Source: a virus. From it: DNA of 38,437 nucleotides. A model generated the notes under the pieces. It was not told the DNA's origin. It made no database searches and was given only the letters and a program-made list of their open reading frames with translations. Made by a program: the position numbers and the translations under genes. This document shows positions 1 to 38,437 of the stretch, one piece after another; positions within the stretch are counted from its first letter, which is position 1, and the number at the start of each line of letters is the position of its first letter. Where the stretch lies: positions 1-38,437 of IMG/VR virus record IMGVR_UViG_3300032360_000025. One strand, given 5' to 3'.

Positions 1-162
1 GCCCTGTGCGAGTCCGGGGCCGGCGGATCAATCCTGTTTAACTTTAGCGAGGCCCGAAGAATGGCAGAAGAAAAAATTAAAGAAGAGATCGAGATCGAGG
101 AGGATCTGGACCTCAACGATGAGGATGTCGATGTCGATGTCGATGTTGACGAGGACGAGGGC
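1..162. repeat. Terminal overlap, left copy (matches 38276-38437)
   Basis: Bases 1-162 align without gaps to 38276-38437. Only positions 6, 24, 33 and 36 differ, and 37-162 are identical. The four differences are third codon positions of the gene that spans the junction (Leu, Gly, Ile, Leu) and all are silent. This is what a circular or circularly permuted genome gives when assembled from a mixed viral population. A true short direct terminal repeat is the alternative, but one ORF is open through both copies, which favours circular closure. Confidence 0.9.
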
Positions 163-777
163 GCGACCCTGGCAGAAGTCGCCGGGCTAATGCGCGAACT
201 GATGAAGCGCCTGGACGATGAGGAGGAAGAGATAATCGAGGATACCGAGGTCCGCGACAAGCGGAACGAGGATGTCCCCGTAGACATTGCCGCCAGCGAG
301 GGCAAGATGGCCGCCATGCTTTCCGAGCTTTCGGGCCGCGTGTCGGGGATCGAGTCCAACCAGCGCAAGGGTCGCCAGCGCCAGGCGCTGTCATCCTATG
401 TAGAAAAGAGCCTGGGCAAGCTGTCCGGGTACAACCTCCCCGACAGCCTGGGCGACACGATGACGAAGATGGCGCAGACCGCCGGGGGCAATTACAAGAA
501 GCTCCTGGATCAGTTTGTCTCCACCTTCAAGGCGACCGCCAGCCGGGATGAGGATCTCGCAACGCTCGACGACTTCGAGCAGTCCATCAGCATCGGCCAG
601 GGCGACGAGGCGCTGGCGAAGTTCGCCCAGAAGGGCGAGGCATCGCTGACCAACGCCCGGAAGCACCTGCGAACCTTCAAGAGCTTGCAGGATAAGGGTG
701 TCCGATTTGCGGATGGCGTTGACGATCCCGCCAACTTCATCGACATTTTGACCAACGAAACCAACACCGAAAACTGA
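1..777 (+). CDS. C-terminal part of the protease-scaffold fusion; scaffold domain
   Basis: This frame is open from base 1 and continues the reading frame that starts at 36602 and runs off the right end. Joined across the overlap the protein is about 816 residues. This part begins with a Glu/Asp-rich stretch containing a short Asp-Val repeat, followed by predicted helical, charged sequence to the stop. That composition fits a scaffold that fills the procapsid and is cut out by the protease. The ATG at 61 is in frame and has GAGG at 49-52, 8 nt upstream, so a separate 238-residue scaffold may be made from inside the gene, as Mu makes gpZ inside gpI and lambda makes Nu3 inside C. The scaffold role is inferred from position and composition. 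Confidence 0.8.
   Translation, partial: ALCESGAGGSILFNFSEARRMAEEKIKEEIEIEEDLDLNDEDVDVDVDVDEDEGATLAEVAGLMRELMKRLDDEEEEIIEDTEVRDKRNEDVPVDIAASEGKMAAMLSELSGRVSGIESNQRKGRQRQALSSYVEKSLGKLSGYNLPDSLGDTMTKMAQTAGGNYKKLLDQFVSTFKATASRDEDLATLDDFEQSISIGQGDEALAKFAQKGEASLTNARKHLRTFKSLQDKGVRFADGVDDPANFIDILTNETNTEN
49..63 (+). promoter_or_regulatory. Candidate internal ribosome binding site for a nested scaffold
   Basis: GAGG at 49-52 is followed by 8 nt and then an in-frame ATG at 61. The same arrangement is in the right-end copy (ATG at 38336). It sits after the protease domain and at the start of the acidic scaffold-like region, which is where nested scaffold genes begin in Mu and lambda. Confidence 0.45.
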
Positions 778-791
778 GAGAGGTTTAAAAA

Positions 792-1301
792 ATGGCTGCA
801 TTAGGAGCATCAACAACTATCACCAGTCGGAGCCGTGGCCTGCAAGAGCATGTCGTGGTGTCGGGTGATACCATTTATAGCGGCGCGCTCGTCGGCCTGG
901 GCGTTGGAATTACACCCGGCTACCTTGTCCCCTGGGGAACAGGCGATGGAACTACCGCCGAGATCGCCTTCCTGGGCCTGGCAATCATAACGGTCTTTGA
1001 TACCGATTCGGATGTCCTCGACTATGCCATCGTTGGCGATGGAACCGAGACTTGCCCGGTGGACACTTCCGGGATGTGGCTCAAGGGACTGACAGACGGA
1101 ACCGCGATCAGCATCGCATCTGTCGGCCTGCCAGTGTTCAGCCCGGACGACAACCCGGCGGACATCACGATCACGAATACAGGGGCCGTCGATCCAGTCG
1201 GAACCCTGATGAAGCTGCTTTCCGATTCCGATGATACCTTCGACTGTTGCCTGTTCACGCCGAACGAGGCTTACAGCATGAGGAACCGGACGGGCCTCTA
1301 A
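792..1301 (+). CDS. Small virion protein, probable capsid decoration protein
   Basis: A 169-residue protein rich in Gly, Thr, Ala, Val and Asp, with no signal peptide or membrane segment. It lies between the protease-scaffold gene and the major capsid gene, where many phages (including lambda and Mu-like heads) encode a decoration or stabilising protein. The N-terminal third has the alternating Val/Gly/Thr pattern of small beta-rich head proteins. GAGAGG lies 7-8 nt before the ATG. The assignment rests on position, length and composition; no diagnostic motif is visible. Confidence 0.6.
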   Translation: MAALGASTTITSRSRGLQEHVVVSGDTIYSGALVGLGVGITPGYLVPWGTGDGTTAEIAFLGLAIITVFDTDSDVLDYAIVGDGTETCPVDTSGMWLKGLTDGTAISIASVGLPVFSPDDNPADITITNTGAVDPVGTLMKLLSDSDDTFDCCLFTPNEAYSMRNRTGL

Positions 1302-1304
1302 GCC

Positions 1305-1333
1305 TTGACCAATTCAATAATTAATCTTTTAGT
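1305..1333 (+). promoter_or_regulatory. Possible promoter before the major capsid gene
   Basis: TTGACC (1305-1310), a 17-nt AT-rich spacer and TTTAGT (1328-1333) lie in the short gap before the capsid gene. The -35 is close to consensus and the -10 is weaker. It could raise capsid expression above that of its neighbours. Confidence 0.35.
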
Positions 1334-1346
1334 GAGGAGATAAACG

Positions 1347-2363
1347 ATGGCAGGACAGCCAGTTTTAGCCGGGGCGACCTTTGCAGCGGGCATACTCGCG
1401 CAAGCCCTGGGAACATACAAACAACAGTATGAGGTATCCAAGAACCGCCTGGGCGGTTGTATGGAAATTGATTACCCCTCGACCCGTCGAGAAGAAATCT
1501 ACGCGTATATGACCACGCCCCCATTTTTGAATAGATGGCCAGTGGGTCAAAATATGGAGATGGGTACTTTCAAGGGCGTGCGCTATACCTGCCTGAATCA
1601 CAGGTGGGCGCAATCGGTGAGCTGGAACGCCAGCGATTTGGCCGATGATCAGCTATCGAGCCTGCTGCTGACGGCGCGCCAGATTGGCCAAAACGCGGCA
1701 CAATTAAATGAGAGGCTCTTTTTCCAGGTCTTAACCGGAACGACCGACACCGACCTCCTCCCATCCGCTACCCCCAACGCCCCGGACGGCGTGGCGCTGT
1801 ACAGCGCGACCGATGGGCCGGGCGGCGCACGTTTCGGCGTGTCGGGCGGAAACATCGTCACCGGGAACGTAACCAGCGGCATCGAGTGCAGGACGGCCTA
1901 CTGGACGGCCCTGGGGCAGTTCCGCAACATGCAGGACACGCAGGGGCAGCCCCTGCACGATGAGGCTGTCATCGACGGCCCCAAGATCCTGATTTACGGC
2001 GCAGCGAATGAGCAGGTTTTCCGCGAAGCGTTCATCCAGAACCAGGTCGCGGGGATTGCAGATGTCGGAACTGATCCGAGTTCAGCCAACATCGCCGGGG
2101 TGTCTAACCTGATCCAGGACTCAAACCAAGTCCCGACCCTGTGGAGTACGCAGCGCATCAGTGATAACAACTCTTATCTGTTCCTGCAAAACTCGCCCAT
2201 CAAGGCGATCTTCTCCCAGCTTCGGGAGCCGCTGCGCGAACAGGTCGCGACGATGGACAACTCCGACATCGCCAGGGATTCTGGGGTGGAATCGGTCAGA
2301 TTCTGGATGCGCTCCGGTGTCTCGCCTAACCTTCCCTACCAGACCATAAACCTAAATGTATAA
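1347..2363 (+). CDS. Major capsid protein, Mu gpT-like
   Basis: A 338-residue protein expected to form the icosahedral shell. The segment around residues 74-130 (GVRYTCLNHRW, then SDLADDQ and a helical NAAQLNERLFFQVL) resembles the central region of the Mu gpT major head subunit family, in which an Arg/Asn-rich beta segment precedes an acidic DDQ turn and a long helix. The length matches the family (about 300-350 residues). The position after protease-scaffold and decoration genes and before connectors is the standard head order. GAGGAG upstream supports the start. An HK97-type fold is expected from family knowledge, not visible directly. Confidence 0.85.
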   Translation: MAGQPVLAGATFAAGILAQALGTYKQQYEVSKNRLGGCMEIDYPSTRREEIYAYMTTPPFLNRWPVGQNMEMGTFKGVRYTCLNHRWAQSVSWNASDLADDQLSSLLLTARQIGQNAAQLNERLFFQVLTGTTDTDLLPSATPNAPDGVALYSATDGPGGARFGVSGGNIVTGNVTSGIECRTAYWTALGQFRNMQDTQGQPLHDEAVIDGPKILIYGAANEQVFREAFIQNQVAGIADVGTDPSSANIAGVSNLIQDSNQVPTLWSTQRISDNNSYLFLQNSPIKAIFSQLREPLREQVATMDNSDIARDSGVESVRFWMRSGVSPNLPYQTINLNV

Positions 2364-2409
2364 AGGGTTTGTGAATTTTTTAATCTAACTTTTTATAAAG
2401 GGGAATGAG

Positions 2410-2976
2410 ATGGCGAAGGCCACCAAGAAGGCGGCGGAGTCCGTGGAGACTCCCGCCGCTGCGGAATCGGTAACAAAAACGAAAAAGGCGCAGACCGTCG
2501 AGGCGATCAGCTTTGATGGTGAAAAGCGATTTTTCATCGGCATCAAGAATAACGGGATGAGTGATCCGCCCTGCCTGGCCGTAACCCTGGCGGGCGTGTC
2601 GGTCCCTGTAAATACCGCGCAGATTGAAAGCGTCGATGACGGCGGCGACAACTGGCTAACCCTGGGCGGCAAGCTCAAGGGCGACTACAAGGACTTGAAC
2701 GCCGACAGGCTGAGGGCCGTCCTGCGCGCCCTGAGTTATCGCCGGGTGCGCTGGTTTAAAAAAGAAGATGGCAGCGTTCGCCGCGCCTACGTCTACAGCT
2801 TCGAGGAAACCGGCGGGATGTCCGCCAACGTGAGAATAGAGGACACCGAACCCCTGGCGGCGTATGTCGTCATCGTCCCGCTGGATGACGCAGTACCCGG
2901 CCAGCGCGAACCGGAGAAAGAGCCATCCTGTCTTGACCTTTACCCGGAACTGGCGGAACCGATGAAACCCGAATAG
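2410..2976 (+). CDS. Unknown head-region protein
   Basis: A 188-residue protein. The first 30 residues are Ala/Lys/Glu-rich and low in complexity, and the rest looks globular, with an aromatic basic patch near residues 108-120 (SYRRVRWFKKEDG). No family is recognised. It sits between the major capsid gene and a large structural protein with a carbohydrate-binding-like domain. AAGGGG precedes the start after an AT-rich 46-nt gap (2364-2409) that could hold a weak promoter. A head or connector role is inferred only from position. Confidence 0.7.
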   Translation: MAKATKKAAESVETPAAAESVTKTKKAQTVEAISFDGEKRFFIGIKNNGMSDPPCLAVTLAGVSVPVNTAQIESVDDGGDNWLTLGGKLKGDYKDLNADRLRAVLRALSYRRVRWFKKEDGSVRRAYVYSFEETGGMSANVRIEDTEPLAAYVVIVPLDDAVPGQREPEKEPSCLDLYPELAEPMKPE

Positions 2977-2990
2977 AGAAAAATTGAACC

Positions 2991-4292
2991 ATGCCGACCC
3001 AGGACCAGGTCCAGACGCTCATCTCCTCACAGGTGGGGCTACTCCAGAATCTGTTCGCTGACAACACCTGGAACGCCGACACCGAAACGCTGCGCGGCGA
3101 TATACAGGATGCTTTCGGCTATTCCCCGCAGATCGAGGACGCGGTCGCGTCTACCCGCGCCATCCTGTCGTCGGCCCTGGGAACATCTGCGGCGATCCTG
3201 ACCCCCGGCCTGCTGGAGTATGCGAAGCTCGCCGACACGGGGCCAGCGCCTGATAAAACCCCCTGGGCGTTCACGGACCCGCAGGCGATCATTACCCGGC
3301 TGGCGCGGTTTATGAACGATGACAGCGAGTCGGTCGTCTCGCGGGATGTGACCTTCGGCGATCCCGGCGCATCGCCGGGCGGGTCCAATGTGGGAGGCGG
3401 GACCATCTTACAGGTTACAGTCGATGCGGACGGTTACGCCATCGAGAGTGTCCCCGACGATGAGGACATCAAGGCCATCTGTGTGTCTGATCGCAACAGC
3501 GGCAGCCCCATCCAGGAGGAGCTTTTCGAGTTCCAAGGCGGGGCCGCAGCCATCGACAACCTGGCGCACGAAGGCAGCGGGCGCGTCCAGACCATCAAGG
3601 CCGTGAGCGCGGCGGACTCCACGGCGTTTATTGATAACCCATCGTTTACCGACTTTGCAGGGACAGCGGGAACACCGACCGCCATCACAGGCTGGGCCGT
3701 GACCAGTGACATCGCCAACCTGGAGATGGACACGACCGTTTACAGGAGCTTCAGCGGCGAGGGGTCCACGCCTTACAGCTTGAAATTCAAAGCGGCGGAC
3801 ACGGTAACGCAGACCTTCTCCGACCTGGGAACGACCTTTACAACCGATCAGCCCTACCTCGTCCAGGTTGCATACAATACGGAGGGGAACGTAAGTGTTG
3901 GCGACCTCAAGATCACAATCGGGAACAGCACCAAGACCATCACGCTTGACGGCGTGGCGAGTGGCTGGAACGTGGCACAGATCGCATTGACCGCCAGTTC
4001 CTGGCTGCGGTCGTTCGATAAGAATGATGCGGTTTTCTCGCTCCAGACCCTGGGCAGCTTTTCCGGGTCGGTCCTGGTTGACGATGTAACGATAGCGCCG
4101 ATGACGCGCTGGAACACGGGACAATATTATTCCGTAGTAGGGGACGCGACCCCGTTCCTGATCGATGATGAATTCAAGTGGAACGTGGCCTGTAACCCGA
4201 CAACGGCGGGCCTTGTCAACCTGTGGATGTATGAAGCCTTCGGGCGATACCTTCCATCGTCCGGTTCCCCAACCTGGGCAGATCCGAGTTAA
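2991..4292 (+). CDS. Virion protein with a carbohydrate-binding-like jelly-roll domain
   Basis: A 433-residue protein. Residues about 1-130 are Ala/Asp-rich and probably anchor it in the virion. Residues about 205-370 have the hallmarks of a galactose-binding-like jelly roll of CBM4/9 type: an initial NPSF, a Trp in a GW turn, a small-hydrophobic SLKF strand, a V-Q-F edge strand, alternating beta strands, and a closing VLVDDVTIAP, which is the typical final strand with paired Asp. A C-terminal tail of about 65 residues follows. The gene lies among head and connector genes, so the domain may decorate the capsid or neck and bind surface sugars. The domain call is by pattern; the ligand is unknown. 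Confidence 0.7.
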   Translation: MPTQDQVQTLISSQVGLLQNLFADNTWNADTETLRGDIQDAFGYSPQIEDAVASTRAILSSALGTSAAILTPGLLEYAKLADTGPAPDKTPWAFTDPQAIITRLARFMNDDSESVVSRDVTFGDPGASPGGSNVGGGTILQVTVDADGYAIESVPDDEDIKAICVSDRNSGSPIQEELFEFQGGAAAIDNLAHEGSGRVQTIKAVSAADSTAFIDNPSFTDFAGTAGTPTAITGWAVTSDIANLEMDTTVYRSFSGEGSTPYSLKFKAADTVTQTFSDLGTTFTTDQPYLVQVAYNTEGNVSVGDLKITIGNSTKTITLDGVASGWNVAQIALTASSWLRSFDKNDAVFSLQTLGSFSGSVLVDDVTIAPMTRWNTGQYYSVVGDATPFLIDDEFKWNVACNPTTAGLVNLWMYEAFGRYLPSSGSPTWADPS

Positions 4293-4296
4293 TTAA

Positions 4297-4743
4297 ATGG
4301 CAGCACTAGACGCGGAAGTCAGGGCGAGATACTCGACCCAATACCTGGTCAACCTGACGCAGCCCGACGATGCCAGCGCGACGACCGAGGACACCGACCG
4401 CATGGATGCGGCTGTGGCGGACACCAAGGCCGACTTCGCCGTCGAGGTGGGCCTTGAATACCAGGGAGCCGCAGGAGACACAACCCACATCGTCATCGGC
4501 GTGGAAGGTGTCATCGTTCACCTCCTGGAGCGTACAGGGCGCGGCGAAAAGACAACCCGCGAACGCTACGACCGATACATCGAGCGCCTGCGGTCCCTGC
4601 GCTCTCGAATACTGCCAGGGACCACATCGAAGGTCATCCCCACGCCTGAACGCGGGAACCCCGTCCGCCCGATCTTCGACTCCCCGCGCTTCGACGGCGT
4701 GAACCCTGATGCGCCTCACGGGGCCACCTCCATCGGAGAATAG
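4297..4743 (+). CDS. Head-tail connector, Mu gp36-like (tentative)
   Basis: A 148-residue acidic, largely helical protein. It opens with a motif of the type seen in the Mu gp36/DUF1320 group (DAEVRARYSTQYLVNLT), then an AAVADTKADFAVEVGLEY helix and a C-terminal region with conserved-looking ERYDRYIERLRSLR. Length and order (after capsid proteins, before a Mu gpG-like morphogenesis protein) fit a head completion or neck protein of about 140-150 residues. No clear ribosome binding site precedes the ATG, only AGTTAATTAA, so translation may be coupled to the gene ending 4 nt upstream. Confidence 0.65.
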   Translation: MAALDAEVRARYSTQYLVNLTQPDDASATTEDTDRMDAAVADTKADFAVEVGLEYQGAAGDTTHIVIGVEGVIVHLLERTGRGEKTTRERYDRYIERLRSLRSRILPGTTSKVIPTPERGNPVRPIFDSPRFDGVNPDAPHGATSIGE

Positions 4744-4747
4744 CCAG

Positions 4748-5428
4748 ATGCCGCCGCCTTCTCGACCCGTCCCAGGATTCGGCGAGATGCAGGAGGGCAT
4801 CAACTTCGTTGAGCTTTTCCCGGTCGATGAGATGATTGCAAAAATCAAGAACCTGGAGCCTGTATTAAAAGAGATCGGGACAGAGATGATGGTCGAGAGT
4901 CGCCGGGCGTTTATAGATCAGGAGTTTGGGACCTGGATCTGGCCGCCACGCTACGGCGGCATCCCATCCCCGTCTAAAATCAATTACGCGGGGGCGCTGC
5001 AAGACCTGACCAACGGCCCCAGGGTGCAGGATCGCCGATTCAACGACCGCCCGGCCCTGCGGAGCGATACATCGAGCCTGATGAAGTCCATCAATTTTCA
5101 GGTAATGGACAAGGTAAGCGTGAGGGTCGGGCCGACTGGCGACCCTGCAAAGTACGCGGCAAAGCACCAATGGGGACTCAAAAGCACCCAGGACATCCCC
5201 GACAGCGCCATCGACAAGCTCGACAAGCAGATCGACAAGGAAACCAACGAGGAGCGACTGGACGGCCTCCACGCGCTCCGGGCGCGACTTGTGAGGGATG
5301 GTAGCGTATTGACGACCGAAGTGCAGAAGCGGCCATTTCTGGGCGTTACAGACGAGATGCAGGTCGAGATACCCCGCATCCTGTCTAAATACTTTGATGG
5401 AGGAGCCGATGGCAGTCCCAACACCTGA
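4748..5428 (+). CDS. Virion morphogenesis / tail completion protein, Mu gpG-like
   Basis: A 226-residue protein. The start at 4748 is preferred because GGAG lies about 10 nt upstream and the previous gene ends at 4743; an upstream in-frame ATG at 4709 would overlap it. The sequence follows the pattern of phage virion morphogenesis proteins: an N-terminal helix with repeated Met/Glu (LKEIGTEMMVESRRAF), a Gly-Trp-Pro loop, a LRSDTSSLMKSI segment, a VRVGPTGDPAKYAAKHQWG segment and a C-terminal KRPFLGV near the end. Proteins of this family cap the neck or tail during joining. The gene overlaps the next by 20 nt. Confidence 0.75.
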   Translation: MPPPSRPVPGFGEMQEGINFVELFPVDEMIAKIKNLEPVLKEIGTEMMVESRRAFIDQEFGTWIWPPRYGGIPSPSKINYAGALQDLTNGPRVQDRRFNDRPALRSDTSSLMKSINFQVMDKVSVRVGPTGDPAKYAAKHQWGLKSTQDIPDSAIDKLDKQIDKETNEERLDGLHALRARLVRDGSVLTTEVQKRPFLGVTDEMQVEIPRILSKYFDGGADGSPNT

Positions 5429-5999
5429 AAATATTATGCGCCTCAAGGGTCGCTTTGTGAAAGACCCATCGGACCTCACGGCGGCCTACCCCTACGGCGG
5501 CACCGCCCTGGGCATCATCGGCGCGGCGCGCTTCCTGCCTGGCGTGAAGTCCGCCCCATTGCCCGGCGAAGAGTTCGGGAATGTGATTACCGAAGTCCTG
5601 ACCACGGCATCGGCCGGGATCTTGATGGCCACGCTCAGATCCTACGATGGCGACCTGTTGCCGCTGATCTTCAGCCCGCAGAACTCGACCGCCGGGAGCA
5701 GTTCCGGGGAGCAGGTCGTCGCGGGCAAGGTCGCCAGCACCGCCGGGGCCGTGTCGAACTCCGATGGGTCGCCCGGCAAGTACGCCAGCGCCGACTCGTT
5801 CGCGCTGATGTTCTGCCCCGATGCGGAGGACCATCAGCCGTTCTTGATCTTCTACAACGCGATGCCCCTGGTGCAGGAGGCCGCAGAGATTCAGCTTACA
5901 TTGACGGCGGACCTGGAGATCGGGGTCGCGTTCCACGCCGCGCCAGATTCGACCTATCGGACCTACGCCTGGGGATTGCGGGAGGATCTGAGCCTGTGA
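5409..5999 (+). CDS. Probable tail tube protein
   Basis: A 196-residue protein starting at 5409, where GGAGG stands 5 nt upstream; an in-frame ATG at 5394 is less well placed. It has a compact beta-rich composition: a Gly-rich N-terminal loop (YPYGGTALGIIGAARF), an EEFGNVITEVLT segment, an ATLRSYDGDLLPLIF segment and a final pair of strands (IQLTLTADLEIGVAFHAAPDS). Position after the morphogenesis protein and before small tail-assembly genes is that of the major tail tube in siphoviruses. No diagnostic motif is visible, so another tail or collar role is possible. Confidence 0.6.
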   Translation: MAVPTPENIMRLKGRFVKDPSDLTAAYPYGGTALGIIGAARFLPGVKSAPLPGEEFGNVITEVLTTASAGILMATLRSYDGDLLPLIFSPQNSTAGSSSGEQVVAGKVASTAGAVSNSDGSPGKYASADSFALMFCPDAEDHQPFLIFYNAMPLVQEAAEIQLTLTADLEIGVAFHAAPDSTYRTYAWGLREDLSL

Positions 6000-6265
6000 T
6001 GGACCTGCAACAAGACGATTTCGGCGAGTTCCTGCTGGCGGGCGGCTCCCTGACCTTCGAGGAGTGGCACAAGATGGGGCCGCAGGACAAACAGAAGGCG
6101 GCCCTGGCCGGGATGAAGCTGGGCATCCAGCGCGCAGACATGCAGGCGCGGACGATCTTCTCGACGGTCGAGGAGATCCTGCACGACCTCGCGGTGGACG
6201 CGGCGCTCGATGCTGCGATAATGAAGGCGGCGAACCGCATCGGCTTACAGGAGGCGACAGCGTGA
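5999..6265 (+). CDS. Small helical protein, possible tail assembly protein
   Basis: An 88-residue, strongly helical protein of unknown family. The ATG at 5999 overlaps the stop of the tube-like gene (TGATG), so translation is probably coupled; a GTG at 5996 is an alternative. It has no membrane segment. Its place between the tube-like protein and the short tape-measure-like protein is where siphoviruses encode tail assembly chaperones, but no second overlapping frame or slippery sequence is seen that would indicate the usual chaperone frameshift. Confidence 0.6.
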   Translation: MDLQQDDFGEFLLAGGSLTFEEWHKMGPQDKQKAALAGMKLGIQRADMQARTIFSTVEEILHDLAVDAALDAAIMKAANRIGLQEATA

Positions 6266-7086
6266 ATACCTGGCAACTGTGCAAACAGCTAAAAGACCTC
6301 CTCCAGGCGAGGGAGTGGGAAGGCGACAGCGGGAACATCGTTTTCGCCTCCTCGTCTGTGTTTGCCACGGCTGGCCCTATCGACGAGGACGCGCTGGGCA
6401 ACCGGCGGACCCCGTTTGCGATGATCTACGTCCTGGGCAGCCAGATTGACCCGACGATGAACGAGCTACCCGGCCTGTTGCGCCAGGAGGTCGGGGTCCG
6501 CCTCGCGGTGTCGGTCCCAGGGGACGCGGTCGGCGAGAACCCGCTGATGGGCGCGAATCCCACGGGGACGAACCCCTACACCTCCAGCAAGGGGCGCGGG
6601 CTTCTGGAGGTCCAGGAGGAGCTTCTGGCAACCATCGAATACCTGGGCAACTCTAACGGCATCAACATACAGAGTCGCGCATCGTCGGCGGTCGCCTCGT
6701 CGGTCCAGCAGGATAACGAGTACGTCTGCGCCCGTGATTACACCTTCGAGGCGCTTGTCACCTCGTCCAGGTCCTACCCCCCGGCGCGGTCGTTCGCCAG
6801 CGCCGAGTCGGGCGGGACTGTTACGCTGACCTGGAAGAACCCGGCGGAGCGTTTCGACTTCTACCAGGTGATCGTAAGGCGCGGCGCGACCTCCGGGGCC
6901 GCTGCACCCACGGCCATCGACGGCGGGACGGCGATTTATAACGGAACGGCGGCGACCGACACCGACACGCCGGGCGCTGGCACCTGGAATTATTCAATTT
7001 TTGCAACCTACGATGACATCTCCAGCGCCCCGGCCCTGGATCGTAAGGTTTCAGAAAAAGCAACAACTAGCATCGTGGTGTCCTAA
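6262..7086 (+). CDS. Tail protein with a C-terminal fibronectin III-like domain
   Basis: A 274-residue protein that starts at a GTG (6262) overlapping the preceding stop, with AGGAGG 7 nt upstream. The frame is also open upstream, but that stretch overlaps the previous gene and is not needed. Residues about 1-175 form a mixed domain (WQLCKQLKDLL at the start, an LLEVQEELLATIEYLG helix in the middle) that resembles tail terminator or head-tail joining proteins in size. Residues about 180-270 look like a fibronectin III fold: GGTVTLTWKNP, FDFYQVIVRRG, and a closing TWNYSIFATYDDIS. Such domains decorate phage tails and may bind surfaces weakly. Confidence 0.65.
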   Translation: MNTWQLCKQLKDLLQAREWEGDSGNIVFASSSVFATAGPIDEDALGNRRTPFAMIYVLGSQIDPTMNELPGLLRQEVGVRLAVSVPGDAVGENPLMGANPTGTNPYTSSKGRGLLEVQEELLATIEYLGNSNGINIQSRASSAVASSVQQDNEYVCARDYTFEALVTSSRSYPPARSFASAESGGTVTLTWKNPAERFDFYQVIVRRGATSGAAAPTAIDGGTAIYNGTAATDTDTPGAGTWNYSIFATYDDISSAPALDRKVSEKATTSIVVS

Positions 7087-7796
7087 TGGTAACGAAACTC
7101 CAAGACGCAAAGATCACCATCGAGATTGACGAAGGGCGCGCCCTGGCCGAGCTTCAAAAGTTCCGCGAGACATTGAGCCAGCAGGGGCAGATGGCCACCA
7201 GGGAGCGCGAGGGGGAGCAGAAGAAAGAGGAGGTAAAGGCGAAGGGCGCGATTAAAAAGGAACAGAAGGGGGCCATCGCCGGGCTTTCAGCGATGGGCCA
7301 GAAGATCACCGGGGCGATCAACAGCATCAAGCGGGCCAGCCTGGAGGCAACCATCGCGCTTCCGCTGGGCGTTTTCCTGGGCGCAACAGCCGCGCCCGTG
7401 GCCCGTGGCCTGGTGCAAGCGGCGGAGCTTGGCCCCGTGGTCGGCGAGGGACTACTGGAAAGCGAACTCGCCCCCCTCAGAGGCATTATCCCCGATGCGG
7501 CTATGGATCTAATCAAGGGACAGCTGCGCGGATTTTCCGACGACATCACCCGGCTAAACGCCGCAGTCCAGGCCATCGGGCAGACCATCGACCAGGTCGG
7601 CAAGGTCGGCATCTCGCTGGGCGGCGCGGGCCAGGATGCGCTGATCGTTGATACCAAGTTTGCATCCCGACTCACCCAGGGGATGTACGACTTCAACAAG
7701 GCCCAGATCGGGGCGCGGCGCTTCGCGTACAAAGAGGGCATCGAAAATATGAGCAAGTCCATCGGATCTATGATGGGGAACGTATTTAACGAGTAG
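7086..7796 (+). CDS. Short tape-measure-like protein
   Basis: A 236-residue, mostly helical protein. Its start overlaps the previous stop (TAATG). Residues about 20-65 form a highly charged Lys/Glu/Gln coiled coil. Residues about 90-125 form a hydrophobic Ala/Leu/Val/Gly segment (LEATIALPLGVFLGATAA), and the rest is amphipathic helix with many Ile, Ala and Gln. Charged helix plus hydrophobic segment, located between tube-type and baseplate-type genes, is how tape measures look. It is far shorter than usual (600 residues or more). At about 1.5 angstrom per residue it would set a tail near 35 nm, so a short tail or another internal tail protein is implied. Confidence 0.5.
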   Translation: MVTKLQDAKITIEIDEGRALAELQKFRETLSQQGQMATREREGEQKKEEVKAKGAIKKEQKGAIAGLSAMGQKITGAINSIKRASLEATIALPLGVFLGATAAPVARGLVQAAELGPVVGEGLLESELAPLRGIIPDAAMDLIKGQLRGFSDDITRLNAAVQAIGQTIDQVGKVGISLGGAGQDALIVDTKFASRLTQGMYDFNKAQIGARRFAYKEGIENMSKSIGSMMGNVFNE

Positions 7797-7801
7797 AAAA
7801 A

Positions 7802-9262
7802 ATGGCAGCATCACCCCGAGAATTCAAAATTGAATACGACACCCCGGCGAAGATCGCGGCGGAAAATGGGACCGCATTTGCTATCGGATCGGACGCGACC
7901 GCGAGTTACATCACGACCTCGACGCGCCAGATTAACTCCAAGGATGGCCCGATCCGCATCGAGAGATCCTGGGACTCGTTCAGCCTGGAATTCTCCTTCG
8001 TCATCGTGTCATCGACCGCTGCGGCCTTTTCAACCGAGGTGGACACGGTCGAGGAGGCGCTGCGGACACCGTACAACCGCCTCAGAGTAACGATGGCGGG
8101 CCAGGTCCAGTACGACTTCGACCCCTCGACCGCTTCGGGCTTCGACATCATGCCGACCATCACGAAGGCGGGCGACCCGACGACCGACTCCGCGCTGTCG
8201 AGAAGCTACCGGGTCCGCTTCGAGGTCGGCCTGCCCGCTGACCTGCGCGGAACCGACAGCGGGGCGATGGGCCTGCGCTCCTCAACTGTGGACATCTCCT
8301 ATACCCCGGCCAGGCGGCGCACCGTAACCATCACGGGCGTTTATACAGGAGTCACGGCGGAGGTCGATGCGCGTACACAGTACGAGGCGCAGATCGACAC
8401 CTACGCAAACGCGGTCCTGGCGGCCATCGACTCCGGGGCAGAGTTCGAGCTTACCGAGGAGCCGCGCAGCGAGATAGAGGACACCGATTTAAGCGGGATC
8501 GGGATGGGCCGTGTCATCAATTTCACCCGCATATTTAAGGAGATCATTTACAGCCAGGCGGGATCTTCAAACGACAATACAAACATCGTCGATCAGGAGT
8601 TCCGCATCACGCGCCGCCGCGAAGCGCCGGGGGATTCGGTCGTCGGAGGTTATAAGCCCCTGCGCCTGGTGATCGCCGACATCTCGTACTCCGCATGGAT
8701 CGACAAGGAAAAGACCCAGGATCTTAAAGGCGAATGGGCCGACACGATCCGGGCCTGGGTAATCTCACAGACTAAGGACACCCTGGCGAAGTACATCAAG
8801 GGCGGCATCGCCATCGTCGCGGAGGCCGTGACGTTCGAGTGGGATGACAATCGCATCAGCGCGACGATGACCGCGCAGGCCCTGGCGAAGATGTCGATGA
8901 TCGTTGAGCGCCGATATACATCGGATGTGGCGATCAATCCCGGCGTGGTCCTGGTCCCTGTCTGGAGTGGGGATGCCTATGCAAAGTACCAGTACAACGG
9001 CCCGGCGACTAAAACCGTGACAGTAACCGACATCCTGCGCGTCGAGGGCGGGCAGATGCCCCCCGCGAATATGGCCGAAGCTCCGCCCGGCTTCGAGGGC
9101 GCGGTCCTGATCTCGTCCAGGGAGGCAAAAACCCCCCTCACGATGGGGATGGACGCGGACAACCAGATCAGCGTCGATGAGTATTCGGCATCAAAGGTGT
9201 TTGAGGTATTCAACGAGCCAGCGGGCGGCGGCGCGGCCTCGCTTTCGGGCCTGACAAATTAA
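7802..9262 (+). CDS. Large tail structural protein, unknown family
   Basis: A 486-residue beta-rich acidic protein with no signal peptide or membrane segment. It shows long alternating strands (RSWDSFSLEFSFVIVSS, RRTVTITGVYTGVTAEV) and a repeated pattern of Asp/Thr/Val. It is placed between the short tape-measure-like protein and the 777-residue baseplate-type protein, so a distal tail or baseplate component is likely. No specific family is recognised. The start follows a 5-nt gap after the previous stop. Confidence 0.65.
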   Translation: MAASPREFKIEYDTPAKIAAENGTAFAIGSDATASYITTSTRQINSKDGPIRIERSWDSFSLEFSFVIVSSTAAAFSTEVDTVEEALRTPYNRLRVTMAGQVQYDFDPSTASGFDIMPTITKAGDPTTDSALSRSYRVRFEVGLPADLRGTDSGAMGLRSSTVDISYTPARRRTVTITGVYTGVTAEVDARTQYEAQIDTYANAVLAAIDSGAEFELTEEPRSEIEDTDLSGIGMGRVINFTRIFKEIIYSQAGSSNDNTNIVDQEFRITRRREAPGDSVVGGYKPLRLVIADISYSAWIDKEKTQDLKGEWADTIRAWVISQTKDTLAKYIKGGIAIVAEAVTFEWDDNRISATMTAQALAKMSMIVERRYTSDVAINPGVVLVPVWSGDAYAKYQYNGPATKTVTVTDILRVEGGQMPPANMAEAPPGFEGAVLISSREAKTPLTMGMDADNQISVDEYSASKVFEVFNEPAGGGAASLSGLTN

Positions 9263-9271
9263 GGGGAACCG

Positions 9272-11605
9272 ATGGGAATACAAAACCGACGAGCGCCCGC
9301 CGGGTCGAAGGGAGGAGGGGCCGCGATCCAGGCGACCATCGGGGGCGTTCCCCTCCTGGCTGACATCCCCATCCGCTGGAGCGTCCAGGCCGGGGTCCGC
9401 CCCGTCATCGAAACCCTCCACATCATGCCGAAGGACGCGAACAGGCTGGAGAAGATCGCCAAGGCTGGACCCGTAACCCTGCGGATGAAGGTCAACGGCT
9501 CGACCGTCGAGGCTAAAAACCTTTGGATCATCGACATCCCGCCGACATCGAACCCGCATATCCAGGGCGTGACCATCGCCGACCGCCGATGGCTGTGGAG
9601 CTTTTCCCACGTTCGCAGGCTGTACAATATCCGCCGACAGATCGGCAACAAGCGCATCATCACCGACACGCTGCCGCAACTTGACCCGGTGAAGGAGAAT
9701 CTCTGGTATATGCCCGCCAGCCTCAACCCTCCGAAGGCGGACGGCAAACGCTGGACGGCGCACGACATCATTAAAGACATCATGAACGGCAAGCAGGGGA
9801 AGGGCGGCCAGGAGCGCAAGGGGATACTGGACAAGGAAACCGAGAAGGCGGGCGGCCAGAAGGCGCGCCTGGTGATCGCGGACGACATAAAGGACGCGCT
9901 GCCCGTCGATGATCTGATCCTGGACGACTCAGGCGAAGCGGGGCTTTTTCGTGTCCTCCAGTATCTGCCCCAGGCCGATGTGACCGTGGACCTTGATGGG
10001 ACCGTTCGCATCTTCTCGAAGGTCGGGGGCGGCGAGGATGCCCAGCTTGCAGCGGCTGGCCCGGAGATCGTCGGCGATGGGCATGTGGACTACATAACCA
10101 ACAACCTGACACGCCCGAAGGAAATCCACGTTTTATTTACCCGTGAGGTGGAGGTCCGCTTCGACTACGAGGAGAAGGAGTCCGCCGTCCACGATGGCGC
10201 GGCGGACGACATGAAAAACAAGCGCCTGATGGATAATGTCCTGCCCGTCCCCGACTGGCAGATTTACCAGGTGACGGATCGCGGGGTCGGCCCGTTCGAC
10301 GCGGGGACCGGCACCTGGATCAACATCGATGCGGCGCTGCGGGCCTGGGATAATGTCGCCGCGCCGCCCGGGGGGAACGGCGGCATCCCTGCCAATGCGG
10401 GCATCAACGGCAACGCCCGCATCAGCCTTGATCACAACTTCATCCAGCGGGCGATGGTCCCCTTTATGGACCTGTGGACAGGCATCGGCCTGGCGGGTAT
10501 GGCCGCGCCCGATGCGGACTGGATGGCCCGCATCGCCGCGATCCAGGCGCACTACCGCCGCACCTTCCGCATAAACAGGAAATGGATGGACCGGATCGAG
10601 AGCATCAGGGCGTACCGGGCGGGGACTGTGGATGTGGCGACAGGAACCCGCGCCCCGGCCCTGGTCTGGTCTGATTATTCTGTGTTGCCGTCCCTGCGTG
10701 GATTCCTCAAGCGCCGGGCTGATATGATGTTTGTGATGAACAGGCCCGGGGGCATAGCGCCCGATGCGCCCATAGAGGCGGCCAAGACCCCGGCCAGCGC
10801 CGATGTCGTGGTCGTGGACTCCAGCCAGGGGATCATCCGGGCGGAGTACAAGATCGATGTGATGAAGAACTTCGACAGCGTCATCCCGGGTCTGATAGCT
10901 GACGCAAATGACAACCCCCCGAACGGGAACATCAACAAGCAGGGACTCAAAGAGCGATGCGTCATGTTCAATGGTAACGGCCAGGTCCAGGGCAAGGACG
11001 CAGCGCCCCGCTTGTCGGGAAATCATCGCGTTTCCTTCATCGTGTCCTGTGTACCCGCGACCCCGAACTCGAACCGCCAACTGCATCGGGTCGTCGTCAA
11101 GCCCGGCGATGTAAAAAACCTATTGCCCGGCAAGATGGGCCAGGGACTCAACGATGCGGACGCGCCAGCGATGGAGGTCCGCGTCCAGCCCGGGGTCGAG
11201 GTCGCCCGCATCCGCTGGCTCGACGATAAGCGCCAGGAGATAGAGAAGATTTTCGGACAGCGTGAGGGGGAGCCGAACCTGGCGGGGCTGGTCCTCAACC
11301 ACGACCCGAAGAAACCACGCGACGATGGGGCCAGCTTGACGGCGATCTCCCGCGCCGTGGCCGCCAGGGTCTACGGATCGATGGCCGACCGTATGACCGG
11401 GACCAGCGGCGGGTTTATGACCTCCGCCATCAAGTGTGATGGCTGGCTCAAACAGGCGGCTTTCACCATCGACCCATCGGGCAAGGCGACCACGGACATC
11501 CAACTGGAGCCGCAGATCCCGCAGATGTCGATGCATACCTTCCTCGACGAGTCCACGCGCCACATCCTGATGCGGATGCCGCTGGCCCCGAAGGGCGGCG
11601 TATAA
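9272..11605 (+). CDS. Baseplate hub-type tail protein (tentative)
   Basis: A 777-residue protein with AAGGGG before the ATG. The first 160 residues have the look of a baseplate hub domain (GGVPLLADIPIRWSVQAGVRP, then TLRMKVNGSTVEAKNLWI, then VTIADRRWLW), as in proteins that describe a local coordinate or hub fold. A segment near residues 215-260 (DLILDDSGEAGLFRVLQYLP) followed by VTVDLDGTVRIFSK is also typical of hub proteins. The central part (residues about 380-480) is helical with many Arg and Trp, and the C-terminal third is beta-rich. No lytic catalytic motif is seen. Position before the fibre-type protein supports a hub role. Confidence 0.6.
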   Translation: MGIQNRRAPAGSKGGGAAIQATIGGVPLLADIPIRWSVQAGVRPVIETLHIMPKDANRLEKIAKAGPVTLRMKVNGSTVEAKNLWIIDIPPTSNPHIQGVTIADRRWLWSFSHVRRLYNIRRQIGNKRIITDTLPQLDPVKENLWYMPASLNPPKADGKRWTAHDIIKDIMNGKQGKGGQERKGILDKETEKAGGQKARLVIADDIKDALPVDDLILDDSGEAGLFRVLQYLPQADVTVDLDGTVRIFSKVGGGEDAQLAAAGPEIVGDGHVDYITNNLTRPKEIHVLFTREVEVRFDYEEKESAVHDGAADDMKNKRLMDNVLPVPDWQIYQVTDRGVGPFDAGTGTWINIDAALRAWDNVAAPPGGNGGIPANAGINGNARISLDHNFIQRAMVPFMDLWTGIGLAGMAAPDADWMARIAAIQAHYRRTFRINRKWMDRIESIRAYRAGTVDVATGTRAPALVWSDYSVLPSLRGFLKRRADMMFVMNRPGGIAPDAPIEAAKTPASADVVVVDSSQGIIRAEYKIDVMKNFDSVIPGLIADANDNPPNGNINKQGLKERCVMFNGNGQVQGKDAAPRLSGNHRVSFIVSCVPATPNSNRQLHRVVVKPGDVKNLLPGKMGQGLNDADAPAMEVRVQPGVEVARIRWLDDKRQEIEKIFGQREGEPNLAGLVLNHDPKKPRDDGASLTAISRAVAARVYGSMADRMTGTSGGFMTSAIKCDGWLKQAAFTIDPSGKATTDIQLEPQIPQMSMHTFLDESTRHILMRMPLAPKGGV

Positions 11606-11715
11606 TGAAAAAAACCGCGCCGGGGACTAAGTTCGGCAAACCCCGGCGCGACCAATCTAGACGCATAGTACCGGAAAAACTAACACACCCCCCCGGATCT
11701 TTCAATGTTCATTGA
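11605..11715 (+). CDS. Possible 36-residue coupling peptide
   Basis: The ATG overlaps the stop of the hub-type gene (TAATG), with GAAGGG about 9 nt upstream. The stop at 11713-11715 falls just inside the fibre-type gene, whose ATG is at 11705. The peptide is basic (MKKTAPGTKFGKPRRDQ at its start) and contains a perfect hairpin in its DNA. The fibre gene has only a weak ribosome binding site, so this mini-ORF could deliver ribosomes to it. No homology is claimed; a chance ORF is equally possible. Confidence 0.3.
   Translation: MKKTAPGTKFGKPRRDQSRRIVPEKLTHPPGSFNVH
11616..11650. terminator. GC-rich hairpin between hub-type and fibre-type genes
   Basis: A perfect 10-bp stem, CGCGCCGGGG (11616-11625) with CCCCGGCGCG (11641-11650), and a 15-nt loop. 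An A-tract (11608-11614) precedes it, so it would work as an intrinsic terminator only for leftward transcription. Rightward it lacks a T-run and may slow polymerase or protect the mRNA end. No leftward gene ends here, so its purpose is unclear. Confidence 0.5.
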
Positions 11716-14029
11716 CGAAAGCAGGACATCTCGCGGCGTTGGCTTCCTTGCCCTCCAGGATCACGGCTGGAAGAAGGAGGGGATGCCCGGCCTCGACACG
11801 CGCTCACTCATCGGCGCTGTGCGCGTAACGAAGCGATACCGGGGACTCAACGAGATGGGCGAATACCAATTCGCCGATGAGAGCCTGGGCGATGTCATCG
11901 GCTCGTTCCTGTGGGAATCGGCGGACGACGACCCGAAGGGCGGCGCAGCTAACAGCCGGGAGATCCCAGGCTGGCGGATGACCCCCTGGCCTGTGAGGAC
12001 CACCCCGGAGGGCGGGCGCTTCCCTGAATCGGCGCGCCGCGATCTGTGCGTGGACTACGACCGCGACCGGATAGCGATGCTGCCCCTGTACGAATGGGAT
12101 GCCGCGCAGTTCGGCGAGGGCGGCGCGACCATCGATGACCGCTTCCTGGAGCGAGTCGTCCAGGTTCCGCAGCAGGGCATCCCGTGGCCCTCCGCACTGT
12201 TCCCGAAACCGTGGCTGGACTGTTACGGCATCGCCGTGTCGATGGACAACGAGAGCCGCCAGGATGAGCTTTTCCTGCAAACCGACCCGCGCCTGGTCGC
12301 CGTCAACTTCGGAGGAGATCCGCAGATGGGGTCCCTGGTCTGTGACCTCCAGGCAGACTGCACCATCTCGAAGGTCGCGCCCCTCCAGTCGGCGTTCAGG
12401 GTCGCCACGGCGATGCGCGGATGCGTGAAGTCCGGGCCGTTCCTGGCGTGGCAGATCGGGATGTCCGGCTGCGAGGACACGCTGGGCGGCGTTCTGTGGG
12501 ATACGACCATCGGCGGGTTCCTGGGCCAGAACCTGGGCAGCGGCCCGCTGGTCTGCGGCGACGAGGGCGACAAGCACAAAGTGGCGAACACCGACATCGG
12601 GAGCGTCAACAGCGCGCACATCTCCACCAACGCCTATTTTCTCAAAGATAGCGATTACGATGCGCCGCTGAAATTCGATGAGAGGTGGGAGGGCGCGAGG
12701 GCTGGCCCCGTGTCGGTCGAGGTGTTCCTGGAGTACGATGATGAGCTAAAGCATCCGCACGTTTGCGGGGAGAAAGATGGGATGTGGCGCTGGCGGGCGG
12801 CGACCTTCATCGAAAACTCGACCACGGACATCCCCGGCCCAACCTGGATAGACTTTATGCCGCAGCCCGGCGGCGATCTCCCCCTGTGGAGCAGCCACGA
12901 ACCCATCATCGGCCAGCCGCGCCCACGGGCGGCGACCTGGGGGCAGGCGATCACCGAACTGGGGATGCCCGGCCTGGTGTTCCAGCCGCAGTTTTTCAAG
13001 GCGGGCGCGCCCGACTTCCGAACCTGGGGCAATCCCTCGCGGGAACTGATCGACAGGCAGAAGGCCGACAGCCCGATGACGGCGCGCCTGGAGGCGTTCG
13101 CCCGGCAGGGGACGGAAACCTGGGACTATTACAACAGCCCGGCCAGCGGGCGGGAGCCACGCTACCCCCGGGGATCGGCACACGGCGGGCTTGTATTCAC
13201 GCCCCCGCAGATCGGGATGGATGATTATGTCATCCTGGCGGCGGACGGCGACCCGAAGGCGTACAGCATCGACCACTCCACGGCCTCGCTGATCATCTCA
13301 GACTCTGCGCGGCTGGCCTGGGGTCGCCCATCCGTAGAGGTGGACAACGGCCTGAAGGTGGGATTTTACCAGAAATACGATGCGGCAAGCTCCCTGATGG
13401 GTGTCTACCTCCAGGACGACACCCGGTATATGTACATGGAGGCGACCGGGTCACAGCGCATCATCTTTGATCAGCCCGTCGAGTTCTCCGGGGGATTCAC
13501 CCCATCGGGCGATGTAACCATCGGCGGGGATCTTACGGTTACAGGCGACACGGCCCTAAATGCGGACCTTACGGTAACAGGCGATGCGACTCTGAGCGCG
13601 GACCTTACAGTTACAGGCGATGCGACTCTGAGCGCAGACCTTACGGTAACAGGCGATGCAACTCTGAGCGCGGACCTGTCGGTAACAGGTGCGACCGCCA
13701 TCGAGGGCGTGACGGCGCTGGGTAAGGACGCGGTGCAGATCACCGTCTACGCGACCATCCCGGCCCCGACCTCCACTTATATGAGCGTCCAGGCCCCATC
13801 AGGATATACATCGGCCTGGGTATATGCGATGGACGCGACCGGGGCAAAAGATGGGCAGATTGTCATCCTCACGCCGTACCCAGGACACGACATCAACATC
13901 TACGAATACATCGGGTATGGTGGTAATATTTACGGCACCGCATACATGACAGAAAATGACAACGTGGCCGGGCTGATCTACGACTCGACGCTGGGCGGCT
14001 GGATGGTTATGTTCTCGAAAACTGGATAA
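11705..14029 (+). CDS. Tail fibre / receptor-binding-type protein with 12-residue repeats
   Basis: A 774-residue protein. Residues about 1-560 form a large region rich in Trp, Asp, Gly and Pro that probably attaches to the tail or baseplate. Residues about 595-670 contain five tandem copies of a 12-residue unit (consensus ADLTVTGDATLS) that would stack as a beta-helix or trimeric shaft. The last 100 residues are Tyr/Gly/Thr-rich and compact (NIYEYIGYGGNIYGTAY), as expected of a receptor-binding tip. It is the last large gene of the tail module. The host receptor is unknown. A good ribosome binding site is lacking, so translation may be coupled to the upstream gene or mini-ORF. Confidence 0.75.
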   Translation: MFIDESRTSRGVGFLALQDHGWKKEGMPGLDTRSLIGAVRVTKRYRGLNEMGEYQFADESLGDVIGSFLWESADDDPKGGAANSREIPGWRMTPWPVRTTPEGGRFPESARRDLCVDYDRDRIAMLPLYEWDAAQFGEGGATIDDRFLERVVQVPQQGIPWPSALFPKPWLDCYGIAVSMDNESRQDELFLQTDPRLVAVNFGGDPQMGSLVCDLQADCTISKVAPLQSAFRVATAMRGCVKSGPFLAWQIGMSGCEDTLGGVLWDTTIGGFLGQNLGSGPLVCGDEGDKHKVANTDIGSVNSAHISTNAYFLKDSDYDAPLKFDERWEGARAGPVSVEVFLEYDDELKHPHVCGEKDGMWRWRAATFIENSTTDIPGPTWIDFMPQPGGDLPLWSSHEPIIGQPRPRAATWGQAITELGMPGLVFQPQFFKAGAPDFRTWGNPSRELIDRQKADSPMTARLEAFARQGTETWDYYNSPASGREPRYPRGSAHGGLVFTPPQIGMDDYVILAADGDPKAYSIDHSTASLIISDSARLAWGRPSVEVDNGLKVGFYQKYDAASSLMGVYLQDDTRYMYMEATGSQRIIFDQPVEFSGGFTPSGDVTIGGDLTVTGDTALNADLTVTGDATLSADLTVTGDATLSADLTVTGDATLSADLSVTGATAIEGVTALGKDAVQITVYATIPAPTSTYMSVQAPSGYTSAWVYAMDATGAKDGQIVILTPYPGHDINIYEYIGYGGNIYGTAYMTENDNVAGLIYDSTLGGWMVMFSKTG
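13526..13705 (+). repeat. Five tandem 36-bp units coding for a fibre shaft
   Basis: Units at 13526-13561, 13562-13597, 13598-13633, 13634-13669 and 13670-13705. The three middle units encode identical peptides and differ only at silent sites; the outer two have diverged. Such in-frame repeats can change number by slippage and alter fibre length. They are not CRISPR-like, as there are no spacers. Confidence 0.9.
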
Positions 14030-14041
14030 AGGAGAAACAGG

Positions 14042-14239
14042 ATGATTACTATCGAATTTACACGCGACGAGGTCGAACAACTCGCCAGCGTAACAGAAAC
14101 AGTCTGGAGGGCGGGCCAGGTTCAATCCTCCGCCGCCGGGGTCAAGCTCCTGAACCTACAGGCGAAGCTCTCCGCCTCGCTCAACGGGGGCGCGCCTGGG
14201 GAGCCTGTCGTCGAACCGGAGGCCGCGCCCGATGCCTGA
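14042..14239 (+). CDS. Small unknown protein after the fibre gene
   Basis: A 65-residue protein with AAGGAG upstream. It has an N-terminal ITIEFTRDEVEQL segment, a helical middle and an acidic Pro/Glu/Ala tail. It overlaps the next gene by 8 nt. Small genes here often belong to fibre assembly or lysis, but nothing specific is visible. Confidence 0.6.
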   Translation: MITIEFTRDEVEQLASVTETVWRAGQVQSSAAGVKLLNLQAKLSASLNGGAPGEPVVEPEAAPDA

Positions 14240-14513
14240 CTTCCTGGAGAAGGCCGCCGCGCAGGTTCCCGCCCTGGCCGTACTGTCGGCCATCGTCTGG
14301 CTGTTCCTCAAAGAGATGCGGGCCTGTTCTGATGCGCGGGAGCGCGTGGAGGAGCGATACAGCGCCACGCTGGAGAAGACGACCGAGGCCATCACGCGCA
14401 ACACCGACATCTTGCAGGATGCTCACTCGACCATCAGGGAACTAAATAGCGAGATCCGCCGGGCCACGGTGTCTTTTAAGCTGAAAAAGACCGCGCCGGG
14501 GGAGTCGGAATAA
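14232..14513 (+). CDS. Membrane-anchored coiled-coil protein; spanin- or holin-like
   Basis: A 93-residue protein. Residues about 10-28 (QVPALAVLSAIVWLFLKEM) form one membrane helix near the N terminus, followed by a charged helix of about 55 residues with coiled-coil character and a basic tail. One N-terminal helix plus a periplasmic coiled coil is the layout of an inner-membrane spanin; small holins can look similar. It lies at the end of the tail module with an 8-nt overlap to the previous gene, a usual place for lysis genes. No partner outer-membrane spanin overlaps it; the nearest candidate is the lipoprotein at 33792. Confidence 0.6.
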   Translation: MPDFLEKAAAQVPALAVLSAIVWLFLKEMRACSDARERVEERYSATLEKTTEAITRNTDILQDAHSTIRELNSEIRRATVSFKLKKTAPGESE

Positions 14514-14546
14514 AAGGCCGCGCCAGGCGAGGAACCCGGCGCGGCC
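14512..14546 (-). terminator. Terminator of the methyltransferase operon
   Basis: A 9-bp perfect stem (14516-14524 with 14538-14546), preceded on the plus strand by AAAA, so leftward transcripts end in a hairpin and a short U-run. It lies just past the stop of the last leftward gene and between converging gene groups. Its core is nearly identical to the hairpin at 35271-35295, including an A-C mismatch in the same place. Confidence 0.7.
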
Positions 14547-14565
14547 ACGGAAAAGAGAGAAGTAT

Positions 14566-14985
14566 TCAGGGGACGGCGACCTCCTCCGGGCGGCGCTCTC
14601 CATGCTCTCGCCAGCCAGGGACATCCCACAGGCCCAGCTTGTCGCGCAGAACTTCCTTAAGGTAATTCGCCGCCGCTGTTTCTTTTCTTATCTCCCGGCC
14701 CGGTCGGAGCTTGCGGTCCCTGCACAGGCATCGATAGTATCCCGCCAGCTTCTCTACCTCCGACTCGATGGCTTCCATCAGGTCGTGCATCACGCATCCC
14801 CATTCTTTCCATTCGGGCGAATCAAACACCAGATGGGCCGACGAGTGGACGCGCCCGATGGAGATGTGCGTCCCGCACTCCGCCAGCAAGTGCAACGCCG
14901 GGCCAATATCTGAACACCTCGCCACGGGGTAATTGTGGCGCATTACCCAAAAGGGCATCTTTCCTTCGGTCGTAGATTTAGGCAT
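14566..14985 (-). CDS. Unknown protein at the end of the methyltransferase operon
   Basis: A 139-residue protein overlapping the amino-methyltransferase gene by 8 nt, so probably co-translated. It begins with a region rich in His, Cys and aromatic residues (MPFWVMRHNYPVARCSDIG), has an acidic helix (MHDLMEAIESEVEKLAGYY) and a basic segment with CLCRDRKLRPGREIRKE, then a C-terminal helix. No family is recognised. Operon membership suggests a role linked to DNA modification, but that is inference only. Confidence 0.7.
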   Translation of the reverse strand: MPKSTTEGKMPFWVMRHNYPVARCSDIGPALHLLAECGTHISIGRVHSSAHLVFDSPEWKEWGCVMHDLMEAIESEVEKLAGYYRCLCRDRKLRPGREIRKETAAANYLKEVLRDKLGLWDVPGWREHGERRPEEVAVP

Positions 14986-16204
14986 CGCTGCCTCCTTTCT
15001 GTTTTTCTCCTATAAGCTCCACAGACGAAAACATCGGGCAGTCGGCCAGGATGCGGTCCCTGGCCATCTCTGCGTATTCCTTGTTTAGTTCCACCAGGAC
15101 GGCATCGCGGCCCAGCCTGTCGGCGACCAGCGCGGCGGTCCCGGCCCCTCCGAACGGGTCGAGAACCTTACAGGGGACAGGCTCCCCCGCGTCCTTGCAG
15201 GCGCAGGTCGGCTCCCAGCCCGTTGTCTCGCGGCTGTAGCTCTCCATCCCGTCCGCGTCCTTCTGCTGGCCCAGGCCCAGGTCGTCGGAATGATCGTGCC
15301 ACGCCTCGCCGATGGTTCCGCCCGTGGCCTCGACGATGCGGCGGATCGGCGCGCCGCAGCTTGCACAGCATCCCTTCTCGCTGGTCCCGGCCTTGATGCA
15401 GGGTTCGACCAGGGCGGGCGGGAAGGTTGCGAAGTGAGCGCCGGGGAAGCCCTGCGGGTTGATGATCCAGACATCGCGCAGGTTGCGGCCTGCCCTAGAG
15501 AGGCTCTCGTTAAAATATTCTTCGGGGGCTTCGCTGTTGTTTTTATTCCCCTCTCTATATCCTCCTATGGCATGGAACGGGGTGCTGCTTTTCTCCCTCA
15601 CAGCGTCCGCATCGTAGAAGTAGCGCGGAGCCTTCGACATTAAAAATAGATTTTCGTGCGCCCTGGTCGGGCGGTCCCGGCAGCTTTCAGGCATCACGCT
15701 CCCGCTGTAGCTGTCGCAGAAGCTGACCCCCTTCGCCCAGATGATACTCGACCGCAGCCACCAGCCATCGGCCTGGAGCGCGAGGGCGACCCGCCAGGGC
15801 ATCCCGATGAGGTCTTTAGGTTTGAGGCCCGGCCCCAGGGTGCTGCGCCTGCTTGTCCCTTCGTGCCGCCCTCGCACCTTGTCGCTGTCGTGTCCCTTGC
15901 GGCCCAGGGCCGGGTCGCGCTTGTCCACAGGGGAGCCGCCGCCGCATTTCCCCCCGGCATACGCATCCCCGTAGTTCATCCAGAGCGTCCCATCGTCGCG
16001 CAGCACCCGGCGCACCTCGCGGAACACCTCGACCATGACGGCGATGTGATCCTCCGGGGTTTTCTCAAGGCCGATCTGCGCCGCCGCGTCCAGGTAGTTT
16101 CTCAGCCCCCAGTACGGCGGCGAGGTGATGCAGGTCTGCACCGACCCGGCGGGCAGCGTTCGCAGGACTTCGAGGCAGTCGCCGATGTGTATTTCAGTTT
16201 TCAT
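14978..16204 (-). CDS. DNA amino-methyltransferase (N4-cytosine or N6-adenine), SPPY type
   Basis: A 408-residue enzyme of the beta group that transfers a methyl group from S-adenosylmethionine to an exocyclic amino group in DNA. The catalytic motif TSPPYWGLRNY is near residues 28-38, and the cofactor motif DPFGGAGTAALVADRLGR is near residues 349-366, the order typical of the N4/N6 methylase family. The long insert between them carries the target-recognition region. A Cys cluster (GCCASCGAP, later CACKD) could bind zinc. SPPY is common in N4-cytosine enzymes but occurs in adenine enzymes too. It overlaps the C5 enzyme's end by 11 nt. No cognate nuclease is encoded nearby, so it probably protects phage DNA. 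Confidence 0.9.
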   Translation of the reverse strand: MKTEIHIGDCLEVLRTLPAGSVQTCITSPPYWGLRNYLDAAAQIGLEKTPEDHIAVMVEVFREVRRVLRDDGTLWMNYGDAYAGGKCGGGSPVDKRDPALGRKGHDSDKVRGRHEGTSRRSTLGPGLKPKDLIGMPWRVALALQADGWWLRSSIIWAKGVSFCDSYSGSVMPESCRDRPTRAHENLFLMSKAPRYFYDADAVREKSSTPFHAIGGYREGNKNNSEAPEEYFNESLSRAGRNLRDVWIINPQGFPGAHFATFPPALVEPCIKAGTSEKGCCASCGAPIRRIVEATGGTIGEAWHDHSDDLGLGQQKDADGMESYSRETTGWEPTCACKDAGEPVPCKVLDPFGGAGTAALVADRLGRDAVLVELNKEYAEMARDRILADCPMFSSVELIGEKQKGGSDA

Positions 16205-16736
16205 CGAGACTCTCCACTAACTGCAACAGGTCGAGGACCGCCGCGACGAAACAGATGGGGACCATCCCATTTCCCAGGACTTTGAGCCGATCCTTACGGG
16301 CCGGGATGTTTTTCCCGACTCGCGGGATGTCGGGTTCCTCCAGCCACCACGACCCATCGGCCATCGCCTGGTCCCAGTCCGCCATCGAGTTCGGCGGCAG
16401 GTCGTCCAGCGACTCGAAGCCCAGGGGCCAGCCCATGAGCCACGAAACGAAGGATGGATGGAGCGTCATCCCCGGCTCCTGGTCGGCCTTCACTTCGAGG
16501 GGGAGGCAGGGCTGGCCCTTCCATCCTGTCGCCCCCTTGTAGTCCCTGGCGCAAGGGGTCGGCCACATCTTCGCGGGGATCTTTCCCTGGGATGAAAAAG
16601 GGTCTTTTCCGTTGAGCATCTGCGCCGCCTCCTCCTGGCTGAGCTCCCCGGCTTCTACCTTCGCCCGCAGAAATCGGACGTTTCCCTCGTTCGGGCGAGT
16701 CGGCGATGTCGTCGGGGTCGGCCAGGGGAGGCCGTC
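16194..16736 (-). CDS. C5 cytosine methyltransferase, C-terminal half (shifted frame)
   Basis: About 180 residues in the frame one nucleotide (+1) from the N-terminal half. It starts at GLPWPTPTTSPT, directly where the other frame stops, contains the target-recognition region (KMWPTPCARDYKG, WLMGWPLGFESL) and ends with motif X (RLKVLGNGMVPICFVAAVLDLL region). It has no start of its own with a ribosome binding site; the frame stays open far upstream but there it merely shadows the N-terminal half. Together the halves give about 366 residues, normal for a C5 enzyme. It is either expressed by a +1 frameshift at the CGA-TGA-C site or is the rear half of a gene broken by one missing or extra base. 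Confidence 0.8.
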   Translation of the reverse strand, partial: DGLPWPTPTTSPTRPNEGNVRFLRAKVEAGELSQEEAAQMLNGKDPFSSQGKIPAKMWPTPCARDYKGATGWKGQPCLPLEVKADQEPGMTLHPSFVSWLMGWPLGFESLDDLPPNSMADWDQAMADGSWWLEEPDIPRVGKNIPARKDRLKVLGNGMVPICFVAAVLDLLQLVESLDEN

Positions 16737-17295
16737 ATCGCCAGCAGTAGACCCACAGCCGCGACCGGCGATGATTGCATGAGTCCACGCTGGAAGCTGC
16801 GCGAGTCTGCCACGCAGCATTAAACCCGAGGGCTTCCAGGTCGGCGAGGATCTGGCCGAAATAGTCGAAGGCGCAAAGCTGGGCCGAGTTCTCCAGCAGG
16901 GCGAAACGGCATCCGGGTCCAAGATCCCGAAGAATACGGGCGACTGTCGGCCATTGGTTCCGATGGTCGTGCTGACCCTTTGCAGCGCCCGCCGATGCTG
17001 CGCTCCAGGGCTGACAGGGGAACCCGGCGACGACCCCATCGATGCGGTCCCGCCATCGCTCCCCGGTAACGGGGCAGGTTCCGAAGCAGTCGAAGTCCTC
17101 CGCGTTTGTCCAGATCGGGAACTGTTCGCCGAGGTCGGCCTGGCGCTTTTCGAGGGCGGCTGCGGCGTAAAAATCTGACTCGACGGCGCAGGCGCAGGAC
17201 CATCCGAGGAGTCGCCCGGCGAGGAGCGACCCGCCGCCCCCGGTATATAGATCCAGCGTCCGGATGGTGTTTCCGTTTTCTTGCTCATTCATCAT
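16735..17295 (-). CDS. C5 cytosine methyltransferase, N-terminal half
   Basis: 186 residues carrying the catalytic core of a DNA cytosine-5 methyltransferase: motif I (LDLYTGGGGSLLAG, residues about 14-27), motif IV with the nucleophile (VVAGFPCQPWS, Cys in PCQ), motif VI variant ENS, and motif VIII (NHRRSRLW) a few residues before the stop. The target-recognition domain and motifs IX-X are missing from this frame but continue in the +1 frame at 16736. The ATG at 17295 overlaps the stop of the Cys-rich gene, implying translational coupling. Without the second half it should be inactive. Whether the frameshift is programmed, a mutation or a sequencing error cannot be settled here. Confidence 0.85.
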   Translation of the reverse strand: MMNEQENGNTIRTLDLYTGGGGSLLAGRLLGWSCACAVESDFYAAAALEKRQADLGEQFPIWTNAEDFDCFGTCPVTGERWRDRIDGVVAGFPCQPWSAASAGAAKGQHDHRNQWPTVARILRDLGPGCRFALLENSAQLCAFDYFGQILADLEALGFNAAWQTRAASSVDSCNHRRSRLWVYCWR

Positions 17296-17606
17296 CCCTC
17301 TTGGTTAACACAGGCGCAGGTCGTGGCGACCCGGTCGCCGCAATCCTCGCATCTCTCGCATTGGCAGGCCCTGGGGTCGGGCTGGGGTTCGGTTAGCCTG
17401 TCGCAGTAGGAACAGCGATGGCAGTCGCAGGCCTTCGCATATTCGCCCAGCGTGAAGCCGTGATCCTGGCCTACGAACCCATCGCAGGAGTCGCATCGAT
17501 GCTCCTCGCAGTCGCATCCGCGCCCGCCGCAATTATCACACGGGCCGCGCCAGGGGTAACAGCTTGGGCAGTCGCCCGCGCCGCAGGTTCTATCGTGGCA
17601 TCCCAT
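17292..17606 (-). CDS. Very cysteine-rich protein, probable multi-zinc-binding
   Basis: A 104-residue protein with about 24 cysteines arranged mostly as CxxC and CxC pairs (CPSC, CDNCGGRGCDC, CDSC, CDCHRCSYC, CQCERCEDC, CAC), consistent with several tandem zinc ribbons or a DnaJ-like Cys-rich fold. No catalytic domain is visible. It is the first gene of the leftward methyltransferase operon, with the leader AACAAGGAGACAACCACG before the ATG, a variant of the leader found before other phage genes. Its stop overlaps the ATG of the C5 enzyme. A nucleic-acid- or protein-binding accessory is a reasonable inference; nothing more specific can be said. Confidence 0.8.
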   Translation of the reverse strand: MGCHDRTCGAGDCPSCYPWRGPCDNCGGRGCDCEEHRCDSCDGFVGQDHGFTLGEYAKACDCHRCSYCDRLTEPQPDPRACQCERCEDCGDRVATTCACVNQEG

Positions 17607-17724
17607 CGTGGTTGTCTCCTTGTTGAAAAAATACCAGGGCGGCCATCAATGCCGTCGAAGGTGGTTCGTAGCGTTTCGATGTGGCCGCTTGCGAGGTCGT
17701 TATGATTCCCGCCAAAGGCTCCAT
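17590..17724 (-). CDS. Possible 44-residue ORF upstream of the Cys-rich gene
   Basis: A short leftward ORF with a hydrophobic C-terminal stretch (TALMAALVFF) that overlaps the start of the Cys-rich gene by 17 nt. No ribosome binding site precedes its ATG; the region upstream is A/T-rich. It may be chance. Apart from this ORF and an inverted repeat, 17607-17820 holds no other gene. Confidence 0.2.
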   Translation of the reverse strand: MEPLAGIITTSQAATSKRYEPPSTALMAALVFFQQGDNHDGMPR

Positions 17725-17756
17725 TTTTAAAAAGGTTAAAAAACGCCGCCCTGGTA
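17632..17756. repeat. 12-bp perfect inverted repeat flanking the operon leader
   Basis: TACCAGGGCGGC (17632-17643) and GCCGCCCTGGTA (17745-17756) are exact reverse complements, separated by 101 nt that contain the presumed promoter and leader of the Cys-rich/methyltransferase operon. It could form a long-loop RNA stem or be a paired protein-binding site. Confidence 0.55.
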
Positions 17757-17760
17757 AAGA

Positions 17761-17801
17761 AAAGAAGCGCGGAGTCGGTGGAGTTTGAAGGCCGACCCCG
17801 C
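17761..17801 (-). terminator. Terminator after the zinc-ribbon gene
   Basis: A 10-bp stem with one G-T wobble (17769-17778 with 17792-17801), followed in the leftward direction by a T-rich run (GCTTCTTTTCTTT). It lies 20 nt past the stop of the leftward zinc-ribbon gene and separates it from the methyltransferase operon. Confidence 0.6.
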
Positions 17802-17820
17802 GAAAGAAAGAAGGGAAGAT

Positions 17821-17973
17821 CTATTTATTCATCGCGGCCTCCTCCTTCTGGCGCTTGCGCTTGTCGCGCATCCAGCGGCGGTTATAGTCGGCGCGCCAGC
17901 ACTTTTGACACTTCCCCCTGGCGTAGTGCTGCGCCTCGTCGCCGCATTTTTTACAAGTGATGGTGTCTGTCAT
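17821..17973 (-). CDS. Small zinc-ribbon protein
   Basis: A 50-residue protein. CKKC at residues 7-10 and CQKC at residues 22-25 form a classic four-cysteine zinc ribbon, followed by a strongly basic helix (NRRWMRDKRKRQKEE) suited to nucleic-acid contact. AAGGAGG 6 nt before the ATG is a strong ribosome binding site. An in-frame ATG at 17994 sits exactly 7 nt after a -10-like TAAACT, so a leaderless form with 7 more residues is also possible. It follows the VRR-NUC gene in the same direction and may be its accessory or a small transcription regulator. Confidence 0.75.
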   Translation of the reverse strand: MTDTITCKKCGDEAQHYARGKCQKCWRADYNRRWMRDKRKRQKEEAAMNK

Positions 17974-18001
17974 CGGTTCCTCCTTGTTGAACATGGCGGG
18001 G

Positions 18002-18030
18002 AGTTTAAGGTCTAACGGTTAACAATGCAA
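18002..18030 (-). promoter_or_regulatory. Leftward promoter for the zinc-ribbon gene
   Basis: On the minus strand: TTGCAT (18030-18025), a 17-nt spacer and TAAACT (18007-18002), followed by 7 nt and an ATG at 17994. The spacer includes the 11-mer GTTAACCGTTA. The GTTAGnnnTTAAACT-N7-ATG arrangement matches the one before the rightward gene at 18419. Confidence 0.5.
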
Positions 18031-18300
18031 GTCTAAAACCGCGATGGCCTCGTCCAGGCTGCGGACGACCTCCACGGCTCCGCCGCTTTTGCGGATCGCG
18101 GCGGCCTCGAACTCCTGGAGCTTCGACACGCGCCCGGCCTCGTTCTTGACCTCCAGGGCGACGAACCGCCCATCGGCGCAGACGATGATGTCTGGAACGC
18201 CGCCACGCCCGAAGCCCGCGCCCCAGGTCTTGATGTACCAGTACCCGCGCTGGCGTAGGTGATTTACAATCGACCTAACGATGGATGCTTCCGTTTGCAT
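18019..18300 (-). CDS. VRR-NUC domain nuclease
   Basis: A 93-residue single-domain nuclease of the virus-type replication-repair (VRR-NUC) group of the PD-(D/E)XK superfamily. It shows the standard order: an N-terminal helix (EASIVRSIVNHLRQRG), an aromatic strand (WYIKTWGAGFGRGG), the catalytic GVPDIIV, and EVK (ALEVKNEAG), then a C-terminal helix. The length is typical of phage members, which are thought to cut replication or recombination intermediates. The start at 18300 is favoured because the domain begins there and TGTTATAGT, an extended -10, ends 6 nt upstream, giving a leaderless mRNA. The open frame extends to 18441 but that part overlaps the divergent promoter region. Confidence 0.9.
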   Translation of the reverse strand: MQTEASIVRSIVNHLRQRGYWYIKTWGAGFGRGGVPDIIVCADGRFVALEVKNEAGRVSKLQEFEAAAIRKSGGAVEVVRSLDEAIAVLDLHC

Positions 18301-18306
18301 TGCTAC

Positions 18307-18315
18307 ACTATAACA
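18307..18315 (-). promoter_or_regulatory. Extended -10 element for the VRR-NUC gene
   Basis: On the minus strand TGT-TATAGT (18315-18307) ends 6 nt before the ATG at 18300. No -35 consensus is seen 17 nt upstream, as is common for extended -10 promoters. Transcription would begin at or next to the ATG. Confidence 0.5.
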
Positions 18316-18394
18316 AACCGGGCCGGGGCTTTCTCCTTTGCCTCGCCGGTTTCCCCGCGCTGCAATCCTTCCCCTTTTGTTGGTGCGGGTTTTT

Positions 18395-18411
18395 TTGTTA
18401 GGTGTTAAACT
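18395..18411 (+). promoter_or_regulatory. Rightward promoter for the PP-loop protein gene
   Basis: TTGTTAGG then TG-T-TAAACT (TAAACT at 18406-18411), 7 nt before the ATG at 18419. The element and its 7-nt spacing match those before the leftward ATG at 17994. No ribosome binding site is present, which fits leaderless translation. The divergent VRR-NUC promoter lies 90 nt away. Confidence 0.45.
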
Positions 18412-18418
18412 GTCGCGC

Positions 18419-19240
18419 ATGGAATACGCAAAACGGTACATCAGCCTGGGGGCCGGGGTTCAGTCGTCGGCCCTTCTTTGTCTGAGCAACGCCGAGGAAC
18501 GAGGAGTCCCCCGCGCCGACTTCGCCCTGTTCGCAGATGTGGGCGCGGAGCCGCCCTGGGTGTATCGACACCTGGAAGCCCTGAAAGAGATCAGCGACAT
18601 CCCCATCTACACCTGCGCGGCGGAGGGGCCGACCCTCGATGATGTCGTCAAGCGAACCGATGGATTTATCCCGATCCCCGCGTACACGCTCGACACCAGG
18701 ACCGACAAGCGCGGAATCCTTCGCCGCCAATGCAGCCGGGAGTTCAAGATCACCCCCTGCGCCCAATGGGTCCGGGGGCATCTGGGCTACCAGCCGCGCC
18801 AGCGTATAAAGGAAAAAGTGCAGTGTCTGCTGGGGATCAGCATCGAGGAGGCGATGAGGATGAAACCATCCCGCTACCCGTTCATCGTCAATGACTATCC
18901 CCTCGTTGATGCCCGTATACCACGGGGCGAGTGCATCGACATACTCAAGCGCCACGACTGGCCGATGGATGACCTGGCAAAGTCGGCGTGTACTTTTTGC
19001 AGCTACCACGATGATGCCCATTGGCTCAAGATGAAAGAGGGGAACGAGGAGGAGCGCGCCGCGTTCGAGGAAGCCTGCCAGGTCGATGAGATGATCCGCA
19101 ACAGGACGAAGGCCGGGGCGGAGCGCCCCATCTTTCTCCATCACTCCTGCAAGCCACTCCGGTCCCTGGACTTCTCGCAGGAGAAAAACCAGCTCAAATT
19201 CGATTTTATGCAGGAGTGCGATGGCATCTGCGGGGTTTGA
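18419..19240 (+). CDS. PAPS-reductase-family PP-loop ATP pyrophosphatase
   Basis: A 273-residue protein of the adenine-nucleotide alpha-hydrolase superfamily found in many phages. The PP-loop SLGAGVQSSAL (residues 9-19) binds ATP, and FADVGAEPPWVYRHL follows as in PAPS reductases. Cysteines at 105, 114, 191, 194 (CTFC), 267 and 271 (CDGIC) suggest a bound metal or iron-sulphur cluster, as in DndC- or thiolation-type members. True sulphate assimilation is unlikely in a phage; modification of DNA or tRNA is more plausible but unproven. The start at 18419 fits the extended -10 box 7 nt upstream. The gene is followed by a small membrane protein and a strong terminator. Confidence 0.85.
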   Translation: MEYAKRYISLGAGVQSSALLCLSNAEERGVPRADFALFADVGAEPPWVYRHLEALKEISDIPIYTCAAEGPTLDDVVKRTDGFIPIPAYTLDTRTDKRGILRRQCSREFKITPCAQWVRGHLGYQPRQRIKEKVQCLLGISIEEAMRMKPSRYPFIVNDYPLVDARIPRGECIDILKRHDWPMDDLAKSACTFCSYHDDAHWLKMKEGNEEERAAFEEACQVDEMIRNRTKAGAERPIFLHHSCKPLRSLDFSQEKNQLKFDFMQECDGICGV

Positions 19241-19287
19241 ATTGCAGGATGATGGTTTTCCCACTCAACCATCGAGGAGTTCAACCA

Positions 19288-19506
19288 ATGCCACCACGCA
19301 GACTATTATTCTGGGCCATCCTGATCGCGTCCGCCTTCTTCGCCTGGTCGCTGGCCTTCGGGCGCGACGACTACAGCGAACAGCCAGAAGCTGACCCGGC
19401 CCCTGTATTTCGAGGCGATGACAATATAGCGCCCCTTTACGGCTGCGGAGTCGATCCTACCCCCGACAGGCTGGGATGCGCCGCATCCCGGCCCTGCACC
19501 GACTGA
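19288..19506 (+). CDS. Small membrane-anchored or exported protein
   Basis: A 72-residue protein with GAGGAG upstream of the ATG. Residues 4-22 (RRLLFWAILIASAFFAWSL) are a basic-then-hydrophobic N terminus, either a signal anchor or a signal peptide. The rest is acidic, with three cysteines near the C terminus (YGCGVDP, LGCAASRPCTD). It is co-transcribed with the PP-loop gene and ends 42 nt before a terminator. Function unknown. Confidence 0.65.
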   Translation: MPPRRLLFWAILIASAFFAWSLAFGRDDYSEQPEADPAPVFRGDDNIAPLYGCGVDPTPDRLGCAASRPCTD

Positions 19507-19547
19507 GGCCGCCCCCGGACGTTTCAGACCCAAGAGAAGCATCGCCG

Positions 19548-19578
19548 CGCCCCCAGGCTCTACCCTGGGGGCGTTTTT
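19548..19578 (+). terminator. Intrinsic terminator
   Basis: A perfect 10-bp stem (19548-19557 with 19564-19573), 6-nt loop and TTTTT (19574-19578). It ends the short PP-loop operon and insulates it from the promoter at 19629. Confidence 0.9.
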
Positions 19579-19628
19579 ATGGGCCGATATTGCCCCCAAA
19601 AAAAAATTATATATTCCCCCTTTTAGTG

Positions 19629-19657
19629 TTGTACGTTAAACAGGGGCGGGGTAATAT
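19629..19657 (+). promoter_or_regulatory. Early promoter for the small-gene operon
   Basis: TTGTAC (19629-19634), a 17-nt spacer and TAATAT (19652-19657). The -10 and the downstream GGCATGGAAAG are repeated at the leftward promoter near 35895, so the two are likely co-regulated. It drives the run of overlapping genes from 19709. Confidence 0.75.
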
Positions 19658-19682
19658 ATGGGCATGGAAAGCAGAAACACGG

Positions 19683-19708
19683 CAACCACAGAAGGAAGGA
19701 ACGGAACG
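19683..19708 (+). repeat. Repeated translation leader, copy 1
   Basis: CAACCACAGAAGGAAGGAAC followed by GGAACG and the ATG at 19709. Near copies lie before genes at 20031 (+), 33034 (+, internal), 35592 (-) and 35846 (-). It includes the Shine-Dalgarno-like GGAAGGA. Confidence 0.85.
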
Positions 19709-19969
19709 ATGAACGACGACACCATCCGAATTTTTAACGGCGATGGCGACGAGGTCCACGCGGAGAGCGCCAAGTCCACCGCCCGAAGGTCCAGCACCAG
19801 GGGCAAAGCGCATCAGGTCCAGTTAATCGCGGCCCTGCGGCGGCTTTTCCCGACTCCTCAAAAGGGAGTACACGCAAGGCTGAACGGTTCGACCTTCGAC
19901 CATCGGGGCGCTTGGGTCGGCTTCGTGTCTAAAATGAGCGCCGACAACCCGCTGGGGGTTGGCTGGTAA
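19709..19969 (+). CDS. Unknown early protein, first of the small-gene operon
   Basis: An 86-residue protein starting right after the repeated leader; the open frame further upstream is just the leader and promoter read through. It has an acidic N terminus, then a basic Ser/Thr/Arg stretch (KSTARRSSTRGKAHQ), a helix (QLIAALRRLF) and a C-terminal globular part. No family is recognised. It is expressed from the TTGTAC/TAATAT promoter and is probably early. Confidence 0.7.
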   Translation: MNDDTIRIFNGDGDEVHAESAKSTARRSSTRGKAHQVQLIAALRRLFPTPQKGVHARLNGSTFDHRGAWVGFVSKMSADNPLGVGW

Positions 19970-19998
19970 TAACACGCCGGGGCAGTCGGGGGACGACT

Positions 19999-20030
19999 CA
20001 ACCACAACCACAGAAGGAAGGAACGGAACG
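19999..20030 (+). repeat. Repeated translation leader, copy 2
   Basis: CAACCACAACCACAGAAGGA followed by AGGAACGGAACG and the ATG at 20031. It matches copy 1 from CAACCACAG to the ATG exactly. No promoter is obvious directly upstream, so this copy probably acts at the RNA level. Confidence 0.85.
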
Positions 20031-20216
20031 ATGAACGAAGCATATAAAAAGTTCAGGCGCGAATCAGGGATGGCGAGGTTCGAGAACGGATGCCGCCTCG
20101 TCATGGAGGATGGCATCCTCAAGAAAGCCTGGCGCGTCCCAGGGACGAGGGAGGCCGGGGTCTGGAATATGTACTGCGCCGAGTACAGGCGGAGCCAGCG
20201 GAAGGCGACAGCATGA
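20031..20216 (+). CDS. Small early protein sharing a domain with the 20434 gene
   Basis: A 61-residue protein after the repeated leader. Nearly its whole length aligns with the first 55 residues of the gene at 20434: YKKFRRESGMARFENGCRLV here and YRQFRRESGMASFEKGCRLV there, then KKAWRVPGT against VKAWRLAGT. This is a single small domain with conserved Arg, Trp and Cys, present twice in the genome by duplication. It may bind nucleic acid, but that is a guess. The stop overlaps the next start (ATGA). Confidence 0.75.
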   Translation: MNEAYKKFRRESGMARFENGCRLVMEDGILKKAWRVPGTREAGVWNMYCAEYRRSQRKATA

Positions 20217-20437
20217 AAACCAAACGATCAATGAAAGAGCGCGACTGTCATCTCTGCAAAGGCAAGATAGAGAAGGGCGAACAGTACGCCACGAAGTCCA
20301 TCAGCGCCGGGAAGACCTGCACCTGGGGCCGCGATGATCGGCCCGTCGAGGAGATCCCGGCCTGGGCGTGGTCGCCCTACAGGATCAAGGTCGCCGTTTG
20401 TGATCCCTGCGCGAACCCGGAAGGGGGGAAGGGATGA
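20213..20437 (+). CDS. Small zinc-finger protein
   Basis: A 74-residue protein whose ATG overlaps the previous stop. CHLC near residue 11 and CDPC near residue 65 form a four-cysteine zinc site with a long intervening loop that contains WGRDDRP and WAWSPYRIKV, as in small HNH-like or treble-clef fingers, though no HNH catalytic His is visible. It is part of a tightly packed early operon. Confidence 0.7.
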   Translation: MKTKRSMKERDCHLCKGKIEKGEQYATKSISAGKTCTWGRDDRPVEEIPAWAWSPYRIKVAVCDPCANPEGGKG

Positions 20438-20931
20438 GATCCACTAGGATATACAGACAGTTCAGGCGCGAGTCGGGGATGGCATCCTTCGAGAAGGGAT
20501 GCCGCCTGGTCGCCCGCGCCGATGGGCGCATGGTCAAGGCGTGGCGACTCGCCGGGACGGAGGAGGCCGAACGCCTGCAAGCCTACCGCGATGAGTTTCA
20601 CCGACTCCAGGACCGCAGGCGCGAGGATAAAGAGGGGCGGCAGCGGGTAGACATGGATGCCCTGGCCCGCCGACTCCGGGGGCGGCGGACGGTCGGAGAG
20701 ATAGCCATCGACCTCGTCAAGCTGATGGCGGCTCACTCGCGCCTTACCTTGAACGGCCCCACCCAGGCCCATACAGAATTTATGGAAAGCTGTTTTTACT
20801 TGTTCCAGCGGCGATGGATTACCATCGACGGGATCGCAGAGGCTGCGGAGATAGACCGGGCGGCCATCGTTCCCTGGATCAATATGATGCGAATGTTCAT
20901 CAGGAGGGATAAGGAGAGGAGGAACCGATGA
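20434..20931 (+). CDS. Two-domain early protein with a probable helix-turn-helix
   Basis: A 165-residue basic protein. Residues 1-60 repeat the domain seen at 20031. Residues about 60-85 are a charged helix, and residues about 125-160 (RRWITIDGIAEAAEIDRAAIVPWINMMRM) look like a winged or simple helix-turn-helix, with a basic tail. It may be a DNA-binding regulator of the early region. Start and stop both overlap neighbours by 4 nt (ATGA). Confidence 0.7.
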   Translation: MRSTRIYRQFRRESGMASFEKGCRLVARADGRMVKAWRLAGTEEAERLQAYRDEFHRLQDRRREDKEGRQRVDMDALARRLRGRRTVGEIAIDLVKLMAAHSRLTLNGPTQAHTEFMESCFYLFQRRWITIDGIAEAAEIDRAAIVPWINMMRMFIRRDKERRNR

Positions 20932-21212
20932 AGATCGAAATACGGCCCGCGCAGTTCGGGTATATTCTCAGCGATGGCCGGGTCGAGGCCCGGCGGCGCT
21001 GCCAGGTTACGGGCGACCTGTTCATCATCCGGGTCGATGCCCAGGCGCTGATCGAGTGGCGCGAGGGTAAGCTGATCCAGGAGGCGTTCCCGCAACTGGG
21101 CAAGGATGAGCGCGAGATTCTGATGACTGGCTACACGCCCGCCGAATGGGAGGCGCTCCCCTGGGGGGACGATGACGAGGAGGAGGACGATGCGACCGGG
21201 ACCGATCCCTAA
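20928..21212 (+). CDS. Unknown acidic early protein
   Basis: A 94-residue protein overlapping its neighbours on both sides. It has an N-terminal beta-rich half (KIEIRPAQFGYILSDGRV, FIIRVDAQALIEW), a helix, and a poly-acidic C terminus (DDDEEEDD). Acidic tails of this sort can mimic DNA or bind basic proteins, which some anti-host phage proteins do; here that is only a suggestion. No family recognised. Confidence 0.65.
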   Translation: MKIEIRPAQFGYILSDGRVEARRRCQVTGDLFIIRVDAQALIEWREGKLIQEAFPQLGKDEREILMTGYTPAEWEALPWGDDDEEEDDATGTDP

Positions 21213-21483
21213 GAGCGATTATCCCCTGGGGTTGACGATCACGACACCCGATGGCGAGGGGGATGCCATCAAAGAAAAGCGCGGCGACCCGTGGAAAGTC
21301 CGCCTCCCTGGTCGCCGCTTCGAGGTTTTCGGCGGCTGTACTAAAGTGATGGAACAGATCCGCATCGCTACTCGGGCGGACCTGCGCCTCCCCAAAGATA
21401 AAAGGGGATGGTGCGAGATGAGGTGGAGAGAAACAGGATGGCGCGAAAAATTAAAGACATTTACAAACAAGACCCCCCGATGA
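21190..21483 (+). CDS. Unknown early protein
   Basis: A 97-residue basic protein. The start at 21190 is chosen because GAGGAGG lies just upstream, inside the acidic tail region of the previous gene; an ATG at 21172 is in frame but less well placed. It shows a beta-rich N-terminal half (GLTITTPDGEG, WKVRLPGRRFEVFGG) and a helical, basic C-terminal half with several Trp. It overlaps both neighbours. Function unknown. Confidence 0.6.
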   Translation: MRPGPIPKSDYPLGLTITTPDGEGDAIKEKRGDPWKVRLPGRRFEVFGGCTKVMEQIRIATRADLRLPKDKRGWCEMRWRETGWREKLKTFTNKTPR

Positions 21484-21596
21484 TCAAGGGCGGACAGGGG
21501 CGGACAGGCGACGACTTCGCCGAGACTGTCGTCCTGCTGGCGATCATGTACGGGGCGCTGTTCCTGGTGATCGCCATCTGCGCGGTCGCCGGGTAG
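21438..21596 (+). CDS. Small single-helix membrane protein
   Basis: A 52-residue protein starting at 21438 (GGAG 9 nt upstream; an ATG at 21408 is an alternative). The N-terminal half is polar and basic, and residues about 30-50 (ETVVLLAIMYGALFLVIAIC) are one membrane helix ending at the C terminus. Such tail-anchored peptides can be early membrane effectors or holin-like; location in the early region argues against a lysis role. It is the last gene before the promoter at 21601. Confidence 0.6.
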   Translation: MARKIKDIYKQDPPMIKGGQGRTGDDFAETVVLLAIMYGALFLVIAICAVAG

Positions 21597-21600
21597 GGAC

Positions 21601-21629
21601 TTGACGGCGGGGGCGTTAACCGTTATAGT
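21601..21629 (+). promoter_or_regulatory. Strong promoter for the SNF2 helicase operon
   Basis: TTGACG (21601-21606), a 17-nt spacer and TATAGT (21624-21629). The ATG follows after only 12 nt, leaving a leader of about 5 nt with no ribosome binding site. The spacer contains the 11-mer GTTAACCGTTA (21615-21625), which runs into the -10 and could be an operator. Confidence 0.8.
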
Positions 21630-21641
21630 GCGCCCCCGCAA

Positions 21642-21953
21642 ATGAAGAACTATACAACCACCCTCAACGAAAAGGAGAAAGCCATCGCGGTCGCGCAGGC
21701 GTTCAGCATCTGGTTCGAGGAGCGCAGCCCGGAGGAGGTCGTTCAGGTTCTTTATCCTGAAATGGAGAGATCCTATCTACGACACCGGGCCGACGACCTG
21801 GCGGCACACGGCCCCGCCTGGTTCTTCAACCGGCTGAACATCAACAAGAAGGAGCGATGCGTCTGCGTGATCTGGGACAACTTCGGCGCGGAGTCGATGC
21901 GCCGGGTCGCTGTTGCGATGGAAAGAGCGAGAAAATGCAAGCACACCAAATAA
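21642..21953 (+). CDS. Unknown protein upstream of the SNF2 helicase
   Basis: A 103-residue protein, helical and mixed-charge, with a KERCVCVIW strand near residues 70-80. No motif allows a family call. It is first in the transcript from the 21601 promoter and overlaps the helicase gene by 19 nt, so the two are probably made together. It may be a helicase partner. Confidence 0.7.
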   Translation: MKNYTTTLNEKEKAIAVAQAFSIWFEERSPEEVVQVLYPEMERSYLRHRADDLAAHGPAWFFNRLNINKKERCVCVIWDNFGAESMRRVAVAMERARKCKHTK

Positions 21954-23737
21954 CGATGACGGGGACGGACCCCAATTATTACTTTGCCATCAAGCTGGAC
22001 ACCATGGCGGACGACTTCGACGAAGCCCTGGAGGGGGTGCGCGGGATCGTGTCGTCGCGCTACGATCAGCGGACCCGGCGCTGGCTTGTTCCTGCCACGC
22101 CCTGCGGATTCGCCGAGCTTGCCCACATGAACGACGATGACCAGTTCTGGAACTGGGATGAATGCGTCGACGCGCTGATGCCCTACCCGTCCGCCGACGA
22201 CTCGCACATCTACCGACTGACCCGATGGCAAGCCAACATCGAGAACTGGGCGGAGGTTAAGCCCGGCGAATACCCCGCGCCTGGCGGGGAGAAGATGGAA
22301 AGCTGGGAGCATCAGAGGAGGGCCGGGTCTTTTGCTCACAGGCGCGAAGCCGTCCTCCTGGCGCTGGAGATGGGATGCGGCAAGACCAAGGCGGCCATCG
22401 ACCTGATCGAAACGGCGGAGACACCGATGCGCCCGTGGCCGCTTGTTGGGGGCGTTGACCAGGATGGGAACGATGGCGACGATGGCGACATCATCGAGCT
22501 TTGCCCGGTCCTCATCGTCGCGCCGCTGTCGGTCCTGCCTGTCTGGGAGGAACAGATCAAGATGCACAGTCGGGGCCACCTGCGCCCCCTGGTGCTGCGC
22601 GGGACCGTGGCAAAGAAGGCGGACCAGATCAAGAAGGCATACAGCCAACCCAGATGGCCGACCGCCATCATCGTGAATTATGAGAGCCTCTGGCGGGAGC
22701 CGCTGGCATCGCTGATCCTGTCGATGGACTGGGGATGGGTAATTCTCGACGAGGCGCACAAGATCAAGAGTCCCGGCTCGAAGGTGTCCAGGTTTTGCGC
22801 CCGGCTTGCGCCGTGTTCGCATCGGCGGCTGGCGCTCACGGGTACGCCGATGCCTCACTCGCCGCTCGATGTCTATGGCATCTTCCGCTTCCTCGATGTC
22901 GGGCTGTTCGGGTCGAGCTTCGCAAAGTTCCGGGGCGAGTTCGCCACGATGGGCGGCTTCCAGGATAAGCAGGTCGTCGCCCATCGCAACCTCGACAAGC
23001 TGGCGGGGATGATGGATCGGATCACCTTCTCCTGTAAGGCCGCCGATGTGCTGGACCTGCCCCCGACCCAGGACATCGAGCATCCGGTCGAGCTATCGAC
23101 GAAGGAATACCGGGCATACCTGGAGATGGAGGGCGACTTTGTCGCGTGGCTGGAGGAGGCCGGGGAGAATATCGTCGCCTCTAACGCCCTGGCGAAGATC
23201 ATCAGGCTGCAACAGATCACCAGCGGATACCTGCCCATCCCCTCGTCGGAGTTTGACCAGGTGGAGCAGATCGGAACCTCGAAGGCGGACGCGCTGCGCG
23301 ACCTGCTCGAAGGGATCGACGAACCCGCCGCCGTGTTCTGTAAATTCCGCCACGACCTGGCGACTGTTCAGCGGATCGCCGAGTCGCTGGGCCGTAAGTA
23401 TTGCGAGGTGTCGGGGACTCGCAAGGACATCGACACGGGGCGATGGACCGAGGAGCAGGGCGACATCGCGGGGATACAGATACAGGCCGGGGGATTAGGC
23501 ATCGACCTCACCCGGGCGCGCTATGGGATCTACTACAGCCCATCGCACTCGCTGGGCGATTACCTACAGAGCCGGGCGCGCCTGCACAGGCCCGGGCAGG
23601 ATCGGCCCGTTACTTTCATCCAGCTTGTCGGCAGGCAGACCATCGACGAGGCGATTTACCAGGCCCTGGCGAAAAAAGAAAAAGTCATCGAGTCAGTTAT
23701 CAGAGAGCTTTCACCCGTTAACATGGCATCGGAATAG
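21935..23737 (+). CDS. SNF2-family superfamily 2 helicase/ATPase
   Basis: About 600 residues. Residues 1-95 form an N-terminal domain (NYYFAIKLDTMADDF at its start, SRYDQRTRRWLVPA) that resembles HARP-like or substrate-binding extensions. Motif I LALEMGCGKTKAAI is at residues about 142-155, motif II DEAH at 272-275, and motif III LTGTPMP. Later GGLGIDLTRA and QSRARLHRPGQ are motifs V and VI, the latter characteristic of SNF2 and related ATPases. Such phage enzymes are thought to remodel forks or displace proteins from DNA. The start at 21935 is in frame near the preceding gene's end; ATG at 21956 is an alternative. Followed by a 116-nt gap without a clear gene. Confidence 0.9.
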   Translation: MQAHQITMTGTDPNYYFAIKLDTMADDFDEALEGVRGIVSSRYDQRTRRWLVPATPCGFAELAHMNDDDQFWNWDECVDALMPYPSADDSHIYRLTRWQANIENWAEVKPGEYPAPGGEKMESWEHQRRAGSFAHRREAVLLALEMGCGKTKAAIDLIETAETPMRPWPLVGGVDQDGNDGDDGDIIELCPVLIVAPLSVLPVWEEQIKMHSRGHLRPLVLRGTVAKKADQIKKAYSQPRWPTAIIVNYESLWREPLASLILSMDWGWVILDEAHKIKSPGSKVSRFCARLAPCSHRRLALTGTPMPHSPLDVYGIFRFLDVGLFGSSFAKFRGEFATMGGFQDKQVVAHRNLDKLAGMMDRITFSCKAADVLDLPPTQDIEHPVELSTKEYRAYLEMEGDFVAWLEEAGENIVASNALAKIIRLQQITSGYLPIPSSEFDQVEQIGTSKADALRDLLEGIDEPAAVFCKFRHDLATVQRIAESLGRKYCEVSGTRKDIDTGRWTEEQGDIAGIQIQAGGLGIDLTRARYGIYYSPSHSLGDYLQSRARLHRPGQDRPVTFIQLVGRQTIDEAIYQALAKKEKVIESVIRELSPVNMASE

Positions 23738-23853
23738 GAACAAGGAGCCGCCGCGTTGTTATCTTCATTTCAGAACCCCCAACCCCCAGCGATCCCCACG
23801 CGACCCAGACCCCGCAGCGCGGCGGCAACCTCTAACCAGTAAAGGAGAAACGG

Positions 23854-24480
23854 ATGGCGACTAAGACCAAGAAGAAGAAAAAAGCCAGGGCGAAGGCCCG
23901 GCGCAGCAAGGTGACGAAGCAGCGCGGGAACCCCAGGGAGAGAAAGCCCAACAGGGGGATGCCGAAGGAGATAACCGCCGCGCCCGTGGCCCCCCCGGTC
24001 GAGGTCGGCGGCAGCACCAAGGGCAGCATCGCCCATCAGATTGTCCAGATTGACATCGAACGCGACCGCCTGGAGAAACAGGTCAAGGACTTGAAGGAGC
24101 AACGCGAGGGGCTGGCCGAGGTGCTGATCCAGGCGATGGTCGGGGACGGGGTGCGGAATATCAAGCTCGACGGCGGCGCGACTGTTTACCTGCGCCAGGA
24201 CTTGAAGGCGCACAAACAGAAGGACACCGACACCGGGGCGCTGCTGGCGGCGCTGGACTCCTGCGAGATCGATGCGGCTGTCCACTCTTACAGCGTGGGG
24301 AAGATTAAATCATGGATTCGTGAAGAACTAACCAGGCGGGAAGAACAAGGAGAGACAACCACAGATCCCGCCGACTGTCTGCCCGCCGCGTTGCGGGAAT
24401 TGTTGAGCGTTTACAATGTTACACAGGTCGGAGTATCGAACAAAGCGGCCCACGCGGGCGGCCAGAAGGCGGGACAATGA
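23854..24480 (+). CDS. Conserved-type phage protein of unknown function with basic N terminus
   Basis: A 208-residue protein with AAGGAG before the ATG. Residues 1-45 are Lys/Arg-rich and disordered, and residues about 60-95 form a coiled coil (IDIERDRLEKQVKDLKEQRE). Then comes NIKLDGGATVYLRQDLKA, a strand-turn-strand signature that I associate with a widespread phage family of unknown function, and a C-terminal helical part ending in a short Ala/Gly tail. The basic N terminus suggests nucleic-acid binding. It overlaps the next gene by 4 nt and lies between helicase and primase, so a replication or recombination accessory is likely. Confidence 0.75.
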   Translation: MATKTKKKKKARAKARRSKVTKQRGNPRERKPNRGMPKEITAAPVAPPVEVGGSTKGSIAHQIVQIDIERDRLEKQVKDLKEQREGLAEVLIQAMVGDGVRNIKLDGGATVYLRQDLKAHKQKDTDTGALLAALDSCEIDAAVHSYSVGKIKSWIREELTRREEQGETTTDPADCLPAALRELLSVYNVTQVGVSNKAAHAGGQKAGQ

Positions 24481-25262
24481 CCGAACCAAAGGAGATGGCC
24501 GAGATGCCAGCTAAGAAGAAACAGGAAACCGAGCAACCCGCCCAGGCGTTGGTTAAATCCACGAACGGCGGCAACGATCTAGAGTTTTCCATCTTTAAGC
24601 AGGACGCGGATGAACTGTCCGCGCTATTAAAGGGGAACCTCGCAGGGCGAACACTCACGGCGGCGGACCTTGTCCGCGCCCCGATACCCGCCGGGGGCGG
24701 GACAACCTGGGAGATTGAAAGCCTGGACGGGGTCGAGAAGGCCGACGAGATCGAGGGTGTTATCATCCACCAGAAGAACATCCGCGCCTATTGGCCCGAC
24801 TCCGAGATTAACGGGGAGCCGCCATTGTGCAGGAGCGACGATGCGATGACAGGCATCGGCGCGATCCAGGCCGACCAGCCCGCCGAGTCCCGGGACTGTT
24901 TTACCTGCCCGATGGCTCAATGGGGCAGCGACCCGAAGGGCGGCAAGGGCCAGGCGTGTACCCTCAAGAAGGCGCTCTTTATTCTGCGCGCCGACTCGAT
25001 CCTGCCGATGGTCGTGATGGTCCCGCCGTCGAGCTTGCAGAACATCGACCGCTACCTCCTGGCGCTGCTCAACGCCTCCGCGCCCTTCTGGGGCGCTGTA
25101 ACGGGCCTGAGCCTGGAGAAGGCGCAGGGCAACAGCGGGGCGTATTCCCGAGTTAAGGCGCGCCGGGTCGCGCCGTTGACCCCGGAACAGACAGAGCGGA
25201 TGAAGATGTACCAGGATGACATCGTCCCCGCGCTGAACCAGGGAGCCGCACCTACAGACTGA
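24477..25262 (+). CDS. Cys-containing protein, possible DNA-binding replication accessory
   Basis: A 261-residue protein. The first 35 residues are charged and disordered. A cysteine group in the middle (PLCRSDD, CFTCPMAQWGSD, ACTLKK) could hold zinc. It is followed by a beta-rich domain (SILPMVVMVPPSSLQNI, then RYLLALLNASAPFWGAVTGLSLEK) and a C-terminal helical tail. Phage proteins with this Cys pattern are encoded beside primases and helicases, and single-strand DNA binding is the obvious guess, but no OB-fold signature can be proven by eye. The ATG overlaps the stop of the preceding gene. Confidence 0.65.
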   Translation: MTEPKEMAEMPAKKKQETEQPAQALVKSTNGGNDLEFSIFKQDADELSALLKGNLAGRTLTAADLVRAPIPAGGGTTWEIESLDGVEKADEIEGVIIHQKNIRAYWPDSEINGEPPLCRSDDAMTGIGAIQADQPAESRDCFTCPMAQWGSDPKGGKGQACTLKKALFILRADSILPMVVMVPPSSLQNIDRYLLALLNASAPFWGAVTGLSLEKAQGNSGAYSRVKARRVAPLTPEQTERMKMYQDDIVPALNQGAAPTD

Positions 25263-25348
25263 AAGTCGCCTGCTCAACGGCCCGGCGCTCCCTGTGTTAC
25301 GAACCCCAGGGAGATGACCGACTGGCCGCAGGGCGCAAACCAGGGGGT

Positions 25349-25384
25349 CGCCGTTCGTGGTTGGCGGCGGCCTCCACCTTTTTT
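25349..25384 (+). terminator. Weak possible terminator before the primase gene
   Basis: A 5-bp GC stem (25349-25353 with 25365-25369), followed after 9 nt by TTTTTT. The stem is short and the T-run distant, so function is doubtful. The rest of the 156-nt gap (25263-25418) shows no gene or tRNA. Confidence 0.25.
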
Positions 25385-25418
25385 ATTTTCCAGGTGTTCG
25401 GGTTTCTGGTGGAGATAG

Positions 25419-27023
25419 ATGATGGAGAGATCGGCGCAACATTTCACGACTGAAGATTTTTTAACAATACCGCAGGAGATGCGGGACATCTCCCAGTGGG
25501 TCGCCTGGCGCGCTGAACAGCGCGGCGGCAAAACGACGAAGATACCCATCAACATAGCCACGGGGCGCGGCGCGAAAACCAACGACCCGGCGACCTGGGC
25601 ATCGTTCGACGATGTTCTCAGCTACTGGGATGAGGGCGCGGGCGCGTCCGGGGTCGGCTTCGTGTTCAGCGAGGGCGCGGGCCTGGTCGGGGTCGATCTC
25701 GACAACTGCGCCGATGTGCTGTCGGGCAAGCTCAACACCGAGGCCCGCGAGATCCTCGATGAATTGCAGACCTACAGCGAGATGAGCCAGTCACGCGGCG
25801 GCGCTCATGCGATCATTCGCGGCGCGCTGCCCGATGGGTGCAGGCACAGGCGCGGCGGCCTGGAGGTCTACGACCGAGGGCGCTTTTTCGTGATGACCGG
25901 CTGGCGGATGGACAATTACCCCGCCCTGGTCGCTAATGGCGGCGAGGCCGTAGGATCGCTTCTGCGGCGTTTAGAGGGTGGGGGCGACCCAACGGGCCAA
26001 CAGGTACGCCCGGCGGCCTCAGCGCGCAGCGGGGAGCGTTACGAGGCACTTCTGGAGGCTATCAAGTTCGACCCGAACGCCGCGCCCGACCAGACGAAGG
26101 TCCGGGGGCTTTGCGCCATGACCCCGAAGTTTAAGCGAACCCTCGAACATAACCGCCCGGACTTCAAGGATGACAGCCCATCGGCGTATTGTTTCAGCCT
26201 GGCCGCCATCGCGCTGAACGCGGGATGGAGTGTCCAGGAAGTCGTCGATCTTATCATCGACTTTCGGCGGCGCTACTCGATGGACCTTAAGCTGGATCGG
26301 CCCGACTGGTACCTGTTGCATACGATACTGAGGGCCGAGAGTAGTAACAACATGAGCGCCGCAAGCGTTACGCTGGAGGAGGAGACGGACGCGGATGAGG
26401 AAACGGTCTTAAAGAACCTGGGCGCGATGCTGGGCTTGCAGGCGATGGGCTACAGCATCGCGGGCTTCTATCAGCACGGGATGCAGGATGCCCGATATTG
26501 GCTCGAAATCGACACGGGCGAGGACTCGCTGCGAGTCGTCGCCATCGGATCGTCGCGGGAGCTTCGCAGCGTCCAGGGGCTGAAAGACCTGTTCATCGCC
26601 AACTTCGGGATGGTGATCCCGTCGAGCGTTACGCGGGCGCGGTGGGATAATATACTCCAGAACCTGATGAGGATTCGACAGGTTAAGGACCCGGACATCG
26701 ACGACCGCCAGGAGCAGGTCCGCGAGTGGGTCGAGGTTTTATGTAACACCTGGGCGCGTCCGTTTAACGACGAGGGGGAGAACCGCTGGGAATTGGCATT
26801 GCCGACCCGGTCGCCGTTTAAACGGGAGGGGGAGATATTTGTCAATGCCGCCAGGATACGGGAGATGCTGATCAGCGATGGGACACGGATGAGCGTGGCC
26901 GATATTACGCAGATGCTGCGCCTGGCGGGCCTCGAACGCCGCAAGGTGTCCGGGCGCGTGGAGGGGAAGGTCATCGCGACGAGCTACTGGGCGGCTCCGC
27001 TTTCGGAGTTTCCGGGGGTTTGA
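25419..27023 (+). CDS. Primase-polymerase (archaeo-eukaryotic primase fold, NrS-1 type)
   Basis: A 534-residue protein with GGAG 4 nt before the first of two in-frame ATGs. Residues about 20-170 carry the primase-polymerase pattern: QWVAWRAEQRGGKTTKIPIN, then GVGFVFSEGAGLVGVDLDN with the catalytic DLD (93-95), SRGGAHAIIRG with a conserved His (130), and GLEVYDRGRFFVMTG with a third acidic site. Residues about 250-310 look like a primase C-terminal helical domain, and the remainder is an unassigned C-terminal region with no obvious helicase motifs. In phage NrS-1 such a protein starts chains without a primer and extends them as a DNA polymerase. No other polymerase is found here, so it may replicate the genome. 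Confidence 0.85.
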   Translation: MMERSAQHFTTEDFLTIPQEMRDISQWVAWRAEQRGGKTTKIPINIATGRGAKTNDPATWASFDDVLSYWDEGAGASGVGFVFSEGAGLVGVDLDNCADVLSGKLNTEAREILDELQTYSEMSQSRGGAHAIIRGALPDGCRHRRGGLEVYDRGRFFVMTGWRMDNYPALVANGGEAVGSLLRRLEGGGDPTGQQVRPAASARSGERYEALLEAIKFDPNAAPDQTKVRGLCAMTPKFKRTLEHNRPDFKDDSPSAYCFSLAAIALNAGWSVQEVVDLIIDFRRRYSMDLKLDRPDWYLLHTILRAESSNNMSAASVTLEEETDADEETVLKNLGAMLGLQAMGYSIAGFYQHGMQDARYWLEIDTGEDSLRVVAIGSSRELRSVQGLKDLFIANFGMVIPSSVTRARWDNILQNLMRIRQVKDPDIDDRQEQVREWVEVLCNTWARPFNDEGENRWELALPTRSPFKREGEIFVNAARIREMLISDGTRMSVADITQMLRLAGLERRKVSGRVEGKVIATSYWAAPLSEFPGV

Positions 27024-27239
27024 TGTGGCCTTCCCTATATAGGGAAAACTTTTTAATTTGGAATGGAAAAACTGCTGGCTTACAGTCTTACTGGCTTACG
27101 CGTCAACTAAGGGAAGAAAAATAAAGGGTTTAGGGGTAAGACAACTGTAAGCAGCGGGAAGATGAGAGGCTTACAAAAAAAGGGTAAGTCCCAGGCTTTT
27201 GGGTTCGTAAGTGTTTACAAAATAAAAGGTTATATAGGG
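27024..27239. other. Candidate replication origin: AT-rich region with iteron-like repeats
   Basis: A 216-bp AT-rich stretch between the primase and helicase genes. GGCTTAC occurs at 27077, 27093 (16 nt apart, both preceded by CT) and 27168. The reverse form TGTAAGC is at 27146, and GGTAAG variants are at about 27135 and 27183. GTAAGTGTTTAC at 27207-27218 is an inverted pair. A 16-bp perfect palindrome begins the region. Repeats of this kind beside replication genes often bind an initiator. No convincing protein gene is present; the frame of the helicase is open back to 27162 but the extra part spans the repeats. Confidence 0.5.
27031..27046. repeat. 16-bp perfect palindrome
   Basis: TTCCCTATATAGGGAA reads the same on both strands. 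It lies 8 nt after the primase-polymerase stop at the edge of the iteron-like cluster. It could be an operator or part of the origin. Confidence 0.85.
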
Positions 27240-28892
27240 ATGGGCGAAAAGAAAGAAATCGGCGGCGAGTTTCGCGTCTTTGGGCCGCCAGGGACTGGCA
27301 AGACTTACTACCTTACAAAACAGACCGAAAGCGCCCTCAGAAAATACACGCCTTCGGACCTTCTGATCGTGTCTTTTACAAAGGCTGCGGCGCATGAGAT
27401 AGCGACCAGGACCGCAGCCCCGGGAATGGATAAACGGGTCGGGACGCTTCACTCGTTTTGCTTTCGCGCCCTGGGCCAGCCTGAACTCGCGGAAACCCCG
27501 GCCCGCATCAAGGAGTGGAATAAGCACATCAAAACCAAGATCCCAACCCTGATGATTAAAGAGAAGGGGGAAGGGGATGACCCGATAGCGCAATCCATCA
27601 GCGGGAAACCGATGGCGGCTTATCACCTGTTGAGATCCCGGATGGTCCCGCGTGAACAATGGCCTGAACAGGCGAGGACGGCGGCCACGGCCTGGGAGGA
27701 ATGGAAAGAGGGCAACGACTGGATGGATTTTACCGACCTGATCGAGCAATCCCTGGAGGACGTAGGCGCAGCGCCCGGGCATCCCGCTGTCGGGTTCTTC
27801 GACGAGGTGCAGGACTTTTCAACCCTGGAGCTTGAACTGGTCCGCAAGTGGGGTAAGTCCATGCGGCAGACTGTGATGGCAGGGGACGACGACCAGAGCA
27901 TCTACGGGTTCCGGGGCGCAACCCCGGACGCTTTCCTGGAACCGGACATCCCGGAGGATAGAAAGAAATTCTTGCGGGAAAGCTACCGGCTGCCCTCAGT
28001 CGTCAAGGATTACGCGGACAGATGGATCAGCCAGGTTAGGACAAGACAGGCGAAGGAATACAAGCCCAGGCGGGAGGGCGGCAGCGTCAATCTGGCGCGG
28101 AACATGGGATACAGGAGGCCCGAACGGGTGCTGGCGAGTATCTGCGGGGATCTCGACAAAGGCCAGGATGTGATGGTTCTCGCCTCCTGCGCGTATATGC
28201 TTACGCCCCTCCTGTCTATTCTAAGGAAGGAGGGCATCCCCTTTCATAATCCCTACAGGCGCAAGGACGGGCGATGGAACCCCATCCATCCCCATAAGGG
28301 GGCGGCCTTCCGCTTGTCTAACTACCTCCGACCCGACCCTGGAACCTGGGAAGATCCCCGCCTGTGGACATGGGGGGAGCTATGGCGATGGGTGGAGATC
28401 CTGAACGTGAAAACGACAGGGATGCCCAAGGGGTCAAAAACCCTCATCAAAAAAATCATCAAGAACGAGAGCGCGGCCCAGGAGGTGATAAACCTGGACC
28501 TGATCGCAGACCTGCTGATGGGTTCCGACATGGAAGCGGCCCAGCGCCTGGTCGCTCAAATCGAGGGCGGGGGCGTGGACTTTTTCCGCGATCATATTCT
28601 GGACTCGCATCACAACGGGGCGCTGAAAATGGCCCTGGCTGTGCAGCACAGGCGAGGGGGGCGCGCCTTGCGAGAGACTCCCCGCCTATGTGTCGGGACC
28701 ATCCATAGCGTCAAAGGCGGCGCGGCGGATTCGGTGTATTTATTCCCCGACTTGAGCCTGGAAGGAGAACGCCAGGGGCAGCACGACCCGGACAGCTTGA
28801 CCCGGCTTTTCTATGTCGGAATGACCAGGGCGCGGGATAAGGTAACCCTTTGCGGGGCCGAGACTGGCCGGGCGATTCGGTGGATACATTGA
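27240..28892 (+). CDS. UvrD/Rep-like superfamily 1 helicase
   Basis: A 550-residue helicase. Motif I GPPGTGKT is at residues 15-22; motif Ia is LIVSFTKAAAHEIATR; motif II is FDEVQDFS (DEVQD, the usual DExQ form); motif III is GDDDQSIYGFRGA. Then follow the motif V/VI region AVQHRRGG, IHSVKGGAADSVYL, and motif VI LFYVGMTRARDKV. All are characteristic of UvrD/Rep enzymes that unwind DNA 3' to 5'. It is shorter than UvrD itself (about 720 residues), typical of phage forms. The start at 27240 is favoured because the conserved part begins there; an upstream in-frame ATG at 27162 lies in the iteron-like region. It ends at a combined hairpin and promoter. Confidence 0.9.
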   Translation: MGEKKEIGGEFRVFGPPGTGKTYYLTKQTESALRKYTPSDLLIVSFTKAAAHEIATRTAAPGMDKRVGTLHSFCFRALGQPELAETPARIKEWNKHIKTKIPTLMIKEKGEGDDPIAQSISGKPMAAYHLLRSRMVPREQWPEQARTAATAWEEWKEGNDWMDFTDLIEQSLEDVGAAPGHPAVGFFDEVQDFSTLELELVRKWGKSMRQTVMAGDDDQSIYGFRGATPDAFLEPDIPEDRKKFLRESYRLPSVVKDYADRWISQVRTRQAKEYKPRREGGSVNLARNMGYRRPERVLASICGDLDKGQDVMVLASCAYMLTPLLSILRKEGIPFHNPYRRKDGRWNPIHPHKGAAFRLSNYLRPDPGTWEDPRLWTWGELWRWVEILNVKTTGMPKGSKTLIKKIIKNESAAQEVINLDLIADLLMGSDMEAAQRLVAQIEGGGVDFFRDHILDSHHNGALKMALAVQHRRGGRALRETPRLCVGTIHSVKGGAADSVYLFPDLSLEGERQGQHDPDSLTRLFYVGMTRARDKVTLCGAETGRAIRWIH

Positions 28893-28917
28893 CGGCCCCG
28901 CCTGTCGGGGTTATTCT
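28889..28917 (+). promoter_or_regulatory. Probable late promoter overlapping a hairpin
   Basis: TTGACG (28889-28894, including the helicase stop), a 17-nt spacer and TATTCT (28912-28917). Inside the spacer CCCCG (28896-28900) pairs with CGGGG (28906-28910), followed by a T-rich stretch, so the same bases could also stop upstream transcription. A leader of about 35 nt leads to the first late gene. The TTGACGG start is shared with promoters at 21601 and 32960. Confidence 0.55.
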
Positions 28918-28957
28918 TTCGGCAACGATCAACACCTAAAACCAGAAGGACAAAACG

Positions 28958-29332
28958 ATGGGACTTGAAAAACTACAAGGGCAGCTTTCGGCGTTCATCT
29001 CAACCTGGACGGAGGACGCGACAGCATCGAACGCAACCGCGACAGCTACCCACGTTGCGGAGTCGGGAAAATCTCATTATATAACCGGGTTCTCCGGTAC
29101 TGCGTGGGATGCGATGTCGGGGGGCGGGGAAACCACCATTCTAATTAAGGACGACACCGATGTCATCATGACCTTTTATGTGGACAACGGCATCGGCGCG
29201 GATGGCAACGGCATCACCCATTCATTTAGCAGCCCCATCCAGATCACCGAGGGGAACCCATGCAGCATCGAAGTCACCAACGGAGCATCCGCTGATGCGG
29301 CTGCGGCGAACCTGTGGGGCTTCACTTCCTGA
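28958..29332 (+). CDS. Small virion-type protein at the head of the late operon
   Basis: A 124-residue Thr/Ala/Gly/Asp-rich protein with no signal peptide, with AAGGA before the ATG. The beta-rich pattern (TTILIKDDTDVIMTFYVDNG, then IQITEGNPCSIEVTN) looks like a small structural or decoration protein, and position ahead of the terminase genes is common for such proteins in environmental phages. No family is recognised. A related beta-rich pattern is not evident elsewhere in the window. Confidence 0.65.
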   Translation: MGLEKLQGQLSAFISTWTEDATASNATATATHVAESGKSHYITGFSGTAWDAMSGGGETTILIKDDTDVIMTFYVDNGIGADGNGITHSFSSPIQITEGNPCSIEVTNGASADAAAANLWGFTS

Positions 29333-29333
29333 T

Positions 29334-30128
29334 ATGGCCGCGAACAACGGAAAAAACAACAACGATCAACCCATCCCGGCGAACAATCCCAGCGACCAGG
29401 CCCCCGCGCCCGGGGAGTCGCTGACCGCCGACCTGGAGGCGATGACCGCCAGCGGCGACCTGCCCAGCGCGGACAAGCCCATCCGCATACCACGCAGGAA
29501 GGGCCGCCCGCTAGTGAGTAATCCAACCCTCGACCCGGAGATGACCGCCCGGGCTGCGGCGGCTGTCGAGCTTCGACTCCGGGGCCATACCTACCAGCAC
29601 ATCGCCGATGCCCTGGGCTGGAAGCGGCACACCTCGCCCCGGGCTGTCGTGCAGCGCGCCCTGCGTAACATGCTACAGGAACCATGCGACGAGCTACGCC
29701 AGGTCGAGGCGTGGCGACTGGATCGCCTGGCCTCGCACCTGTGGCCGACCGACGACGACCTGGAACCGGCGACCGCCTGCGAGTCGATCCAGGACGAGGA
29801 GGAACGGATCAACGACCAGGACCGCCGGGAGTCGGCCCGCGTCAAGCGGCTGAACTCGAAGATCGACCGACTACTCAAGATCATGGAACGCCGCGCCCGT
29901 CTGATGGGCATCGATGTCCCCGTGGTGCATAAGCTCGAAGCAAACATAGAGACACCATCAACAAATGGAAACATCAACACCGTTATCCTCAACGACACCG
30001 GAGAGCGCGCCCGATACCTTGACGCGCTCCGAGTGGTTACGACTGGCGGCGGAGACACCGGCGGGCCTGGCGATGCTATGCACGAACAACCGCTGGATGA
30101 TGGCCCCGCATCTACGCCTGCTGACTGA
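29334..30128 (+). CDS. Terminase small subunit (probable)
   Basis: A 264-residue protein starting at 29334, one base after the previous stop; the frame is open upstream to 29178, but that part shadows the previous gene. After a disordered N terminus of 60 residues, residues about 70-105 (AAAVELRLRGHTYQHIADALGW...) form a helix-turn-helix like that of terminase small subunits, followed by a long charged coiled coil (RVKRLNSKIDRLLKIMERRARLMG) for oligomer formation. It would recognise the packaging site. Its last 164 nt overlap the large-subunit gene in another frame. Confidence 0.75.
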   Translation: MAANNGKNNNDQPIPANNPSDQAPAPGESLTADLEAMTASGDLPSADKPIRIPRRKGRPLVSNPTLDPEMTARAAAAVELRLRGHTYQHIADALGWKRHTSPRAVVQRALRNMLQEPCDELRQVEAWRLDRLASHLWPTDDDLEPATACESIQDEEERINDQDRRESARVKRLNSKIDRLLKIMERRARLMGIDVPVVHKLEANIETPSTNGNINTVILNDTGERARYLDALRVVTTGGGDTGGPGDAMHEQPLDDGPASTPAD

Positions 30129-31572
30129 ACGCCTGATGGACATCGCCACGGGCAAGACCCAGCGGCTGATCGTGTCGATGCCGCCGGGCCATGGCAAGTC
30201 AACCCTGGTGAGTCATTACGGCATCGTCTGGATGCTGGGCCGCTTCCCCGAGCTTTCCGTCCTGCTCACCAGCTACGAGGCGAACTTCGCGGCGGGCTGG
30301 GGTCGCCAATGCCGGGACACCCTGGCGATGTACGGCCCCCAGGTGTTCGGGGTCCAGCCTGACCCGCGAGTCAGCCGGGCCGACTGGTGGCAGGTCCAAG
30401 GGACCAAGGGAAAGATGCTGACCGCTGGTTCCGGGGGCGCGATCACGGGCAAGCGCTTCGATGTCTGTGTTTGCGATGATTTGGTCCGCAACTCATCCGA
30501 TGCGATGTCGCCGACCCTGCGCGATAAGCAGTTCGACTGGTTCGCCTCCACGCTATACACCCGCCTCGAACCCGGCGGACGAGTCATCATCGTCATGACG
30601 CGCTGGCATGAGGACGATATCGCGGGCCGCCTGATCGCCGAGGCCCGGGACGGCGGCGAACCCTGGGAAGTCATCAACCTGCCCGCCCTGGCCGGGGACG
30701 ACGACCCGCTGGACCGCAAGCCCGGCGCGGCGCTATGGCCTGAACGATACAGCGCCGAAGCCCTGGAGCGTACTCGCGGGGTCGTCGGGTCGTATTGGTT
30801 TAATGCGATGTACCAGGGGCGACCCACAGCGCCCGGGGGCGAGGTCTTGAAGTCCGAATGGTTCAGGTACTGGCGATGGGCGGACCCCGGGGAGACGACC
30901 ATCGAGCTTCGCGGCGGGGGAGTGGCGCACGATGTCCCGGCGGACGCTGGCCTGATCTTCCAGACTATCGACCTGGCGGCCAGCTTGAAGTCGAGCGCAG
31001 ATTACAGCGTGATACAAACATGGATGAGAATACGCCTAGACAAAATGGACCATTTTTTGATGCTTGACCAGGTGAGGCGCAGAATGGACGGCCCGGACCT
31101 CATCGCAACTGTCGAGGCCGGGGTCGCTAAGTGGAAGCCCCGCATCGTCGGGGTCGAATCGTCCGGGTTTCAGCTTGCGATCTGCCAGATGCTCAAGAAA
31201 AAGGGCATCCCCGTCCGCGAGGTGCGCCCAGACCGCGACAAACTGAGCCGCGCCCTGGCCGCAACACCCGCGATGGAAGCGGGCCGCGTGTGGTTCCCGG
31301 CTGTCGCCCCCTGGCGCGCCGATCTTGAGGCGGAATTATTGGCATTTCCGAACGCAGCCCACGACGACATGGTCGATTGCCTCAGTATGGCGATTGGGGG
31401 CTTTGTGAAACTTCCATCATCGACATTCACCGCCGCACCCGTTAATATCTCAACTATACCCGTCCACAGGAGGGCATCGCGAATCCTAGATATAGCGAAG
31501 CCCTCCGACTTTGGCGGGCAGCCTTCGACAATCAAGGAATCAGATGGCGGCGTGTACATGGAGGAAGATTAG
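29965..31572 (+). CDS. Terminase large subunit
   Basis: A 535-residue packaging motor. ATPase: Walker A MPPGHGKST (residues 72-80), Walker B-type VCVCDDLV with DD at 171-172, and the coupling motif VIIVMTRWHEDD (207-218). Nuclease: acidic residues at IDLA (Asp 336), VES (Glu 398) and HDDMVD (Asp 466-471), the RNaseH-like set. The N-terminal TRSEWLRLAAETPAGLAM and APHLRLL segment before Walker A is usual in this family, so the start at 29965 within the small-subunit gene is probably real; ATG at 30073 is an alternative, still overlapping. It works with the portal encoded immediately downstream. Confidence 0.95.
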   Translation: METSTPLSSTTPESAPDTLTRSEWLRLAAETPAGLAMLCTNNRWMMAPHLRLLTERLMDIATGKTQRLIVSMPPGHGKSTLVSHYGIVWMLGRFPELSVLLTSYEANFAAGWGRQCRDTLAMYGPQVFGVQPDPRVSRADWWQVQGTKGKMLTAGSGGAITGKRFDVCVCDDLVRNSSDAMSPTLRDKQFDWFASTLYTRLEPGGRVIIVMTRWHEDDIAGRLIAEARDGGEPWEVINLPALAGDDDPLDRKPGAALWPERYSAEALERTRGVVGSYWFNAMYQGRPTAPGGEVLKSEWFRYWRWADPGETTIELRGGGVAHDVPADAGLIFQTIDLAASLKSSADYSVIQTWMRIRLDKMDHFLMLDQVRRRMDGPDLIATVEAGVAKWKPRIVGVESSGFQLAICQMLKKKGIPVREVRPDRDKLSRALAATPAMEAGRVWFPAVAPWRADLEAELLAFPNAAHDDMVDCLSMAIGGFVKLPSSTFTAAPVNISTIPVHRRASRILDIAKPSDFGGQPSTIKESDGGVYMEED

Positions 31573-33795
31573 ATGACCGTGATGCTGACCGGCACATCCC
31601 CGAACTCGGAACTCTACAGCCGCGCCCTGTCGAACGCCTATCGCTGGTATTACCGCCTGATCGATCCCGACTGGTCTATCGAACAAGACCCGGAGATCTG
31701 GATCAAGAAGGCCTGGCGCGACCCGGTGCTGGCGCAGGCCATGCAGACACGGATGCACATGGTAGCGGGCCGCGAGTGGCAGATCCAGCCAGGCCGCAAG
31801 AACCCCAGCCCGGAAGATACCAGGGCGGCGGACGTAGTGGCCGATGCCTTCTCCCGCATCGCCAAGTTCAGCGAGGCCCGCGCCCTGCTTGCAACATCCG
31901 TCCTGCGTGGCTCCGCGTACGCCTTCACCGAGGGAACCCGCGAGACTGTAACCCTGGCGGGCCTCCGTGGTAATTGGTGGACCCCACGGAAATTGCGAAA
32001 TATATCAAAACAGCGATTTATTTACACGCCCGAAACGATCACGCACGAAGATGGCCGCCAGTCCATCGAGGTGCAAACAAGGTTCTACCCCCTCATGGAC
32101 CCGTGGCCCGTGGTCGTCCCCCCGGAGTTCGCCGAACGGCTCATCAAGGTGATCTATTTAGACGAGGAGGACAGGCTTACAGGCATCGGCGGGCGGCCAC
32201 TTTTGGAAAGTTGTTATTTTTGCTTCTGGGCCCGCGCCGAAATTCTCAAAAGTGGCCTCCAGACAATTGAGAAATGGGCGGGCGGCCTCCTGATTGGCAA
32301 GACCGATTTAAACGCGAACCCCGGCGAACTGGGCCGCGACTCCGACAGCGTGAGAAACTCGATGCTCGACATGCTCGAATCCATGCGTGGCCGTCATGTA
32401 GGGGTCATCGACAAGGAGGACGAAGTGACCCACATCGATGGCGGCCAGGGCGGAAGCGGCGCGGCGTTCCTGGAGTTCCTCCGATACATGGATGAAAAAA
32501 TCGTCGGCCTGCTCCTGGGGTCTGTCTTACCGTTCGGGGTCCAGGGCGGCGATGGTTCGGGATCTTATGCTAGGGCTGTAGAAGAATCTGAGACTTCGCG
32601 GATGATACTCGATTTTGACAAACAGAACATTAGCGAGGCCATCAGCGATACCGTCATCCGTCTGTTCTGGAAAAACAACCGCCCGCAGCTTGCAGCGGCT
32701 GGCCTGGCGGACGCGGCGATGCCGAAATTCGCCATCCTGCCCGAACGCCGCGACGACTTCGCGGCAAACGCGCAGATCTTAAGCCAGGCCATAAACAGCG
32801 GGATGAAGATCAAAACCAGCGAAGCGTTCGAGAAGCTGGGCCTGACCCAGCCAACGCAGGAGGAGATCGACGCGGGCGAGGTGATCGAGAAGGAGGAGCC
32901 AGCGGGCGGCGGCTTCCCGTTCCGCGAGTCCCCCGGCGCGAAGTTCGGCGACGATCCCCTTGACGGTGTAACGGTAAACGGCTACAATTCCCCCAGGTTA
33001 GATGACACAACCACAACCGAAGGGAGAACAGAGATGGAAAAGTTCGCGGCCAGTAAAAAGAAGAAAAGCGACATCGACCGACTGATCCCCGACTCGCTGG
33101 ACGAGGACGAGCGCCAGAAGGTACGGGACACGATGCAGGGCATGATCGACAGCGGGCATCTGACCATCGACCTGCCGGGCGCAGCGCCTGAACAGGACGA
33201 TGCCGAAGAAGGCGATGAAATTGATTCAGGCGATGCCCTGGCGCGTCTGGACGCTGGCGCGGAAGCCGCCGATGATGCCTATTCAGCATACACCGAGGGG
33301 CGAACCATCGGAGACTTTGACGGATCGGCGGAGAGCTTCGCCCGTGGAGTCGCCATATACGATGAGGCCGTCAAGGAGGCCGCGAACGATCCGGGCATCA
33401 GCAAGGGGCTGCTGCAAGACCACCAGGCATCGATGGATGGATACGCCCCACAGGTCGAGATCGTAAAAGCGGGCGGCTACCTGAAAGCCGAAACCTACCC
33501 GGACGGGCGGCTGTATACCCCCGAAATGCACGAACTGCAGATGGGGATAAGAGATGCGGACGATGCAGCCTGGCGCGCCGAGAGGGACGGAGACAAGGAG
33601 GGGGCCGAAAAAGCCCAGGCCACGCTCGACAGCCTGAGCGCCGCCGCAAGCGAGATGGCGGACAAGATGCACAAAGACGAGGCCGGGGGAAAGAAGAAGG
33701 CGGCCAGCAAGGACAAGCCCGGCGGCAAGCGTAAGAGATGCCCGAAAGGGCAGCATAAAAATAAAAAAAGTGGAGCCTGCGAACCGAAGAAATGA
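31573..33795 (+). CDS. Portal protein, Mu gp29-like, with long C-terminal extension
   Basis: A 740-residue protein. Residues about 1-450 have the Mu gp29/DUF935 portal pattern: YRWYYRLIDPDWSIEQDPEIW near the start, then AMQTRMHMVAGREWQIQPG, a FYPLMDPWPVVVPPEF segment and an FLRYMDEKIVGLLLGSVLP helix. The dodecameric portal forms the DNA channel. Normal family length is about 450-530, so the last 253 residues are extra: Lys-rich start (FAASKKKKSDIDRL), acidic helices, and a closing KRKRCPKG...SGAC two-cysteine motif also found in the protease. A promoter-like sequence and the repeated leader stand before an in-frame ATG at 33034 (residue 488), so this part may also be made alone. GAGGAAG lies before the ATG at 31573. 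Confidence 0.9.
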   Translation: MTVMLTGTSPNSELYSRALSNAYRWYYRLIDPDWSIEQDPEIWIKKAWRDPVLAQAMQTRMHMVAGREWQIQPGRKNPSPEDTRAADVVADAFSRIAKFSEARALLATSVLRGSAYAFTEGTRETVTLAGLRGNWWTPRKLRNISKQRFIYTPETITHEDGRQSIEVQTRFYPLMDPWPVVVPPEFAERLIKVIYLDEEDRLTGIGGRPLLESCYFCFWARAEILKSGLQTIEKWAGGLLIGKTDLNANPGELGRDSDSVRNSMLDMLESMRGRHVGVIDKEDEVTHIDGGQGGSGAAFLEFLRYMDEKIVGLLLGSVLPFGVQGGDGSGSYARAVEESETSRMILDFDKQNISEAISDTVIRLFWKNNRPQLAAAGLADAAMPKFAILPERRDDFAANAQILSQAINSGMKIKTSEAFEKLGLTQPTQEEIDAGEVIEKEEPAGGGFPFRESPGAKFGDDPLDGVTVNGYNSPRLDDTTTTEGRTEMEKFAASKKKKSDIDRLIPDSLDEDERQKVRDTMQGMIDSGHLTIDLPGAAPEQDDAEEGDEIDSGDALARLDAGAEAADDAYSAYTEGRTIGDFDGSAESFARGVAIYDEAVKEAANDPGISKGLLQDHQASMDGYAPQVEIVKAGGYLKAETYPDGRLYTPEMHELQMGIRDADDAAWRAERDGDKEGAEKAQATLDSLSAAASEMADKMHKDEAGGKKKAASKDKPGGKRKRCPKGQHKNKKSGACEPKK
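32960..32988 (+). promoter_or_regulatory. Promoter inside the portal gene
   Basis: TTGACG (32960-32965), a 17-nt spacer and TACAAT (32983-32988), matching sigma-70 consensus at 5 of 6 positions in each box. Transcription would start about 40 nt before the in-frame ATG at 33034. It would drive the portal C-terminal region and the downstream lipoprotein, holin-like and gpF-like genes. Confidence 0.75.
33008..33036 (+). repeat. Repeated translation leader, internal copy in the portal gene
   Basis: CAACCACAACCGAAGGGAGA, then ACAGAG and ATG (33034-33036), in frame with the portal. It resembles the leaders at 19683 and 19999 but here it also encodes portal residues. With the promoter at 32960 it marks a probable second start. 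Confidence 0.7.
33034..33795 (+). CDS. Possible nested product: portal C-terminal region
   Basis: 253 residues in the portal frame from the ATG at residue 488. It has an N-terminal basic segment, an acidic middle, alpha-helical segments rich in Ala/Glu/Asp, and a C-terminal basic tail with the two-cysteine KRKRCPKG motif. Its own promoter and ribosome binding leader suggest separate synthesis. It may be a former stand-alone scaffold-like gene that became joined to the portal gene by loss of a stop, or an in-frame product as in other nested head genes. Function unknown. Confidence 0.5.
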   Translation: MEKFAASKKKKSDIDRLIPDSLDEDERQKVRDTMQGMIDSGHLTIDLPGAAPEQDDAEEGDEIDSGDALARLDAGAEAADDAYSAYTEGRTIGDFDGSAESFARGVAIYDEAVKEAANDPGISKGLLQDHQASMDGYAPQVEIVKAGGYLKAETYPDGRLYTPEMHELQMGIRDADDAAWRAERDGDKEGAEKAQATLDSLSAAASEMADKMHKDEAGGKKKAASKDKPGGKRKRCPKGQHKNKKSGACEPKK

Positions 33796-34040
33796 AGCGG
33801 ACCATCCCCCTGTTATTCCTGGCCGTGATGGCGACCTCCTGCGCGTCCCTTTTCGAGAAGGGACCGGACGGCGAGGCAGCGCCCATCGAGGCGTTCGCGC
33901 AGCCAGCCATCGAAACCCTGGCCGAACATGCCCCGGCGAACCCGACGAACGGGGGCGCGTGGATCATCGCAGGCGTGGCGGCCCTGGCCGCTGGCGCGTC
34001 CGCCGTGGCATCGAGCGCCGCAAACCGTGAGGAGTCATAA
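33792..34040 (+). CDS. Small lipoprotein, possible outer spanin or envelope protein
   Basis: An 82-residue protein overlapping the portal gene by 4 nt (ATGA). Residues 1-17 (MKRTIPLLFLAVMATSC) form a lipoprotein signal with Cys 17, though the box (A-T-S-C) is not ideal. The middle is acidic and Ala/Pro-rich, and residues about 55-76 (AWIIAGVAALAAGASAVASSAA) are a second hydrophobic segment. It could pair with a coiled-coil inner spanin such as the product of 14232, but spanin genes are usually adjacent, so this is tentative. A virion or superinfection-exclusion lipoprotein is the alternative. Confidence 0.6.
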   Translation: MKRTIPLLFLAVMATSCASLFEKGPDGEAAPIEAFAQPAIETLAEHAPANPTNGGAWIIAGVAALAAGASAVASSAANREES

Positions 34041-34042
34041 TC

Positions 34043-34246
34043 ATGTCTACATTATTTGAAGCCCTGGGCGGGCGCAAAAATACGCTTGTCCTTTTCGCCC
34101 TGGGTTCCGTAACCCTGATGACAGCCCTGGGCCATCTCCCTGTGGATCGTTTCATCGAGAGCCTGACCTGGCTCCTGGGCATCGGCGTTGGCGGCCATGC
34201 CATTGTCGGCGCGGCTGGCAAGCTGGGCGACAAGAAGAAGAAATAA
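34043..34246 (+). CDS. Two-helix membrane protein, holin-like
   Basis: A 67-residue protein with GAGGAG before the ATG. Two hydrophobic helices (NTLVLFALGSVTLMTALGHL and LTWLLGIGVGGHAIVGAAGK) are separated by a short charged turn, and the C terminus is KKKK. Two helices with a basic C-terminal tail is the usual class II holin layout. It sits next to a lipoprotein in the middle of the head genes. No endolysin gene is adjacent, so the role is tentative. Confidence 0.55.
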   Translation: MSTLFEALGGRKNTLVLFALGSVTLMTALGHLPVDRFIESLTWLLGIGVGGHAIVGAAGKLGDKKKK

Positions 34247-34248
34247 CG

Positions 34249-35265
34249 ATGGCGCGCCAGCTTCCATTGTCGCCGAACGTCGAGATGTACGAGATGATGC
34301 ATCACTCGACGGCGCTCTTTAACGAGGCGATGCTGGCGCTCATCAAGGCCGAGTTTCTGCTGCAGACCGGGCGCGGCTCCTGGGATCAGCGGGAGGGCGC
34401 GGTCGATGCCCTGGCGGAGCTTGTAGGGCATACGATGACGCTGTCGGACCTTACAGGCCGCCGCCGTGTGTTCCTGAACACCGCCCGGGAGCCAGCGCCG
34501 CCCGCGATGGCCCCTACGATGTTTGCAGACAGCCCGATTGACCGCATCGCCAAGGCCGCCGGGCCTGTCGATCCCGGCCTCGACTTCGTGGAGGCGATCC
34601 GCGACATCGTCAACCGGACCCCACAGCTTGCCGAGGACGTAGCGCCCGGCGTTCCGCGCTACCTGGCGGTACAAGATATTTACATGGACGGCCCGAACTT
34701 CGCCCTCGCGAAAGCGAACAGCCTGGAGGTAACGCAGCGCGTCCAGAAGGCCATCGCCGATGGCATCGAAAAGGGCGTACCCGTAACGGAAACGCGGGAC
34801 ATCATCGCAGAGACTGGGGACTGGTCAAAGGCATACGGGCAAGTCGTGTACAGGACGAACTTAAATACAGCCTACACCGAGGGGCGCTTCCAACAGCTAA
34901 AAGACCCCGTGATCCGCCGCATCGTCGGCGCGTTCGAGTTCTCATCGATCAACGACAACGACACCAGGACGAACCATAAAAAATGCGATGGCCTCATCGC
35001 CGCCGTGGACTCGCCCATCTGGAATGTCTACAAGACCCCCATCGGGTACAACTGCCGATGCGATGTGGTGGAAGTTACCCGGTCGATGCTGGAGCGCCTG
35101 GACCTCATACAGCCGAACGGGGCCATCCGGTCGCGCTGGCGCGGCACGACCTACGACAGCGACACGGCGATGATGGCCGCGATGCGAAGCGCCGGGGCCA
35201 TCCCTGATCCCAAGTTCGGGCGAGGCGGCGGCCCGAACCCCTACGCGGGCCGCGTGATCCCATAA
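34249..35265 (+). CDS. Head morphogenesis protein, Mu gpF-like
   Basis: A 338-residue protein. The N-terminal half is helical (residues about 15-190). The C-terminal half carries the Mu gpF minor head protein signature: YRTNLNTAYTEGRFQQL, a DNDTRTNHKKCDG segment with conserved Asp-x-Arg-Thr and His, and PIGYNCRCDVVEV with paired Cys (residues about 205-285). Proteins of this family help assemble the head around the portal and stay in the virion in small numbers. The gene follows the portal, as in Mu. It is followed directly by a leftward terminator, so rightward late transcription meets a converging unit here. Confidence 0.9.
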   Translation: MARQLPLSPNVEMYEMMHHSTALFNEAMLALIKAEFLLQTGRGSWDQREGAVDALAELVGHTMTLSDLTGRRRVFLNTAREPAPPAMAPTMFADSPIDRIAKAAGPVDPGLDFVEAIRDIVNRTPQLAEDVAPGVPRYLAVQDIYMDGPNFALAKANSLEVTQRVQKAIADGIEKGVPVTETRDIIAETGDWSKAYGQVVYRTNLNTAYTEGRFQQLKDPVIRRIVGAFEFSSINDNDTRTNHKKCDGLIAAVDSPIWNVYKTPIGYNCRCDVVEVTRSMLERLDLIQPNGAIRSRWRGTTYDSDTAMMAAMRSAGAIPDPKFGRGGGPNPYAGRVIP

Positions 35266-35295
35266 AAAAACGCGCCAGGCTCAAGGCCCGGCGCG
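35264..35295 (-). terminator. Terminator of the leftward small-gene unit
   Basis: A 10-bp stem with one A-C mismatch (35271-35280 with 35286-35295) and a preceding A-tract on the plus strand, so leftward RNA ends in a hairpin then U7. It is nearly the same sequence as the hairpin at 14519-14543. Confidence 0.75.
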
Positions 35296-35313
35296 CTGTC
35301 GTGGCGGCGTTGG

Positions 35314-35592
35314 TTACTTCGCGGCGGCGATGGCATCGTCAAGCTGCGCCCAGGTTCCCATATCCACCCACAGCGCCGAACCATCATCCCATGTCTCCAG
35401 GTTCCAGCGCAAGCCCTCGACGGCGTAAGATTCGCATCGTTCGCTGATGCGGTGGCGCGGCTCCGATGCTCCGGGGCGATAGCCCAGCCAGATGGCGCGC
35501 CCCTCGAAAAGCTCATCGCCCTTGCACCAACTGATGGCCGTGATCCTTGCATCTTTGATGGCCTGGTTGTTATATCCTCGCGCAATCTTCAT
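35314..35592 (-). CDS. Unknown small leftward protein
   Basis: A 92-residue protein preceded by the repeated leader (minus-strand CAACCACTCGGAAGGAGAAC then GGAACG-ATG). It is Trp-rich (AISWCKG, AIWLGYRPG, LRWNLETWDDGSALWVDMG) with a compact alpha/beta look. No family recognised. Placed inside the head module on the opposite strand, with leader and promoter of early type, it is probably an early accessory gene inserted there. Confidence 0.65.
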   Translation of the reverse strand: MKIARGYNNQAIKDARITAISWCKGDELFEGRAIWLGYRPGASEPRHRISERCESYAVEGLRWNLETWDDGSALWVDMGTWAQLDDAIAAAK

Positions 35593-35618
35593 CGTTCCGT
35601 TCTCCTTCCGAGTGGTTG
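35593..35618 (-). repeat. Repeated translation leader, minus-strand copy
   Basis: Read on the minus strand: CAACCACTCGGAAGGAGAAC, then GGAACG and the ATG at 35592. It shares the last 17 bases almost exactly with the leaders at 19683 and 19999. Confidence 0.8.
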
Positions 35619-35645
35619 AAAATGCCCAGGGCCGAAGCCCTGGGC
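35619..35645 (-). terminator. UUCG-loop hairpin between two leftward genes
   Basis: A 9-bp perfect stem (35624-35632 with 35637-35645) closed on the minus strand by a UUCG tetraloop, then ATTTTC. This is a stable terminator after the 35846 gene. Leakage would feed the next gene, which has its own leader. Confidence 0.75.
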
Positions 35646-35657
35646 TGTGAGTGGTGG

Positions 35658-35846
35658 TTATCCTTCGCCGCCTTGCTTCGCGTTCAGTTCCTCCGCTTTT
35701 GCCGTGGCCTCATGTTCAGTATCAAAAGCCATTTCGTGAATGTTTTCATCCTCAATGCCGACATACCAGAGGACATCGTAGCTTCCGTCCCTATGGCTAT
35801 CTCCTACGGTTCCCCAACTGACTACATACTTTGCTGCTTCGCTCAT
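35658..35846 (-). CDS. Unknown small early protein
   Basis: A 62-residue protein. The start at 35846 is chosen because the upstream part of the open frame is the repeated leader itself, and GGAG/AAGG precede this ATG. The protein is acidic and compact (KYVVSWGTVGDSHRDG, YDVLWYVGIEDENIHEM, then a helix FDTEHEATAKAEELNAK). No family is known to me. It uses a promoter and leader nearly copied from those of the 19709 gene, so both are probably expressed together. Confidence 0.65.
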   Translation of the reverse strand: MSEAAKYVVSWGTVGDSHRDGSYDVLWYVGIEDENIHEMAFDTEHEATAKAEELNAKQGGEG

Positions 35847-35878
35847 CCTTCTGTCTCCTTCCGTGGTTGTGGTTGCCG
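35847..35878 (-). repeat. Repeated translation leader, minus-strand copy 2
   Basis: On the minus strand: GGCAACCACAACCACGGAAG, then GAGACAGAAGG and the ATG at 35846. It is preceded by GGCATGGAAAG as at 19661, showing that promoter and leader were duplicated together. Confidence 0.8.
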
Positions 35879-35894
35879 TTCTTTCCATGCCTAT

Positions 35895-35923
35895 ATATTA
35901 CCCGATCCACCCGTTAACCGTTA
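35895..35923 (-). promoter_or_regulatory. Leftward early promoter with GTTAACCGTTA element
   Basis: On the minus strand the -10 is TAATAT (35900-35895), followed by ATAGGCATGGAAAG as at 19652-19671. At -35 distance the DNA is TAACGGTTAAC (35923-35913), the 11-mer that also lies in the promoters at 18013 and 21615. The -35 itself is not consensus. Confidence 0.6.
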
Positions 35924-35936
35924 AACAAAAACAGGT

Positions 35937-35960
35937 AAAAAAGGGGTTTATTTTGACCCC
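35937..35960 (-). terminator. Terminator after the 36549 gene
   Basis: On the minus strand GGGGT and ACCCC (35960-35956 with 35947-35943) form a short stem followed by TTTTTT. It lies 32 nt past the stop of the leftward gene. Confidence 0.5.
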
Positions 35961-35991
35961 CCAGGACGGCCTCGAAACGGCGCATCCGCGT

Positions 35992-36549
35992 CTATTTATC
36001 GACGATGCACGATTCAACCCGTGGAAATTTCAGCGGGATCGTCCATAGCGCGATCTCGATGAGGCTGCAAAGCGCCGAGACATCGATGATCGTCATGTAC
36101 TTTTGAAGCTCCGGTTTGTCCATGCGTACAACCTGGGTCTTGGGGATCTCCCCGGCCTGCACCTGTACTTTTTTCTTGTTCGACGACACGGCCATCACGA
36201 CGACCCGCGTATGGCTGGCAGTATGCGCGAACAGGAGCCGCTTTAATTGCTCCATCACGATCCCCGCATTGACGAAGGGCGCTTTCTTCTTTTCCATCAG
36301 AAAGCCCATCACCGCGAACGCCGCCAACTCCTCGCCGCACATCCCCAGGCCCGCGACGACCTCGCCCGGCTTCGCCTCATGCATCGCGCCCCTGGTGACA
36401 TAGGCATCAACGAGCTTCTGCGGAACGTGTAGCTGCCTGGCAAGCTCCGATGCGTCAAGCGCGATCTGCGGGATGTCGGTCATATCTGCATCCGACAGGT
36501 CGCGGATGATCTTCCCGGGGTAGGGCTTCTTCGTTACCTGGACGCGCAT
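35992..36549 (-). CDS. Unknown leftward protein divergent from the protease-scaffold gene
   Basis: A 185-residue protein starting at 36549, with GGAG 11 nt upstream on the minus strand; the frame is open to 36759, but that part would overlap the divergent gene. It shows an N-terminal basic strand, a helical segment near residues 28-55 (IPQIALDASELARQLHVPQKLVDAY, which could be helix-turn-helix-like), a hydrophobic middle (ELAAFAVMGFLMEKKKAPFV), a beta-rich stretch (TRVVVMAVSSNKKKVQVQ) and a C-terminal SALCSLIEIALWTIP. It may regulate the adjacent late genes, but this is only inferred from the divergent layout. Confidence 0.7.
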   Translation of the reverse strand: MRVQVTKKPYPGKIIRDLSDADMTDIPQIALDASELARQLHVPQKLVDAYVTRGAMHEAKPGEVVAGLGMCGEELAAFAVMGFLMEKKKAPFVNAGIVMEQLKRLLFAHTASHTRVVVMAVSSNKKKVQVQAGEIPKTQVVRMDKPELQKYMTIIDVSALCSLIEIALWTIPLKFPRVESCIVDK

Positions 36550-36566
36550 TTTTTTATTTCTCCTTA

Positions 36567-36595
36567 TAGACAAGTTACAGATGCGGGCGTATTTT
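36567..36595 (+). promoter_or_regulatory. Promoter of the protease-scaffold gene
   Basis: TAGACA (36567-36572), a 17-nt spacer and TATTTT (36590-36595). The ATG follows 6 nt later with no ribosome binding site, which points to a leaderless mRNA and supports the start at 36602. Confidence 0.6.
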
Positions 36596-36601
36596 AAAAC
36601 C

Positions 36602-38437
36602 ATGAGAAAAATATTGCAACTTTTCAGGCGGCGCAAGGCATCGGCGAAGTTCGCGGGCGGGGTAAGGATGCCCGTTAATGATCGGCCATCTAAAAAAGGA
36701 CCGACTGGCGGCGGGTTTCCTGGCTCTATTATCTCCGGGGCTGGCGGACTGGCTGGCACATCTAAGGAACTGACGCAGGCCGCCGCTGATCTTTATAACA
36801 ACTATGATGCGGGCGACCCTGGAGTCGATGAGCAGATGGATGACATCTCCCTCGCCATCGAGAACTTCACCATCGAGGCAGAAAAGGCAGGCATCGACCC
36901 TGGCAGGATGGCGGGGTCGGTGGAGGACTTCACGAAGTACCACGGCGAGGGCGACAACGATGCCGCCCTCGATGCGTTGCAGACTGTCAATAAAACTATG
37001 GATCGCCACATCGAGCAGGCGGGCGGGATGCCCGTAGATTTCAGCAAGATGCAGCGAGAGGTCGCGGACAAGGTATATGATGCGCGCCGCGACAGCGACC
37101 AGGGCGGCGGCGAGGACGCGGCGCGGGATGCCGTAAAAGAAGCCCTCGAAAATCGCATCCTGCATTACGACTCGCCGGTTTCATCTAAGGAGGACCACGA
37201 AAGAACCAAGATGGAACTAGGGGATGCCCTTAGAGAGTACAGAAAAGAAAAGGGGGGCGGCCCATACGATGAGATGGTCCTGTCGGCCGTCGATATGTGG
37301 ACGGACCCCGATGAAAGAGAAAACAGGGACAGGGTGCGGGATGCCCTAAAAGACGAAGAAGAAGGCGGCGGCGAACGCAAAGCCCCCGACGACGAACCCA
37401 GCGGCCCCCGGAAGCGATGCCCGAAGGGGAGCAGGAAAGACGACAGCGGGACTTGCCAGAAATACTCCGAGGCCGAGGCGACCGACCCGGCCCCGAAAAA
37501 GAAAACCCTGCGCGAACGCCTGGGAGCCAAGAAGAAATGCGACAGCGGATGCCCGGACGACAACGATGGCCGCCAGGCCAAGCAGTTCAAGGCGCCCCCA
37601 GGCCGTGAGGCGCAGGTAAAAGCCCTGAAAAAAGAAGATGTAGAGAACCCCTACGCCGTGGCCTGGTCGAGCTACGATGCGAAGAACTCCGAAAGCTACG
37701 CGCCCATCTGTTTCAGCGATAATCAGCTACCCGGCGGCGACTTCGACGCGGTGCAGAACGAGGATGGAACCTGGAACATCGGCATCGACAAGGACATCCC
37801 GATAATGGGGACGGTCCAGGAGGTCGGGGTCAAGGGCAACGAGCGCCCCATCGGGATAAAATGGCTGCGGGCGGCCCTGCGGAAGCATCGCGCCCTGGAG
37901 GAGCAACCCGGCGGCGCGTATTATGCCCCGGTCCACCTGCGCCATCACAGTGAGAACAGCGACCACGATGAAACCGTCCCCGCCGGGTTCCTGCGACTGA
38001 ACCGCATCGCCCCGGCGTTCGACGGAGGCGACAACCAGGCCGCCATCTTTGCGACCCTGTACAACGTCCCCGATGAAATTTACCAGCAGATCAAGGCCCG
38101 GAAATGGGCGTTTCGATCCGTGGAGGTCGCATCCTGGGACAAGCCCCAGGTGTCGTCGCTGTCTTTACTGAACACCGAAGCGCCTTTTTTCAAATATCCA
38201 AATTTGACCATCGGCAACGAAACCCCAGCCGTAGCCGTGAACGTATTACCATTAGAAGCCGCCGCGCCAGCCCTCGCCCTCTGCGAGTCCGGGGCCGGTG
38301 GATCAATTCTTTTTAACTTTAGCGAGGCCCGAAGAATGGCAGAAGAAAAAATTAAAGAAGAGATCGAGATCGAGGAGGATCTGGACCTCAACGATGAGGA
38401 TGTCGATGTCGATGTCGATGTTGACGAGGACGAGGGC
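36602..38437 (+). CDS. Head maturation protease fused to scaffold, 5' part (continues at base 1)
   Basis: 612 codons are open to the window end and continue in frame at base 1; the whole protein is about 816 residues. Residues about 1-270 are a polar acidic N-terminal region. A two-cysteine motif (GPRKRCPKG...SGTC, Cys near 273) is also present at the portal C terminus, and a KKKCDSGCPD pair follows. Residues about 360-550 are a Mu gpI-type protease domain: KWLRAALRKH, YYAPVHLRHH with candidate catalytic His (residues 445-449), then AFRSVEVASW with the probable nucleophile Ser 506, and LSLLNTEAPFFKYPNL. It processes the procapsid. The start at 36602 fits a leaderless promoter; ATG at 36668 with a GGGG upstream is an alternative. 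Confidence 0.85.
   Translation, partial: MRKILQLFRRRKASAKFAGGVRMPVNDRPSKKGPTGGGFPGSIISGAGGLAGTSKELTQAAADLYNNYDAGDPGVDEQMDDISLAIENFTIEAEKAGIDPGRMAGSVEDFTKYHGEGDNDAALDALQTVNKTMDRHIEQAGGMPVDFSKMQREVADKVYDARRDSDQGGGEDAARDAVKEALENRILHYDSPVSSKEDHERTKMELGDALREYRKEKGGGPYDEMVLSAVDMWTDPDERENRDRVRDALKDEEEGGGERKAPDDEPSGPRKRCPKGSRKDDSGTCQKYSEAEATDPAPKKKTLRERLGAKKKCDSGCPDDNDGRQAKQFKAPPGREAQVKALKKEDVENPYAVAWSSYDAKNSESYAPICFSDNQLPGGDFDAVQNEDGTWNIGIDKDIPIMGTVQEVGVKGNERPIGIKWLRAALRKHRALEEQPGGAYYAPVHLRHHSENSDHDETVPAGFLRLNRIAPAFDGGDNQAAIFATLYNVPDEIYQQIKARKWAFRSVEVASWDKPQVSSLSLLNTEAPFFKYPNLTIGNETPAVAVNVLPLEAAAPALALCESGAGGSILFNFSEARRMAEEKIKEEIEIEEDLDLNDEDVDVDVDVDEDEG
38276..38437. repeat. Terminal overlap, right copy
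   Basis: Matches 1-162 with four silent differences (38281, 38299, 38308, 38311). The reading frame of the protease-scaffold gene is identical in both copies. Confidence 0.9.

Follow-up and report, generated by a model that had tools for sequence, protein, structure and literature searches.

Portal proteins belong to the most conserved components of phages, and in the known portal structures the C-terminus generally faces the capsid interior. Phage Mu has nested head genes (I and Z): an internal start in the same frame yields a protein that consists of the C-terminal part alone. Accessory genes with their own promoter and terminator are known in phages as morons, and T4-type mobile regulatory cassettes, reportedly treated by Arbiol et al. 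in 2010 (as cited in PMC3797505), are said to be repeated promoter units that are thought to mediate the shuffling of phage genes. The T4 internal proteins Ip1-Ip3 and those of T-even relatives are head-interior proteins that vary between related phages and have a short signal sequence in common; known examples are injected proteins that block type IV restriction enzymes (PMC12373910). In the MuF polymorphic toxins of temperate phages, a head protein encoded beside the portal is extended at its C-terminus by variable sequence (PMC5576092). In our literature search, no paper was found on start signals located inside a portal gene.

Such signals are found in the phage genome analyzed here, a metagenome assembly of 38,437 nucleotides (IMG/VR record IMGVR_UViG_3300032360_000025, referred to as the window). 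The features of the locus and of related sites in the window are as follows.

31573-33795, plus strand: portal ORF of 740 residues, in which the in-frame ATG at 33034 is codon 488
31573-32949, plus strand: conserved Mu-type portal part, residues 1-459, matching the Portal_Mu profile and 90-92% identical in amino acids to relatives
32950-33033, plus strand: insert, codons 460-487 (promoter-like, operator-like and leader elements), with no nucleotide similarity to relatives
32960-32988, plus strand: promoter-like TTGACG-N17-TACAAT, read directly, 10 of 12 positions matching
32966-32981, plus strand: operator-like GTGTAACGGTAAACGG in the promoter spacer, a 16-mer with other matches in the window
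33007-33033, plus strand: leader ACAACCACAACCGAAGGGAGAACAGAG with the Shine-Dalgarno sequence GGGAG (33022-33026), 7 nt before ATG 33034
33034-33795, plus strand: hypervariable portal module of 253 codons, in-frame ATG to stop, for which no relative and no family was found
33040-33049, plus strand: module start box AAGTTCGCGG (K-F-A), in the clade at module starts only
33730-33780, plus strand: module end motif RKRCPKGQHKNKKSGAC, a predicted beta-hairpin
36581-38437, continuing at 1-777, plus strand: second gene that carries a module of this kind, with its box at 36647 and its end motif at 37409; by position a putative protease-scaffold gene
35847-35926, minus strand: regulatory cassette in its usual setting (operator-like element, promoter-like TAATAT, leader, small gene at ATG 35846)
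19630-19708, plus strand: related promoter-leader before ATG 19709, with a similar inverted copy at another locus (8338-8428 of relative L005)

By analogy, the portal module seems to work most like a mixture of T4 internal proteins, MuF toxins, and morons or T4 regulatory cassettes. The T4 internal proteins come from separate genes with an N-terminal signal, whereas the modules here are fused to the portal or to the second gene and have a motif in common at the C-terminus; no N-terminal capsid-targeting sequence of the T4 type was found, and what recurs from module to module is the KFA joint and the RKRCP motif at the C-terminus. In contrast with the MuF toxins, the extension is on the portal and another gene, not on MuF (338 residues), and no toxin domain was found. 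The unit at 35926-35269 on the minus strand is moron-like, with a terminator, promoter-like site, leader, small genes and terminator, and the portal element resembles its start, but the portal module continues the reading frame of an essential gene and has no terminator of its own, as no plus-strand terminator-like site is found at 33795-35265. Unlike the T4-type cassettes, to which the likeness is drawn from description and not from homology, the unit here lies inside a coding frame, and unlike Mu I/Z, there is also a promoter and the gene is the portal. Because no defining feature set is fully matched, the module was assigned to none of the T4 internal proteins, the MuF toxins and the morons or cassettes.

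Membership of the conserved part in the Mu-type portals is clear from a profile match over the portal core. Pfam Portal_Mu (PF06074) matches residues 47-424 of 740 (E 6.5e-40) and is followed to its full profile end, and conservation among close relatives stops near residue 459. A preliminary description of this DNA, which let the portal family end near residue 488, was roughly right. Relatives were collected from IMG/VR using the portal (L003-L007), the terminase (L009-L012) and the end motif (L053 and L054), where L006, L008 and L055 are one contig and L007 and L056 another. Since the portals of L005 and L006 are the same, the five contigs obtained by the portal give four distinct relative portals. 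No further relatives were found in cellular genomes, and none that were new by a MuF search.

When window positions 31401-34400 were compared with the relatives by BLASTN, matching blocks were found at 31401-32950 (84-88%) and 33804-34400 (91-96%), and 32951-33803 showed nucleotide similarity to no relative (L004 ends before the second block). One open frame spans the gap in every relative, giving portals of 882 residues in L003, 679 in L005/L006 and 670 in L007, and in L004 the frame is open up to the contig end. Because the flanks match, the gap is unrelated and the frames are open in each relative, the last third of the portal has been replaced wholesale, and the portal end is hypervariable. 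A stop between the two portal parts, for which the preliminary description proposed to look in relatives, occurs in none of the five contigs, all of which are fusions (L004 as far as its contig reaches). Since the relative portals are also fusions (complete ones of 670-882 residues), what took place is an exchange of modules within a gene that was modular already. Of the earlier proposal that two genes fused and left old signals behind, the signals stand, but a unique fusion of a normal portal with its neighbor is ruled out, as the relatives are likewise fusions, with unrelated modules. Replacement of this kind between relatives with 84-95% identity in the flanking DNA points to strong selection on the fused part, for example on a counter-defence protein.

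The two module-bearing genes have the same module boundaries. With 0.13 occurrences expected, the window has two copies of the 10-mer AAGTTCGCGG, at 33040 and 36647, and in the relatives it is seen solely at module starts. In the portal it follows immediately after ATG-GAA at 33034. The C-terminal motif reads RKRCPxGxxK..GxC, and is sometimes followed by KFAE or KYSE and another module (portal of L003; second gene of L008 and L053). Between these ends, every module body is acidic and free of Cys, and when BLAST was used with composition correction and masking, modules matched one another at the ends only, with the exception of related second-gene modules in L003/L053 and L005/L006. Homology of the portal modules to the second-gene modules was dropped as a candidate, since uncorrected BLAST gave E values down to 1e-18 but only the ends were left after correction and masking. 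No known domain was found for the portal module in Pfam, PHROGs, phage records or a PDB fold search, and no module at all has a Pfam or PHROG match. In the searched collections, the module of this genome is carried by no relative, module relatives being few in number. A single-sequence AlphaFold2 model predicts helices and a terminal hairpin, and with a mean pLDDT of 70 and a pTM of 0.34 it supports no fold assignment. The RKRCP motif presumably resembles the basic two-Cys adaptor domain of chlorella viruses; Pfam gave no match of the motif to that domain at E up to 10, a weak test with very short queries.

The start signals inside the portal gene can be read directly, as had been described: TTGACG (32960-32965) and TACAAT (32983-32988) are separated by a 17-nt spacer, and the leader leads to the in-frame ATG 33034 (residue 488), 45 nt past TACAAT, with 253 residues remaining. 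Among the clade, the signals are found in this genome only. They are located directly before the module start box, as is seen when the portal module start in the window (ATGGAAAAGTTCGCGG) is compared with the internal joint of L003 (TGTGAAAAGTTCGCGG). The promoter match alone is only suggestive, since an equally good match is found in 5% of codon-shuffled portal ORFs. The 28 insert codons are unusual, with a GC3 of 0.54 (mean 0.77) and a codon adaptation of 0.49 (mean 0.69), each at about the 4th percentile, and this atypical content fits a non-coding origin.

The spacer element GTGTAACGGTAAACGG is two mismatches from the 16-mer GTTTAACGGTTAACGG, a level that was not reached in 300 shuffles, whether of the segment or of the complete portal ORF. 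At up to three mismatches, GTTTAACGGTTAACGG has five matches in the window against 0.14 expected. It is perfect at 35911-35926, within the minus-strand cassette ahead of the accessory-gene unit, and has three mismatches at 21613, within another TTGACG-N17-TATAGT site, and at 18003 and 18010, where two matches overlap. From its placement, we infer that the 16-mer may be an operator. More copies of the operator-like TAACGGTTAACGG are seen at 18003-18025 and 21601-21641, and the copy at 21601 lies inside a promoter-like site that a strong inverted repeat overlaps.

The leader is a true repeat, with 34 identical nt at 19683 and 20005, before ATG 19709 and ATG 20031, and related leaders precede ATG 35846 and ATG 35592 in the window and ATG 8342 in L005 (all on the minus strand). 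Local alignments to four members of the family were used to rank 2735 start codons, and ATG 33034, scored on its preceding 45 nt, came right behind the family's own loci. The copy at 35926-35847 on the minus strand has the usual setting, in which a terminator-like hairpin, the operator-like element, a -10-like TAATAT, the leader, two small genes and a terminator follow in order. The whole moron-like unit (35269-35926, minus strand; ATG 35846 and ATG 35592) is opposite in orientation to the head operon, missing from L003 and replaced in L005. The portal copy is similar to this cassette, with the operator-like element, promoter, leader and ATG in the order of the clade's moron units, although the spacing differs. 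It is a diverged member, in which the leader is similar and the stretch between the -10 and the leader is different, and this counts against the explanation favored below. Cassette scans for more relatives gave L005 and L055 only. The operator-like element, the leader family and the low-GC3 insert thus uphold the part of the preliminary description by which this site received start signals typical of the phage itself.

On balance, and with moderate confidence, we favor the explanation that the hypervariable portal module came in as an entire gene together with its regulatory cassette and can probably still yield a free protein as well. The module would arrive with a promoter containing the operator-like element, a leader with a Shine-Dalgarno sequence and an ATG, signals resembling the cassette that this phage family uses before small accessory genes. 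Recombination near the module joint would place this gene in frame behind the conserved portal, so that the portal would be made as a 740-residue fusion. Acquisition as a gene is likely. Because the -35, -10, Shine-Dalgarno and ATG are intact, a free protein is possible in principle, and judged from these signals, the chances that ATG 33034 is presently used for a free 253-residue product (~27 kDa) besides the fusion are about even. A free-standing module gene, which was not found in IMG/VR by the end-motif scan, would have favored this explanation, and its absence there counts against it, as does the lack of this module in every relative. If the explanation is true, a free product of ~27 kDa and module peptides in virions are predicted, and the start signals capture one moment in the possible movement of such modules. 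As portal C-termini generally face the capsid interior, the modules could ride inside the head, and may possibly be proteins held there and delivered with the DNA. An injected or counter-defence role is suggested by analogy with the T4 internal proteins (PMC12373910) and P1 DarB (PMC9024508).

The main rival to present use is a pure relic, in which the start signals of a former separate gene were captured in frame, the stretch is now a mere portal linker, and nothing starts there. The fusions of the relatives do well without an internal start and the signals are unique to this genome, as a relic would have it, but the -35, the -10, the Shine-Dalgarno sequence at its 7-nt spacing and the ATG are all intact, and we regard this reading as somewhat unlikely. 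Use of the internal promoter mainly for the downstream genes (33792 onward), with an incidental in-frame ATG, is improbable: ATGA at 33792 combines the start of the following gene with the portal stop, and the search for a plus-strand terminator from 33795 to 35265 gave none, but the relatives express the same downstream genes without such an element, and the leader and Shine-Dalgarno sequence are positioned for ATG 33034. Chance occurrence of promoter-like and leader-like stretches in ordinary coding sequence, for which the 5% of shuffled ORF copies with an equally good promoter could be cited, is very improbable and was rejected on the joint evidence of the 16-mer, codon content, leader ranking and shuffles, since the operator-like element, leader family match, module box and codons in the bottom ~4% all fall at one place, which strengthens the earlier judgment against chance.

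The boundaries common to the portal and the second gene suggest a plug-in arrangement. The second gene encodes 823 residues and is split over the record ends, where 158 of 162 bases are identical between 1-162 and 38276-38437; because the ends overlap, the genome is circular or terminally redundant. From its position between the MuF and capsid genes, it is putatively a protease-scaffold gene, but Pfam, PHROG, NCBIfam and PDB searches gave no match, and its structure model is unusable (pLDDT 34). Its module is likewise hypervariable, and in L008 and L053 it has two modules in tandem. The motif K(F/Y/L)(A/S)E is seen at module joints, for example at residues 463-466 and 652-655 of the L003 portal, and recalls head-protease cleavage sites, analogues being those of T4 gp21 and SPN3US with the motif AXE (PMC7411985). 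There are 22 such sites in the head proteins of the window and relatives, with relatives counted repeatedly, and none in 13 other window proteins. Since relatives were counted repeatedly and the capsid protein has no such site, cleavage there by a head protease is speculation by analogy. As a tentative proposal that we consider unlikely in its full form, acidic Cys-free modules of head-borne proteins, bounded by the 10-bp start box and by a two-Cys hairpin at the C-terminus, may be plugged singly or in tandem into the portal and the second gene and possibly freed by a head protease at K(F/Y/L)(A/S)E, and a module with its own cassette would be made both fused and free.

Two further observations were made on start signals in the window. 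First, the leader can often be read in frame as TTTTEGR before the ATG (19658-19709, 20000-20031 and 35846-35890, the last on the minus strand), and such leaders sometimes have an in-frame upstream ATG, by which some N-termini could be extended. Second, a TTGAC-N17-TATTCT site at 28889-28957 overlaps both the stop codon of the helicase gene and a hairpin followed by or containing a T-run, is conserved in L005, L007 and L009-L012, and may act as a promoter, as a terminator or in both ways.
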